Part shown: piece by piece, positions 1 through 64,000 of the stretch
Position numbering within the stretch: the first letter of the stretch is position 1
Layout: the number at the start of each line of letters is the position of its first letter
Assembly (NCBI GenBank): GCA_948146395.1
Contig: OX411543.1
Coordinates: 70,546,948-70,610,947, forward strand
Length of the DNA stretch: 64,000 nucleotides
Direction: 5' to 3'
DNA from: Fragum whitleyi
Lineage: Eukaryota > Mollusca > Bivalvia > Cardiida > Cardiidae
The notes under the pieces: model-generated
Told to the model about the DNA's origin: nothing
Seen by the model: the letters and a program-made list of their open reading frames with translations, nothing else
Databases searched by the model: none
Program-made: the position numbers and the translations under genes

Positions 1-335
1 TATTAGAAAAAAAAAATAGATCCAGCATTTTGTGCTCATTTGTATGAAAGTCATGCATTTGTAACATTTAACCCGATTTTTTTTTTGTTGTTGTTGATTT
101 TCTGTATTTGGTAAAAAGATACAAAAAGGTAAAAATTTAAGGGATAGCCATGTAAGAGAAAACTACGTAAAGATGGCGCAATTCCTGTACATTTGAATAC
201 TAGTTTCTTTTTTTTAAGTGGTTTAAATCCTATTTATTTTACACCGATTGGGAAACAAGTTCTTACAACTTTGATTAACCTCTCTCGATTCCGATTCCTG
301 GAAAATTCACAAGTACTCTCGCCGAATGTGTGGGC

Positions 336-432
336 CAATGAAAGAACCAAGATCGCTAGCCGCTCCCGGGAATCGAACTCAGTACCTTTTGGTCAAGAAG
401 CCGACGCTCTACCTCCAGACTACGGATACCAT
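336..432 (-). repeat. tRNA-derived SINE head (partial)
   Basis: Read on the minus strand this stretch carries a Pol III type 2 promoter. An A-box-like TGGAGGTAGAGCGTCG lies at 402-416 and a B box, GAGTTCGATTCCCGG, at 366-380. The acceptor and anticodon stems do not close, so it is not a tRNA gene. It is most simply the 5' head of a tRNA-derived SINE or a tRNA pseudogene; the body of the SINE is not recognised. Confidence 0.55.
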
Positions 433-1560
433 ACCTGGAGGAATACTAGTTCCACTGAAATATTTTAAAAGAGTAAAAATCAAACCATTACTTAAGTTAA
501 AGTTTTTTTTCTATCTTTTTTTTTTTTATTTTCTTTCGTTATTTGAAATTTAGTTTCACTAATTAACTATATTATTAAGTTTGCAAAAAGAAATGTAAAT
601 TGGGGCGTATGTATACTTATTCTAAAAGAAACGTCCGCAAAAATATGTTCTCTTAATAACTAAACCGTTATTGACGTTATTGCATTTTTATTTTTGATAC
701 ATATCAAAACTTTCCGGTAGATTTCGTGATCCTTTCTATGGCAATACCTTGCTGTAAACGCTCAAAATAGCGTGTTATAAGCAACATTTCTAAAGGAAAA
801 TGACGGTTTGAAAGCCCAATTATTAATAGCCGAATATAATGTAACTCCTCGATCGTCAATAAGCATGTTTTTCAAAGCATTATCCTCTTTAAGGCAGGAT
901 TTCACCATAATCAAAGTATGAAAGCTTACCCCATCCGCACTTCAACCATGCAATTTAAGAGGGTTACGAAATATCTTTCAGACGAAATGAACAGCTTTTT
1001 AAAACCGATTTATTGTATGGGCATAGAAGTCGATCTCAATTACGAAATTGGTAATCTTATCCGTTGTGGAATAACCATTTTCATCCTTGTGAACTTTATT
1101 TTGATGGTGTTGTCAAGTTATGCGCATCTGTTTGACAACAGTCACGGAAAGCATCAGTATTTGATCCATTACATGCGGCTAGATGGTTGTTCTTCGAAAA
1201 GTAGCAAAGAAAGATTAAAATTTGTATACAGATTTTTAATGATTTCAATTTATGTTTTGTAGACGTTTCTTTTTGAGTTAAGTATACATATCCATAAAGT
1301 TATTTCGAATCAAACGGCGTCAATCCGTTCAGTTGTGGTTTAGGGCACTATTTTATTTACTAATATTAGAGTCAGGCGTATTTCAATGTACCCTGGTTGT
1401 TATCAAGGTCTTTTACTACTATCATAATATTTACTGTATCAGCATTCCAAAGCTAAATTGCAGACAAAACTAAACGTAATCTGTGTTGCGTTTAACTTTG
1501 TAACTTATCACATGAAAAGGAGATATTCAAGAATACTCCATTAACAATACACGATCCAGC
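433..1560. other. AT-rich stretch with no assigned element
   Basis: It holds poly-T and poly-A tracts and one ATG-initiated open frame of 114 codons at 918-1262 on the plus strand. That frame has a hydrophobic run near residues 47-66 but no recognised domain, and its codon use looks no different from the flanks. I regard it as unsupported. Confidence 0.3.
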
Positions 1561-1564
1561 TCAT

Positions 1565-1683
1565 CCCTGTTTTCAGGATGGCAAACCGGTGCAAAATGTT
1601 TGTCTATTTTACTTCGCTTTTCACGTTAGTACACGTGCATAATTGACAAACAGTCTGCACCGTCTTTTCATCCTGAACACAGG
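1565..1683. repeat. Palindromic element, ~125-bp family, diverged copy
   Basis: The left arm reads CCTG...TTCAGGATGGCAAA and the right arm ...TTCATCCTGAACACAGG. The middle, with a GCTTT...CACGTGCA core, is more diverged than in other copies. It matches the hairpin family seen best at 31094-31223, 49511-49632 and 62615-62746. Confidence 0.6.
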
Positions 1684-2035
1684 ACAGCTCTACTATACAC
1701 GTAGAATTTCAGAAATTTGCATTGTTGCGTTGTATTTTTGTTTTGCTTTTTTTACATTAAAAAAAGTCGTATAATTAAGATCATACTCTGCCTTGACATT
1801 TTGCAAATTCTCAATGGAATGAAGAGTTTTTAAAGAAAACATTCCCTTTATGAAACACAATAATACATTTTACACCAGCATTGATCGCGAGACGTGTGTA
1901 GTTCACAAATTATGGACACGGTTATGATGGGAACGACATCAACTGGTGTCTCTGATTGCATGACAGAAGTTAGTTGCACATCATATATGTACTAGGCCAG
2001 ACGAGACATGCATAGTTTTGAGTAACATTCTACAG

Positions 2036-2233
2036 CTTTCGGGGTGGGACACACTGAACAAATCAAATATCGACGGAAACACCCATTGAACTCTGAAAAG
2101 ATAATCGTTCGAGATACAGAACTGCAACAGTTCAAGAAGCAATTGTCGAAGATTAAAAACAAAACACAAACAACCGTTGAGCATCAACCCAGCTACACCA
2201 GAAACGTGGACTATCTCTCTTTGGTATTGCGTT
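2036..2233 (+). CDS. Weak candidate protein-coding exon
   Basis: An open frame runs through here, phased on GTG GGA CAC ACT GAA from 2044. It encodes a polar, charged peptide rich in Lys, Gln and Glu, including the stretch VRDTELQQFKKQLSKIK. It is preceded by a plausible splice acceptor (pyrimidine-poor, ...TTCTACAG at 2035) and followed by a good donor-like GTAAGG at 2234. Composition is less AT-rich than its surroundings. No domain is recognised, there is no ATG and no partner exon can be named. This could be a chance open frame; transcript data would decide. Confidence 0.2.
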
Positions 2234-2239
2234 GTAAGG

Positions 2240-2837
2240 CTAGAAAATATCTGTTACATGTAATTCTGATTTTCAAATTAGAACAAACAAGACTCTTTAA
2301 ACTCATTGTAGGCGTAATTTAATTTGGTTTTTTATGACCTTGCTCGTATTTTAAAATTAATTTAGAATGAGAAATGAGACAATTATCTCTTTCTACTTAT
2401 TTTGACTGCTGCTCATTATCAAGTCTTAAGTATCAACTAAGTGCATGCGTGGGCAAAATTGGTTGCATATCTAGGGTTCAGTGCAAGACTGTACTAAGTG
2501 TGTATACAATGAAATATAAGTACACTCTTGTGCTAAACCATCCATATAAGAAACTCTTACCTATCGTGAAAAAGACGTAGGACCATGTAGTGAGAATCAA
2601 GTTAGTAAGCCCTATAAACAGTCTCAGATCTAATCGCAGTTATGAGTGAAAGAAAACCAATAATTCATGTATTGACCTCCGCCATTTTACCGCCAGTTTC
2701 CGTCTAACTCTTTGGTGGATGGGCGATTAAAACATCGTGACTACGGTTTATTCAGACTGTAGTTACGACGTATAGGTCGCCCTTCATACGTTTTCTTTTG
2801 TTGTTTATCTTCCAAAAATCTTTAACTAGTTTTCTGA
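2240..2837. other. No assigned element
   Basis: Unique-looking AT-rich sequence. Nothing here is recognised beyond short chance open frames. Confidence 0.3.
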
Positions 2838-2895
2838 GTAGTAAGCGTACTTAACTCGTTTCTAGATTATTGCGGGTTCGAGCCTCACTGGAGGC
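2838..2895 (+). repeat. SINE-like fragment with B box
   Basis: GCGGGTTCGAGCCTCACTGG at about 2870-2889 matches a Pol III B box and T arm in plus orientation. The A box is weak and no SINE body can be followed. Probably a decayed tRNA-derived SINE head. Confidence 0.35.
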
Positions 2896-3010
2896 GGTTA
2901 GCGTATTTTGGCAGGACACTTTACAGACAGAGCCATAGTCTACCAAGATGTGAAAATGGAAGCAGCGGTAGAATCTCGTGCCTCTCTCTCTATAAGCATG
3001 AATAAGATCT

Positions 3011-3274
3011 GGGCCCGAGTTTATAAAACTTTTCTCATTCTCAATTCATTTTTTCTCAAATTTCAAATTGAGATTAAAGCCGTAATTCTGTTTATTATAT
3101 TTTATAATATTTTACTTTATTATATTTTAATGTATTAACATAGAAGATAATATTAATAAGTTGTTATAAATAAGAACTTATTAATATTATTTTTTATTTT
3201 CATACATTTATTTAAATTTAAAATTTGAAAAGATTCTCAACTGAGCCCGAGAAAAGTTTTGTAACCTCGGGCCC
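3011..3274. mobile_element. Palindromic MITE, GGGCCCGAG family, copy 1
   Basis: The ends are inverted: GGGCCCGAGTTTATAAAACT on the left and AGTTTTGTAACCTCGGGCCC on the right. The arms continue inward through CTCAAATTTCAAATTGAGA-like sequence to a central AT hairpin (AATATTAATAAGTTGTTATA ... AACTTATTAATATT). A second copy lies at 56839-57076 with the same ends and the same centre. No open frame and no clear target-site duplication are seen. The element is non-autonomous and its superfamily is unknown. Confidence 0.7.
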
Positions 3275-3279
3275 AGGTA

Positions 3280-4110
3280 TGAGTAGGACCAAGACGCAAC
3301 GTCAGAGGTCAAGGGGCGGGGCCAGCGATCAAATAATAAACACAATAAATTGTTCCGTGACAATACAAGCACGTAACATTTGTTTTGTTGCTATATATTC
3401 AGTCTTAGAGTATTGTTATTTAATTTTAATTCTTCTCTCATTAATTGTAATTATAAATGCATATTACATCGTTTTAGCTGGAACGAGATGCTTGAATTAA
3501 AAATATACTGACATTTATATATGTGACAATGATTTGCATGGGTTGGGGCCATAAATCAATCAAAACATGTTGTTTCGTCTCTGTAAAGTTGATAATTTAC
3601 TTAGATTTGACGTAGGGGGCTTAACAAAGAAGAAATAAAAAAAAGGTTATCTTACGCATTTTTCCCATGTCGTAGTTTTCTTTTTTTTCTGCATCAAAAT
3701 GGGTCAAGTAGATTCATTAGTCTATCAGCTAGATGAGTGATATCTCGCAACAAACGAGTTTTTTCTCGAGATCTCAACGAATTCAATTATCAAAAGTATG
3801 TAGAACACGCGGGTTTCAAAGATACATATGTACAAGCAAAGGAAATTAGTACTCACAGAAATATAATACAACTTCTTTTTAACAGCGCAATTCTTTAAAT
3901 TCGAGACCAGGAGACGGCCCCAAATTTTACATATCCTTCTGTGGCAACCTGCAGTAGCTCTTGTCTTTACGATGAACACGACCGTTGCACAATCTCTTTT
4001 TGACAAAAAGATCAAGAAACCGATTAAACGTTTTATTTCAAATCGATTTGGAAATAATTTGATACAACCTACGCCAAGTTATTTTGTAACGTTTCTAATC
4101 ATCCTCGGAG
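3280..4110. other. No assigned element
   Basis: AT-rich unique-looking DNA. A minus-strand open frame at 3725-4015 (96 codons) shows no recognisable domain and is not called. Confidence 0.3.
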
Positions 4111-4111
4111 C

Positions 4112-4157
4112 CCCATCTTGTCGAACCAAGGGTTACGAACGTTTTGCTTATCTTACG
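4112..4157 (-). repeat. Dispersed ~45-bp repeat, copy 1
   Basis: The reverse complement contains AACGTTCGTAACCCTTGG followed by TTCGACAAGATGG. It matches 30431-30474 on the plus strand with only a few differences. Probably a fragment of a larger interspersed repeat. Confidence 0.5.
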
Positions 4158-4159
4158 TA

Positions 4160-5335
4160 TCCGAGAAGAAGCTATCGATTCGATACCCCTTGACTCGTGA
4201 AGATGTCGGAGCTCAGGCGTAAAGCATTACATTACTCTACTTTCACTACGCCTGGGACAATATGCTAGCGAAATGTCTTTTCTTAATATCTATTAGATAT
4301 GTTTACACCTTGATAAGCCAATTAAAATGACGATGACGTTATACTGCTCTCCACAAAAATCGAATCAATTGTTACAGATGATTTAAAAAAAACCATGGAA
4401 ATTCCAGGGGGTGACAGCCTGAGTTATGTAGAAGGGCTGTTGGATATTCGCCAGTTTGATATGTATATGTTTCAAATTTGAAAAATGCGGGAAATACGAG
4501 TACGAGATACCAGAAAGACTACACTTTTCGGATATGTTTGAATAAATTATGAGTATCATCTGAAGAGCTTGACTTGCATAATTAAAATGAAATAATGAAG
4601 ACTTACGAAAATATGTATCCGATGACGTCGCCTATGACGTAAGTTGCCATCCTTGCAAGATAGGAATTATTCGACTGGGCAATTTTCATAAGAACGCAAT
4701 TAAGAATAGATTAGAAGTGTAATATAGTAATAGGTTTAAGCTATTGACCGGAAAAGTAGGGATTTTTTTTAGTTATTTAACAAAGTAAGGCTAAAGTAAG
4801 TTAGGCTTCTGATTAATTGGTAACACTTTATTTCTACTTTTATAATGTATATAATTGACATTATGATTTTTTTAATTAAATAATATAACTCTTATTTTAT
4901 ATAATTCAACATAACTACCCTAAGGGTTCTGAAATATTCTGAAAGTCAACTTGTCCACGGAAAATAACTAACTATTTTTTTTCCTGGAGAAGTAATGTGA
5001 ATCTGCTTGTCCGTGCAGTTTCAAGGACAACTAGGGCAGGTTATTTCAGAACCATGATCACATAAATAGGTATGAGACAAATCCTCATAATTAAATTTTC
5101 TAGGATAGCGTGAACTACGTGAACTACGAGAAATAACAAAGCGTCTGCAGCCCGGCATTTTGCATTATGGAATGCGGTTTGAATAAATCATTGAATCAGT
5201 CAATTTGTATCTCTGATCCGATAGTCTTTGTTTCTATAAATGGGTTTCGCCGTCGCTTTTTCCATTTTCAGCCATATGTCGACAATTATAACTTAAACTG
5301 GTATTTATACATATTCTACCATAACGTTCTTTCCT
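4160..5335. other. No assigned element
   Basis: AT-rich unique-looking DNA with short homopolymer tracts. No gene, tRNA or recognised repeat is seen. Confidence 0.3.
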
Positions 5336-5339
5336 AGCC

Positions 5340-5545
5340 GATTCTGATCTAATATCCCACTTAGGTTTACGATTATCCATCCATTGTTGGGAGATAGACG
5401 TCAGAAAGAATGTTAGACTGGGTTACTGGCCCTTGGTCTATCGATACCAGACTCTCAGACAGCGGGCTACCAGTTTAAGAATGTGTGCCTCCGACGGGAA
5501 TCGACCCCGTGACCCCATGATCAAAGACCCGAGTATACGCCTAAA
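5340..5545 (-). mobile_element. tRNA-derived SINE interrupted by a 63-bp insert
   Basis: On the minus strand a B box (GGGGTCGATTCCCGTC) is followed by GGAGGCACACATTCTT and then, past an insert, by CTATCTCCCAACAATGG and TGGATAATCGTAAACCTAAG. This is the same order as in the SINE copies at 48835-49085 and 59565-59815 (GGCGGCACTCATTCTT, TTGTCTCTCATCCAATGG, ATAATCGTAGACCTATGTG). The 3' part of the SINE is missing or decayed. The inner 5414-5476 segment is a separate insertion. Confidence 0.65.
5414..5476. mobile_element. 63-bp hairpin insertion inside a SINE
   Basis: The segment interrupts the SINE cleanly and is flanked by the 8-bp direct repeat AAGAATGT at 5406-5413 and 5477-5484. Its ends are imperfectly inverted (TAGACTGGGTTACTGG against AAACTGGTAGCCC read from the other side). 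The uninterrupted SINE copies have one ATTCTT at this site. This fits a tiny foldback element with an 8-bp target duplication, as hAT-type transposases make; the superfamily is inferred only from duplication length. Confidence 0.55.
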
Positions 5546-5549
5546 ATTC

Positions 5550-6400
5550 CTAGATTTATTTAGTGATAAAAAGCCTTTAGCATAACGTAAAAGCATGACA
5601 AAAATTAATGATTTCTTAGAAAATACTGCCAGAAGGTTGTTGTACGCCATAGTTTTAGCTTAGGAGATGTAGTTACAACGATTTCGAAGTCAAAAAGCGG
5701 ATATTTATTATATATTTCATTCGAAATGAAATGAGTTTTATTAATGAAAATTTAAGCGGGTGGACTGTTTGAAGGGATGGCGCATGTCACGATTACTGAG
5801 GAATTGTGTAAGCATTAACTCCAAATGATGCGGATACAGCAAGTTGTGGCACTAAAGTTAAACGAAACCGTAGCAATAACGTTTCGGGAGTCAAAATCCG
5901 GATTTTGCCGATAGATTTCCTTTCTTTCAAGCCTAATCCCATTTCTTTTATCCCGACGTAAGTTAGCGATATCAATCACGTTATTTTAGCGGGAAAAACT
6001 AGCGTTTTATTTCCCCAAAAGCGTAGAATGACGTCATTTTTTGAAGGAATACAAAAGGTCACTCGAACTTCAGGCGCTTTGCGTTACTTTTCCCGTAATC
6101 ATGATAAATTCTATTGAATTTTCTCAAGATGATACTTGAGATGAAAAATCAGATTGCCTCGCGCATTATGTATGAGAATGAAAAAATACTAGCCTAGTGT
6201 CTCGGGGTCGATAAATATAATCTACAGAATGACTGGACGCTGGGTAACCGAGGCTGGTTTCTAAAAGAATGTTCACTGTACTCGAGCTGAATGGTTACAG
6301 TTATGGAAGAACTAAGGCCGATTGCCGTTTTGTTCTTGTACAAGCTAACACATTCGATATAACATACACCAAGGAATTCGGATCAACGCCCGGACTTTTC
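5550..6400. other. No assigned element
   Basis: Unique-looking AT-rich DNA. Nothing recognised. Confidence 0.3.
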
Positions 6401-6404
6401 AGTA

Positions 6405-6480
6405 AACTGTAAAGTACCTCGGACGTAAGTGTAGTAATTTTGGGTCATGTTAGGTAATTCGGCTTCTGGTGGTTCGTCGG
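6405..6480. repeat. AAGTACCTCGGAC repeat, single copy
   Basis: AAAGTACCTCGGACGTAAGTG is followed by TTTTGGGTCAT and AATTCGGCTTCTGGTGG. This matches the start of the inverted and tandem array at 29962-30222, where the same motif occurs in both orientations. Confidence 0.5.
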
Positions 6481-7120
6481 TCAATACGCTTGAAGAAAAC
6501 AAGATTTCCCTAATTTCGGTTATGGAAATCGTTTGGAAATATTATAATTTGATAGCAAAAAGCAGTTTTTTACTGGGCGTTATTATTAAATTAAAATAAG
6601 TCTTGTCTTAATCGTTCTTAGATATGGTGTCAATTTTCTGCCAAAAGATTAAAGATAACAAGTATCCCTATAATTCAAACAATATCACGACAAGAACAAG
6701 TTTCCTGGAAATTTTATTTCGAAAGTCAAAGTCTTCTCAATAATGTTATTGTGATATTTTTACCCAGTATATTTATTTATTCTACGAAAATGCTACCAAC
6801 TACACCATGAAAAAGACTATCATGAACCAAAAACTTACGTTCGCAGTGGTTTTATGTAGATTACGGCTTTCGGATTTCTTTTATCTTTATCCTTCGGTTA
6901 AGGGTTTTTCAGTATTAATGTACAAGCACAGCAAGGTTATTCGAACGATTTTAAGAAGTCAGAATTTCTACCGCAATACCTTATTTTGATGTCAAAAGAG
7001 GGCATTTATCGTGAAAAGAAGAGATAACCGATATCAATATCACAATATTTTTATCGGGAAAGAAATATTATCACAATAAAATATCATAGAAAACAAGTGC
7101 ATGTCGTATTGCGATGCAAT

Positions 7121-8262
7121 ACAGGAGTCCCCCACCGGATAACAAAAAATCCTTTCTTATAATATATCTCCTACTTACTAGATCTATAACTGTATACAAA
7201 ATTTGAAGTTGCTAGCACATTAGGTTTTGAACAAAATGTCCCAAACAAAAATATAAGAGTAAAAACAAACAATGGCAAAAACTCCAAAAGTGGGCGGAGA
7301 AGAATGATTCTTGTACATGCCACTTGTCCTCAATGAGATCTATAAGTGTACCAAGTTTGAAGTTACTAGCACTGATGGCTCAGGAGATATGGTCCGGACA
7401 AAAATGTCAGGTAAAAAACAACAACGGACAAAAACTAAAAAAGTGGATGTGGCAGAGTAACAGTTCTGTGCATTACACTTCTACTCAATGAGATCTACCA
7501 GTGTACAAAGTTTGAAGTTGCTAGGGCTTATGGTTTAGGAGATAAGTACAGGACAAAAATGGAAGGATAGAAACAACAAAGGGCAATAACTCAAAAAGTG
7601 GACTTGGCAGAGTGACAGTTCTTGTACATGACACTTGTCCTCAATGATATCTATGAGTGTAGCAAGTTTGAAGTTTCTTGCACTTATGGTTTAGAAGATA
7701 TGTTCCGGACAAGAATGTAAGGGTAAAAACAACAAAGGGCAATAACTCAAAAGGTAAGCGTGACAGAGTTATGGATCTTAAACATGACACTTCTCCTCAA
7801 TGAGATCTATTAGTGTACCAAGTTTGAAGTTGCTAGCACACATAGTTTAGGAGATATGTTCCGGACAAGAATGTAAGGGTAAAAACAACCAAGGGCAATA
7901 ACTCAAAAATTGGGCGTGGCAGAGTAACGGTTCTTAAACATGAAGCTGCTCCTCAATGAGATCTATAAGTGTACCAAGTTTGAAGTTGCTAGCACACATA
8001 TTTTAGGAGATATGTTCCGGACAATAATGTAAGGGTAAAAACAACAAAGGGCAATAACTCAAAATGTGGGCGTGGCAGAGTAACGGTTCTTAAACATGAC
8101 TGACACTTCTCCTCAGTAAGATCTATAAGTGTACCAAGTTTGAAGTTGCTAGCATATATGGTTTAGAAGATATAGCCCGGACAAAAGTGTGACGGACAGA
8201 CGGACGGGCGGACGGAATCGAGCAAACCTATAGTCCCCCAACCGGTAACCGGTTAGGGACTA
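7121..8262 (+). mobile_element. Pearl/Helentron-like non-autonomous element
   Basis: The core has about seven tandem units of roughly 147-155 bp, each with AAGTTTGAAGTTGCTAGCAC, a 'GGAGATATGTTCCGGACAA' segment and 'GGGCAATAACTCAAAA'. The core is followed by an ACGG-type microsatellite (GACGGACAGACGGACGGGCG, about 8191-8210). The 3' end has a hairpin, AGTCCC..AACCGG/CCGGTTAGGGACT at about 8232-8261. A similar AGTCCCCCACCGGATAAC stands at the 5' end near 7130. Core repeat, ACGG microsatellite and terminal hairpin are the hallmarks described for bivalve pearl elements, later linked to Helentrons. No protein is encoded, so the element is non-autonomous. Related DNA in the opposite orientation lies at 37085-37530. 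Confidence 0.75.
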
Positions 8263-8264
8263 AT

Positions 8265-8795
8265 AGATTTCATCATTTCTGCGTCCGTATCATTTACGAG
8301 ATCTAATCCGTGGAATCATCGAGAGCTCCCGATTGACTCCAAGGAATAGAATTTTTAATTGTGACACGTCACTCTTAAAGGGACCTTTTGGATCATCGTA
8401 AAATTGATCTTTGCAGAAAAGAGATAAAAGGGTTTCGGTCTAAGTTAGTCTGAGTAGTTTGACCAGGGTCGATACATTTAGCACTTTCAAGCACTTTTTA
8501 GCACTGACAGGTTACAATAAGTAAAACTTCTTTAACCCGTCATGATTATAACGAGCGATTTGAAAACTATTTTATTTCGATGATTGATGAAGAAAAACCA
8601 CAAACGTTCTTCCATCAAACGTTTGTCTCATATTAAAACCTCATTCTTTTTTTAACACTGCTTTCAACATTTTTATATATCATATTTTTTGGCGGCGGCC
8701 AGTGTACCTACATGTGTCAATCGTTTTCTGTCGTTTGTCACACCATCACAACCACAAATACCATAGGCTTATCTCATTCATTTTGCCAATTATCA
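8265..8795. other. No assigned element
   Basis: Unique-looking DNA. Nothing recognised. Confidence 0.3.
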
Positions 8796-8799
8796 TACA

Positions 8800-8950
8800 C
8801 CGATGAGGAGAAAAATGGTAGGAGACAAATGACTGGTGTCACATTGACATTATTTGAATGTCGGGTAAAAGTTGACCTAAATAGGATTCAAACTCACGAC
8901 CCTAAGATTGACAGCCCTATGCGTCACCGCTAAGCTAGTCAGGTAAGCAG
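8800..8950 (-). repeat. tRNA-derived SINE head (minus strand)
   Basis: On the minus strand an A-box-like TAGCTTAGCGGTGACGC (8921-8937) is followed about 30 bp on by a B-box-like GTGAGTTTGAATCCT (8883-8897). The tRNA arms do not fold properly, so this is a SINE head or tRNA relic rather than a tRNA gene. Confidence 0.5.
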
Positions 8951-9096
8951 GGAATTCCCTACAATTAAATGTCTTAAACGGTTATTCTTAAAGCAGCGTT
9001 AGCGGGACAGACTTCTGAAGGCTTTGAATGACAAACAGAATGCAAATGGTCACAATGACGTCTCATTTTATGTAAATAAATCTATACCAAGGGCTG

Positions 9097-9209
9097 CCCT
9101 GCGTTCAGTATGACTAAATGGTGCAAACTGTTTGCTAGACTGGTTAACCTGTCCCAATCTACGCTTCCCTCCGATACTCAATATCGACAGATTGAGACAG
9201 GCTCGCCAG
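9097..9209. repeat. Half of the ~125-bp palindrome joined to a second inverted repeat
   Basis: CCCTGCGTTCAGTATGAC and GGTGCAAACTGTTTGC match the left arm of the palindromic family. The usual right arm is absent. Instead a different inverted repeat follows: CTGGTTAACCTGTCCCAATC (from 9140) against GATTGAGACAGGCTCGCCAG (to 9209). It looks like a rearranged or chimeric copy. Confidence 0.5.
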
Positions 9210-9455
9210 TCTACCTCTACGTACAAATGATAGAAATCCCTTATTCTAAGGTGTTACTAATTTTAGAAGCTATTTACCTAACTGATAACTCTTACTGTAA
9301 CAAAATACCACTGGCCATAAATAAAATAAACACAGGGTCCAAGCTGACGGCTTATCAGTCATGGTTTCAGATTACCTCAGGTGACTCTCTTGGTACAACA
9401 AGAGAAAAATTTTGCCTCAAGAGCTTTTCTGATTTGATAAATGCAAAAAGAAAAG

Positions 9456-10365
9456 AGATGCCCAAAAGGGCCTGTATTGCTCCACTGACTTTAACATCTC
9501 TAGACTATCATTAAACAAAGCTTACACTGACTGAACAACACTTTGAAATCTCTTTGGAACTATTTCATAATGCTTTTTCCACATTTAAGGGCCCATCAAA
9601 ATTTCACAACAAGTTTAAGTAAAAGTAAAGCCTAAGAAATATTCATGCTTAGTTTAATCAAAATTGACCCAAAGAAATGGGAGGAGATGAATTTTAAAGG
9701 TTTAAGTGTGGAAAAAAAGCCTCACCCTGCCACGCCCATATTTAGGTGCAATTAAAATTTCTTGAATAATTAAAGTCAAGGGTCACCCAAGGAACATTAA
9801 TGCCAAGTTTTGTTGAAATCGACCCAATGGTTTGGCAGGAAAAGATTTTTAAAGATTTTATAGTGAAAAAACAAGCCTGCCACGTCCCGGCCATGCCACG
9901 GGGTCAATAAAAATTCTTTAACAGTTTAAGTAAAGAGAACCTCCTTGCATCACTGAAATCGGACCAATGTCTTTGGAAGAGGAGACTTTTAAGGATTTTA
10001 CAGAGAAAATAAGCTCCATCCTGCCACGCCTATAATTAGAGGTCAACAATTTTTTTAAGATATGTAAAGGGTCACCAAAGGAGCATTTATGCCAAGTTTC
10101 ATTGAAATCGGCCCAATGGTTAGGGAGGAGAAGAATTTTAAATTGCCACGCCCATAATTTGGGGGTAGATCAAAATTTCTCAAACAATTTAAGTAAAAGG
10201 TCACCAAAGGGTTATTTCTACCAAGTTTCATTAAAGTTCGCCCATTGGTTTGGGAGGAGAAGATTTTTAAAGAAAAAAAGTTTCTGAAAGCAGGGATGTA
10301 CGGACGCACGACGAACAAACCGCCATAACAATAGCTAGTTGACCTTCGGCCAGTGGAGCAAAAAC
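9456..10365 (+). mobile_element. Pearl/Helentron-like element with CACGCCCA tandem units
   Basis: The 5' end resembles other elements here (AAAGAGATGCCCAAAAGGGC, compare the GAGGACCAAGATGGTCCT start at 32073). The core has about five degenerate units carrying GCCACGCCCATAATT, AAGTTT(C/T)ATTGAAATCG and 'GGTTTGGGAGGAGAAGA'. The 3' part has GTACGGACGCACGACGAAC followed by ATAACAATAGCTAG, as in the elements at 32066-33305 and, inverted, 39119-41172. No protein is encoded. The 134-codon open frame starting at 9110 overlaps this 5' end and is not a gene. Confidence 0.65.
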
Positions 10366-10650
10366 GAAAAAAGCACAAAAGGACCACGGTGGTCCTATAT
10401 CGCTCACCTTCGTTTCTAATAGTTTCGGTAATCATCAAATATTCCAGAAAAAGTCATTATTGTACTATTATAATTTGTGAAATCAAAAGTGAAAATAAAA
10501 AAAATGTCATCAAGGCCCCCTTTCCCGTGATATGGCATGGATCCTCCCCATTTTTGATACGGTTCATCCTTGTGCCCTGACAAACATTCTGACCAAGTTT
10601 CACGGTGATTGGTCAATTAAGTCAGTCCATAAAAAAAGGTGGAGTAGCAA
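10366..10650 (+). mobile_element. Fragment of a second pearl-like element
   Basis: It begins with a hairpin start typical of these elements (AAAGGACCACGGTGGTCC, then TATATCGCTCACCTT) directly after the preceding element's end. It contains ACCAAGTTTCACGGTGATTGG, typical of a core unit. It then stops, and MITE sequence follows from about 10715. Confidence 0.5.
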
Positions 10651-10714
10651 TCGCAAGAACATTTATTATAGGCCCCTTTTCCATGATGCAGCTGAATCTC
10701 ACCGATCCTCGATA

Positions 10715-10924
10715 ATGTCTGATAGGTCCAAGAAGGTGCAGTAACAGAAAATAATGTATATTTCATTAAAAGGAGGTAATTAATATTAGCTTTTTTGTTC
10801 ATTACCACCCCCCCCCCCACACACACACACACACCTTGAATTTCACTCAAAACTCGCTCCACAAACTCATTCCATGATCATTCCAAAATAATTCATCTTG
10901 TCAATTTCCCGATATTCTTAACTG
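10715..10924 (+). mobile_element. TA-flanked MITE (CAGTTAAC family), 3' part
   Basis: The order matches full copies: GATAGGTCCAAGAAGGTGCA, AAAAGGAGGTAATTAATATT, TTTCACTCAAAACTCGCTCC, and the 3' end TGTCAATTTCCCGAT...TTAACTG followed by TA. The inner palindrome is eroded by a C run and AC repeat (10808-10834). The 5' half is missing. Confidence 0.65.
10808..10834. repeat. Poly-C followed by (AC)n
   Basis: An 11-base C run is followed by eight AC units. It sits at the middle of a truncated MITE, where the inner palindrome would be. Confidence 0.9.
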
Positions 10925-10929
10925 TAATT

Positions 10930-11615
10930 ATAGTATATTTACTATGACTTGAAAAGTCGTTGTTACAAAGTTTCGGAAAAAGCTTTAATATACTTAATTC
11001 TAAACATTGTGCACTAAATTACTGTGTTCCTTTTTCTTTTTGCTTAATAACAAGAATGTAAGCTGGTAGATAAAATTGATGTTATGGTTTAGTAAAGAAC
11101 CAGATCAGATTATTCTGCAAAATTTGACATTTCCTAGAAAAATCATTTATTCATGGGGAAAATTATTTAAGATTGGTCCTCCTTGTATCAGCTGTAATTC
11201 TTAATATACAGATATCTCACTGAGTTATCTTGTTTGTGTGCGGTTTCATGCCATTCTTAATAGTAACTTGTTGCAGTTCTTTTGTTGAAGCTGGTGTACC
11301 TATCCATATCTTCAAGTTATTCTTCACACAGACTGATGTTTTGATATGTAAATGGCACTGATGCTAGGGCTAAATTTGTAACAATATGAATTTAACTGTG
11401 TAAGAAATATTGAAATAATTAAATGTAACACTGAAAATGAGAGAAGAATCTAGGATAAAAGACCACTGAAAACCTAGTTATCTCTCCACAGTAAAACTTT
11501 TCGGTGAAAGTTTATGTATGTAACTGTTGATATCTAATCAGCAGTCAAGTGTTTGCTATCAAGTTACCGTGATGAAAAAGCTGGGAGGGGGAGGAGGATG
11601 CCACTTGTTCCTATA
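10930..11615. other. No assigned element
   Basis: AT-rich unique-looking DNA with no recognised feature. Confidence 0.3.
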
Positions 11616-11619
11616 AGTA

Positions 11620-11725
11620 AGTCAAACTGTTTGCAAATATAACCCCGCTTCGCACGTGCACTTGCGTGCCTAGTGGGGTATAATTTGCAATCAGTTTGAA
11701 TGGTTTGGTCATCCTTAACGCAGGG
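11620..11725. repeat. Palindromic element, ~125-bp family
   Basis: The left arm, AAACTGTTTGCAAATATAAC, and the core, GCTTCGCACGTGCACTTGCG, are followed by a mirrored right arm, GTATAATTTGCAATCAG, ending CATCCTTAACGCAGGGC. The left tip is lost. It lies 12 bp before the target duplication of the giant foldback element. Confidence 0.65.
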
Positions 11726-11737
11726 CAAGGTCAGACC

Positions 11738-11743
11738 GTTTTA
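11738..11743. repeat. Target-site duplication, left, of foldback element
   Basis: GTTTTA stands here and again at 16511-16516, directly outside the inverted tips TATGGAACGCC. The match can be read as 8 bp (GTTTTATA) if the first TA of the left tip is counted as target. Confidence 0.6.
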
Positions 11744-12129
11744 TATGGAACGCCACAGCTGTCATATGTTTTGAACAGTAGTGTTAATATGCCCATTATC
11801 TGTATTAAAATGTCTAAATCAAGTGTAATTATACTCAAATGTAGTGTTGATTTGTCCGACCTATATGATATAATGTCAAAATGAAGTCTGGTTATTTGCA
11901 AAATGAGAATTGACTTGTCTAAACCAAAACTTATCATCCCAAAAGGTACGTTGACTATGGCAACATTTTGTGCTGACCTGTCTTAACATTATCTGAGTGT
12001 GTCAAACGATGGTGTCGTTAAGTCAAAACATGTTGTTGACTTGTCTAAGAATTACATTATTATTTGAAAACGTAGTGTAATTACATCTAAATAATGTGAT
12101 GGCTTGCCTTAGCACTATCATATTATGGT

Positions 12130-14273
12130 GACTGGTTAATGCATTACGTTAGTATGTCAAAAGGAAGCATTGATATGTCAAAATAACACAGTGCTATATT
12201 CAAACATGGTCTTATTATGGTAAAAGGTAATGTGGTTCTGTCGAAACAATATGTTGACTAGTAAGAACGTGGGCTTATTATGTTCAAATGTAGTGTCATT
12301 ATGTTCAAGAAATGTGCTAACTTTGGTAAAAACGAGTTATTATGCAAATAGTAAAATTTCTTATGTTAAAAAATAGCGTTAATTTGTCTACGTTTTATCT
12401 TATTTTGTGCAAAGGAAGTGTGGTCATGCCCAAATATCGTGTTGACTTGTCTAAATAGTATGTTATCATGTCGAATTGTAGTGTGATTAAGTCAAAACGT
12501 AGCGTTGACTGGTTAATGCATTACGTTAGTATGTCAAAAGGAAGCATTGATATGTCCAAATAACACAATGCTATTTTCAAACATGGTCTCATTATGTTAG
12601 AGGGTAAGGTGGTTCTGTCAAAACAATATGTTGACTTGTAAAAACACGGGCTTATTATGTCCAAATGCAGTGTCATCGTGTTAAAGAAATGTGCTAACTT
12701 GGGTAAAAACGAGTTATTATGCAAATAGTAAAATTGATTATGTTCATAAATAGCGTTAATTTGTCTACGTTTTATCTTATTTCGTTCAAAGGAAGTGTGG
12801 TCATGCCCAAATATCGTGTTGACTTGTCTATATAGTATGTTTTCATGTGGAATGGTAGTGTGATTAAGTCAAAACGTAGCGTTGACTGGTTTATGCATTA
12901 CGTTAGTATGTCAAAAGGAAGCATTGATATGTCAAAATAACACAGTGCTATATTCAAACATGGTCTTATTATGTTAGAGGGTAATGTGGTTCTGTCAAAA
13001 CAATATGATGACTTGCAAGAACATGGGCTTATTATGTCCAAATGTAGTGTCATTATGTTCAAGAAATGTGCTAACTTTGGTAAAAACGAGTTATTATGCA
13101 AATAGTAAAATTTCTTATGTTAAAAAATAGCGTTAATTTGTCTACGTTTTATCTTATTTTGTGCAAAGGAAGTGTGGTCATGCCCAAATATCGTGTTGAC
13201 TTGTCTAAATAGTATGTTATCATGTCGAATTGTAGTGTGATTAAGTCAAAACGTAGCGTTGACTGGTTAATGCATTACGTTAGTATGTCAAAAGGAAGCA
13301 TTGATATGTCCAAATAACACAATGCTATTTTCAAACATGGTCTCATTATGTTAGAGGGTAAGGTGGTTCTGTCAAAACAATATGTTGACTTGTAAAAACA
13401 CGGGCTTATTATGTCCAAATGCAGTGTCATCGTGTTAAAGAAATGTGCTAACTTGGGTAAAAACGAGTTATTATGCAAATAGTAAAATTGATTATGTTCA
13501 TAAATAGCGTTAATTTGTCTACGTTTTATCTTATTTCGTTCAAAGGAAGTGTGGTCATGCCCAAATATCGTGTTGACTTGTCTATATAGTATGTTTTCAT
13601 GTGGAATGGTAGTGTGATTAAGTCAAAACGTAGCGTTGACTGGTTTATGCATTACGTTAGTATGTCAAAAGGAAGCATTGTTATGCCCAAATAACGCAAT
13701 TCTATATTCAAAAATGATCTTATTATGATCAAAGGTAATGTTGTTCTGTCAAAACAATTTGTTGACTTGTCAGAACATTGGCTTATTATGTCGAAAGGTA
13801 GTGTCGTTATGTTAAAGAAATGTGTTAACTTGGGTAAAATCGAGTTATCATGCGAAGAGTAGGCTTGGTTTTGTTCAAATATTGTGTTGATTTTTCTATG
13901 CATTAACTTATTTTGTTAAAAGGAAGTGTAGTCATGGCCAAACATCGTGTCGACTTGTCTCTACAGTATGTTTTCATGTCGAATTGTAGTGTGATTAAGT
14001 CTAAACGTAGCGTTGACTGGTCAATGCATTGCCTTATTATATCAAAAGGAAGCATTGTTATGCCATGAATACACGTTGATATATTTAAACATACTCTTTT
14101 TATTTTAGAAAATAATATGGTTCTGTAAAAACAATATGTTGACTTGTCAGACCATGGGCTTATTATGTCCTAAGGTAGTATAATGGCGTTCAAGAAATGT
14201 GTTCTCTTGTGTAAAACCGAGTTATCATGCGAAAAGTAAGATTGATTTTGTTAAAATATTGCGTTAATTTGTC
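12130..14273. repeat. Left-arm 377-bp higher-order tandem array
   Basis: GACTGGTTAATGCATTACGT and its variants recur at 12130, 12507, 12884, 13261, 13638 and 14015, exactly 377 bp apart. Within each unit similar blocks recur about every 63 bp, so one unit is six sub-repeats. Units at 12507 and 13261 look identical by eye and 12884 resembles 12130, which implies a recent duplication of a 754-bp dimer. Units towards the centre are more diverged. Confidence 0.85.
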
Positions 14274-16135
14274 GCTTCGTTTTGACTTAATCACACTACA
14301 ATTCAACAAGACAATATACTGTAAAGACAAGTCAATACGACATTTTTGCATGACAGCACTTCTATTGAACATAATAAGGTAATACATAGACAAATTAACG
14401 CAATAATTGAACTAAACCAAGCTGACTCTTTGCATGATATCTTGTTTTTTATCCAAATTAGCACATTACTTGAACATCGCACTGCCCTTGGACATGATAA
14501 CTCCATGTTTTGACAAGTCAACATATTGTTTTGACAGAACAACATTACCATCTTACATTAAAAGATTATGTTTAAATATATACACGTGTAATTTTGGCAT
14601 AATAACGCTCCCTTTTGACACAATCAGGTAATACATTGACCAGTCAGGGCTACGTTTTGACTTAATTACACTTCAATTCGACATGATAACATATTGTATA
14701 GACAAGTCAACACAATATTTGGGCACGACCACACTTCCTTTGAACAAACTAACTTTATACGTACACAAATTAACGCAATATTTGAACAAAATCAATCTTA
14801 CTCTTCGCATGATAACTAGTTTTTTTAGAAACATAAACACATTTCTTGAACATCATGGCATTACATTTTGACAAAATAAGCCCATGTTCTGACAAGTCAA
14901 CATATTGGTTTTGACAGAACCACATTTCCTTCTAACATAATAAGACCATGTTTCAATAAAGCATTGCGTTATTTGCACATAACAATGCTTCCCTTTGACC
15001 TACTAAAGTAAGGCATTGACCAGTTAACGCTTCGTTTTGACTAAATCACACTACAATTCGATATGATAACATACTGTATAGAGAAGTCAACACGATGTTT
15101 GGCCATGACTTCACTTCCTTTGAACAAAATAAGTTATTGCATAGAAAAATCAACACAATATTTGAACAAACTCAAGCCTACTCTTCGCATGATAACTCGA
15201 TTTTACCCAAGCTAACACATTTCTTTAACATTATGACACTGCCTTTGGACATAATAAGCCCGTGTTCTGACAAGTCTACATATTGTTTGGCAGAACAACA
15301 TTTCCATCTTATATAATAAGACCATGTTTTAATATAGCATTGCGTTATTTGGGCATAACAATAATTTCTTTTGACATACTAAAGTAATTCATTGACCACT
15401 CAACGCTACGTTTTGACAAAATCACACTACAATTCGACATGATAACATACTGCATAGACAAGTTAACACGATATTTGGGCATGACCACACTTCCTTTGAA
15501 CAAAATAAGATAAAACGTTGACAAATAAACGCAATATATTAACATAATAAATCTTACTCTTAAGTTGATAACACAGTTTTACACAAGAGAACACATTTCT
15601 CGAACATGATGACACTACCTCTAGACATAATGAGCCCATGTTCTTACAAGTCATCATATTGTTTTGACAGAATAACATTACCTTCTATCATAATAAGAAC
15701 GATTTTGAATAAAGCATTGTGTTATTTAGACATAACAATGCTTCCTTTTGACATACTAACGTAATGCATAAACCAGTCAACGCTACGCTTTGACTTAATC
15801 ACACTACAATTCGACATGATAACATACTGTATAGACAAGTCAACACGTTATTTGGGCATGACCACACTTCCTTTGAACAGAATAAGATAAAACGTAGACA
15901 AATTAACGCTAGTTTGAACATAATCAATGTTACTATTTGCATAATAACTCGTTTTTACCAAAGTTAGCACATTTCTTGAACATAATGACACTACATTTGG
16001 ACATAATAAGCCCATGTTCTTACAAGTCAACATATTGTTTTGACAGAACCACATTACCTTTTACCATGATAAGACCATGTTTGAATGTAGCATTGTGTTA
16101 TTTGGACATAACAATGCTTCCTTTCGACATACAAA
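14274..16135. repeat. Right-arm 377-bp tandem array, inverted
   Basis: It is the same unit as in the left arm in opposite orientation. The landmark AAGCCCATGTTCT and its variants recur with CCC at about 14503 (diverged), 14881, 15259, 15635 and 16011, so the period is 376-378 bp. Units are more diverged from one another than the outer left-arm units, with no pair that looks identical. Confidence 0.8.
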
Positions 16136-16510
16136 AGTAGTGCATTGGCAAGCCAACACATTATTTAGACGTAATTACACTACGTTTTTAATAATGATGT
16201 AATTCTAAGACAAGTCAACACCATGCTTTGCCTTAACGACACCACCGTTTGACACAATCAGATAATGTTAAGACAGGTCAGCACAAAATGTTGCCATAAT
16301 CAACGTACCTTTTGGGATAATAAGTTTTCGTATAGACAAGTCAATACTCATTTTGTATGTAACCAGACTTCCTTTTGACATTATATGATATAGTTCGGAC
16401 AAATCAACACTATATTTGAGCATAATTACACTTGATTTAAACATTTTAATATAGAAATTGGGCATATTAACACTATACTTCAAAACAAATGACAGCTGTG
16501 GCGTTCCATA

Positions 16511-16516
16511 GTTTTA
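16511..16516. repeat. Target-site duplication, right, of foldback element
   Basis: GTTTTA here matches 11738-11743 and directly abuts the right tip. Confidence 0.6.
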
Positions 16517-16784
16517 TATGCAAGTTGCTTTTATATGTCATGTTTTCCGATGCTTATTTGTTGTTTTATAACGAAGTTTACCATATAAATCTCCACCTAG
16601 CACTTCGAAAAACGCGCACAGTGTATCATATAAATCCAAATGCGTGCTTAATCTACAATCAAAGAACGCTCTTTTCATCGGAAGTATAAATAGCTGGTCC
16701 ATAATAGTAGTTCGAGAAAAGGAGTGTAATATCTGATTATCAAGGTTTGTGAATTAGCGTTATCCTTTTTTGCTGTTTGTTTTT

Positions 16785-17012
16785 GTCTGAATGGGGTTTT
16801 ACGCCGCTTACAACGGTCTTTCAGTTATGTCGCGGCGACCGGAGCACATAACAATGGATTTCTGTTTTTTTTCTTATACAAGCACTACCATTATATCCTT
16901 TCCTAGCCTCTAGCTGCTTCCCCAAATATGTCTACGGTTATCGACCCATTGGTGGAAGACAAATACTATGAGTCGAAAGTAAAAGTGCCGCTGACAGGGT
17001 CGAATTCGTTGG
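16785..17012 (-). mobile_element. tRNA-derived SINE, minus strand
   Basis: On the minus strand GAATTCGACCCTGTCAGCGG (decayed B box and head) is followed by ATGGGTCGATAACCGTAGAC, GAAGCAGCTAGAGGCTAGG, AATCCATTGTTATGTGCTCC, GTCGCCGCGACATAACTG and GTAAGCGGCGTAAAACCCCA. The same order is seen in the plus-strand copies at 48835-49085 and 59565-59815. The tail (ATTCAGAC...) is at the low-coordinate end. Confidence 0.75.
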
Positions 17013-17014
17013 CT

Positions 17015-17970
17015 TATACATATACATTTATTACTACATTTTATCTGTATTTAACTTTGCAAAATCCGGATAAACAAGCCTCTTAACGGCAGTCTAACCT
17101 TGAAAGATTTTAGAATTAATATTTCTAGACAATTTACATGTTGGCTAACATTTCTGGGTACATAACTCGAAAGCAATATATTGGATTCGGTCTGATCATC
17201 CACTTCTTTTTAAAGTTGATCAGTATATAACGTATTTCTGCAGTCTGTTTAAGTATTTCAGTATTCCGAAAGTTCTCGGCAAAATGTTCCACAGACTGTT
17301 AAATTCAGGGTTTTTTGTTGACTAGAGTTTAATCTGCTTGTTGCTTTAACTCGTAACAAGATGTCAAAATATTAGACCGGTCGAAAATCAAAGAAATAGT
17401 TGTAAAACATTGAGGGCAATGGCCAAAATGTTATATCTATTAGTAATTTGCAAGATTTTAATTCAATAAATTACTTTATCATATTTTCTTTAAATAGTTG
17501 TTAGATCAGTAAAATAGTAGGCAAGCGTTACTCTCCAATTTTTCTGACTTCAGAGTGCTTAAATGTATACATAGGAAAAAAAGTGTAACATTCTTCTTGG
17601 TCTTTTTTCTTTGGATGGTGCACTTTGACTGTACGCCAGCTTTAATGCCATATTCCAATCGGGCTGACTATAGAGAATACACAGACACCCGATATAATTT
17701 GGTTGAACCGCGCCAGCACTAGCGCGTCTATCCTTTGCCGTTTCTGTCACATACTCGTGTTAAGCTACCCAAAGTTCATTTCGATGGATATTTTATACTC
17801 GATGATACGTATTTCTTATAACTGACACGAAAAAACAAAATTGTTTGCACAATTTATTGAAAATGGTATGCTAAAGCTACCAATAAAGAACAGCCTTCAT
17901 GTCTGATAACCATGTCACCATTCAGTTTGGCTACTCGGGACAAGACAATTCACCATTAAACATGTCGGTT
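17015..17970. other. No assigned element
   Basis: AT-rich unique-looking DNA. Nothing recognised. Confidence 0.3.
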
Positions 17971-17974
17971 TAGA

Positions 17975-18262
17975 ACTGTCGAGCACGGGAGACGTAGTCT
18001 GGTACGCAACTAGTGGGTTCGATCTTCAGCTCAGCTCTATTTCATTTCTCATTTGATAAAAGTCATCGTGACTAGTGTCATTTTTCTCCCACACATGGGC
18101 AAGTGATACGCTCAAGCGGGAAGGGCGGCTGGTGGCTCGGATGAAATGTTCAAGTCGTACAGTGAGAAATTCTGGAGAGGAAACTATGGAAAGATGCACC
18201 AGCCGTTGAATTTTGATAAAAAAACCTATTGAAAGTGACGGGTTTCAAATCAAACAAACAAA
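17975..18262 (+). mobile_element. SINE of a different family, with CAAA tail
   Basis: A tRNA-like head with GACGTAGTCTGGTACGCAAC (A-box region) and TAGTGGGTTCGATCTTCAGC (B box) leads a body of about 230 bp. The body contains GAAACTATGGAAAGATGCAC and ends GGGTTTCAAATCAAACAAAC with a CAAA-type tail. The body does not resemble the 48835 SINE family, so this looks like a second SINE lineage. Confidence 0.6.
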
Positions 18263-18264
18263 CA

Positions 18265-19065
18265 AGTCGGCTTGCAATCACTGAAGTAGTTGGTCGAGAT
18301 GAGATAGGCCCCGTGTGACGTCATCAAGAGGCGTTGTTACGATTGCAGGTGTTCTTAAATCAATTTATGAAAGTAACGGTAACTGTGTGTCAACTGTGGC
18401 TCCGGAGTTGGTCACACACAATTATTAAAACGACTTGAAGCACGAAAACTTCCAGGAACGATACCCCAAACAGTCACCGAAACATTTTCTTTCGTTCTGT
18501 GGATTTGAAATCGATCCCTTTGTTTTTTTTACCATAAAAAACCTTCTTTTTTACTGACATCCGGTGTTGACCTTTCCATACACTGACGGATATTCCTATC
18601 ATGTTTCATGTAATAGTTATCTGTTCAGTCTATATTGTTTCATAGCGACACTAAAACCCTCAGTAAGGCATGTAAAGTTTCTTTTTATTGCTAAGTATAT
18701 TCAAAGAATGCAATATTTTTGTGATGTTTAAAATAAGGTTGCTCTTTATAAACACGTTATATTCTTTTTTCATCCGTTTGTTTATTGGCCACTTAAATTA
18801 ATGATTGTAATTATGTGGTGCCAACGCATTTAAATTTCTACGTAGGCATTTGTACTTCCCTGTTAACGATGAAGGACCTTTTTTCACATGGTGGCTAAGA
18901 AAGGATGTAGTACTTTTACTGTTGCAAAAAATACTTGGAATGGGTTTTTAGTTGTTATTGTTTTTTTCTAGTCACCGCGATATACGTGAACAAATTGTTA
19001 AAAGCTGCGCTAAACTCTTTTCAAAGAAAGTTTAAAAACTCCAATTGCCAAAGCGAGCTTTGGTC
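18265..19065. other. No assigned element
   Basis: Unique-looking DNA. Nothing recognised. Confidence 0.3.
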
Positions 19066-19067
19066 AT

Positions 19068-19390
19068 GGCGGGGTGTGCGTCAGTGCGTCCGAAAAATTT
19101 TCTTCAAACATCTATACACCTAAACCGATGGGTGGATTTTGACGAAACTTGGCAGAAATTATCCTTGGGTGACACTCTTCTAAAGTTGTTCAAGAAATAA
19201 GCACTGACTCCCAAATATGGGCGTGGCAGGGCGGGGCTTGTTTTGAGCCCGAAATCTTTGAACGACATCTCCTCCTGAACCACTGGGCCGATTTCAATGC
19301 ATATGGGCGTGGCAGGGTGGGGCTTATTTTGTGCCCAAAATCTTTGAACGATATCTTCTCCCGAGCCCCTGGGTCGATTCAATAAAAGCC
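19068..19390 (-). mobile_element. Pearl-like element fragment, minus strand
   Basis: It starts with GTGCGTCAGTGCGTCCG, then has two core units with CAAATATGGGCGTGGCAGGG, GGGCTTGTTTTGAGCCC and CTTTGAACGACATCTCCTCC. These are the reverse complements of the units in 9456-10365. The long minus-strand open frame across 19104-19535 is a by-product of the repeat. Confidence 0.65.
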
Positions 19391-19394
19391 AATC

Positions 19395-19795
19395 AAAGGG
19401 TAAACGAGTGATTTGGCGCCGCACGCGCTCTCTCGAGATGGGCTGGTTTAAAAACTGCGCTTCCAATGACTGAAGAAAAAAATATTTTGACCCCCAGTGC
19501 AGGCTAAATGTCGTGTCTATACATTGTACAGGCACTTTCGGTCTTCAAGCACTCGATTTGTTTGTTTGTGGTCGTACCATTATCTCGCTGTATGTTTTAG
19601 ATTTCTGAGAACTCTTATTAAATCATGGCCCCACCCAAACATGATTTTGTGATTAATTGGGTGTAATGGGCGATATGGGATTTAGATAATCTGGAAATAG
19701 CCAGCCTGTGGTTAAACTGGTCTAACTAGAATTACTGGAATCACCTTCATGGGGTTAATCGTGAGAGAATAGAGGAGATCTTTAGTGTCGGAGTT
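19395..19795. other. No assigned element
   Basis: Unique-looking DNA between a pearl-like fragment and a MITE. Confidence 0.3.
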
Positions 19796-19799
19796 TATA

Positions 19800-20232
19800 C
19801 AGTTAACAAAATCGTGAAATTGACATTCATCTCGATCTAAACCATTCCATATCACTCGCTCAGATCTCCATAGATTCAATCCAAGCACTCATTCAAACCA
19901 ATCAAAACGCTCCAAACTCACTGAAAAAGATAGAATCAACAACGTCATTAAAAAAAAATAATGTAAGAAAAGAATCTCGACTTCATTAACATAATTCAAA
20001 TTATAAGCATCTGATAAGTTCTTGGAGAAATAGGAAGCTATTTATAGAACTTGAATGCATGTCTTATTAAAGGGAGGTTATGAATATCGCAAATTTCGTT
20101 CAACCTGAACAAAGTTTGCGATATTGAATAACCTCCAATTAAATTCACTCAAAACTCGCTCCATGCATTCAAATTCATTCGAAATTCATTCCAAATTCAT
20201 TCACCTTGACAATTTCACGATGATGCTAACTG
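19800..20232 (+). mobile_element. TA-flanked MITE (CAGTTAAC family), full copy
   Basis: It starts CAGTTAACAAAATCGTGAAA after TA and ends TTTCACGATGATGCTAACTG followed by CA. The centre is a palindrome: AGGGAGGTTATGAATATCGC ... ACAAAGTTTGCGATATTGAA, then TAACCTCC. TA target sites and a CAGT terminus are typical of Tc1/mariner-like elements. No transposase is present, so it is non-autonomous. Confidence 0.8.
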
Positions 20233-20464
20233 CAGATTTGTTTTACCCTCTCAGATATTTTTCAGTCGACATGTAAAAAATGAAACATCTAGAAACTACA
20301 CTTACAAATGAAATATTCAGTATACAAAGCAATGCTTATATTTTCAGCTGATAGGCCAAATCTATTAGTTTCGACCCTACAATATGTGCTGCCTGACGAG
20401 TATTTAACATTTCACCCTTTCGGATTGCTCCTTTCGCAAGGTGGTTGATACTCATTGAAGTCAG

Positions 20465-20590
20465 CTCTGCGTTCAAGATAACCATACGATTCAAACTGTT
20501 TGCCAGTTATACACCGCTTTGCACGTGTAATTGCGTACAAATCGGGGTAAAATTGCCAAATAGTTTGCACCGTTTGGTCATCCAGATTAC
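20465..20590. repeat. Palindromic element, ~125-bp family
   Basis: The arms are CTCTGCGTTCAAGATAACCA and TTTGCACCGTTTGGTCATCC, around the core CCGCTTTGCACGTGTAATTG. The right tip is eroded. Confidence 0.7.
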
Positions 20591-20898
20591 AAGGAGATTT
20601 TTTTTTCTAATTACTCATTATTTTCAGGGATAGAGCTTGCTAAAAGCAAAGTATATTCATGGAGATGTAGCAGGCTTCCCTGGGAAGCACATCTGACAAA
20701 AGCTAGCCATTTTGGCATTGGTCAGTCTGCTATACTGAATTCGCACAGTGTAAACAAGTTCGGTTCATTTATCACTGAATGTCTACGTAAAAAAAACTCA
20801 GGAACTACATGTTATATTCTTTCTATAAAAGAGAATCCGGCTAAACGCGGTATACGAAGTGAAAATCCTTATAAATGCAATAGAACCGGACATTCAAC

Positions 20899-20939
20899 CA
20901 TTTTGAAATATCCCATATAATATGGAATGTTTCAAAATG
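20899..20939. repeat. 41-bp imperfect palindrome
   Basis: CATTTTGAAATATCCCATAT faces ATATGGAATGTTTCAAAATG with a 1-nt spacer and about 17 of 20 positions matching. It is unassigned to any family in this window. Confidence 0.6.
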
Positions 20940-20949
20940 TAACCGATAA

Positions 20950-21465
20950 TCCATACACAAAACTAACTTATCATCAACCTTAAATCGCAAAGAATGATCA
21001 GAGTCTTCACTATGCGCTCAAAAGTTGGTCCCTTTTTATAGAATCAGAGAATAATCTAAATGTAAAGTGTGATTGTCCAGGCTGCTAAATTTCTATGCAT
21101 CGAGCACCCGCCCAACTGATGTAAATGTCACGCACAGGCTTATTTGTTACATCTGAATAAGAGGGTCTGAGCTCTGTCCCGAGAGAAATATCTCCAATAA
21201 TTATACCTTTGGGTTACGTAAACATAATTACCGTTTTTACGATTCTTGCGAAAATAGTTCAGCTTATCCTTTATTGCTGGATAAATTCAATCTGACACTG
21301 CAGACGAAATTAATACAGGTTACCGGGAAACCTTGTAAATTGTTTTTACATAACGAAATATGTTATTATGCCAGCGAAGTGAAGGTTAATATTTTACTCA
21401 GTTGAACGCAATTTTACTATCAAAGTTAGAGGTGAAGGACAGACGATCTTTGGTGATGTTTGACG
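20950..21465. other. No assigned element
   Basis: AT-rich unique-looking DNA. Nothing recognised. Confidence 0.3.
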
Positions 21466-21468
21466 TGT

Positions 21469-21497
<29 letters not shown>
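21469..21497. repeat. (CA)n microsatellite
   Basis: About 14 uninterrupted CA units. Confidence 0.95.
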
Positions 21498-21499
<2 letters not shown>

Positions 21500-21660
21500 A
21501 AAAACACATCAACCTTACTTTCCCGCAAAGAAAATATATTGAAAGGTGGATAAGAAATAAATTTATTGAAAGGGGGGATAAGAGATAGAATTAAGTAGAG
21601 CTCGAATAGAAAATCAATTTTGATTTAAATCCTGAAAACAAGTCTTTCGTTCAAAATCAC

Positions 21661-21773
21661 AAAACGGGACAAACTGTTTGCAAATTTAACCCGCTTTGCA
21701 CATGCGTTTGCGTGCAAAGCGGGGTAAAATTCTCAAACAGTTTATAGCGTTTTGTCATACTAGACGCAGGGCT
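21661..21773. repeat. Palindromic element, ~125-bp family
   Basis: GGGACAAACTGTTTGCAAAT and the core CGCTTTGCACATGCGTTTGC are mirrored by GTGCAAAGCGGGG and CAAACAG, ending TTGTCATACTAGACGCAGGG. Confidence 0.7.
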
Positions 21774-22035
21774 GAACACACATTTGTTTTAGATAAAGTT
21801 TTCTATAAATGGACTGCTAATAATGGAAATTTTGAAAATTTGTCATTTTATAGAAATAACATCTGCCATGAGTCACACTCCTTCTATTTCGGTCATAAAG
21901 GCTAATTTATGAGTCGACTTTTAGTGCCCGCATGTTCTTTAAAATTAATTGCATCTAAACGTGAGAGTAAAATCGCTTTGCCCGATGGGTCAGTGAAAAA
22001 CTATTTAAGATAATGTCCAAATATGGTTATCAATG

Positions 22036-22146
22036 TATAAGTTGGAGACAAATAGTCAGAAAGAGTGAGGGCTGCTGTCGGGGATCTAACCCGGGACCTA
22101 ATGATTGTCCGACGCGCGCACCAACTGCGCAAAGACATTCACTTGC
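22036..22146 (-). repeat. tRNA-derived SINE head (minus strand)
   Basis: On the minus strand TTTGCGCAGTTGGTGCGCGC (A-box region) is followed by TCCCGGGTTAGATCCCCGAC (B box). SINE body sequence follows: AGCCCTCACTCTTTCTGAC and TATTTGTCTCCAAC. This is the 5' part of the 48835-type SINE; the 3' part is missing. Confidence 0.6.
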
Positions 22147-22259
22147 GTGGCACGTGAATCGATCATCTCTTTTCTTTCGAAGTAGGTCGAATGTCACCTC
22201 GTCAAATGCACTTTCAAAGCCGTTGACACTTGACAAAGATTTTGTTTCGTAAAACTTAA

Positions 22260-22885
22260 ACGACCTTTATAATTGTACAATGATTATGTACTATTTCGAG
22301 CGAATCCGATGAAAACTTTAGATTTGTCTTGTAAAAGAACAAACCTTTACCATTTTTATAGGGTGTTTTTGAAGACAGCATGTTTAGGTTAGAAGAGCAA
22401 ATTCAAAAACTTGATGGGGGCTATTGATTTCTAGCGTTGCGCTCAAATGAAAACATTCGTGAAACGTTTGATGAATGTTTTTTTCTCGCTTTACACGTTT
22501 ACAAATAGCCACGTACAATGCGAAATACATTTTAAACGTTTGCAAACGTGTTTGTAATGAACGCGGCACTGCATACGTTATTATGTTAATGTGCAATTTG
22601 ACATGAAATATTAATTCATTAATAAGCGATGATTGCAATCTACATGTAATTAAACCGGCAATCTGACTGGTGTCAAATTGACGTATTTTTATTTTATTAT
22701 ATTTGCATGTATATTACATGCAACCCAACCCGTCACTAGGAAAAGGCACTAGTTGAGAAGTCCGTTAGATACTTACTGATTCAGAAGAAAACCTATGACT
22801 AGCAGAGATAAAACGGAAGTCGCATTTCGATTACAATTTGTTTGAATGTACCCGGTAAAATAAATATTCTAGATTCATAATTTCC
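22260..22885. other. No firm element; weak AACGTTCGTGAAACG-type repeats
   Basis: Near 22445-22555 there are motifs such as ACATTCGTGAAACGTTTGA and AACGTTTGCAAACGTG. They resemble sequence near 23540-23600, 24750-24790 and 46735-46775. This may be one diverged interspersed repeat. Confidence 0.3.
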
Positions 22886-22891
22886 CTTATA

Positions 22892-23327
22892 CAGTTAAAA
22901 ACATCGTGAAATTGAAACACATTCCGATCAAAATCATTCTTAATCATTCACTCAGCGCTCCAATCATTCATTCCAATCACTCACTCAAAGCGATCAAAAA
23001 CGCTCCAAATCATTAGAAAATATTTAAAAATCGTTCAAGAGTTTCGCCAATAAATTCAAATCGATCTATTCATTCTACGATTTTATGAGCTGGTATAGAC
23101 TTTGCAGAGCCTGATTGGCCCAAGAAGACACACAAGCAGAAAAGTACGTTTATTTTATTAAAGGGAGGTAATTAATATCGCTAATTTTGTTTATCTTGAA
23201 CAAAATTAGCAATATTGGATTACCTCCCTTTTATTTCACTCAAAATTCGCTCCACACAATCATTCAACTTCATTCCGAAATCACTCCAATGTCATTCACC
23301 TTGTCAATTTCACGATGTTCTTGCCTG
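22892..23327 (+). mobile_element. TA-flanked MITE (CAGTTAAC family), full copy
   Basis: It starts CAGTTAAAAACATCGTGAAA and ends TTTCACGATGTTCTTGCCTG, with TA on both sides (22890-22891, 23328-23329). The inner palindrome is well kept: GGGAGGTAATTAATATCGCT ... AGCAATATTGGATTACCTCC. Confidence 0.85.
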
Positions 23328-23329
23328 TA

Positions 23330-23955
23330 AATGAAATGTTTCGACCCTGATCAGCAAAACAAGGCTATCACTCGGAACTTTGAACCCCCGGCTTCTCGTC
23401 TCCGAAGTGGATATCCTTTAGGGAAATTGTGAGTTAATAATATCAAAATCTGGATAAATTACCTTATGCCTGAGCAGTGAATATCTTGAGTCAATTTGTC
23501 ATAGGAAAAGTCGGAAAAAATGTGTCCTGCTTTCTGAATAAAAACGTTCGTAAAACGTTTAAGATCTTGTAACTCTCTCTGCATGTGGGCTCTCATTAAA
23601 AGCGGGATAACGTTTTTCAAACCTTTATTGACGCGTTTCAATTCTAAACGTGGGTCTGAAATTCCATTCATGTAAGTTTGTGCATTGTATTTTGAGTAAG
23701 ATCTTGTCCAATATTGAATTACCCTAGTTCACGGTTATAAGTGAACTGATAAAAACATCTGGACTACCAAACGAATAAATTAGAAACTGCAGGCAACGTT
23801 ACAGGGGATTACGTATTGTAATTTTGTAGTGGGCTGGAGTTTAGTATAAAACGATAGTGCAGCGCGGGAGAAATTCGTGTGTCAGTGTGTGAACTTGAGG
23901 CGTTTTCTACTATATATTTCGAATTTTTCTTCATTTCTTAATGATAAATTGATAG
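23330..23955. other. No assigned element
   Basis: Unique-looking DNA. Near 23540-23560 a GTTCGTAAAACGTTTAAGAT motif recalls 22445-22480. Confidence 0.3.
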
Positions 23956-23960
23956 TTGTA

Positions 23961-24125
23961 TTAAGGTAGTGGACCCGTATTAGTTCCGCAAGGATTGGGA
24001 AGTCATAATCTTAAACAGTGTAAACCGAAGTTTCCTTTAATGATTTCTTAGTATACCTCGGTTAAATTAGTGAAAGATCATGAACTCAGGAAAGTTGCGA
24101 AACTATAACGGTTCATCTACCTTAA
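23961..24125. mobile_element. 165-bp TTAA-flanked MITE, copy 1
   Basis: TTAAGGTAGTGGACCCGTAT at the left mirrors ...GGTTCATCTACCTTAA at the right. The copy at 58260-58424 has the same length and the same inner order (AACAGTGTAAACCGAAGTTT, GTGAAAGATCATGA), but in opposite orientation. TTAA duplications are made by piggyBac- and Kolobok-type transposases; termini of GG...CC suit Kolobok better, but this is a guess. Confidence 0.7.
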
Positions 24126-24129
24126 ATGT

Positions 24130-24990
24130 CAAACCATCGTTAATATCAGGCTCATATTTTAAAGCTGAATGTTCGGCACTTATTTGATTTAAGCGTAAAG
24201 GGGCAGTTTGAATAATCAAATCTGTATATTGCATTAAGTTATTTACATGTAACTTGCAAATGTAATAATTTTGTCCGAACGGTTTCATTAATTTAACGCA
24301 TGTAAGCTTTCTCTTGAAACTCAAAGCAAAGCTGTTAATTTTTTTACTTGTCGGGTTAAGCTGAATATACCAAGCAATTTTTAAAGAAGTATATGATAGG
24401 CGATTTCTTTTTCACTTCCAATTCAGCTTTTTTTGTTGTTGTTTCTTTGGTTTTGTTTCCCCTTTTTCCCTATCAGATTGCTAGCGGAAGATAATGACGT
24501 AGTGATTTCTTCATTGATTACGTCATTCTACACGTTAAATGTTCAGACACTTATAACATCTCAGCACTGCTAGGACGATGACACAAAAAATGGAAATAAT
24601 GGCCTTAACCGAAATGCACGAGGCCTTCCGAAGTTTTCCAAAATCGATCTGATTCAAAATTTCTAATAACGGGTGAACTTAATTAAGTATTGTTTGCTTA
24701 GAAGAAAGATTATATCAGAGCCCAAGACAGTTGGACACACCTGCTTTTAAAATGTAAAGACGTTTGCGAATGTTTAAAACTACTATTAACCTTCTTGAAC
24801 GCTAGTGCACGTACTAAGCAGGATTCCCTTTTTTGAGCGAATCGCAAACCTTTTAACCGTGAAGACAGAAATGATGTCAAAATGTAAAAATCATTCATTG
24901 GCCCAGGAGTCCCATTGCAAGGGCGTAACTACCATTAATGAACTTAATGAAAATAACTCCTCTTAATGAAAATAAATCCTCTTCGGAAAA
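24130..24990. other. No assigned element
   Basis: AT-rich unique-looking DNA. Nothing recognised. Confidence 0.3.
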
Positions 24991-24994
24991 ATGT

Positions 24995-25060
24995 CGTTGG
25001 TGAATGATCTTAACATCGAAACTACAGCTTATTTAACGATGTTTTGATTATTCACCAACG
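24995..25060. repeat. 66-bp inverted repeat
   Basis: CGTTGGTGAATGATCTTAAC followed by ATCG faces CGAT followed by GTTTTGATTATTCACCAACG across a loop of about 18 nt. It is a single copy in this window. Confidence 0.65.
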
Positions 25061-25064
25061 CTCA

Positions 25065-25670
25065 AATCACAGTAAAGGGGACGGAGGACATTCATCTTTT
25101 GTCACAGTTCACATATCGCCTTTATCATATATATTCTATGTTGGAAGCCTTCTGAGTGCGTATAAATTTCAAAGTCCTAGTTACGCCTATGCATTTTTGT
25201 GGACACGCATTGGAATCGTCACTAAAAGATGATTCCATTGATTACCCACAACAATGGTATTTGCTGAGAATTATCATAATTATCTAGTTTCATCACTACC
25301 TGGAACCCTTTCAGATAGATCCGCCTGTATAGTTTCATCTAATCTTAGTCTTAACGACCCGCTATGGGAACACTATCACATAATTCTAAATTTTCAAAGC
25401 CTTCAATAATGTACTTCTCTTCGGCGATTAAGACTTCGTTAAAGGTAGAAAGAATGGATTCTTTACACGAAGATGCCTGAATAATGGTTACAAGTTAACA
25501 TTAGCCTAATTGGGTGACACATATGAATGGTGATTTAAATACTCATTGAAATGGAGCTATTTTTCAACTGTTTGGTGATTTTCACCCTGAACTCTTTCTT
25601 TGGTGGACTTAACGCTAATGAGGTAAGATTTTTTTTCTTTTCACCCTTTTTTCTTATCCAATATACCTGT
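25065..25670. other. No assigned element
   Basis: Unique-looking DNA. Nothing recognised. Confidence 0.3.
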
Positions 25671-25675
25671 CGTAA

Positions 25676-25773
25676 GAGTGTAGTTGGTAGTGTATCGGAC
25701 TCCTAATGGTGCGGTCCCAAGTCCAGTCCCTGACGGTGGCAAACATCCTTCACGACGTTTGTCTCCCACCACT
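25676..25773 (+). repeat. tRNA-derived SINE head
   Basis: AGTGTAGTTGGTAGTGTATC (A-box region) is followed by a decayed B box, GTCCAGTCCCTGACGG. TTGTCTCCCACCAC matches the SINE body start. A MITE is joined directly after it at 25775, so the SINE body appears to have been interrupted. Confidence 0.55.
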
Positions 25774-25774
25774 A

Positions 25775-26063
25775 CAGTTAACAACATCGCGAAATTGACA
25801 CCCTTTCCGATCAAAATCGTTCTAAATCATCCACTTAACGCTCCATTCATTCATTCATTCCAAACACTCACTCAAATCGATCAAAAACGCTCCGAAATAA
25901 TTAGAAAACATTTCGAAATCGTTCAAGACGATCAGCATGTATTTCAAATCGATCAAATTATTCTACGACTTTATCGGCTGGTTTGAATTTTAACGTGTCT
26001 GATTGGTCCATGAAGACAAACAAACAGAATACTATATATATTTCATTAAAGGGAGGTAATAAA
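25775..26063 (+). mobile_element. TA-flanked MITE (CAGTTAAC family), 5' part
   Basis: It starts CAGTTAACAACATCGCGAAA and runs through TCTGATTGGTCCATGAAGAC to AAAGGGAGGTAATAAATG. It stops at the beginning of the inner palindrome, so the 3' half is lost. Confidence 0.75.
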
Positions 26064-26244
26064 TGTGCCTGACATCCACCAAGACAGATTGCAGTCATAG
26101 AAAGTAGTCCTTTTCGAAAATCGAATTGAATCGGAAACTGCTTTCGATTCAAATATCGATTAATAATCAAAACAGATTGTACACATAAAAATGTTTTTTC
26201 CTAAACTTTAAAAGGGTCAAGGATTTTATTTACTTGGAAAAGGA

Positions 26245-26832
26245 ATACACTGAAACGAACTTCTAAACGGCCACTTAGTTTTTGCTGAAAAAGTAATATT
26301 TTCTTTGGTGTCTGAAATGGGAAATAGTTGAATTCTATTAGAAAAATCATTAAGCGAGACTCTTCAATAAACATCGGCTTGAAAAAATGTGAGGAAAGCA
26401 TCGAATTTGACGGGAATTCAAGAGTACCCATGTTTTCAAAATTAACATCGGTGGGTGGGGTAATTTTAGCATTTTATCTTTGTGTGCGAAACAAAAGAGT
26501 CTGAATGTTATTTTCTTTCGTGATTTGGTATCTGAAACGCAATAATCAACGAAGTAAGACATTTATGGGATTAATCGCCGAGTATTTCTTTGGCTGAACT
26601 TTTGAAAATCTTCGAAAATGTGACTCTTTTTGTGACTTTCGTGATTGAGGGTTCTTGTGTTTGATCGTTTGCTACAGACACCGAGGGCAAAATTCGAATC
26701 TGCTTTTCTTTTAGAATACGCCGAATTGAACGGCCTTTCATATGAAAATAAAAGATACTTCATTAAATGAGTATAAATATGTTAAAATGTGACAAATTCA
26801 AGGTGGCCGTTTAGAAGTTCGTTTCAGTGTAT
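26245..26832. mobile_element. 588-bp unit bounded by perfect 30-bp inverted repeats
   Basis: ATACACTGAAACGAACTTCT followed by AAACGGCCAC at 26245-26274 is repeated exactly, inverted, at 26803-26832. The interior of about 528 bp has no recognised protein or repeat. No clear target duplication is seen. It may be a non-autonomous DNA transposon. Confidence 0.65.
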
Positions 26833-26940
26833 ACTCAAAAAACTAAGTTTATTCCAAATTTAACATTGACATAGACTCATGTCCCTATATCCATCAATCT
26901 GGTTTCTTTCAAGTTACAGTTTTACCAAGCATCAAATAAA

Positions 26941-26963
26941 AGATGCTCTTATTAAGAGCATCT
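26941..26963. repeat. Perfect hairpin, 10-bp arms
   Basis: AGATGCTCTT, loop ATT, AAGAGCATCT. It is followed by TTATTTTA. It is not linked to any gene, so a terminator role is not proposed. Confidence 0.6.
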
Positions 26964-26997
26964 TATTTTATGATTGGTGAACTGTCAAAGTGAAAAC

Positions 26998-27018
26998 AAT
27001 AACAACAACAACAACAAC
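26998..27018. repeat. (AAC)n microsatellite
   Basis: About seven AAC/ACA units. Confidence 0.85.
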
Positions 27019-27112
27019 CAATTAATCGATTTTCTAAGATCGGAATCGATAGTCGAAACTTTGGAGAGAATCGATCGATTAATCGATGTTTTTCCGATTA
27101 TCGTTACAACAC

Positions 27113-27490
27113 TACCTAACAGCATCGTGAAATTTACAAAATGAATGATTTTGGAATGAAAATGAACGCTATGGATGAGCGATTTTTGACTGATTTTAAG
27201 GGGGGATAAAACACAGTCGATTATTTCGTCCCATTGAACGAATTAGGCAAAATATGTCCGAAATTTTCCGCCTATTCTGTGTCTTCATGGACCGATCAGA
27301 TGCTTGAAAATGATAATAAAAAGACAGCCAATAAAATGTGCATTTATCTGATTGATTTGAACAAAATATTGTTCGGTTTGAACCATTTTCGAATCGCTTC
27401 TGAAAAAATTTCAGGGCGTCTTTTGGTGATCGGAGTGGGTGGTTTGTATGCATTGAATTGAACTCAGATAGAGCGATTCAGAATTGTTAG
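27113..27490 (-). mobile_element. TA-flanked MITE family, diverged copy, minus strand
   Basis: ACAGCATCGTGAAATTTACA, TTTTGGAATGAAAATGAACG and GTGTCTTCATGGACCGATCA are the reversed 3' end, flank and mid-segment of the family. The rest decays towards AGAGCGATTCAGAATTG at about 27480. Confidence 0.5.
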
Positions 27491-27499
27491 CGCTATGAT

Positions 27500-27858
27500 C
27501 ATCTCTCCAATTCGAGTGTAGAGTTTTGAGGTATTACTTTCATTGGCGGAAGTAATCTAAATGGCTGAAACAATGAAATTAAACCCCCTCGAAAATGGTT
27601 AGAAAGTCATTTTAATTTCAATAACTTTCTAGTCCCTATTGGTAAGATAAACATGTCAATCATGTCAGCACTCGATACAAAGTTCATTTCATGTAATGCC
27701 ATGTTTCACCTATCTAGCACGTTTCTTTTAATCTAAGAGGGGCTTTATAAGGGGTTCAAAATTTCTAAATCGAGTGACGGAAAATCGTCACAAATCTATA
27801 AATAGCCACGGATAGGTGACGAATTTCTGTTACTTTCCCTGTCCTAGATATGGTCTTT
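27500..27858. other. No assigned element
   Basis: Unique-looking DNA between two MITE copies. Confidence 0.3.
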
Positions 27859-27862
27859 ATTA

Positions 27863-28302
27863 CAGTTAACAACATCGTGAACTTGAAAAGGTGACTGATT
27901 TTTGAATTGGTTTTGGAATGAAATTGAATGAGTGTGTGGAGCGAGTTTTGAGTGAATTTAATGGGAGGTAATCCTATATCGCAAATTTTGTTCGGGATGA
28001 ACAAAATTAGCGATATTGATTACCTCCCTTTAATAAAATATACATACAAGTTCTATATAATAGCTCCTTTTTTTTCTTTAAGAACCTATGAGACGCTTAC
28101 AATTTTAATTATGTCAGTGAAATCGCGATTTTTCTCTATCAAAATTCATTTTGAATGACGTTGTTGACTATATATTTTTCAATGGGTTTGAGCGTTTTTG
28201 AATAGTTTGAGTGTGTGTTTGGAATGAGTGAATGGAGCGCTGAGTGAGCGATTTAGAATGGTTTTGATTGAGATGAATGTCAATTTCACGATGTAACTAA
28301 CC
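27863..28302 (-). mobile_element. TA-flanked MITE (CAGTTAAC family), full, minus strand
   Basis: CAGTTAACAACATCGTGAAC at the left is mirrored by CAATTTCACGATGTAACTAA at the right. The order of the inner landmarks (GAGCGAGTTTTGAGTGAATT, palindrome, GAGCGCTGAGTGAGCGATTT) is reversed relative to plus copies. The inner palindrome, with GCGAAATTTTG-like arms around GGGATGAAC, is well kept. Confidence 0.8.
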
Positions 28303-28309
28303 ATGTTAG

Positions 28310-28635
28310 TATATGTCAGTCATAGTGAAGAAAATATTTGTGATGTATTTTTGTCAAAACCAATCATTACTGATAGCCATCAGATCCCCTTCTGTCGAAC
28401 CAATTTTATTTGGACCCTGTGATATGTCTTTCCTGTTATAACAATGTCTAACACTGTTAATGTATGTAGAAACCGAACCATTCCTGCAAGTGAGCATCTA
28501 TCGCTTGAATTCACGGTAACGTGTTTACGTGCTTGTCTCATCATTGTTGAAAATTGGACGTTACAGATTCATACCGATTGTCACCATATCTATATTTGTT
28601 TTTCCTTGAGATTTTGTCGATCTATAAATTCATAA
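28310..28635. other. No assigned element
   Basis: Unique-looking DNA. Nothing recognised. Confidence 0.3.
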
Positions 28636-28640
28636 ACTGC

Positions 28641-28768
28641 ACGCGTTAAGGATGACAAAACGGTGCGAAATGTTTCAAAATAATAACTCGACTTGCACGT
28701 GCACTTGCGTGCAAAGCGGGTGTAGTTTAAAAACAGTTTGCATTGTTTTGTCATACTGAACGCAGGGC
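28641..28768. repeat. Palindromic element, ~125-bp family
   Basis: ACGCGTTAAGGATGACAAAA and the core CTTGCACGTGCACTTGCGTG are mirrored by TTTTGTCATACTGAACGCAG then GGCT. Confidence 0.75.
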
Positions 28769-28769
28769 T

Positions 28770-29175
28770 GGTGATGGCATTCTTCTACTTGGGTCAGAAT
28801 TAGTTTTCACCATTTTGCTACAAAGACGAAATTCCAGCGACGTACGTAATATATGACCAGAATGATGAATTTATTTCCTGTTCTTTGTCAGATCGTTACA
28901 ACTCAATTACATTGATACCCGATTACATACGCTCAATTTCACGTGTAAGTGTTCCGTGAAATCACGTAATGTAATTCGCATTTTTCCATTATGAAATCGT
29001 GTAGTATTTTGTGTGACGCAAACCTTGTCGGAGATGACTTTATTCGGCGTTTTTTCTTCATTTATTTGATTACGTTTTAGGATTATCTTTTTCTCCATAG
29101 AACCACCAGTTCGTCGTTATGGTCTCTCGTATTAATACTTTAAAATCCAAATCCGACATACGTGGAGCGTAATTT
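28770..29175. other. No assigned element
   Basis: Unique-looking DNA. Nothing recognised. Confidence 0.3.
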
Positions 29176-29179
29176 CAAG

Positions 29180-29595
29180 GTCCTAATGAACTCTTATTCT
29201 TAATCGCTCACTGTACGCTCCATTCATTCATTTCAAACATTCACTTGAGCCATTCAGAAAAGTTCCCAAATCATTAAAAATGTTTGGTAATCGATTAAAA
29301 TTCTTAAAAACTCTATTGTAATAAAAATACTATTGTTTGTAACTGTTAGCGGGTTTTAATTTGGAAGCGTCTGCAAAGACACTCAAACCTTTTGATAGGG
29401 AAAATGTGATTCTTTTTTAAAGGGTGGGTTGGATAAAGGAAATATCATTTTTTCGTCCAATTTAGACGAAATAGCGAAATTGTATTACCACCCTTAAATT
29501 TCATTTAAAACACTCTCTAAACACTCATTAAATTTTATACCGAAACCATACCAAACTCATCATTCCCTATGTTAATTTCAATATGTTGTTAACTG
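29180..29595 (+). mobile_element. TA-flanked MITE family, diverged copy
   Basis: TTAATCGCTCACTGTACGCT, CCATTCATTCATTTCAAACA and the 3' end GTTAATTTCAATATGTTGTT then AACTG identify the family. The inner palindrome is decayed (AAAGGGTGGGTTGG ... CCACCCTT) and the 5' tip is not seen. Confidence 0.6.
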
Positions 29596-29599
29596 CTTT

Positions 29600-29958
29600 T
29601 TTTGTGGAACAAGGATTATCCTTTTAAGATTTATTACACTGAATGATATTTTAGGTTAAATGAACCTTTTTTTAAATACATACATTTATACATTTACTCC
29701 TACATAGCACCGATCAAAGCAATTTATCTTGATTTATCTGCAAAGATAAATGACCCGATTTCTGTAATATGATTAATATCTTCATTGCAATGTAAGATCC
29801 AGATACGGAAACCTCAAGATTCTCATATACAGCTTCCTTGTAGATTAATATTAAGTAATGGCGCATAAAAAACATTTCTAAGTACACAAATTATTATGAA
29901 AATCGGTTCTGTCATTGACTGCCCCATTCGCAACATCGTTCTGACTTTTCCTACATCT
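29600..29958. other. No assigned element
   Basis: AT-rich unique-looking DNA. Confidence 0.3.
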
Positions 29959-29961
29959 AGA

Positions 29962-30222
29962 AAGTACCTCGGACCTATGTGTAGTGATTTTGTGTCTTTT
30001 TTATGTGATTCGGCATCTTATTGAGCAAAGTACCTCAAGCAAATGTCAAATCACATAAAAATGACCCATAATTGACTAAAGTACCACAAGAAGCCAAATC
30101 ACATAAAAGATACCCAAAATTGAACAAAGTACCACCAGCAGCCAAATCACATAAACATTACCCGAATAGAAGTACCACCAGAAGCTGAATCATATAAGAA
30201 TGACCCAAAATACAACACTTGT
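29962..30222. repeat. Inverted plus tandem array of ~48-bp units
   Basis: Direct units starting AAAGTACC recur at 30027, 30078, 30126 and 30170 (spacing 51, 48 and 44 bp), each with CAAATCACATAAAAATGACC or a close form. The first block (29964-30020) carries the complementary TTATGTGATTCGGCATCTT, so it is inverted relative to the units. A single related copy sits at 6405-6480. Confidence 0.7.
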
Positions 30223-30430
30223 AATTTCCATTTTAAGAAAAGGTAAAAGAGATAGAAGAAGATGAAAAGAGAAAAAATAAATTCTTAAACGATAACACAG
30301 GAAATCACTGAGTTTTGTAATCAAATTAAAATATGCCCAGTTTTAATAGTTCGTAGTTTTTATTTACTAGACGTCATCTTGATCTTTGTGACGTCATATA
30401 AACCCACGTGCGAAACGATGCGCTTTCAGA

Positions 30431-30474
30431 GTACGATAAGTAAAACGTTCGTAACCCTTGGCTCGACAAGATGG
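30431..30474 (+). repeat. Dispersed ~45-bp repeat, copy 2
   Basis: GATAAGTAAAACGTTCGTAA followed by CCCTTGGCTCGACAAGATGG matches 4112-4157 read on the other strand. Confidence 0.5.
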
Positions 30475-30479
30475 TCATT

Positions 30480-31090
30480 CCCTAGTTCTGTTGTATAAAA
30501 TCTCTGAGAGTTTTCGATTGTGAGCCCTGCTTTAATGAATAAAATTTCGTCTGTAGACGATCAATATGCTGTAACTATAGCTTTAGATACGACATGATAT
30601 TGATTAATTGGTTACTAATGACCGCTGTCGGTCTTGAGTCAAAATCTAGGCCAGACGGTCAAATTTTAGACCAACCTTGAATGCCAAAATTTGGGTTAAA
30701 TATTTTCAAACTTGGTCAGAACGTTTGTCCACGTGTTATCTCGGGTCACGTCACGTCTAAAGAAAGTGATTGGGTCAAATTTAAGAAATAATTATTTGCA
30801 CTCGAAGGGGGCTAATTTTTTTCCAAATGACTTGAAACTGAGGGCATCTGAGTTTGATATCTCAGACTAGTTCATGTTTAAGACATGTTGGGTCAAAAAC
30901 TTGATTATGGGTTCAAATATAAGAGACACTTTGTGTACAGTTAAGAATGCACATTTTTGTCTCAAATATCATTTAAATTTAGTCAGAATGTTTGTCTAAA
31001 TATTATCTTTGACAATTTTAAAAACAGTTATGTATGGTCTTTAGGAAAAATTATAAAAGAAAATCATAAAAAAAAATGTACATTAGAGAC
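30480..31090. other. No assigned element
   Basis: AT-rich DNA with several loosely similar TTGGGTCAAA phrases (30710-30910), possibly a decayed repeat. Confidence 0.3.
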
Positions 31091-31093
31091 TAT

Positions 31094-31223
31094 TCCTGCG
31101 TTCAGGATCACCAAACGGTGCGAACAAGTTTTCAATTGTACACCGCTTTGCACGCATGTTCACGTGCAAAGCGGGGTTCAATTGGAAAACTGTTTGCACC
31201 GTTTGGTTACCCTGAATGCAGGG
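31094..31223. repeat. Palindromic element, ~125-bp family, well-kept copy
   Basis: TCCTGCGTTCAGGATCACCA is mirrored by GGTTACCCTGAATGCAGGG, and inner GTTTTCAATTGTACACCGC by GGGGTTCAATTGGAAAAC. The core is TTTGCACGCATGTTCACGTG. The whole element could fold into one hairpin. Confidence 0.8.
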
Positions 31224-31346
31224 CATATATTTGGCTCTAATTTGTTGAAACTTTAGCCCTATTTGCATGACGGATCCGAATGTTTTGAAAGTTTGAAAAA
31301 AAACAACAACTGAAAAGTACTCACGATGTACTTACACTTGTATTTA

Positions 31347-31770
31347 CAATTAGTTACATTGTGAAATTGACATTCATCTCGATCAAAACCATTCTAAATC
31401 GCCCATTCATCGCTCCATTCATTCATTCCAAACACTCACTCAAATGATCAAAAACGCTCCAAAATAATCTGAAAACATTTCGAAATCGTTCAAGGCGACT
31501 AAAATTTTATTTCGAATCGATCACATTATTCTACGATTTATTGACTATTGTGGATTTTAAAATTTCTGATTGGTCTTATACGACACACAAGAGGAAGAGA
31601 ACTTATATTTTGTTAAAGGGAGGTAATGAATATCGCTAATTTTGTTCGTCCTGAACAAAATTAGCGACATTGGCTTACCTCCCTTTAATTCACTCAAAAC
31701 TCGCTCCGTGCACTCGTTCGATTTCATTCCAAAATAATTTATCTTGTCAATTTCACGATGTTGTTTACTG
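31347..31770 (+). mobile_element. TA-flanked MITE (CAGTTAAC family), full copy
   Basis: It starts CAATTAGTTACATTGTGAAA after TA and ends TTTCACGATGTTGTTTACTG before TA. The inner palindrome is almost perfect: GGGAGGTAATGAATATCGCT ... AGCGACATTGGCTTACCTCC. Confidence 0.85.
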
Positions 31771-31774
31771 TAAG

Positions 31775-32060
31775 ACTCATAGCTTTTTACAGAAAGACTG
31801 TTAAATGTATCAGGTTTATCGCAAGCGTGTTTTTGTCATTAACAATCATAATTCGTGTTACAGTAACTGCCATTCAAATTAATTTGAAGAGTTTTTTCTA
31901 GATGATCGTCACATCTCCTTTACAAATTTACCTATGGTCTTAAAAATGCAACAATGGCATATGTCAGTGGGCTAATTTAAAGATCTCAATTTTATTGATA
32001 TATTAAGTAAACTTGTTAATGGAACAAGGATATCTCAAAATTACACGGTAAAAAAGAGCG
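31775..32060. other. No assigned element
   Basis: Unique-looking DNA. Nothing recognised. Confidence 0.3.
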
Positions 32061-32065
32061 TTAAG

Positions 32066-33305
32066 ACAAAAAACAAGAGGACCAAGATGGTCCTAGATCG
32101 CTAACCTGAGTCTCTTTGACCCCTGGGACATCACATTTTTTAGATAGACAGATGTCAAAAAGAAGATATTTGCCTAAGATCAATACCATGGAACGTTTTT
32201 AGCGAAGAGCAAGACAGATATGCATTTTTGCTCTTTGATTCTAAGTAAAAAGGGTTGCACCCGGGTGGACCCTAAATGTGACCCAAGGGTCTTGATATGA
32301 AAAAACTTGGAAGAGGTCCATAAGATGATGCTATATTCTTAATATGAAAGCTTTCTGGTTTCAAAGAAGATGATTTTTTTCCTATTTTCACCCATCGTGC
32401 TCAGATGAGCTGAAAGGGATGGGCCCAGGTGGAGCCCAAATATGACCCAAGGGTCTTGATATGAACAAACTTGGTAGGGGCCCACTAGATGATGCTACAT
32501 GCCAAAAATGAAAGCAGTGTGCCGTCTGGTTTCGATTAGAGAAGATTTTAAAAGCTTTTCGCTCTTTGATTCTATGTAAAAAGGGTTGCGCCCGGGTGGA
32601 GCCCAAATATGGTCCTAGGGTCTTGATATGAACAAACTTGGTAGAGGTCCACTAGATGATGCTACATAGCAAATATGGAAGCTGTCTGCCTTCTTGTTTC
32701 ATAGAAGAAGATTTTTGAAGATTTTCATTTTCTTACCCTTCGTGCTCATAAGAGATAATGGGATGCACCCGTGCAAAGCCCAAACATGACCCAAGGGCCT
32801 TGATATGAACAAAATTTGTAGAGTCCCACTAGGTGATGCTACATACCAAATATGAAAGCTGTCTGTCATCTGGTTTTAGAGAAGACGATTTTTAAAGATT
32901 TTCGCTCTTTGATTTTATGTAAAAAGGGTTTGGCCCGGACAAAGCCGAAATATGACCCTGGGGTCTTGATATGAACAAACTTGGTAAAGGTCCACTAGAT
33001 GATGCTACATACCAAATATGAAAGCCGTCTGCCTTCTTGTTTCAGAGAAGAAGATTTTTAAAGATTTTCATATTTTCACTCTTTTTGTTAAGGGTAAAGG
33101 GAAAGTTAAGGGTTGATTTCGTTTATTTGAACAACTTTGGTAGAGCTTGACCCAAGGAACATCCCTGCCAAGTTTCATCAAGATTGGCCCACTGGTTTAG
33201 GAGGAGAAGATGTTTAAAGAAATTGTGGACGACGGACGACGCACGACTGACGACGGCCGACGGACATTCTACGATCACAATAGCTCCCTTTGAGCACTTC
33301 GTATA
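32066..33305 (+). mobile_element. Pearl/Helentron-like element with ~165-bp core units
   Basis: The start is AACAAGAGGACCAAGATGGT followed by CCTAGATCGCTAACCTGAG. Core units carrying GTCTTGATATGAACAAACTT recur near 32289, 32451, 32620, 32801 and 32965, so spacing is about 162-181 bp. The 3' part has GACGACGGACGACGCACGAC, an ACGG-type tract, then ACAATAGCTCCCTTTGAGCA. The same layout inverted occurs at 39119-41172. No protein is encoded. Confidence 0.75.
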
Positions 33306-33309
33306 ATAT

Positions 33310-34022
33310 TTTTGCACAAGAAATACAAACTGATAATCGATACCTTTTCCCACAAAAGTCTACTGATGAATATATAGAATTCGCGAGATTCATTCAAAAG
33401 TAGCGCTCAGCAACAATTTACAGTAGCTCTACCGCCCATAAACACCTGTCAAAATTTATCGCAATTAGGTAAACTAGTTATAATCATTCGGTAATGATGT
33501 CGAAAATAAATCATTTTAATGTCAAAATGGGACAAATGATAAATTAGTCTAGCCGGAACGGTTTAATCGGGAAACTTTGACTATTGCTAGATAATTTGAA
33601 CTTGGTCGTAATTATTCAAAGAAATTTCCTCTATCGGGTTTGATCAGCATAAGTGACATGTACGATTTTTAAAGATTTTTTTCTTGATATCTCATCGCCA
33701 AAACTTCGGACTGGTTTCACTTAAAACAAATAAATCGCGATCAATTATGTTGTTCTTTTTTGCGTCTGTTGCTGAATAAGTTGTTATCAAAGAAAATTGT
33801 TCACTGCATAGAGCTTCTTTACTTCCAATAAGAATTCATAACAAAAGTTATAACAAAATTGGTAAAAACGATTAATGTAAAAACAAAAGAATATTAACCA
33901 TGATAATAATTATACAATAAGGATCCAACTTCATTTATATAATGGATTATCTCTCTGAAGCTTTAGTATCTTACTAAAAACTGAAAAACTAAGCTCTAAT
34001 CGGTTACTTGAAAAGAACATGA
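33310..34022. other. No assigned element
   Basis: AT-rich unique-looking DNA. Nothing recognised. Confidence 0.3.
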
Positions 34023-34026
34023 AAAC

Positions 34027-34044
34027 TCTCTCTCTCTCTCTCTT

Positions 34045-34117
<73 letters not shown>

Positions 34118-34150
34118 CTCTCTCTCTCTCTCTGTCTGTCTGTCTCTCTC
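34027..34150. repeat. (CT)n microsatellite
   Basis: Long CT tract broken by TTTCTTT and GTCTGTC interruptions. All open frames across it are low-complexity by-products. Confidence 0.95.
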
Positions 34151-34158
34151 GCTCTCTT

Positions 34159-34216
34159 TGGCACCCCCATTCTTTCTCTTGGGCGCCCCCCATTCTCTCT
34201 CTTGGGCACCCCCATT
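34159..34216. repeat. Short tandem repeat of ~26 bp
   Basis: GGCACCCCCATTCTTTCTCT, then GGGCGCCCCCCATTCTCTCT, then GGGCACCCCCATTT. Three imperfect units at the edge of the CT tract. Confidence 0.7.
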
Positions 34217-34384
34217 TAAAATCATTATTTATAGTGGGGGTTGTTACGAGCTTTATTTATTACTGAAGAAATCCATTAAATCGAATTTCTTCGGTTATTT
34301 GTAGTCAGTAACACTTTTGACACTTTATAAGTAAAGTTTGGTCTACAAAATAACGGGCTTTATTTACTGAAAATCTGGAATTTC

Positions 34385-34717
34385 TTAACAACTAGCAATA
34401 TTTATTACGTTCTCAAAGAGGGGATCTGTGCTTCTCTTGACTCGTGTACGCGTTGAATATATTTTGAGTCCATTTTTTTGGAGTTGAATTGTCGAAAATA
34501 GTAGTACATTGATTTGTTGTTGGTTAAGATTATATGTTTTATCGCAAATAAAGCTGTATTTAGGAGGTTTCGGTCTTAAAACGACGATATTACAAAAAGT
34601 TCTGATTATTGATCTCACGTAAGCATGCGGATTTAGATTGCGGTTTATTAGACGCCCGTAGCCGGTATTTATAATGTTTGACAGCATGGCGTCTGAGATA
34701 TAAGATTTTTGTCCCAT
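34385..34717 (-). CDS. Unsupported open frame of 110 codons
   Basis: This is an ATG-initiated frame with a balanced, non-low-complexity protein, for example residues 8-24 SDAMLSNIINTGYGRLI. No family motif, splice context or neighbour supports it. It may be an old gene remnant or chance; listed only because composition is protein-like. Confidence 0.15.
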   Translation of the reverse strand: MGQKSYISDAMLSNIINTGYGRLINRNLNPHAYVRSIIRTFCNIVVLRPKPPKYSFICDKTYNLNQQQINVLLFSTIQLQKNGLKIYSTRTRVKRSTDPLFENVINIASC

Positions 34718-34719
34718 AG

Positions 34720-35115
34720 ATACGTAGAATGAATAAAATAAGTCAACTTTTTCAAAGCCATAAAATCTGAAAACAAATCGTCATAGTCAAGTCGCATAGA
34801 GGAACAATATTGGCAAACTATATTTTCTCTTTATACTGGTCGGTCTTAGCAAAATTTTATGTTCGTAGGCGCTCGGGAAAGCGCCGTGTTGACCTGATCA
34901 ATCGAAATGTCCATCTTCTCCCGACCAGAGTGATATTTAACAGGTGGCATTCAATGATGTCAATAAAACACGTAGCAAGCAATTCGTCATCAAATACGAG
35001 TATTTTCTAAATTTATACAGTACCACCAAAATGCGGCCGTTAAAGAAAATGGCCACTTAACCCTTTGCTGTTTAAACCCTGGTTTTTACGTGCCTGTGAT
35101 TTTATGATTGAGAAA
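34720..35115. other. No assigned element
   Basis: Unique-looking DNA. Nothing recognised. Confidence 0.3.
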
Positions 35116-35117
35116 AC

Positions 35118-35172
35118 ATTGTGAAAAAAGAAGAAATTGCTTCTGACAAGCAATTTCTTCTTTTTCCACACT
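35118..35172. repeat. ~55-bp hairpin element, copy 1
   Basis: AAAAGAAGAAATTGCTT, loop CTGAC, AAGCAATTTCTTCTTTT, flanked by TTGTG and CCACA. Two more copies lie at 47986-48038 and 56642-56680 with the same stem. Confidence 0.75.
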
Positions 35173-35174
35173 AT

Positions 35175-35748
35175 TTTCTACCCTACTGAATGGTTATTTT
35201 TCAAATTAAATTCACTTTTAATTTTCGTCTGCAAAACCTTTGAATTTGGACAGGTCCAAAATTTTGTAAAACAGGAAAGACTTAATACACGCTTTGTTTA
35301 AAAAAATAAGATACCTACTTTTTGTTTGAATATGCATATTATTGCGAAATTCTCATAAACATATGTTTGTTAAAACTCAATAGAATCGTCTTATTGAGTC
35401 AATACGAGTTTTAACAACAGAGGATTCATTTGCAATAATTTTAAGGCAAACTATACCTATTTTTTAAGATAGCTTGATTTAAGTATGATTTTGAAAACGA
35501 CCATTTGATAAAAGTGGTCGCTTAATAGACGCGGTCGCTTGAGCAAGACTGACTATAGCGCAAAATCCGGTACCTATTAAGTTTTCTCATGAACTTATAG
35601 TGAAGGAAAATTGCCGTATAAAAGCTTATAGTCTTTTTACAGTTCACATTTTGTATAGAAATGAAATTCACATTGTTGAAAAAATGACATGACTACGTTA
35701 CGACGATAAATGAAAAGAACATTGCCAGAAAAACAGAGAAATGGTTTG
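35175..35748. other. No assigned element
   Basis: AT-rich unique-looking DNA. Nothing recognised. Confidence 0.3.
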
Positions 35749-35753
35749 AGATA

Positions 35754-36183
35754 CAGTTAGTAACATCGTGGAATTGACACTTAACCAAAATCATTCTAGT
35801 AGATCACTCAGTCAGCGCTCCATTTTTTTATGCTAAACACTCCCTTGAACCATTCAGAAACGCTCGAAAATCGTTGAAAAACGCTTTAAAAGCGTCCATA
35901 ACGATCAACATTTCATTGAAATGGTTTAAATCATTACACAATTGTGTTATAGAATGTGGATTTCAAAGCTTCTGATAAGCCCGAAAAGATTTACAAACAG
36001 GAAAATTTCCGTTGATTTTCTAAACGGTAGGTGATTAATTACCGCTTATTTCGTTCGATCGTATAAAGTATTACCCCCCCCCTCTTTAATTTAACTGAAA
36101 ACTTAATCCACCCTCTTATTTATTTTCATTCAGACATAATTCCAAAATCATTCACCCTGTCAATTTCACGATGTTGTTAACTG
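35754..36183 (+). mobile_element. TA-flanked MITE (CAGTTAAC family), full copy
   Basis: It starts CAGTTAGTAACATCGTGGAA and ends TTTCACGATGTTGTTAACTG, with TA at 35752-35753 and 36184-36185. The inner palindrome is partly eroded by a C run near 36076. Confidence 0.85.
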
Positions 36184-36189
36184 TAGCTT

Positions 36190-36950
36190 GAGCTAATCTA
36201 CTTTGATTGACAGGGGTGATCAAAGGAATGTTTCGGTTGTTAAAACATGCAATTGAAATACGTGACCTACTTTCTCACCATACGCTCTCACCATAGATGA
36301 AATATAGGTCACTTTCAACGAACATTTTGTTAAAGTAGACAATATATGAGGATCAAAAACTTAATAACGAGAAATTCATTATCAAAACCAAAACAAAAAG
36401 CCGATTTGGTCATTCTGTAGAACTCTCTTCTCCAAGTAAAGGACATTGCGAGTTCGTCCTGTTCCTTGCTATATCGCCCTTTAACAACTTCTATGGCGGT
36501 TTTACTCATATTGGCACCTGCTACGATAGCGACGAAAAAAACGTAAATGCTAACAAATATTCAAAATACACATCGTGTTAAAACAAAGAGTACAGGAGAT
36601 GTCGTTCCTAATTTACATTGCAGGATTAGAGAAATTCATATCACTGAAAAAAGGAAATAACCGAAGACAACGTTGAACCTTGGGCAATCATTTAAAAACT
36701 TCGAAGAAGAAATAATTTCCAAATATAAAATGACCTACGTTGCGGGAGTGAATTCAACCAGTTGAATATTTTTGATATTACACGGGTCTTATAACACTAG
36801 TAGACTAACTATGAAAATGATTTAAGAACCTACAGAAACGTTTATTTCATTGTGAAAATGACGTCATAATACAATTGTTGACGTCAATTCGCAAACGGTT
36901 TATTTGTTTCGTGGAAAAACTTGAATCGATAGATTTCTGATATTGCCTCG
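36190..36950. other. No assigned element
   Basis: AT-rich unique-looking DNA. Nothing recognised. Confidence 0.3.
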
Positions 36951-36955
36951 ATTTA

Positions 36956-37000
36956 TATAACATAACATAACATAACAAACTTTATTCATATGACTTGAAC
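36956..37000 (-). mobile_element. Possible 3' end of a non-LTR retrotransposon
   Basis: On the minus strand ATGAATAAAGTTTGTTATGT is followed by a (TATGT)n-type tail. An AATAAA signal close to a simple-repeat tail is typical of LINE 3' ends in invertebrates. No reverse transcriptase can be read upstream on the minus strand, so this would be a heavily 5'-truncated copy. Confidence 0.35.
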
Positions 37001-37066
37001 GAAATCGTTCGTCGTCAAAATATATATCAGGTCATTTTATAAATAGAATATCAAATTTGTGCTCAT

Positions 37067-37618
37067 CGAATACCGAAATTATTATCCCCCGCCGTTTTCG
37101 GCGAGGGGATATTGTAATGCTCTCCGTCCGTCATTCCGTCATTCTGTCATTTCGTCATTCTGTCCTTCCGAGGTTCCGTCACTAAACTTGTCCGGAGCAT
37201 ATCTCCTAAAGTATAATAGCTATCAACTTGAAACTTTATGGGTGGATAGATCTCATAGAGGAGAAGTGCAGTGCACAAGAACTACAACTCTTGCTTGCAT
37301 AATTTTGGAGTTATTGTCCTTTGTTATTTTAAAGACTTAGATTTTGTCTGGAGCATATCTCCTAAAGTATAATAGCTATCAACTTGAAACTTTATGGGTG
37401 GATAGATCTCATGGAAGAGGAGTGCAGTGCACAAGAACTATAACCCTGGATTGCATAATTTTCGAGTAATTGTCCTTTGTTATTTTAAAGACTTAATCTA
37501 TTAGACTTCAGTTTACTATCAAGCTTTCTGGTTAAACTCGTCATCTAAAACATGAATACTCGAGTAAGACTCGTTTTTATCTGTTTAAGATGACTCGTTT
37601 AATAAATTTGGTATTCGA
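37067..37618. mobile_element. ~98-bp palindrome split by an insertion
   Basis: The left end ATACCGAAATTATT (from about 37070) and the right part GTTAAACTCGTCATCTAAAA ... ATGACTCGTTTAATAAATTT then GGTAT together equal the intact element at 60721-60818. The roughly 446 bp between them are the pearl-like insertion. Confidence 0.7.
37085..37530 (-). mobile_element. Pearl/Helentron-like element nested in a palindrome
   Basis: At the low-coordinate end is a GC-rich hairpin, CCCCGCCG-TTTT-CGGCGAGGGG. Then come GTCCGTC/GTCATTC microsatellite sequence and two core units of about 150 bp with GGAGCATATCTCCTAAAGTA and ATAGCTATCAACTTGAAACT. Reversed, the order is core, ACGG-like tract, terminal hairpin, as in 7121-8262. 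Confidence 0.7.
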
Positions 37619-37624
37619 TGACCA

Positions 37625-39112
37625 CTCACTTAATATGCACTATATAAATGTTGCGAGTCTTGAAACTTTCCTAGAGGTAATACCTAGATAATGAGCTAGA
37701 GATAACATTTTTGGTTTAAATGCATCGGTCAATACTTGTTCATGATGTTTGTTTACAAGAATGTCGGACACAGACAGAATCATGACCTGGACCATGGGAT
37801 CATACCGTAGACAAAGCATGCTCTAGTGTAAGATGCCACATCTAAAGCTCAAATGTCTTGAATCTAGGTGTATGTCAAAATGGAATCTTTGCTGCACGGT
37901 GGAGGCCAAACATTTAGCACGATTTTTTTTAATTTGTCAAAATATTGTCCACTTAGCTACATTCTGCTTCTAATCAACCAGTCGCCTCTTACCTATACAT
38001 ATCTTAATTAAGATCAAAACAAAATGTGGATGCATTGCTAGAGTTACATGTTTGGTAACTTAATTAAGAAACACAAAAACTTGAAAATGTAAACATGTTG
38101 CCAAAATACCCTGTAACTTGGTTAGTATATTAGTGTATTTGTCTACATATAATTTTCTTTTAGTTTTAACTGAGTGAAGAAGCGCTGACAAATTTGAAAG
38201 TTGAACTCTTGACGAAACTCACTCTGATGCTACTTTGCACAATAGCTTTAAAAAAGTAATTCGGTTGAGTAATGTAAGATAATTGGACGTCTTATTTACA
38301 AATTGCAGGTCACTACATGAAGTAAGAATATTCTGCTTCCTAATTTCATGACTAGGACCCAAAAGTGTTACTAAGAATATCATGTATACCTGACATTTGG
38401 GTTTGCCATTAAAATCATGTTTGTTTTACGGTAATTGACATGATGTTTACAAATATCATGATAGAAACAACGTGCTGTTGATAGATATAACACTCCTATC
38501 TGATTCGTACTTGGAGGGCAACGTAACCCTTTATTTCTATAAGGAACAATTGGTAACATAGGACAAATTTTACGATTAAATGCAAATTGTAAATAATTTA
38601 TTTGTAAGAGACACAGAAACCGTCTTTTCAAAGTACGCATAAGCATACATTCGGCATAGGTCATACCATAAAACCTACAGAAATTATGCCAATGTTTATC
38701 TGTGTAACCAACAGAAATCTGCAGCAAACCAAATTTTGAAAATTTAAAAAAGATACCTTTTAAGAGAGAAATTAGTTGACGATGTGGCGTGCGGGTCAAG
38801 TTTGAATCAATAATACTAGTCCTTTTTTAAAGATTAGGTTTGCACTATGTAAAAGGCGGGAATTTTTTCTAACAAAATACGCATTTTCCAATAAACAAAC
38901 GGCTTTCTCTTAAACGATTTTGGTCGGCTTTACAGGATTAATAATTATAGTTGACTATTCAAATAAACGGGTTGTAAAGTATTTTAGAGAGTAAAATACG
39001 AAAGTCAGAATTTGTTTGAGATTACACATCAAAGGATATTTGAAATTTCACTTCGTCTGATGGTTCGTTTTAACCTCGTTCATAACAATTTGAAATCGTA
39101 TGGTATTTCAGA
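37625..39112. other. No assigned element
   Basis: AT-rich unique-looking DNA. A minus-strand open frame at 38380-38799 (139 codons, TTG start) has no recognised domain and is not called. Confidence 0.3.
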
Positions 39113-39118
39113 TTTTTT

Positions 39119-40558
39119 TTAAGCTCACCTGAGCACGAAGTGCTCATGTGAGCTATTGTGATCACCTTTCGTCCGGCGTCCGTCCGTCGGTCGTCGTCCG
39201 TCGGTTGTCGGTCGTCGTCCGGCGTCCGTCAACAGTTTCTTTAAACGACGTCTCCTCCTAAACTACTAGGCCAATTAACACCAAATTTTACAGAAATGTT
39301 GCTTAGGTGGTCCCCTTCCAAAATAGTTAAAAGAATTTAAATCCATGAAAACCCCTGGTTGCTATGGCAACCAAAGGTGAAATTTTAAGAAAATCTTAAA
39401 AATTCTTCTTCTTCTTCTCAACCAGTAGTCCTACAGACTTAAAATTTGGCATGGATGATCAGTTCATAGACCTGAATTAAAATAGCTTAAATCATATCTG
39501 TTGGGCCACCAGGTGCGGAGCACCAGGGGGGAGGGGGTAGTACTTAAGGTAAATTTTGTAATCATTCTTCTTCTTCTTCTTCTTCTTCTTCTTCTTCTTC
39601 GGAACCAGGAGCCCTACAGACTTGGAAATGGGCATGGATGATCAGCTTATATACCTTAATTAAAAATATAAAAAATCATGACTGTTGGGCCACCAGGTGC
39701 AGAGCATCTGGGGGGAGGGGGTAGTGCTTTGTTGAAAAATTGAAATTTTTAACTGCCTTCTACTGTTTAACCAGGATCCCTACAGCCTTTATATTTGACA
39801 TGAATGATCATCTCGTAGACCCCATCTGAAATAGCTAAAATCACGAATGTTTGGCCGCAAGGTGCGAAGCACCGGGGGCGGGAGGGTAGCTTTTCAGAGC
39901 AATTCTTGTATCTTTAACCTTCTTCTGATGATAAACCATGTGCCCTACAGACTTGAAAAATGGCAAGGATTATCAGCATATGGACCATAATTAGAATAGC
40001 TAAATCATAGCTTTTGGGCCACCAGGTGCAGAGCCATCGGGGGGAAGGGGTAGTACTTTGTTAAAAAAAATTAAATCCATAACTTTCTTCTTCCTACAAC
40101 CTTTTTATTTGAAACGGATGATCAGCTCATAGACCCTATTTTACATAGCTATAACCATGAATGTTTGGCTACTTTGAGAAGAGCACTGGGGGAGAGGGTA
40201 GTATTTCGGGTCAATTTTGAAATTTTAAATCTTCTTCTGATGATGAAGTAGGAACCTTACAAGCTCTTAATTTGGCATGAGTCATCAGCTCATATACATT
40301 AATCATAACAGATATAGTCATGATTGTTTTGTGACCAGGGGCAGAGACGCAAGGGGAGGGGAAAGTCCTTCGTGTTAAATTTTACAATTGTTAAAAATTC
40401 TACTGAACCAGAATTCCTACAGCTTTTTCATTTGATAAAGAATAATCAGCTTATAGAACTTAATTTAAACAGCTTTTATGTCTGTTTGGCCACCAGGTGC
40501 GGAGCAACAGGGGGAAAAGGGTAGTACTTCAGGTCAATTTAAACATTTGAAGTTTTTT
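39119..40558 (-). mobile_element. Pearl/Helentron-like element with ~150-180-bp units
   Basis: The terminus, AGCTCACCTGAGCACGAAGT followed by GCTCATGTGAGC, is a hairpin. GTCCGTC/GTCGTC microsatellite sequence follows (39172-39232). The core then repeats a unit with GGGCCACCAGGTGCGGAGCA near 39505, 39688, 39853, 40017, 40167, 40330 and 40486. The opposite end is missing, because a second terminus starts at 40559. Confidence 0.75.
39560..39600. repeat. (CTT)n microsatellite
   Basis: About 13 CTT units inside one pearl core unit. Other units have only two to four CTT at the same place. Confidence 0.9.
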
Positions 40559-41172
40559 TAGGCTCATCTGAGCACAAAGTGCTCATGTGAGGTACTGTGA
40601 TCACCCTTTGTCCAGCTTCCGTCCTTTGGTTGTCGTCTGGTGTCCGTCAACAATTTCTTTAAACGACATCTTGTCCTAAACGACTGGGCCAATTTACACC
40701 GATTTTTACAGAAATGTTTCATAGGTGGTCCCCTCCAAGATAGCTTAAAGAATTGAAATCCATGAAAAACTTGAAGTTGAAATTTAAGAAAATCTTTAAA
40801 ATTCTTCTGATGAACAAGAAGCCCTACAGCTTTGGAATTTGTCTAGGATGATCAGTTCATAGACCTTAATTATGAAAGCTATTATTCTAACTGTTGGGCC
40901 ACCAGGTGCGCAGTACCAGGGGGGGGGGGGGGGGGGGTAGAACTCCAATAACTCATACTAAAATCTAATTCTAAAGTTGTGAACAGGGCTTCCCTATATA
41001 GTTAAAGAACAACCTGAACATATGTGCAGTCTGATGTTGGTCTATATCACCTGTTTTTTTTGTTTTTTTTTTTTTTTTTTTTTATAACATAGGTTAAAGA
41101 ATTTGATTTCAAAAGACCTTAGGTGCTTTGGTTCAAGTGAGCGTACCAGGGCAAAATGCCCTCTTGTTTCAA
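40559..41172 (-). mobile_element. Second pearl/Helentron-like element, head-to-tail
   Basis: A second terminus, GGCTCATCTGAGCACAAAGT, is followed by a diverged GTCCG tract. There is one full core unit, with a 19-base G run at 40919-40937 and a T run at 41054-41083. The far end, GCAAAATGCCCTCTTGTTTC, mirrors the AACAAGAGG start at 32070. Confidence 0.7.
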
Positions 41173-41174
41173 AT

Positions 41175-43030
41175 ATATCTTGTTTAATAATGAAATGGCA
41201 TAGACTCTAGTAAGTCAAGTGGTATTTCCAAACGTTTTAAAGTTTAGTTGATCATGAGCCCATATTAGCAAGAGTTAGTGCTGTTTTGAAACACTTGGTA
41301 GCTTAAACAATCGACATTATCATCCTGTCTTGTTTACCGAAATTCGTCTTCAAATTGAGTAAACGGTAAGTCAAGATTCATTCCCTGTAATCATAGCCCT
41401 TGTCTGTTACTGACTGTGTCTTTTAAGATGCCTCTCTTGACTCAATTCTTCTACTGACCCTAGGGTATTATTTTAAGGTTTTTATGGTAAGCAAAGCTCA
41501 TAGAGTACTGCTTTGGTTTTTCACATCTTTTTCTTAATGTCAAAACGTACACATTGAAAGGGGTATTTTATTTGTTTCAACACTTTTTTGTTTTCTGTGT
41601 TAACTTTTTTCTTGTCTAAAGATTTTTTTTAAAAAATGTGTTGACGCCCTTCTAATGGAATTTGATGTGGTTCCTTTATTCAAAGTTGTAATCAAAATAA
41701 ACGCATCATAACATATGTCAAGATAAACTTTCGTTACTATAACATTGACAGTGGTTTGATCTTTTTGATGCCTAATTTGATTCGAAAGTTTTGGTTTAAG
41801 ATGTTTGTGCCTTTTCCAATATTCCTTAAGGCAGAGGTTAGAAACATTTTTATCATCAGAGTCATTATTTAAATCAAACAATCATTTGGTGGGCTTTATA
41901 CCATTTTCGACATTGAATTGCCGTTACTGCCGGGTAATTAAATCAACGGTTGGGCGTAAGTGTCCACAGAGCCTCTTGTTTATCCCTTTTTCGAATTTAA
42001 TCAAATATGATATAAACCTATTTACAAGATTTTTTATAATATATTTTCTTGTTATTTATTTTTCATTTTACTTTTGAGTTTTATAATTGAAACGCTCAGT
42101 TAACGATCAGCGCACGCGCACGTAAATGATGATGGTTTATGAAATTGCGCACTTTTACAAATCGGCCAATTTGTCTAGAGGCAATTGTCCCGTTTCTAAC
42201 GTATGTGTCATAATGCGTAGGCAGAAAAGATAGATGGATAAGTAATTGTGAAGTGTTGCATTTAGAGGATATCCTTGGTCTTACACTAGAATGCTTAACC
42301 CTTGTCATGCAAATTTAAAAAAAAAATCGTTAAAATGCCATAAAATCAAATTACTAAAGGCACTGGATATACTTTTTCTGGGCCAGTAACTAATTGAAGA
42401 AATATATTTTTTTAAAACTTTTCTGCTTTAAAAAAGAAAATCAGGTGGTATAGACTTCGATCAGACTGCACATGCTGTGCAGGCTGATCTTTGTCTAACC
42501 CTCTTGACAAAGAAGGGGCTTAGTATGGCAATGCTTAAGATGCTTAGTTTGAAATTCATTCTGAAAACAAAAGGAGCTTAGCATCGTATTAATTGTCTTG
42601 TGTTCCGGATCACAGAATGTGCAGACGTTTATAAAGATCACTTGCATAGCGAGTCCAATTCTTTCTACAGTTTTGCGAATGTTCTCATATTAAGCGTCGG
42701 GCTGATTTGCATATGTATCCGAATTCTAAAACCGGTCATAGCTAGAGATTTCCCGGGTGATTGCGTTACCGGTTCGATTTTACAAATATATATATTGATG
42801 CGTTATTATTTCCTGATATTTATTCAAATCATTTCGAAAATTAAGGACGTCACCCGAGGAATTAAAAAAAAACAGTCTCATTTCAAAATTTCGCTTATTG
42901 TTACTTATATTTGCTTAGAACGATTATGCTAAATGAAAATAGAACAACTCGAAGTATCGTTTTCTTATTGTGATACGCGCACATGAACGTTGACGCTTGA
43001 CGTAAACGTTGATAACATTCAACAATTGGC
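41175..43030. other. No assigned element
   Basis: AT-rich unique-looking DNA. Open frames at 41600-41881 (minus) and 42600-42932 (plus) do not start with ATG and show no known domain. Confidence 0.3.
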
Positions 43031-43036
43031 ATTACA

Positions 43037-43240
43037 GCAAGACCAGGAGGGACCATGGTGATCCTAAATGGCCAACCTAAGAAGAACTTTTTGAATAGGA
43101 CTGTCGGATGATATTACATGAAGAATAGTAAATCTTAAAGATTTACGGCTAAGCTAATAAGGGTTTTCTTCTTTGTTTCTATTTAAAATAGGGTGAAAAT
43201 TGGCGTACCAATTTAGGCACGAGAGGCGGCATTGGATTTT
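43037..43240 (+). mobile_element. Pearl-like element, 5' fragment
   Basis: CAAGACCAGGAGGGACCATG, GTGATCCTAAATGGCCAACC and a decayed core segment parallel the first 150 bp of 32066-33305. No ACGG tract follows. Confidence 0.5.
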
Positions 43241-43329
43241 GAATAAAAGACTTTTGAAAACCATTATTTGATGTCAAATGAAAAGTATCAAACCGAAGAG
43301 CCTTAAGGTTATATTTTCTGTGGCTTATT

Positions 43330-43450
43330 TGTTAGTGCGTTGATCTTGTAAACTAAAAAAATCAATATTACCTGTACTTGTGGGTTCGATCCCGGCCAGA
43401 GTAGGTATATTTTCAGCTATACATCAGTTTCAAACCTGTTCGCAAGATTT
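43330..43450 (+). repeat. SINE-like fragment with B box
   Basis: TAGTGCGTTGATCTTGTAAA lies where an A box would be, and GTGGGTTCGATCCCGGCC at 43380 is a good B box. The body is short and not recognised. Confidence 0.45.
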
Positions 43451-43598
43451 GAAGCGTCCTTGTTTCAAAGGAAATGTGGCCAAGCAGAGTCCATGTGAGG
43501 CCATTCGGACATACCTTAACACTTAAAGGGGAGAATCATTTGATACATCATGCAAATCATTATACCTCTAGACATTAAGATATGATGCACCTGCTCAG

Positions 43599-43714
43599 CC
43601 CCGCGTTCAGAATGACAAATTGATGCAAATTGTTTGCACATTATACACCGCTTTGCACAAAGCGGGGTGTAATTTGCAAACGGATTACAACGTTTGTAGT
43701 CCTGAACACAGGGC
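43599..43714. repeat. Palindromic element, ~125-bp family, short core
   Basis: CCCCGCGTTCAGAATGACAA is mirrored by AGTCCTGAACACAGGGCT. The core is only CCGCTTTGCACAAAGCGGGG, so it lacks the asymmetric centre seen elsewhere. Confidence 0.75.
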
Positions 43715-43809
43715 TGACCAGGGCCCAAATTAGGCATTATCTTAACAATATTTAAAGAGCACTATCACTTAATGACACAAGCAAAATATAAAACTTACTG
43801 TCCCTACGG

Positions 43810-43833
43810 TTTGTTGTTGTTGTTGTTGTTGTT
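43810..43833. repeat. (GTT)n microsatellite
   Basis: About eight GTT units. Confidence 0.9.
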
Positions 43834-44356
43834 TTTGTGTTGGTTGTAGGGTTTGGGTGGGATTTCATAAGAAAATATTCCATTTTTTTTTTACATTTTA
43901 AGCCATTCTGTTACTATGTTACCGTGGTAAAGACCATCCCAAAAAAGCGCACGCCAAGCCCTTTGTGCTACGGAAGGTTAGAAACAATGTCAAATTACAC
44001 AATATAATGTTGTTAAGGACATAATTCACATTTAAATTAAACCATAACAGAAAAAAATCCACTGCATTACGAGATATCAGTGTTGACAGTAATTGCATTT
44101 GTAACAGCCATGTTAACTGTCAACGTGGACGAAATTAATATCCAGAGCTGATATACTGCCACTTTTCACTTCTATTGACATTAAAACACTAGGGTTGGAT
44201 TTTTTTATATCTTTCTATTGCATTTTTTTTGTATAAAAGAACACGCCTTCGAAAAAAGGTATTCGCTTTGGTTCACATCTCTTATGAAACTGTAAATAGA
44301 ACTATGTTCACATGCATATTGTGTTGATTTCGCTCAAGTTTGTTGTTAAAAAAGTC

Positions 44357-46058
44357 TCCTTTATGAGCACGTCTGAGAACAGCTATTGTGATTGTTTGAT
44401 GACTTATGTCCGTCTGTTTGTCTATAATAATGATGTACCAAAATGATTAAGAGAGAAATCATCCTTATGTTTATATCAAAGGGTAGAAAACATTGTTTTT
44501 AATTAAGAAAAAGCTGGGTTTAAGCATTTTCTTCATCAAGTAGCAATGTTTTTCTCAAATTTATTCAGTCATTCTTTTGCCGACTAGTTCATTTTTGTCC
44601 TGGACAAGTAGAAAATCCGCGGATTTTCTACTTGTCCAGGGACAAGTGGGAAAAACACGTATTTCCACTCCCCTGGATAAGGTACAGTATTACAACTCGG
44701 GGTTGCCCCCCCCCCCCCTCCTCCATATAGGATCTGTGTAAGACTTCTCATTTACCTTCTCTTGAATTCTATAAAGAATACGTGTATTATTGCCTTACAC
44801 ATGTCTAAGATCACATTCTAATGACGTCATATAACGAACTATTTCGCGCAATTTTTGCAATCAGAGCCTTTCAAAAATCGGATTTAAGGTACAAAATCTT
44901 GTTTATGTGAACATATCACTCGATTTTATGAAAGACAAGCTGAAGTTTTCAAGGGAATCATTGAAGATCACCCCGAGGTCGCCGTGAGTCGTGTGTCGTT
45001 TCGTCGTTATTTTATTTTTATTGTTATTATTTTGAATGACATCTTTTCAAATTCCACTCGGTCAATTTCAAGAATGTTCCTTGTGTGTCCCTTTTGATTG
45101 GCCTATTAATATGGGCGTGACAGGGCTTGACATTTTTTTCACTTTATAACCTTTGAACGACGTCTACCCCTAAACCACTGGGCAATTTCAACGAATTTCG
45201 CAATAATTAACATTGGGTGACCCTTTCAAAAATCGTTGGCAGAATTCTGAACGATCCATAAATATGTGCGTGGTAGGGCGTGTAATCTTCACACAGAATC
45301 TCTTCCTAAATAACAGGGCTAATTCAATCAAATTTTCAAAATATTGTCATAAATATATTCATTGGTCAATAAATATAGGCGTAGCAATGCTTGGCATTTT
45401 TTTCACAGTGCATTTTTTGAAACACATCTCCAACCACGGGGCCAATTGCATTGAAAGTTTTCCAGAATATTTCTTTTGTGACCTTTAAAAAAACCCCACG
45501 AAATTCTGATTGGATCATCAATATGGACGTGGTGGGTGGTGGCATTTTTTTTATTATGCAATCTTTGAACCACATCTCCTGCTAAACCGCTTGGCCAGTT
45601 CAGGACTACTTTTTGCCTGAATGTTCCTCTGGTGACCTTTTTCAAAAATTGGTCATGAAATTTTGATAGGCCTATTAATAAGGGCATTGCATTTTTTCCA
45701 CTATGAATTCATTGAACAACACCTCTTTGATCACTCGGACAATTTCAATGAAATTTTGCCAAAATAGTCCTTTAATGACTTTTTCAATTTTTTTGTATTT
45801 CTTTTTTTCTTTTCTTTTTTTTTTTTGCGGGGGGGGGTCGCTTAATTTTACCTTGAAATCGTGAATTGTCTTCCATTCAGTACCAAATGGGCAGATTTCA
45901 ACCTGGAATGACAGAAATGCTGCATTGGTAACCCTTTACAAAAAGTATTCGTGATATTTTAATTTGAACTTTAATATTGGTGTAGAAGGGCGGGGCAATC
46001 CGCTTAACAAAGAAAGATCGGAATAAACTGTTTAGGGCCATTCTGGCCCTCTTGTTTA
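44357..46058 (-). mobile_element. Composite pearl-like region, minus strand
   Basis: The left terminus resembles others (ATGAGCACGTCTGAGAACAG, then CTATTGTGATTG, then GTCCGTCTGT). From 45050 on there are five or six core units with AATATGGGCGTGACAGGGCT and CTTTGAACGACGTCTACCCC-like phrases. The right end, TGGGCCATTCTGGCCCTCTT, is a terminus-like hairpin (about 46036-46055). The part at 44430-44980 is not pearl-like and holds a 42-bp perfect palindrome, so the region is probably two fragments. Confidence 0.55.
44599..44640. repeat. Perfect 42-bp palindrome
   Basis: CCTGGACAAGTAGAAAATCC-G|C-GGATTTTCTACTTGTCCAGG with no spacer; the centre is CCGCGG. The next bases, GACAAGTGGG, repeat part of the arm. 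No family is assigned. Confidence 0.85.
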
Positions 46059-46064
46059 AAAATA

Positions 46065-46380
46065 TTTTTGTGAGGTAACTGTCTAATGTGAAAGGCGTCT
46101 TAACCCGAAACGAATCCAATTAGAAAGACTTTATTCGTATTACTGACAAATCGCCTGTAAGCCCTTCAATGTTATTCTTTCTTTAGTTGATGAATAACTT
46201 TAACTAAGCGTGGCGGGATAATGTGACTGTAATACGGAACGTATTGTCCTGTAGGAACAGTGACTTCAAATTATCTGTTATCGTGCAACAACGGGGGATT
46301 TTTCGTAACGATGTGGAACGCGTCACGTAAAAATGTCACATAATTAAGATAGTGATAGTTCCGGTTTGTTTCGGAAGAAA
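46065..46380. other. No assigned element
   Basis: Unique-looking DNA. Nothing recognised. Confidence 0.3.
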
Positions 46381-46384
46381 TGAA

Positions 46385-46460
46385 TTTTAACAGTGTAAAT
46401 CGAGGTTTCCTAATGATTTAGGAAACATCGGTTAACATTGTGAAAGATCATGAGTTGACT
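46385..46460. repeat. Inner fragment of the 165-bp TTAA MITE
   Basis: AACAGTGTAAATCGAGGTTT, CCTAATGATTTAGGAAACAT and TTGTGAAAGATCATGA match the interior of 23961-24125 in the same orientation. The TTAA ends are not seen. Confidence 0.5.
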
Positions 46461-46464
46461 ACCT

Positions 46465-47980
46465 AAACGACTTCAGAATTACAGAGGTTAAGTCTACTGT
46501 TGATTTGTAATTCATAAAAGCGAGATTGGAAGATAACCTGGAGTAATCCGTCCTAATTTGACACAGAAACTTAATCCGGTTGTTGACTTCAGTAACAAAA
46601 CACGATTCTTCTAGCTTTATTTTCTTTTCATTTGAAAAACAGTTACTGATAAATCTGCTATGTCAGACACCAAACATGTTTGAACTCGATATTTCTCAAC
46701 ATGCTAAATGGCCGAGAAACACACAAGCTCTGCGTTCAGATTATGAAATCGTTTGCAAACGTTTTAAGATGGTAACCCGCTTTGTGCGTAATATTCTGTC
46801 TGCCATACTCTTCTTTTAAATCAATTTATTTCGATTGGAATACAAAAAATCGGTCTCCAGTCTCTTTTGTTCAGCTCTTGCGTATATGAACTGGGAATAA
46901 AATGCTTGAAATGGAAATACAAAAGAAATAAATAATAATAAAAAAAAAAGAATATGAAAATGCAAACAAAAAACGAATGTGGTCTATGTACGCAGGTACA
47001 TCCCTTGTTTAAAAATAATATCTTTCTTGCTGAAAAAGTCCAATTATCCAGGGCCCGATAACAGGGCCCGAAACGATCGGCCGTAAAATAGGGGTCATCA
47101 AGTAACCGTACGTCCTTAAGTATTTACTCTCTTGAATCTTGAATATGCTGTCATTGATAACCATGCCTTTGATCTTTACAATGAGTAGTTTAAATATTTC
47201 GACAATATAAACAAAAATACGAGAAATGCAGGTCATTCTCCACTTTAAAAATTATTAATGACCAATGTCTCTAGCAAAGTGAAGGGTCTTCATTTTAAAG
47301 GAAGCAGTTACATACATATTAAAAATATTATAACTTTCATATACATACACGTTCATTTATGCTACTTCATTGTTTCTTGATGGAACCGAACATTTTTTAA
47401 AGAATAATTAGACGTTCATTTTGGCAGGAATGTATAATTAGTCCTTTTGAAAGCGTTGCCAGACCAAACTGATTAATACTTTTTACGAGTTGAAAATGGC
47501 ATTATTGTTTCAAGTTCAAAAACGAAAACCCTTATTACAATAAGATGATGACAATACTTTTTTTGTTTTAATGGAGATATGTTATAAAAAGATGTAATAA
47601 TTTGCATGGTGTAGTTTGTTTTTCGTTTCATACCTCCATGAAATAGTATATATCAAAATGTAATTATCCTCAAAATACTTTGTATGAGCACGATGATGTA
47701 GAAATACTACACAGGTTTTTCCCTAAAACTTAATTGAAGTAATTTCAAATTGTTTATAAACCAAGATTCAACTCTAAGGGGAGTCCGGGGTCTAGGGCCC
47801 CTTATTTTGAAGCCATGACTCACTTATTTTCCAAGTTAGGAATCCGATGGCCTCTTTAAAGTTTCAACCATTCCGTATTTGTCGATATATCAGATTTTGT
47901 TCGTTTCAAAAAATGCTGCATATAACATTGCATTTAATTACTAATCCTTTAAAAAGAAAATGATTGTATAATTCAGGGGT
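46465..47980. other. No assigned element
   Basis: AT-rich unique-looking DNA. Near 46735 TCGTTTGCAAACGTTTTAAG resembles motifs at 22445 and 23540. Confidence 0.3.
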
Positions 47981-47985
47981 CAAAA

Positions 47986-48038
47986 ATGTGGCAAAGAAGA
48001 AATTGCTTGTTACAAGCAATTTCTTCTTTTCCACGATG
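47986..48038. repeat. ~55-bp hairpin element, copy 2
   Basis: AAAGAAGAAATTGCTTGT, loop T, ACAAGCAATTTCTTCTTTT, flanked by TGTGGC and CCACGA. Stem as in copies at 35118 and 56642. Confidence 0.75.
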
Positions 48039-48261
48039 TTCTCCCCAATTATGAAAGTTCTGACTCCCTTTTGAAGCTTGGACTCGTTGATTCCGTTTGA
48101 CTCCTTACTCTCAGAAATTAATTATGGAACCTTGTATACATCATTTCCCAACCACTCCCGAAAAATAATCAATGCTATGGTTTCGATAGAATTTTATCTG
48201 GTGTCAAAAAAGTAAATATTTTATGACTGATAAAAAGTGTTAAACTGACAGCCTACTGCAT

Positions 48262-48425
48262 ACAGTTCAGGAAATTTTGAACTTTACAGATGAATTATTC
48301 TGGAATGAAATTGAATGAGTGTGATGAGCGAGCATTTGATCGATATCAAAGGGGGTCAAGAATACTGCATATTTCGTTCATTTCGAACGGAAGTAGTGAT
48401 ATATTTTATTTCTCTCTTTTAAAAG
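48262..48425 (-). mobile_element. TA-flanked MITE family, decayed 3' part, minus strand
   Basis: CAGTTCAGGAAATTTTGAAC (decayed tip), TTCTGGAATGAAATTGAATG and GTGATGAGCGAG match the reversed 3' end. The inner palindrome is decayed (ATTTCGTTCATTTCGAAC). The 5' half is absent. Confidence 0.5.
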
Positions 48426-48429
48426 TCTA

Positions 48430-48830
48430 CGTACTGTTCTATAAGTGAATTTGTGCAGTTAATGAAAGTAACATAATTTTAACAACATTTGTTCGAATAA
48501 TAATAAGACAAAAAAAAAAAAAAAACAATCTGGGACGCCGGCATGTCGGCGATACTTATTTGTCATCGGCTGATTTGCTGATAGTTTTTTTTAACGGCGT
48601 CGGTGATGTAAGGACGATTTTTTCAGTACCATTACTCCGTCAAAGTAATGGTGTCTCAATTTATTTAACATCGGTATAGCAGCAATGGTATGGTTGATTT
48701 CACATAACATGCTGTCGATACGCTGGCAACACCATGGTCGTAGACGTCGGCCAAGGGGGCGTCGACAACTACTCTCTGATGACCAAGGGAAGTGAAAAGT
48801 TAAAAAAAAAGAGAAAAAAAACAATACACA
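48430..48830. other. No assigned element
   Basis: Unique-looking DNA, with an A tract near 48511-48526. Confidence 0.3.
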
Positions 48831-48834
48831 CATG

Positions 48835-49085
48835 TCAAACTAGAGGTCCCGGGTTCGATCCCCGACGGCGGCACTCATTCTTTCCGGCTATTTGTCTCTC
48901 ATCCAATGGTTTCATAATCGTAGACCTATGTGAGATAGCAGCTGGAGGCTAGGTAAGGATGTGATGGTAGTACTGGTGAGAGAAATACCAGGAATCCATT
49001 GTTAGGTGCTCCAGCCGTCGCAATGTAACTAAAAGATTGTTGAAAGCGGCGTAAAACTCCATTCGAATCAAACGTCTGCAATGTG
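48835..49085 (+). mobile_element. tRNA-derived SINE
   Basis: It begins in the T-arm part of a tRNA-like head: CTAGAGGTCCCGGGTTCGAT then CCCCGACGGCGGCAC (B box). The body is ATAATCGTAGACCTATGTGA, TAGCAGCTGGAGGCTAGG, GATGTGATGGTAGTACTGG, AATCCATTGTTAGGTGCTCC, AGATTGTTGAAAGCGGCGTA then AAACTCCATT. Copies occur at 16785-17012 (minus) and 59565-59815 (plus). The A-box half is replaced by A-rich sequence, so this copy lacks a complete promoter. Confidence 0.8.
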
Positions 49086-49089
49086 ACCA

Positions 49090-49505
49090 AGTTCAGCCCA
49101 AGCTTGCCGATTATTGACCGAAACCCCGGCAGCTGATCGCCAGCGACTAGTCTTTGATACAGTACCAACTTCCATAAATCTGAATAAGACATTGCCGACT
49201 TATCGGTAGATTCAACTTTGGGTTGAATAAAGCTTCGTCAATCTAAGAAAGTTCCACTTTTCAATCGTGCTAATACCTTTTCCAGTCGCCGACAAGATGG
49301 GGCGTTTATGACTTCTAGCTTAAGCGAGAAGGTACCTTTTGACAGTGGCTGTCAATCATGATCATAATCATAATAAGATGTTTTGATGTCCACCATCCTT
49401 TGATAACAGCCGTTTGTGTGAATAATCACTGTGTATAATGTATATTATATGAATGTTGTGACTGTGGTTAATATGATTAAATTTTGTTCTTATAATCTAA
49501 CCAGA
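49090..49505. other. No assigned element
   Basis: Unique-looking DNA. Nothing recognised. Confidence 0.3.
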
Positions 49506-49510
49506 GCCAG

Positions 49511-49632
49511 GCCTGCGTTCAGGATGACAAAACAGTACAAACTGTTGTTCAATTATTGCACGCAAGTGCACGTGCAAAGCGGGGTATAATTGGATAACTT
49601 TTTGTACCGTTTTGTCATCCTGAACGCAGGGC
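49511..49632. repeat. Palindromic element, ~125-bp family, well-kept copy
   Basis: GCCTGCGTTCAGGATGACAA is mirrored by TTTGTCATCCTGAACGCAGG. The core is TTGCACGCAAGTGCACGTGC, inverted relative to some other copies. It ends about 40 bp before the 49674-51053 element. Confidence 0.8.
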
Positions 49633-49673
49633 TGCATAACCTTTACATGTATCTCCTTGGTCACCTTTTTGTA

Positions 49674-51053
49674 GGGGAGACCGGGGCAAAGTGTTACAAT
49701 TTTTAATCAATTCACAAATATTCCGACACCATAGCTCTTTTGGATTTATTTAGTATATGAATCGGAAATTTAACGAATTTGGAACTAAAAATTACTTTGA
49801 TTAAACAATTTCGTCATATTATTAAAATTTTATACGCAGACAAAAATACCGGTAAATGTAACACATTGCCCCGGGCTTTTTGGGCAAAGTGTTACACCTA
49901 CCGGGGCAAAGAGTTACATGGCATACATTCGTCACGTAAAGAACTTCCATTTGCTTTTACAATGTCGGGATAAACATGAAAGGCCTTTTGGCAAAATATT
50001 ATTCAAAATTAGACTGCAAGTTTTGCACACACTGACTTGGTCACCCATGACAAAAAAGTGCATTTCTTGCGCCTAACCACATGTTTCAAATTGTGTCCTT
50101 AATAATAAAATACTCAGACCATATTGTAAAATATTCTCTTTTTTTATTTCTCTTATAAAGACATAAACCATAAATCTCGTATTGTATGTCCATTTGCGGA
50201 ATAAAATCTAAGAGCAACTGTTACTACTGGAACCTACTGTAGCTTCGAAAAAGTCTGAAAAGTCAGAAAGTATAATATGACCATGGCTGAATTGCATTAA
50301 TTACTATTAAGTCTCTAAAACTCTACATTTATTATTATTACATAAAAAAATCTGTGATTAACCACAAACTTTTAGAAATAAGCCCATTGGACAGCCAAAT
50401 CCCCGTTCCACATGTCCGAATATATAGCGGACAGAGCGTTTTGAGACAAAGCTGGTTACTCTAGCAACGGGAAGTTATCTTTTTCGTACAACGGTTTCTA
50501 TTGCATATAATTAGAAGTTAAATGCTTTGCACAAACATTAAAACGTCGCCTGAAGCTTCTTTGAATTCGTTTCAGTCATAATCTCGTTATCTGGAAATTG
50601 AATAATGGCGCTAAACATATTGTGGGCAAAATGTTACTCTGTAACACTTTGCCCCACGCCCTGTGTAACACTTTGCCCCAATCGCAACTTTTCGGAAAAG
50701 ATACTCGTGCAAAGAAAAGAAAGGTTTACTATAACATAATTTGTACACAAAAGTAAGCTTCTGGATCTCGGGATCCCATAACCATATGACATTCCTATTT
50801 CTTGTACTCTTATATCAGACGAGGCGGATATTTACGAATATGGTAAGAATTTACTTTTCACGGTGTCACAAAAATCGTTTTCTGATTCTTCTTAAGTGGA
50901 CATTCCTATTTCATGAATCTAACATGCAGCAAAACATGCATAATTAAAAAACCTTTTTTCTAAGAAATAACACCTGGGACATTAATGATGTCAAAAAGAA
51001 AATATTTCAAACGTAAAACTTTGCCCCGTGTAACACTCTGTCCCGGTCTCCCC
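49674..51053. mobile_element. 1.38-kb TIR element with repeated CAAAGTGTTACA motif
   Basis: The ends are inverted: GGGGAGACCGGGGCAAAGTG then TTACA, against TGTAACACTCTGTCCCGGTC then TCCCC. TA stands on both sides (49672-49673, 51054-51055). The motif GGGGCAAAGTGTTACA or its complement also occurs inside, near 49864, 49885, 49901, 50620, 50640, 50660 and 51020, in both orientations and close to each end. No transposase is seen; the 64-codon frame at 49779 is not convincing. Repeated subterminal motifs often are transposase binding sites. The superfamily is unknown. Confidence 0.8.
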
Positions 51054-51059
51054 TATATC

Positions 51060-51660
51060 ATAACATGGAATTACATCGCTTACCTGAATATCATTGTAAA
51101 AGAAGAGTGTTTTTGGACAGGACCAGAATAGGACCCAGTAGGTATTATTGCATAAAATGTACGTTTTCGGGTCGTTGTACATTGTAGGCATACGGTAACG
51201 GACAAAACCCGAGAATTCAAGGGAGAAAACTAGGATTAATAAGTAAATTCACGTGACGTTAACGCCCATTTTTGTTGTTGTTGTTATTTTGGTTTTTTGT
51301 GTTTTTTTTTGTGCAAAATATTCTCAGGTTTGGCCAATACACTTTATCAGAGGTGCGTTCGTTGGGGTAATATTCTTACGATTCTAATAAAGATTTTTAA
51401 GATAAAGCGTTCGGTAGGGTGACATTTTAAGCGGCTAAATAAGAATCGTAAGATATCTGAATTGAGAAACGAAAGTAGATCTAGTTTTGAATTGGCTTAA
51501 CACGAGTAGTCAGGACAACGTCGAATGTTTTCACTCAAATTATCGAAAACCGTGCAGAGGCGTACCCGAACTTATTGTCCTCTTCATACTGAGGTGGGAA
51601 AACGGACGGTACTTTTTCTCTCGCTTGAAAAGCCCAAAACAACACCCTAATTGACCCAGT
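51060..51660. other. No assigned element
   Basis: Unique-looking DNA with a short (GTT)n run near 51272. Nothing recognised. Confidence 0.3.
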
Positions 51661-51664
51661 TCAA

Positions 51665-51768
51665 CGATAGATCTATAAATGTAGATGAAGCGCTAATGAC
51701 ATATAAGAGAAGTGTTGTAGAATGCGCTGCAGCACCTGAAAGTTGAGCACTTTTTTATAGATCTATCG
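51665..51768. repeat. Inverted repeat, 14-15-bp arms
   Basis: CGATAGATCTATAAA faces TTTATAGATCTATCG across about 75 bp. Its origin is unknown. Confidence 0.5.
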
Positions 51769-52124
51769 TGAGAACAAAGAAGGCCAAAAATCCGGAGTAG
51801 GGTCTGAACATCTAAACATATGAAAGCATAAAAATATTAATGAACTTGTCCGAAGTTGGACAACATAAGATCGGAACAATTTTCCACCGGTTTTAGATTC
51901 CGAAAGTTAAGTTGGACTGCATGTGAAATTAATTGTTTTATAAATCTTGTTCCAAGGGAAACACAGACTGTTGCTTCAAACGAAACGAGTCGCGTGCAAA
52001 CGGAGATAAGCCATGTAATCTTGTATATTTGTAAATCGCTTCGTTACTTCCCTTGAGTTATCGCGCAAAAACGGAGTAACGGTAGTATTTATAAATAGAA
52101 TATTTGCAACTCAATTTTTCATCG

Positions 52125-52206
52125 GTTGTCGTGGCCGAGTGGTTAAGGCGATGGACTAGAAATCCATTGGGATCTTCCCGCGCAGGTTCGAATCCTGCCG
52201 ACAACG
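52125..52206 (+). tRNA. tRNA-Ser (anticodon AGA)
   Basis: This 82-nt gene decodes UCU (and by inosine UCC and UCA) serine codons in cytosolic translation. The acceptor stem GTTGTCG pairs perfectly with CGACAAC, followed by the discriminator G typical of serine tRNAs. The A box is TGGCCGAGTGG and the B box GGTTCGAATCC. The anticodon stem ATGGA/TCCAT closes a loop CTAGAAA with anticodon AGA at 52158-52160. The long variable arm (GGGA-TCT-TCCC) is the class II mark of serine tRNAs. All stems pair, so it looks functional. CCA is not encoded, as expected in eukaryotes. It stands alone, with a Pol III terminator directly downstream and a large TTAA-flanked element starting about 30 bp further on. 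Confidence 0.97.
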
Positions 52207-52208
52207 CA

Positions 52209-52215
52209 TTTTTTT
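52209..52215 (+). terminator. Pol III terminator of tRNA-Ser
   Basis: A run of seven T begins 3 bp after the tRNA's last base. Four or more T suffice for Pol III termination. Confidence 0.9.
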
Positions 52216-52238
52216 CTTCCATCACTAATTTGCTTTAA

Positions 52239-54782
52239 GGTAACTGCGGACAGATAAAATGGTCAAATTTTCGACTTTTTTAAAATCTCACAATAATTGC
52301 TGAGATTTATATTAGGAGTGCGGGAATTAGCTAACACAAAATGAAAAAGGTCTGAAGCTCGATCATTTCACGTCGTGACGTCATTAGGGGGCCAACCCCT
52401 TTTTTGACCCGCCAAATTCATTAATTGCAAATATTTTAAGAAAAAATCGATGGATTTTAACGAAAAAAGTTTCATTTCGATAGTCCAAGAACGCTCGAGC
52501 TAGTCGTTTAATTTCCGTGCATATTTACATAGAGAAATGGGCCCGAAATGTTATCTAAATCACGATTTTTAAGTTTCGGCATTCCCTTTTTTCATTTCAT
52601 TTTTTGTAAATAAATAGAAATTTCTCAAAATTTTGCCCGGTGACCTATGCTGAATTTTTGTTATTTCATAGCGAAAAGAATATGCTTTGCATTAATCAAA
52701 TAAAAATGATATGTCTTCGGGTTAGATTTTTTATTAAATTCGATTTTTTTCTAAGTTGTTGCAACATTTTTCGCCGAATTTGACGTCGCACCAAAACCAT
52801 CGGTACTATGCTTATTTGGCGCCAATCTCCGTGTAATAATGCATTCTAAAATATTTGAAATTAAGGTTTATTGTAAAATGTAGGATTCAGAAGTATCAAA
52901 TCTGAATGTGGTTTTAAGAAAAACAAAAAATCACTTAATTTTTCAACCATTTAAAAAGATAGCTTTTGTGAAAATTTGACGCGACGTTGAAATATCCTTT
53001 GATTTGCGATGAGACGTCGCAGCGAACTGAGGCTATAAAGCGTAACTTGACGTTAGTTTTGTAGCGTAAAATTAGAGAAAAATCAAACGCGTTCCATTTC
53101 AAACAACTATATGCCATATTTTGAATTATACCAAAAGAGGTGATTAAAAATGTGATTAATTATCGTGTTCAGTGGCGTTTCAAATATTTACAGGGTGAAG
53201 AATCTCTGTAATTACGAAACAAAATTAATTTAATATAAACAGAAGCATTGAATTTCCGACAAACTAAAAATGGTATTTAAAAAGACAAAAAAAAAAACGT
53301 ATTATTGTTGGTCTTGCTATACTATAAACTCATCAAAATCATGGAGAACTTTTTATTAAATTTAATCCGGGGAGTATTTGATTTTTTGGCCAGTAATTTC
53401 GAAAAAACCGATAAAACGTGTTCAGCACGCAAAGTAAAATGTCATTAAAATGAGAAAGCGTGACATTTTTTAGCATTCTCGTATTAAGCGTTAAATTCAC
53501 AAAATATAGATTGTTATATATTTTTGGAAATTATGGACTGACCATTTTTTCTAGTTTAATTCTTATTTAATTTCATCGACATTCGGTAAGATTTTGGTAA
53601 CTCCTTGCGAAAATGGTACGGAAAAAAAAAGACGGAATTTCAAAAAGCGTGACATTTTTTCAGACTTTTTCACGCGAAAATATTGTATTTAATTAAGGAA
53701 CGAAAATAAACCAAATTCAAACTGAAGAAATTAAAGTCTGACCATTTTTCTTAAATGTGTTTAGATTTGGCAATTTCCTTTATTTTGAATGATTATTTTT
53801 ACGTTGAAATTTTTCAGTCCTCATTTTTTGCTTCATTTTTATCAGCGTTACACTTTCCGCTATTTTAATTACGTGAAGAGATTTTCGTAAAATTTCATCC
53901 AAAACTTTTGAAATTCACACTGCATTAGACCCAATATGCTATGTGTTTGTGTGTAAAATTGTATTATGATAAAAAAGTTAATCCTCGATTTGATGGCATT
54001 TTGAACATGTATTGAAAGAAAAGCATGTTACGCGTTACATGCACTTTTTGGCGATTTTTTCATAATAAACTTGATAATATTTTTCATTCACAGCCATGGG
54101 TGTCAGAATTTAGTGTCTATAAAGTATAAGCTATTCAAACGCTTTAAAATGGTGTAAAATAGTGCGCTGTTTTAGCCTAAACAGCGATTTTATTTTAAAA
54201 TTTATCAAAAATATGACTGAATTTCATAAAATAGCCCGACATTACTGCGACGTCTCGATATCTTCTCTGAATCGAATTTTACCAAAAATCTAACCCGAAG
54301 ACACATGGTTTTCATTTCAAAAATTTTCAGCGGAATGGTTTGGCAGCATCATATCTAAATGTCAGCATAGGTCACCGGACAAATTTTGGAAAAAAGGCAA
54401 TATTTTCAGTAACTGTACTCGAAAGCAGCAACGCAGAAGGCATGAACATTTAAAACGTAATACTCTTTTGTTTTTCTTACACTTTTATCTTCATATCAAT
54501 AAAACCTAACATCGGGCGTCTTAATACGAAGCAAATGGCGTTTTTGAGAAAAAAATCGGTTTATTATTTCCGAAAATAATGGACAATTACTGATTTTGGT
54601 CCCTAAAAAAAGGGGTCGGCCCCTTGATGACGTCATGACGTCAACTCTACGCTATGAAATTCCTTTTTATGACCGAAATATGAAAGCGGGTACTTCAAAG
54701 TTCAGTTTCATCGCATTAGGCATGATTTGAAGACAATTTAAAATTTGGACCTATTATGGCCCTCTATGTGTCCGCAGTTACC
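52239..54782. mobile_element. ~2.54-kb TTAA-flanked element with long inverted repeats
   Basis: Left end GGTAACTGCGGACAGATAAA and right end ...CTATGTGTCCGCAGTTACC are flanked by TTAA at 52235-52238 and 54783-54786. Inverted matches reach far inside: GTGACGTCATTAGGGGGCC (about 52375) against GGGGTCGGCCCCTTGATGAC; GGTGACCTATGCTG (52639) against CAGCATAGGTCACC (about 54364); GTCTTCGGGTTAGATTTTT (52712) against AAAAATCTAACCCGAAGAC (about 54284). The arms are thus at least 500 bp. The centre has direct repeats of AAAGCGTGACATTTTTT (near 53455 and 53644). No protein is seen. TTAA duplications suggest piggyBac- or Kolobok-type mobilisation. Confidence 0.8.
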
Positions 54783-54789
54783 TTAATAT

Positions 54790-55150
54790 CGAACTCACTC
54801 TCTATGTGCCTTTTATATCACTTAGGTACGGACAGGTCATTTTCTGTTGATCTTTTTATCTAGACATTTTGAAATCGTCAAATTGTACGCGAATAGATAC
54901 GTAAAGCTCATTTTAAGACAAAAATTGTTCCTACCATAGGATAAGTGCAGGGAATACGGCAGTAGGTACATGTATTTCGAGATAGGATAAAATTGTGCAC
55001 GTCGCGCAAAAGGGACCATCTTGGTTTAGCTTAAAATGTCGAATGATGCAGACTGACAAGGGCCCAAACTGTTTAAATTTGGTTCCTTTTTCTGAATCCG
55101 ATATGATCTACACTCCGTTTGTTTTTAATGCGACTTCTGGTTGACCTGTA
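54790..55150. other. No assigned element
   Basis: Unique-looking DNA. Nothing recognised. Confidence 0.3.
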
Positions 55151-55155
55151 CTATA

Positions 55156-55180
55156 GGTTGTCATTATATCATTATTATTA

Positions 55181-55213
<33 letters not shown>

Positions 55214-55455
55214 CCTGTTAATATCATCATTATTATTTATTTATTCCACGGATTTCTCAGACAGTTCTTTTTCGCTCGACGGATCAGAGTTTAATTCAGA
55301 TCTAAAGGTTGTCATTTTATCGTTATTATTATAAGTATTATTATTATGATGCCTGTTAATATTATTTTAATTATTTATTCATTTATCTATTTATTTGACG
55401 GATTTCCCAGATAGTTCTTTTTCGCGTGACGGATCAGATTTTAATTCAGATCATC
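55156..55455. repeat. Tandem duplication of ~150 bp with ATT microsatellites
   Basis: GGTTGTCATTATATC at 55156 and GGTTGTCATTTTATCG at 55308 each start a unit. Each unit holds an ATT/TTA microsatellite (the first at about 55170-55213), GACGGATTTCCCAGATAGTT or a close form, and GACGGATCAGAGTTTAATTC or a close form. Confidence 0.8.
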
Positions 55456-55459
55456 AATG

Positions 55460-55925
55460 TTGAGAACGAGCTTATTTCTTAAGCATGTTTTTAACATTTT
55501 TCAATGTTTTTCCTCCGATTGGAAATTCCTCTCTTGGAAAAAGAGGATTATTCGAAAAAAACAATAATTTTTAAAATGAATCCAGTTCTGCGTAACTAGA
55601 GTTTCATTAAAGCTGTAGTTTTGAGGTTTTTGAATATTTTGCTTTCAAATAAATGATACCTTATACATGTATACCTTTTGATACAGGCGGTGAATACTTC
55701 CCGTCACCGTTCACAAACGTATATTGTATTCAAAAAGCTGAGCTGAACTTGATTTTGCATCTTTACGTTTTTCAAGTACTCTGTCATTAAATGTTCCGCT
55801 GACCTTAATTCAACCCAGTTTCACCCAGCGCCGACGCGAACATGTGTCAAGCTTAAGGAAAAATTCGCAGACAACCGTGTATGGTTAACAAAATTGTAAG
55901 AAGAGAAAATTATTTCATATGCTTT
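55460..55925. other. No assigned element
   Basis: Unique-looking DNA. Nothing recognised. Confidence 0.3.
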
Positions 55926-55928
55926 TTT

Positions 55929-55967
55929 GTTGTTGTTGTTGTTGTTTTTTTAAGGGGGGGGGGGGTC
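55929..55967. repeat. (GTT)n tract and G run
   Basis: About six GTT units, a T run and then 10-12 G. Confidence 0.85.
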
Positions 55968-56223
55968 GTCAATTGCAACATTTTTGCATTTAAATCACTT
56001 CGACTGGTGCACATATTATTCTCACACCAGTATAACAACAACAGTTGAAAAAAGCTGGAGTTGGTTTTTGCCGTCAAACAACGATATGACAAGTGCGAAA
56101 TATTTCGGCCATGTCCGTCCTCATGGACTGCGCAGGATGTTCAAGATCGTAATTATCGTTTTAGCAAAATATTTGGATTATAAAATGTTGTTGTTGTTTT
56201 TTAACGTTCCTGTATAGTAACCT

Positions 56224-56466
56224 GGGCCCCGTTTTACTAAATGTCTTATGACAAAAGTGATCGTAAGTCAAAATAAAAAATCATACCTTGTGTGTTTATT
56301 CATTGATATATTCTGCCTTGCGATATCTCATTGGAATAGTCTTCTAAAGACGATTCCAATGTGATGATGCATGGCAGAATTCCATATTTAGTTACTACTG
56401 TAGAAGGAACTTTAATTTTTGACTTACGCAAAAAATGATCGTAAGATGTTTAGTAAAACGGGCCCC
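56224..56466. mobile_element. 243-bp TIR MITE, GGGCCCCGTTTTACTAAA family
   Basis: GGGCCCCGTTTTACTAAATG, TCTTATG and GATCGTAAGTCAAAA mirror TTTTTGACTTACGCAAAAAA, GATCGTAAGATG and TTTAGTAAAACGGGCCCC. The centre is a nested palindrome (CATTGGAATAGTC ... GACGATTCCAATG). No coding capacity. Confidence 0.75.
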
Positions 56467-56641
56467 TGATCCGTTATCTTAAACCTGCCTGAATGATCTT
56501 AATTTGGCAATTTTAGTTATTTTTACCGGCCAAATTATACGAACGAACAATTTAGATTAATCCGAATTCTAACCGTAAATTCAATGCGAGTTAAAATTGA
56601 AAAGAGATTGCGAACTAAAATATTGTAGAAAACATTGAGAA

Positions 56642-56680
56642 AAAGAGAGAAATTGCTTGGTACAAGCAATTTCTCTTTAT
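56642..56680. repeat. ~55-bp hairpin element, copy 3
   Basis: AAAGAGAGAAATTGCTTG, loop GTA, CAAGCAATTTCTCTTTA. It is preceded by ACATTGAGAA, like ACATTGTGAA at copy 1. Paired changes (GAGA with TCTC instead of GAAGA with TCTTC) keep the stem. Confidence 0.7.
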
Positions 56681-56838
56681 TTCCTCAAAGATTGTCTTTT
56701 TAATTTCCTTCCGCGCATATAAATTTTGTTTGTGGAAAAAATGTCGCATAAAAAGCAGCACCAAGTTTATTTGGAAATAATATAATTATTCTTGCTTTAT
56801 TGATAATAAAAAAGCTTCTTTTTTTTAAATCGAGGTCA

Positions 56839-57076
56839 GGGCCCGAGGTTATAAAACTTTTCTCAGGCCCAGACTCAATTTTCTCAAATTTTAAAGTAGA
56901 ATAAATGTATGAAAACAAAAGATAATATTAATAAGTTGTTATTTATAACAACTTATTAGTATTAACCTTTTTTTATACATTTACATGAGTAATAAAACAG
57001 AATTATGGCTTTAATTTCAAATTGAAATCTGAGAAAATTGAGCCTGAGTCTGAAAAAAGTTTTATAACCTCGGGCC
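56839..57076. mobile_element. Palindromic MITE, GGGCCCGAG family, copy 2
   Basis: GGGCCCGAGGTTATAAAACT then TTTCTCAGGCCCAGACTC mirrors GAGCCTGAGTCTGAAAAAAG then TTTTATAACCTCGGGCC. The centre, AATATTAATAAGTTGTTATT, equals that of copy 1 (3011-3274). Confidence 0.8.
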
Positions 57077-57079
57077 AAG

Positions 57080-57755
57080 ATCTAAGTCTATTGTCAATTA
57101 ACTGTCATGTAGGCTGGTTTTCCTGGACAATCGATGGGATTGGCTTATTCACAGGCGATTGTTTTATATAATAGGCCACTTCATTTACCAAACCTGGTAA
57201 TAGGCAGTTCTATTGCAAATGAAAGATTGAGTTCTTAAAAAACAGAGCAAATTCATGAAAAAATAAATAAATACTATTGGGAAAAAACTAAATTTTGAAT
57301 TATTCTCGCACTCTTTGACACGCGAATATGCCCAAATGGTAAACATTTTTAAATAATACAGGGCGGGTCCTATAGGGTTACAGTAAATTATATAATACTG
57401 AATATCAAATATTGTTGATAACACGTTATGTTTACTTTTCTTATCAATAACTTAAAGGTTCGTTCAGTTGAATGTCACTCTTCTTTATTTTATATAGTGT
57501 GCAGCATAAATTACCGGGTTTAAAAGCAGTGGGCCTGTGAGTCCTTATTCAATCACATTCAAAAATCAACGCACTTCTGAAAGGAATAAAAGAAACATCT
57601 TGATGAAGCCTAATGGCACACCAAGATAGATAACCCGTTGAATTATACTCATGCATTTGTAAAGGAAAAGTTAAAGTTACTGTTCTTGATCTACAAAGAC
57701 TCCTTGTATCGCCATGAAATGATTTTTCGCTCTGAAAGAGAGAGGCGATTTGTAA
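57080..57755. other. No assigned element
   Basis: AT-rich unique-looking DNA. Nothing recognised. Confidence 0.3.
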
Positions 57756-57760
57756 CCCTG

Positions 57761-57892
57761 CCCTGCGTTCAGAATGACAAATGGGTGCAAACTGTTTGCA
57801 AATAATATCTCGCTTTGCACGCAACTGAACGTGCAAAGCGGAGTATTATTTGCAAAACAGTTTGTACCTTTTTGTCATTCTGAACCCAGGGC
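57761..57892. repeat. Palindromic element, ~125-bp family
   Basis: CCCTGCGTTCAGAATGACAA is mirrored by TTTTGTCATTCTGAACCCAG then GG. Inner GTTTGCAAATAATATCTCGC faces GCGGAGTATTATTTGCAAAA, so the CTCGC/GCGGAG change is partly compensated. The core is TTTGCACGCAACTGAACGTG. Confidence 0.8.
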
Positions 57893-57894
57893 TG

Positions 57895-58255
57895 GTTTAA
57901 AATCGCCTCTTCATGAACATATTGAACCTGGTTTATCTCATTTTTGCTGTAGACAAAGTAAACTGGTCTAAACGTTTAGCTAAGTTTACACTACCTGACT
58001 GCGCCGTTGTCTAATTTGCGCCATAGTAGTAAACTTATCTTCAATAAACTATCCAAAAAAATAACATTCTGCATTGTATCAGTTCTTCTGATATTTTAGT
58101 CCTTCGAATAGAAAGCAACTTTGATTTTTTATTTTTTATTTTTTTTTACTAAAGCATGAACTCAGAATGAAAAAATGTCCCAGAAATCTCCTTAAGAAGT
58201 CAGCTTAAGTCTATGCTATTAGAACACATAATGTAGGAATCATGTAACAGTTTGC
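57895..58255. other. No assigned element
   Basis: Unique-looking DNA with a T tract near 58120-58147. Confidence 0.3.
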
Positions 58256-58259
58256 ATTG

Positions 58260-58424
58260 TTAAGGTAATGGAACCGTAATCGATCTGTAACATTTCGGAA
58301 CTCATGATCTTTCACAATGATGACCAAGGTTTCCTAATGAAAATCATTAGGAAACCTCAGTCAACACTGTTAAAGTCCATTACTTCAGAAACATTGCAGA
58401 ACTATTGCAGGTCCACTACCTTAA
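58260..58424. mobile_element. 165-bp TTAA-flanked MITE, copy 2
   Basis: TTAAGGTAATGGAACCGTAA mirrors TTGCAGGTCCACTACCTTAA. The inner palindrome, AGGTTTCCTAATG-AAAAT-CATTAGGAAACCT, is better kept than at 23961-24125; the two copies have opposite orientation. Confidence 0.75.
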
Positions 58425-58429
58425 TAGAG

Positions 58430-58820
58430 GTACATGTAATCAAATTGATTCCACACATTGGTCACGAATGAGGATCGTTTTATGGTCGTTTTGGTGGTCT
58501 CTTTGAAAAGTGGCCGTTTAGTACATGTTTTGATGTGCCTTGATAAAAGCAATTCTTCAACTCGTTCCCTATTTCAGTATCTTTCTTATATCAATGGTGC
58601 CAATTTTTCGAAATCAATTTTTGTAATTTCAGTCAGTAGCCTATATGATTTCTCGACGAATTAGTTTCATCGCCCCTTCTTTTCACTGAACAAAAATTGT
58701 GATAAAAAATGGACCAAGGTGATATGGTGACATATATTTCGTCACAAAAGAGATTTTTCTCGGCCTTTCAACACTCATTTCAATTTATCAAACATCTAAT
58801 AGGGCTAAAGGTATCTAAGA
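58430..58820. other. No assigned element
   Basis: Unique-looking DNA. Nothing recognised. Confidence 0.3.
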
Positions 58821-58826
58821 ATGTTA

Positions 58827-59251
58827 CAGTTAGTTACATCGTTAAATTGACATTTATCTCGATCAAAACAATTCCAAATCACTCGCTAAGCGCTTCATTC
58901 ATACATTCCAAACACTCAGTCAAACCATTCAAAAACGCTCCAAACTCACTGAATAGGATAGAGTCAAGAACGTCATTCAAATCAAATTAAGAACGATTTC
59001 AATAACATTATTCAAACTGTAAGCATCTGATAGGTTATTGAAGAAATAGGAAGCTATTCATAGAACCTGTATGCATATCTCGATAAAGGGAGGTAATAAT
59101 ATGGCTTATTTTGTTCATCCTGAACAAAAATTGTGATATTGGATTGTCTCCCATTAATTTCACTCAAACTCGCTCCACACACTCATTCAATTTCATTCCG
59201 AAATCATTCCAAAATTATTCATCTTGTCAATATCACGATGTGTTGAAACTG
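58827..59251 (+). mobile_element. TA-flanked MITE (CAGTTAAC family), full copy
   Basis: It starts CAGTTAGTTACATCGTTAAA and ends ATATCACGATGTGTTGAAAC then TG, with TA at 58825-58826 and 59252-59253. The inner palindrome is partly eroded (AAAGGGAGGTAATAATATGG ... GTGATATTGGATTGTCTCCC). Confidence 0.85.
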
Positions 59252-59411
59252 TAGGCATTTGATGGGACAACTAGAGAAAACGAGAACTAAGTCAATTTAA
59301 GTTTTGATGTTTTGGTATTGTTGCTGTCGCTTTTTGAAGTCGATGATCCTAAAGGTACATTGTTTTAGCCGCATACCAACGCTATATGATTTACATTTAC
59401 ACAAGAGCCAC

Positions 59412-59490
59412 TGGCACGCGAAAGTGCACGTGCAAAGCGGGGTATAATTTTCAAACAGTTTGTGCCGTTTGGCATTCCGAACGCTAGACT
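59412..59490. repeat. Palindromic element, ~125-bp family, right half
   Basis: TGGCACGCGAAAGTGCACGT, GCAAAGCGGGGTATAATTTT and CAAACAGTTTGTGCCGTTTG are the core and right arm. The left arm is missing. Confidence 0.65.
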
Positions 59491-59564
59491 GTCTTAAACG
59501 AACGTACTGATTCATATGCTTACTATGGCATAAGCGAAATTCATAAGATCATAGTAATAATGTT

Positions 59565-59815
59565 AATACCTGTCAATCTAGAGGTCCTTGGTTCAATCCC
59601 CGACGGCGGCACCCATTCTTCCCGGCTACTTGTCTCTAATCAATGGGTTGATAATCGTAGACCTATGTGAGGTAGCAGCTGGAGGCAAGGAAAGGATGTG
59701 ATGTTTGCACTGGTGAGAGAAATACCAAGAATCCATTGTAAGGTGCTCCAGCCACCGCGATATAACAGAAAAAATGTTACAAAGCGGCTTAAATCCATTT
59801 AATGAATCAATCAAT
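59565..59815 (+). mobile_element. tRNA-derived SINE with TCAA tail
   Basis: CCTGTCAATCTAGAGGTCCT and TGGTTCAATCCCCGACGGCG (B box) lead the same body as at 48835. It ends AAAGCGGCTTAAATCCATTT with an AATCAATCAATCAA-type tail, which marks the 3' end of the family. Confidence 0.8.
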
Positions 59816-59819
59816 CAAC

Positions 59820-60715
59820 CACCACCCTTCAAGGATCATGAATCCAGCGTCGTAAGCATTTTGTTTGTTGATAATTCAAACAGATACGGCATAGAAACAT
59901 CTTAAACTGATTTTACGTATATATTTAAAAAAGATTGCCGTAAGTTATGAAGGACCGTTGATGCGAGTTCTGTATTTGTAAACCATATGAAGAATATTAT
60001 GTTATATTTTGTGATGAATCGGTTTTAAGTTCATTCAAAATTCTCCAATGAGCAAACGTAAACGATTATGTGTAATTTTGTAAAATCTATTACGACTTTA
60101 TCAGCATTATCACATACTTGAAGCAATTGTTTTCGGATAAATTTGCATACTCCATATGTTATAAAAATATCTAAATGATGCAAAATTACTATAATCAGGC
60201 GTGGGTAAATTACGTGCACCACGCCTTTACAATGCGATGATCTTTTTCATCATCAAAATTTTGCAAAACATATACAAATCTATGGAAAGTTTAGGTACGA
60301 CTTTCTCCAGTTGTAGCACTATTTTCTTTTTTCCTACTAATTTTTTTTTTGGTAAGTCAGTGCATAAAAAGTATTTAGGAATTCTGATTTTAATCCTGTT
60401 TATGTTTAGATCTATGTTACTCTATTTAAATTCGATTGCGACGAAATGCGGCCAAATTCCTTACGTTCATACCGCCCGGAGGTTTTTTTTTTTACTTTAA
60501 AGCCATTCGAAACTCAAGACATTGGTCTTAGACGACTATGTACATAAAAACTTAACTTTAATTCTCAAGGATTAGCTTGAAGTTTTCATTCAAAAATTCG
60601 GTATTGCAAATGATTATGACGCGATGATCTAAATATAGGCCTAACTTGATGAATATTTATTACCCGCAACATTTCGGACTCCAATTTGAATACCGCTTCT
60701 TTGCCGCTCCTGCTA
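59820..60715. other. No assigned element
   Basis: AT-rich unique-looking DNA. Nothing recognised. Confidence 0.3.
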
Positions 60716-60720
60716 ATTAA

Positions 60721-60818
60721 ATACCGAATTAATTAAACTCGTCATCTAAAACAGATAACCACTCTGCGCAGTCTCGTTTTTATCTGTTTATAGATGACTC
60801 GTTTAATAAATTCGGTAT
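60721..60818. mobile_element. 98-bp palindrome, ATACCGAATTAATTAAAC family
   Basis: ATACCGAATTAATTAAACTC and GTCATCTAAAACAGATAA mirror TTATCTGTTTATAGATGAC and TCGTTTAATAAATTCGGTAT. This intact copy shows that the one at 37067-37618 is interrupted. Confidence 0.75.
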
Positions 60819-60824
60819 TCCATG

Positions 60825-62405
60825 TCCAGTCATTCAATATCCTCTATTTATACAAAACAATATCGTCCATACATTAACAGTAACATTGTCAATTCCTTAC
60901 ATCGACAGTATTGTCGTTCATGTTTGGACAATAACGAAGATTGGTCAAAGTATTGCCAATAAAATAGTTTATATTTTAATCGTGCATAAATAGTATAAAC
61001 CCAAATAGGGAGGAAATTCGCCCCCGTTTCTATGACTAATCAAAATAGAAGACATTTCAGGGCCCATTACATATTTATTGCAACGTAATAGACCCTACCA
61101 GGCGCAAATCTATTTGACTTTTATCAAGTTTTATGACTTCACTTTAATGTGACATGATGTGACAATCAAATTTACTTCATTCTCTATTTCCCATGCATTA
61201 ACAGGAACACCTAGGGTGTCAATTGTTTTACATTACTGATCACTAACATATTACAGTTTTAGTATTGTCCTTAATTCCGATTAGTGGAAATGTTTGATTC
61301 GCACCTCCATGAAAAAAACGAGCTTTAAAATTTCTTGTATGTTTTAACATTGAGAAGTTCCATAAGAATCTGGCGCATGTATGTAATACGCGCACCGTCA
61401 TGTGAGACACGTAGAATCTGCTTTTAGACATGTAGATAGAATCTATAATGATATTTTGTTTAAGACAATGCTGATCTTAGTCGAGTCTAGAGATGGAATG
61501 TCATATAGTAATTTAGTAAATCTTCTTTTTCTCAAATTAACAATAGTTTTATTCGTTAAAAACTAATTTTTGAATCACCCTGATGATAGAAAAACTTTGA
61601 GTACTCCTGTTAAATTGCGTTATCATGACGTCATTTTGATTTTTTTCACGTGTGTAAATAAAGGATATCTTAACATTGCCAAGAATGGAACAGGTATCAA
61701 GAGAATCTCAGCTGATTGACTGTTCTATTCTAGAAGAAATGAATATAAGCTTATCTCAGAGATAATCAGTTGAGTGATATTTTTCGCACATAAATACTAG
61801 CGACAGTTTTATCTTTTGAACCGTTTTTTACAGTCTTACATCTAAGCAGTAACAGCATCCTTATGCGTTTTTATGACATCATTTTGATAACAACCTGTAA
61901 ATGTAAAAGGCGAGGATAAATGGGTATTCGTAAATGCGAAATCGCTGACAGATATACGGATAAAACAAAAACATTGCAATTTGGGTGAGCAACTATCTTA
62001 CAGTTAGTATATCAATACTTATCTAACACGCGGGAAAGGAACGTTTGGTGAAAAAGACTTGTCAAATTCTTTTTACTACTCAAATACTCATAAATTGATA
62101 CTGGGGAGTAATTCTTTTATGTCAAACTCAAATCTTTTGTCAAAAAACATCCTAATAGGATGCAATTTTAAGTTATCAAGTCATTATTACGTCGTTATTT
62201 TTTGAACGGCCCACCAGTAAACGATGGTACTGTGATTTTCTCTCTGGAGATTTCGGCAAATAAAGATGGTACTTTTAAAAATAAATTTAATTTCGTTTTT
62301 TCTCAGTGACTTCATTTAATTTTTTACATCCTGGTTAGCCTTTACACCATTCACTCCACTCATTTTATCTGATTTTAAAAAAATTAACACATTTCTACGT
62401 GTCAT
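60825..62405. other. No assigned element
   Basis: AT-rich unique-looking DNA. Nothing recognised. Confidence 0.3.
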
Positions 62406-62409
62406 TTTC

Positions 62410-62525
62410 CCCTCTGACTTGCTCTTAATGTATCAGGGGTTCAAATCTCCGGTCGCGACAAGTATTTTTTCCGATACTTGTCTCCCAACAATAACTTGTC
62501 AATCCACAGGCAATTGTTTTAAACT
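62410..62525 (+). repeat. SINE-like fragment with B box
   Basis: CAGGGGTTCAAATCTCCGGT is a B-box-like T arm. It is followed by a short hairpin (ACAAGTATTTTTTCCGATACTTGT) and CTCCCAACAATAACTTGTCA, comparable to the TTGTCTCCCAACAATGG part of the SINE. Confidence 0.4.
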
Positions 62526-62614
62526 CCACGACAATTATTGATTTTGAAACAATTTCTGTTGAAAAACCGTTGATCTACGTACAACAAGCAGCTGGAGATT
62601 TAAAAAGGATTCAG

Positions 62615-62746
62615 TCCTGCGTTCAGGATCACTAAACGGTGCAAACAGTTTTCCAATTGTTCCCCGCTTTGCACGTGCACCTGCGTGCAAAGCGGGGTAT
62701 AATTGGAAAACTGTTTGCACCGTTTGGTAATCCTGAACACAGGGCA
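62615..62746. repeat. Palindromic element, ~125-bp family, best-kept copy
   Basis: TCCTGCGTTCAGGATCACTA mirrors TGGTAATCCTGAACACAGGG. ACGGTGCAAACAGTTTTCCA mirrors TGGAAAACTGTTTGCACCGT exactly. The core is GCTTTGCACGTGCACCTGCG then TGCAAAGC. Confidence 0.85.
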
Positions 62747-62749
62747 GTA

Positions 62750-63315
62750 GTAGTACAAATGTGAAAAATACTGGGAATATCTACTAGTACTAACCCCCAT
62801 TCAAAAAGAATATGATGTTTGGACTCGTTTAAATGTTCAGCTTTTCAGTTCAATCATATCTAGTCCATATAACTTTCAGAAGATTTATTTGCGTCAACTA
62901 GACAGGTACAAAATCAGACCTTGGTTTGGTACGTTGAAAACTGGAGCAATCCCATTGTTTTACAGACGGATAGTTTTACTCATTTTTGGCATATAGCTAA
63001 TAACTTAGTCTCGTCTTTAGTGGCCGGTCATTAGCAATTTTGACGCTGCTCGGGCGACCATTAGTATCAAGCGATATACTTCTCTCAGGGACAATTATTA
63101 AATACATGTATCAAAAATGTGGACACAGCTTGCCCAAAAATTCTTTGCAAGTCAAATCCCTAGTCGGATATTTCATTTTATATGTCATGTTTAATACAAA
63201 TTTTTACTCTTTATTTCCAAAGATGTCCAAATGTTCATTAAACTCGTTAGAAGGGCTCAACGGCTCATCTTCTAATCGTGTATTTAAAACTCACTAATTT
63301 CAAAAAGTGCACATG
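62750..63315. other. No assigned element
   Basis: Unique-looking DNA. Nothing recognised. Confidence 0.3.
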
Positions 63316-63321
63316 TAATTA

Positions 63322-63731
63322 CAGTTAATAACATCGTGAAATTGACATGCATCCCAATCAAAAACATTCCTAAACGCTCACTCAGCGCTCCGTTCATTTA
63401 TTTCAAACACTTAATAAAACCATTCAAAAACATTAAAAATAACCAAAAGATAAGATCAACAACTGCATTCGAAATAATTCTAGCTATGAAAAAAATTGTG
63501 ATACCATTGACACAATTGAAATTGTAAGCGTCTGATTGGTTTTTGAAGAAATAGGAATCTATTTAAAGAACCAATTTGTATATTTTAAATGAAGGGATGT
63601 AATAAATATCGCTAATTTTGTTCATACTATTTGAATACCTCCCTCTAATTTCACTCAAAACTCACTCGTCACACTCATTCAATTTAATTCCAAAATCATT
63701 CACCTTGACAATTTCACGATGTTGTTAGCTG
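63322..63731 (+). mobile_element. TA-flanked MITE (CAGTTAAC family), full copy
   Basis: It starts CAGTTAATAACATCGTGAAA after TA and ends TTTCACGATGTTGTTAGCTG before TT, so the right TA is mutated. One arm of the inner palindrome is partly deleted. Confidence 0.8.
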
Positions 63732-64000
63732 TTCATATAACGTCATGTAACTCAACATCGTCATACTAAACGAAAGTTACCTTTCCCTGAAAACAATTTG
63801 CATGCTCACTGGCACTAACGCCTACATGTAATATAATACGCCTTGTTATTGAGTGCATCTGATTTTTTTTTCGTGATTTTTTTCCATGACGTAAATCACT
63901 TGTTTGAGCATAACTGGCTTTCTAGAAATGAATATGTCAGATGTTCATTTGACAATCAGACAGTTGTCTTAATTTAGTAACAATGTCAAATTTAGGACCG

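What the first reader, a model, noticed from the sequence alone, without database searches (positions are those of the whole stretch)
11738..16516. Giant foldback element: 2.2-2.5-kb inverted arms made of 377-bp higher-order repeats, with a target duplication
Two arms of more than 2.2 kb face each other with almost no loop. Matching tips (TATGGAACGCC) abut a GTTTTA direct repeat on both sides, and the arms are six-part 377-bp tandem units. The sequence thus shows a mobile unit, not just a satellite. Foldback/Galileo-like elements of flies share this design, but I know of no such element with this repeat in molluscs. It has no coding capacity, so a partner transposase must exist elsewhere.
Basis: partly seen in the sequence, partly recalled or inferred. 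Interest (0 to 1): 0.9.

Follow-up and report, generated by a model that had tools for sequence, protein, structure and literature searches.

The report
Foldback transposon built of 21-bp repeats
A 4.8-kb stretch of DNA without genes looks like a jumping element made of two mirror-image arms of a 21-letter repeat; its design is known from flies and worms, but its ends look like those of a different transposon group.

Summary
At 11744-16510 lies a 4,767-bp unit with identical 22-bp inverted tips, flanked on both sides by GTTTTA; it is the only one of 629 inverted pairs in the window with a flanking direct repeat of 6 bp or more. Apart from its 25-bp end caps, the interior is a 21-bp array (224 units in the fit; 200 of 222 steps exactly 21 bp), nested into 63- and 377-bp units, whose orientation flips once near 14270-14288. 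One strand folds into a single hairpin, 82% of bases paired arm to arm, around a 262-nt loop of the same repeat. No ORF matches a known domain. The arms partly share unit order but differ at 7% of sites in the outer 0.8 kb, which argues against an assembly artefact; the left arm carries a recent 754-bp duplication. Best reading: a non-autonomous foldback DNA transposon moved in trans, with the repeats as possible accessory binding sites. TA..TA ends plus a 6-bp duplication match IS3EU/GingerRoot; a 10-bp, Mutator-like duplication fits equally well. Only this copy could be examined (the own-genome search did not complete), so mobility, superfamily and host (mollusc) stay unproven.

The parts
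11738..11743 (+). Left copy of the presumed target site duplication GTTTTA
   Evidence: Sequence; only 1 of 629 inverted pairs in the window has 6 bp or more of flanking direct repeat
11744..11768 (+). Left end cap, 25 bp, outside the 21-bp register; begins TATGG
   Evidence: cap not like the 21-bp unit beyond chance (best 14 of 25, reached by 14% of 500 random 25-mers)
11769..14269 (+). Left repeat array: 119 units of 21 bp in the fit (a few score poorly); 377-bp higher-order units L1-L6 from 12134
12285..12926 (+). Recent duplication: 642 bp identical to 13039-13680 (offset 754 bp, two 377-bp units)
13039..13680 (+). Second copy of the 642-bp identical stretch
14012..14273 (+). 262-nt loop of the predicted hairpin; still left-oriented repeat, no unique spacer
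   Evidence: Fold, arm alignment
14270..14288 (.). Point where repeat orientation flips: last plus-strand site starts at 14249, first minus-strand site at 14288
   Evidence: 68 plus sites and 56 minus sites of at least 12 bits, cleanly separated; 0 elsewhere in window
14288..16485 (-). Right repeat array: 105 units of 21 bp in the fit, higher-order units R1-R5
16486..16510 (-). Right end cap, 25 bp; outermost 22 bp identical to the left tip
16511..16516 (+). Right copy of the presumed target site duplication GTTTTA; sequence continues TATGC, allowing a 10-bp reading

Best explanation
It is one insertion of a non-autonomous foldback DNA transposon. Shown: perfect 22-bp inverted tips, a flanking 6-bp repeat, two long arms made of a phased 21-bp array in opposite orientation, no recognisable coding. 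Inferred: a transposase made elsewhere cuts at the tips and pastes into a staggered target cut, leaving the duplication; the 21-bp repeats, which recur about every two helical turns and so face one side of the helix, act as extra binding sites that raise affinity or help bring the ends together, as shown in print for two sites in Galileo arms. Inferred: the outer arms descend from one ancestral arm copied in inverse (template switching in a hairpin is a likely route) and change length by unequal exchange, most recently by 754 bp in the left arm. Most likely mobilising group: IS3EU/GingerRoot (about 45%), otherwise Mutator-like (about 30%).
For: Tips 22 of 22. Of 629 maximal inverted pairs with exact arms of 12 bp or more within 20 kb (245 of them inside the element, 384 not), 1 has a flanking direct repeat of 6 bp or more; random chance of a 6-bp flank match is about 0.0005. 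21-bp chain 2690 against 129-223 in controls; 200 of 222 steps are exactly 21 bp. 124 strong sites in the element, 0 in 58,680 positions on either strand outside it (the matrix was trained on the element). Mirror order: L5 and R3 are reciprocal best (0.888, support 99/98) and R1 is nearest L1 (0.928); taking out the 754-bp duplication puts L5 opposite R3. Fold: 1959 of 2053 pairs are arm to arm. None of 17 of 17 ORFs of 68 aa or more that overlap the element reached a Pfam cut-off. Printed signature of IS3EU: TA..TA termini always, TSDs usually 6 bp (PMC10045372, passages). Two oyster satellites are tabulated as similar to IS3EU (CgiSat35, CgiSat47; PMC8268682, passage). Galileo arms bind the transposase's DNA-binding domain at tandem repeats (PMC3688188, passages).
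Against: Only one copy was seen, so movement is inferred from one pair of ends. No empty site, second copy or partner transposase was found; the own-genome search did not complete. The right flank repeats TATG, so a 10-bp duplication with asymmetric ends is as simple. Other groups also make 6-bp duplications (Polinton). In the unit tree R1 joins L1-L4 as a group (91/93, not at the strong level), R2 has no partner (nearest L3, 0.873), and L6 and R5 group only weakly (88/90), so single-arm origin rests mainly on L5/R3 and the outer tips. Binding at the 21-bp repeats is untested. The cap resembles the unit no more than chance. One control stretch also had some AA/TT power at 10.5 bp (3.6 against 11.2 and 7.5 in the arms).
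Confidence: 0.83

Rival explanations
1. Mutator-like foldback: the true duplication is 10 bp (GTTTTATATG), the element starts GAACGCC on the left and carries an extra CATA on the right, comparable to nematode Tm1 with its asymmetric end motifs. (A sub-reading of the best explanation, not exclusive of it.)
For: GTTTTATATG is present on both sides. Most described foldbacks seem to be Mutator, and Tetris has 8-10 bp duplications (PMC4079207, passages); Tm1 has mostly 9-bp duplications and asymmetric ends (PMC3169594, passages).
Against: It needs the right-end CATA to be the exact inverse of the left TATG by chance; symmetric tips are the commoner case (established knowledge).
Confidence: 0.3
2. 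An inverted satellite: a tandem array that was turned on itself by replication template switching, never mobile; tips and flank repeat are coincidence.
For: The interior is pure tandem repeat with higher-order units and a recent 754-bp duplication, as in satellites; foldback repeats can become satellites (PMC4079207).
Against: Both arms end at the same 25-bp cap, which lies outside the repeat register, and exactly there a 6-bp flank repeat sits.
Confidence: 0.1
3. Assembly artefact: an inverted duplication made by the assembler or by amplification.
For: Long inverted repeats are hard to assemble (general knowledge).
Against: Arms differ at 56 of 769 sites in the outer 0.8 kb plus four indels of 1-29 bp and at 15% of columns overall; artefact copies would be near identical. 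The two flanks are different.
Confidence: 0.03
4. The repeats are not binding sites but a passive product of slippage and unequal exchange; the element moves by its tips alone. (Rival to one part of the best explanation only.)
For: Tandem expansion of arms without function is expected of any repeat; the 754-bp duplication shows it happens here.
Against: The 21-bp step is kept in 200 of 222 steps although units are diverged, and the 10-mer TTGACTTGTC recurs 15 times in the arms and 0 times in the rest of the window; both could still be inheritance.
Confidence: 0.4

Closest known systems
Foldback (FB) of Drosophila melanogaster (details recalled; cited as the type in the Tm1 and Tetris passages)
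   Same: Long inverted arms made of short nested tandem repeats, most copies without coding (recalled)
   Different: FB is Mutator-type with about 9-bp duplications (recalled); here 6 bp on the symmetric reading, and the unit is 21 bp
Tetris, Drosophila virilis (PMC4079207, passages)
   Same: Non-autonomous foldback with tandem repeats in arms of up to 1,735 bp; its repeats also form satellite-like arrays
   Different: About 220-bp repeats, a flanking domain of up to 866 bp and a middle domain; 8-10 bp duplications
Galileo (PMC3573991, and PMC3688188; passages)
   Same: Long repetitive arms with extra binding sites for the transposase; the two arms of a copy can differ in repeat number
   Different: P superfamily, 7-bp duplications, arms of 18 bp to about 1.25 kb, with about 210-bp repeats in one group
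Tm1 of root-knot nematodes (PMC3169594, passages)
   Same: Arms mostly of a short (13-15 bp) tandem unit; the two arms of one element on average 93% alike
   Different: Mostly 9-bp duplications, asymmetric 7-bp terminal motifs, and in some groups a histone-hairpin motif or a transposase gene between the arms
IS3EU/GingerRoot superfamily (PMC10045372, passages)
   Same: TA..TA termini and 6-bp duplications on the symmetric cut
   Different: The passages read do not describe foldback arms; no transposase is known for this element

Membership tests
Foldback-type DNA transposon (architecture) | Long inverted terminal arms | tested here: met
   Arms of 2268 and 2237 bp, 84.5% of alignment columns alike
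Foldback-type DNA transposon (architecture) | Arms made of internal tandem repeats | tested here: met
   21/63/377-bp hierarchy
Foldback-type DNA transposon (architecture) | Target site duplication at exact ends | tested here: met
   GTTTTA on both sides; 1 of 629 pairs
Foldback-type DNA transposon (architecture) | Several dispersed copies at different sites | tested here: inconclusive
   One copy in the window; own-genome search unanswered in 17 of 17 tries; 0 exact tip hits in viral contigs and genome contigs, neither of which is an animal collection
IS3EU/GingerRoot | TA..TA termini | tested here: met
   TATGG...CCATA on the symmetric cut; criterion from PMC10045372
IS3EU/GingerRoot | 6-bp target site duplication | tested here: inconclusive
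   6 bp on the symmetric cut, 10 bp on the asymmetric cut
IS3EU/GingerRoot | Related integrase-like DDE transposase in an autonomous partner | not testable with these tools
   No domain in the element's ORFs; genome search unanswered
Mutator/MULE foldbacks (FB, Tetris, Tm1) | 8-10 bp target site duplication | tested here: inconclusive
   10 bp only if the right end carries four extra bases
Galileo (P superfamily) | 7-bp target site duplication | tested here: not met
   On the symmetric cut the best flank match is 6 bp; an asymmetric cut could hide another length
Galileo (P superfamily) | P-type transposase with THAP domain | not testable with these tools
   No domain in the element's ORFs; partner not searchable

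The most novel reading that the evidence does not exclude
The first foldback element of the IS3EU/GingerRoot superfamily, reduced to two 25-bp caps and a single helix-phased array of more than 200 transposase or host-protein sites (21 bp, two turns) in mirror orientation, showing that foldback architecture evolved independently outside the Mutator and P groups.
Probability: 0.3. Interest if true: 0.62.

Novelty: new member of a known kind. Interest (0 to 1): 0.45.

Why it matters
Foldback-like elements have caused natural chromosome inversions (Galileo) and seeded satellite DNA (Tetris), and why unrelated transposons grow long repetitive arms is open. If the IS3EU reading holds, it adds an independent case of that convergence. 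The 21-bp phasing gives a direct prediction: one protein face, one site every two turns. The element also suggests, in one copy, how arms arise as mirror copies and then drift apart by unit exchange.

Tried and rejected
Coding in the arms: ORFs of up to 115 aa exist, as expected where 21 and 63 are multiples of three, but none of the 17 ORFs of 68 aa or more that overlap the element reached a Pfam cut-off (three weak matches far below cut-off: PF25563, PF15917, PF10186), and a 1-bp-short step in 9 of 11 higher-order units breaks the frame. In the whole window I scanned 32 of 145 such ORFs; none reached a cut-off; 113 were not scanned.

Empty site from the neighbouring palindromic repeat: the joined flanks were compared with the window, but that repeat ends at about 11726-11731, 12-17 bp before the element, so it is no test.

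Origin of the 21-bp unit from the tip: not supported. Methylation decay: 4 transitions at CpG-containing sites among 56 differences, not pursued.

Relatives: exact tip or unit patterns gave 0 in viral contigs and 0 in genome contigs; these are viral and prokaryote collections, so it means little.

Literature: the paper search answered 3 of 12 times; a joint search for foldback and IS3EU did not complete, nor were those with bivalve or mollusc terms. So I cannot say that such an element is not in print. Of the papers I saw passages only, the rest as listings.

Full report
Observation. Window 11744-16510 (4,767 bp) is bounded by 22-bp tips that are perfect inverted copies and occur nowhere else in the window. 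Both ends abut GTTTTA. As a control I listed every maximal exact inverted pair with arms of 12 bp or more within 20 kb: 629 pairs (245 inside the element, 384 not), of which one, this one, has a flanking direct repeat of 6 bp or more; the only pair with 5 bp lies inside the element. A 6-bp flank match has a chance of about 0.0005 in this sequence. The arms, 11744-14011 and 14274-16510, align at 1929 of 2283 columns.

Anatomy. Beneath them is a 21-bp unit: a matrix fitted along the arms places 119 units on the left and 105 on the right, 200 of 222 steps being exactly 21 bp; four of the 224 units score below zero. Three make 63 bp, eighteen less one base make 377. The chain scores 2690 from a chosen seed; ten other stretches of the window, partly overlapping and 3.7 kb long against 4.8 kb, each with the best of eight random seeds, give 129-223. 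AA/TT steps show power at 21 bp (11.5 left, 9.0 right; one control stretch 0.5) and at 10.5 bp (11.2 and 7.5; control 3.6). Sites of 12 bits or more: 68 on the plus strand starting at 11811-14249, 56 on the minus strand at 14288-16465, none in the rest of the window (the matrix was trained on these arms). So orientation flips once, with no unique spacer, and everything but the 25-bp caps is array. The 10-mer TTGACTTGTC occurs 8 times in the left and 7 times in the right arm and 0 times in 118,200 positions elsewhere; the full palindrome TTGACTTGTCAA occurs once.

Fold. Taken as one strand with RNA energies, the element forms one hairpin: 1959 of 2053 pairs join the arms, 82% of bases, -2820 kcal/mol; the innermost arm-arm pair is 14011-14274, leaving a 262-nt loop of repeat. 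No shuffled control was run; the arm alignment already implies this fold.

History. Among 377-bp units, L5 and R3 are reciprocal best (0.888; support 99/98), R1 is nearest L1 (0.928) though in the tree it joins L1-L4 as a group (91/93), and L2 equals L4. An exact 642-bp match at offset 754 bp shows a recent duplication of two units in the left arm. Without it, L5 would lie opposite R3, as in a mirror. So at least the outer arms look like copies of one arm. Against a simple picture: R2 has no partner (nearest L3, 0.873); L6 and R5 are 20-26% from every other unit and R4 14-22%; L6 groups weakly with R5 (88/90) while its highest identity is to R4 (0.803). The outer 0.8 kb differ at 56 of 769 sites. 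That divergence, and the different flanks, speak against an assembly artefact.

Coding. All 17 ORFs of 68 aa or more that overlap the element were scanned with Pfam and none reached a cut-off; in the window as a whole 32 of 145 were scanned, with none. The element has no evident gene.

Mechanism. I take it as a non-autonomous transposon cut and pasted by a transposase acting in trans at the tips. This is inferred from one copy. In Galileo, the transposase's DNA-binding domain was shown to bind at two further sites in tandem repeats of the long arms, and the authors propose that multiple sites give specificity (PMC3688188, passages). A site every two turns, all on one face, would suit the same role here; that is inference. 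The rival, passive expansion, is not excluded.

Which family. IS3EU families always have TA..TA termini and usually 6-bp duplications; GingerRoot likewise has 6 bp and mostly TA..TA; Polinton too makes 6 bp (PMC10045372, passages). TATGG..CCATA with GTTTTA fits the first two. But the right flank reads GTTTTATATG, and so does the left end, so a 10-bp duplication with an unpaired CATA at the right end is equally simple. That would fit Mutator-type foldbacks with 8-10 bp duplications (Tetris, PMC4079207, passages; Tm1, PMC3169594, passages, which also has asymmetric ends). A few more copies would decide. Galileo's 7-bp duplication (PMC3573991, passages) is not met on the symmetric cut.

A lead from print. 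In the table of the Crassostrea gigas satellitome, 2 of 52 satellites are marked as similar to IS3EU (CgiSat35, 690 bp; CgiSat47, 129 bp), and one, CgiSat43, has a 21-bp monomer without a listed transposon relative (PMC8268682, passage). The authors say that outside Helitrons such similarity is fragmentary, and that most of the satellitome is Helitron-linked. I could not compare sequences.

Limits. The genome search did not answer in 17 of 17 tries, so copies, empty sites and partner were not sought in the source genome. Joint searches for foldback and IS3EU, and for foldback in bivalves, did not complete, so absence from print is not claimed. One oyster satellitome paper was checked: its single mention of foldback is a citation of Tetris (PMC11136912).

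Verdict. A real, well-formed foldback element, most likely a new member of a known kind; its superfamily is open and potentially new for foldbacks.

Noticed in passing
11622-11731; also near 20461, 21648, 28643, 31095, 43596, 49512, 57760, 62612: A short (about 130 bp) near-palindromic interspersed repeat, about ten copies in 64 kb, pairs 71-88% alike; one copy ends 12-17 bp left of the foldback element.
   Followed up: partly
19798, 22890, 25773, 27861, 31345, 35751, 58825, 63320: A dispersed repeat of up to about 450 bp, eight copies (some partial) in both orientations, pairs 66-81% alike.
   Followed up: no
7180-8190 and 37188-37495: Tandem arrays of related 156-bp units in opposite orientation, about 70% alike between the two places.
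   Followed up: no
52125-52207: tRNA-Ser (AGA) gene, 64.7 bits in Rfam, also called by ARAGORN; a second ARAGORN call, tRNA-Asp at 8871-8946, has no Rfam support at the gathering score.
   Followed up: no
39114-40930: Cluster of partly overlapping direct repeats of 0.09-0.85 kb, 65-79% alike, not listed as a long array by TRF.
   Followed up: no
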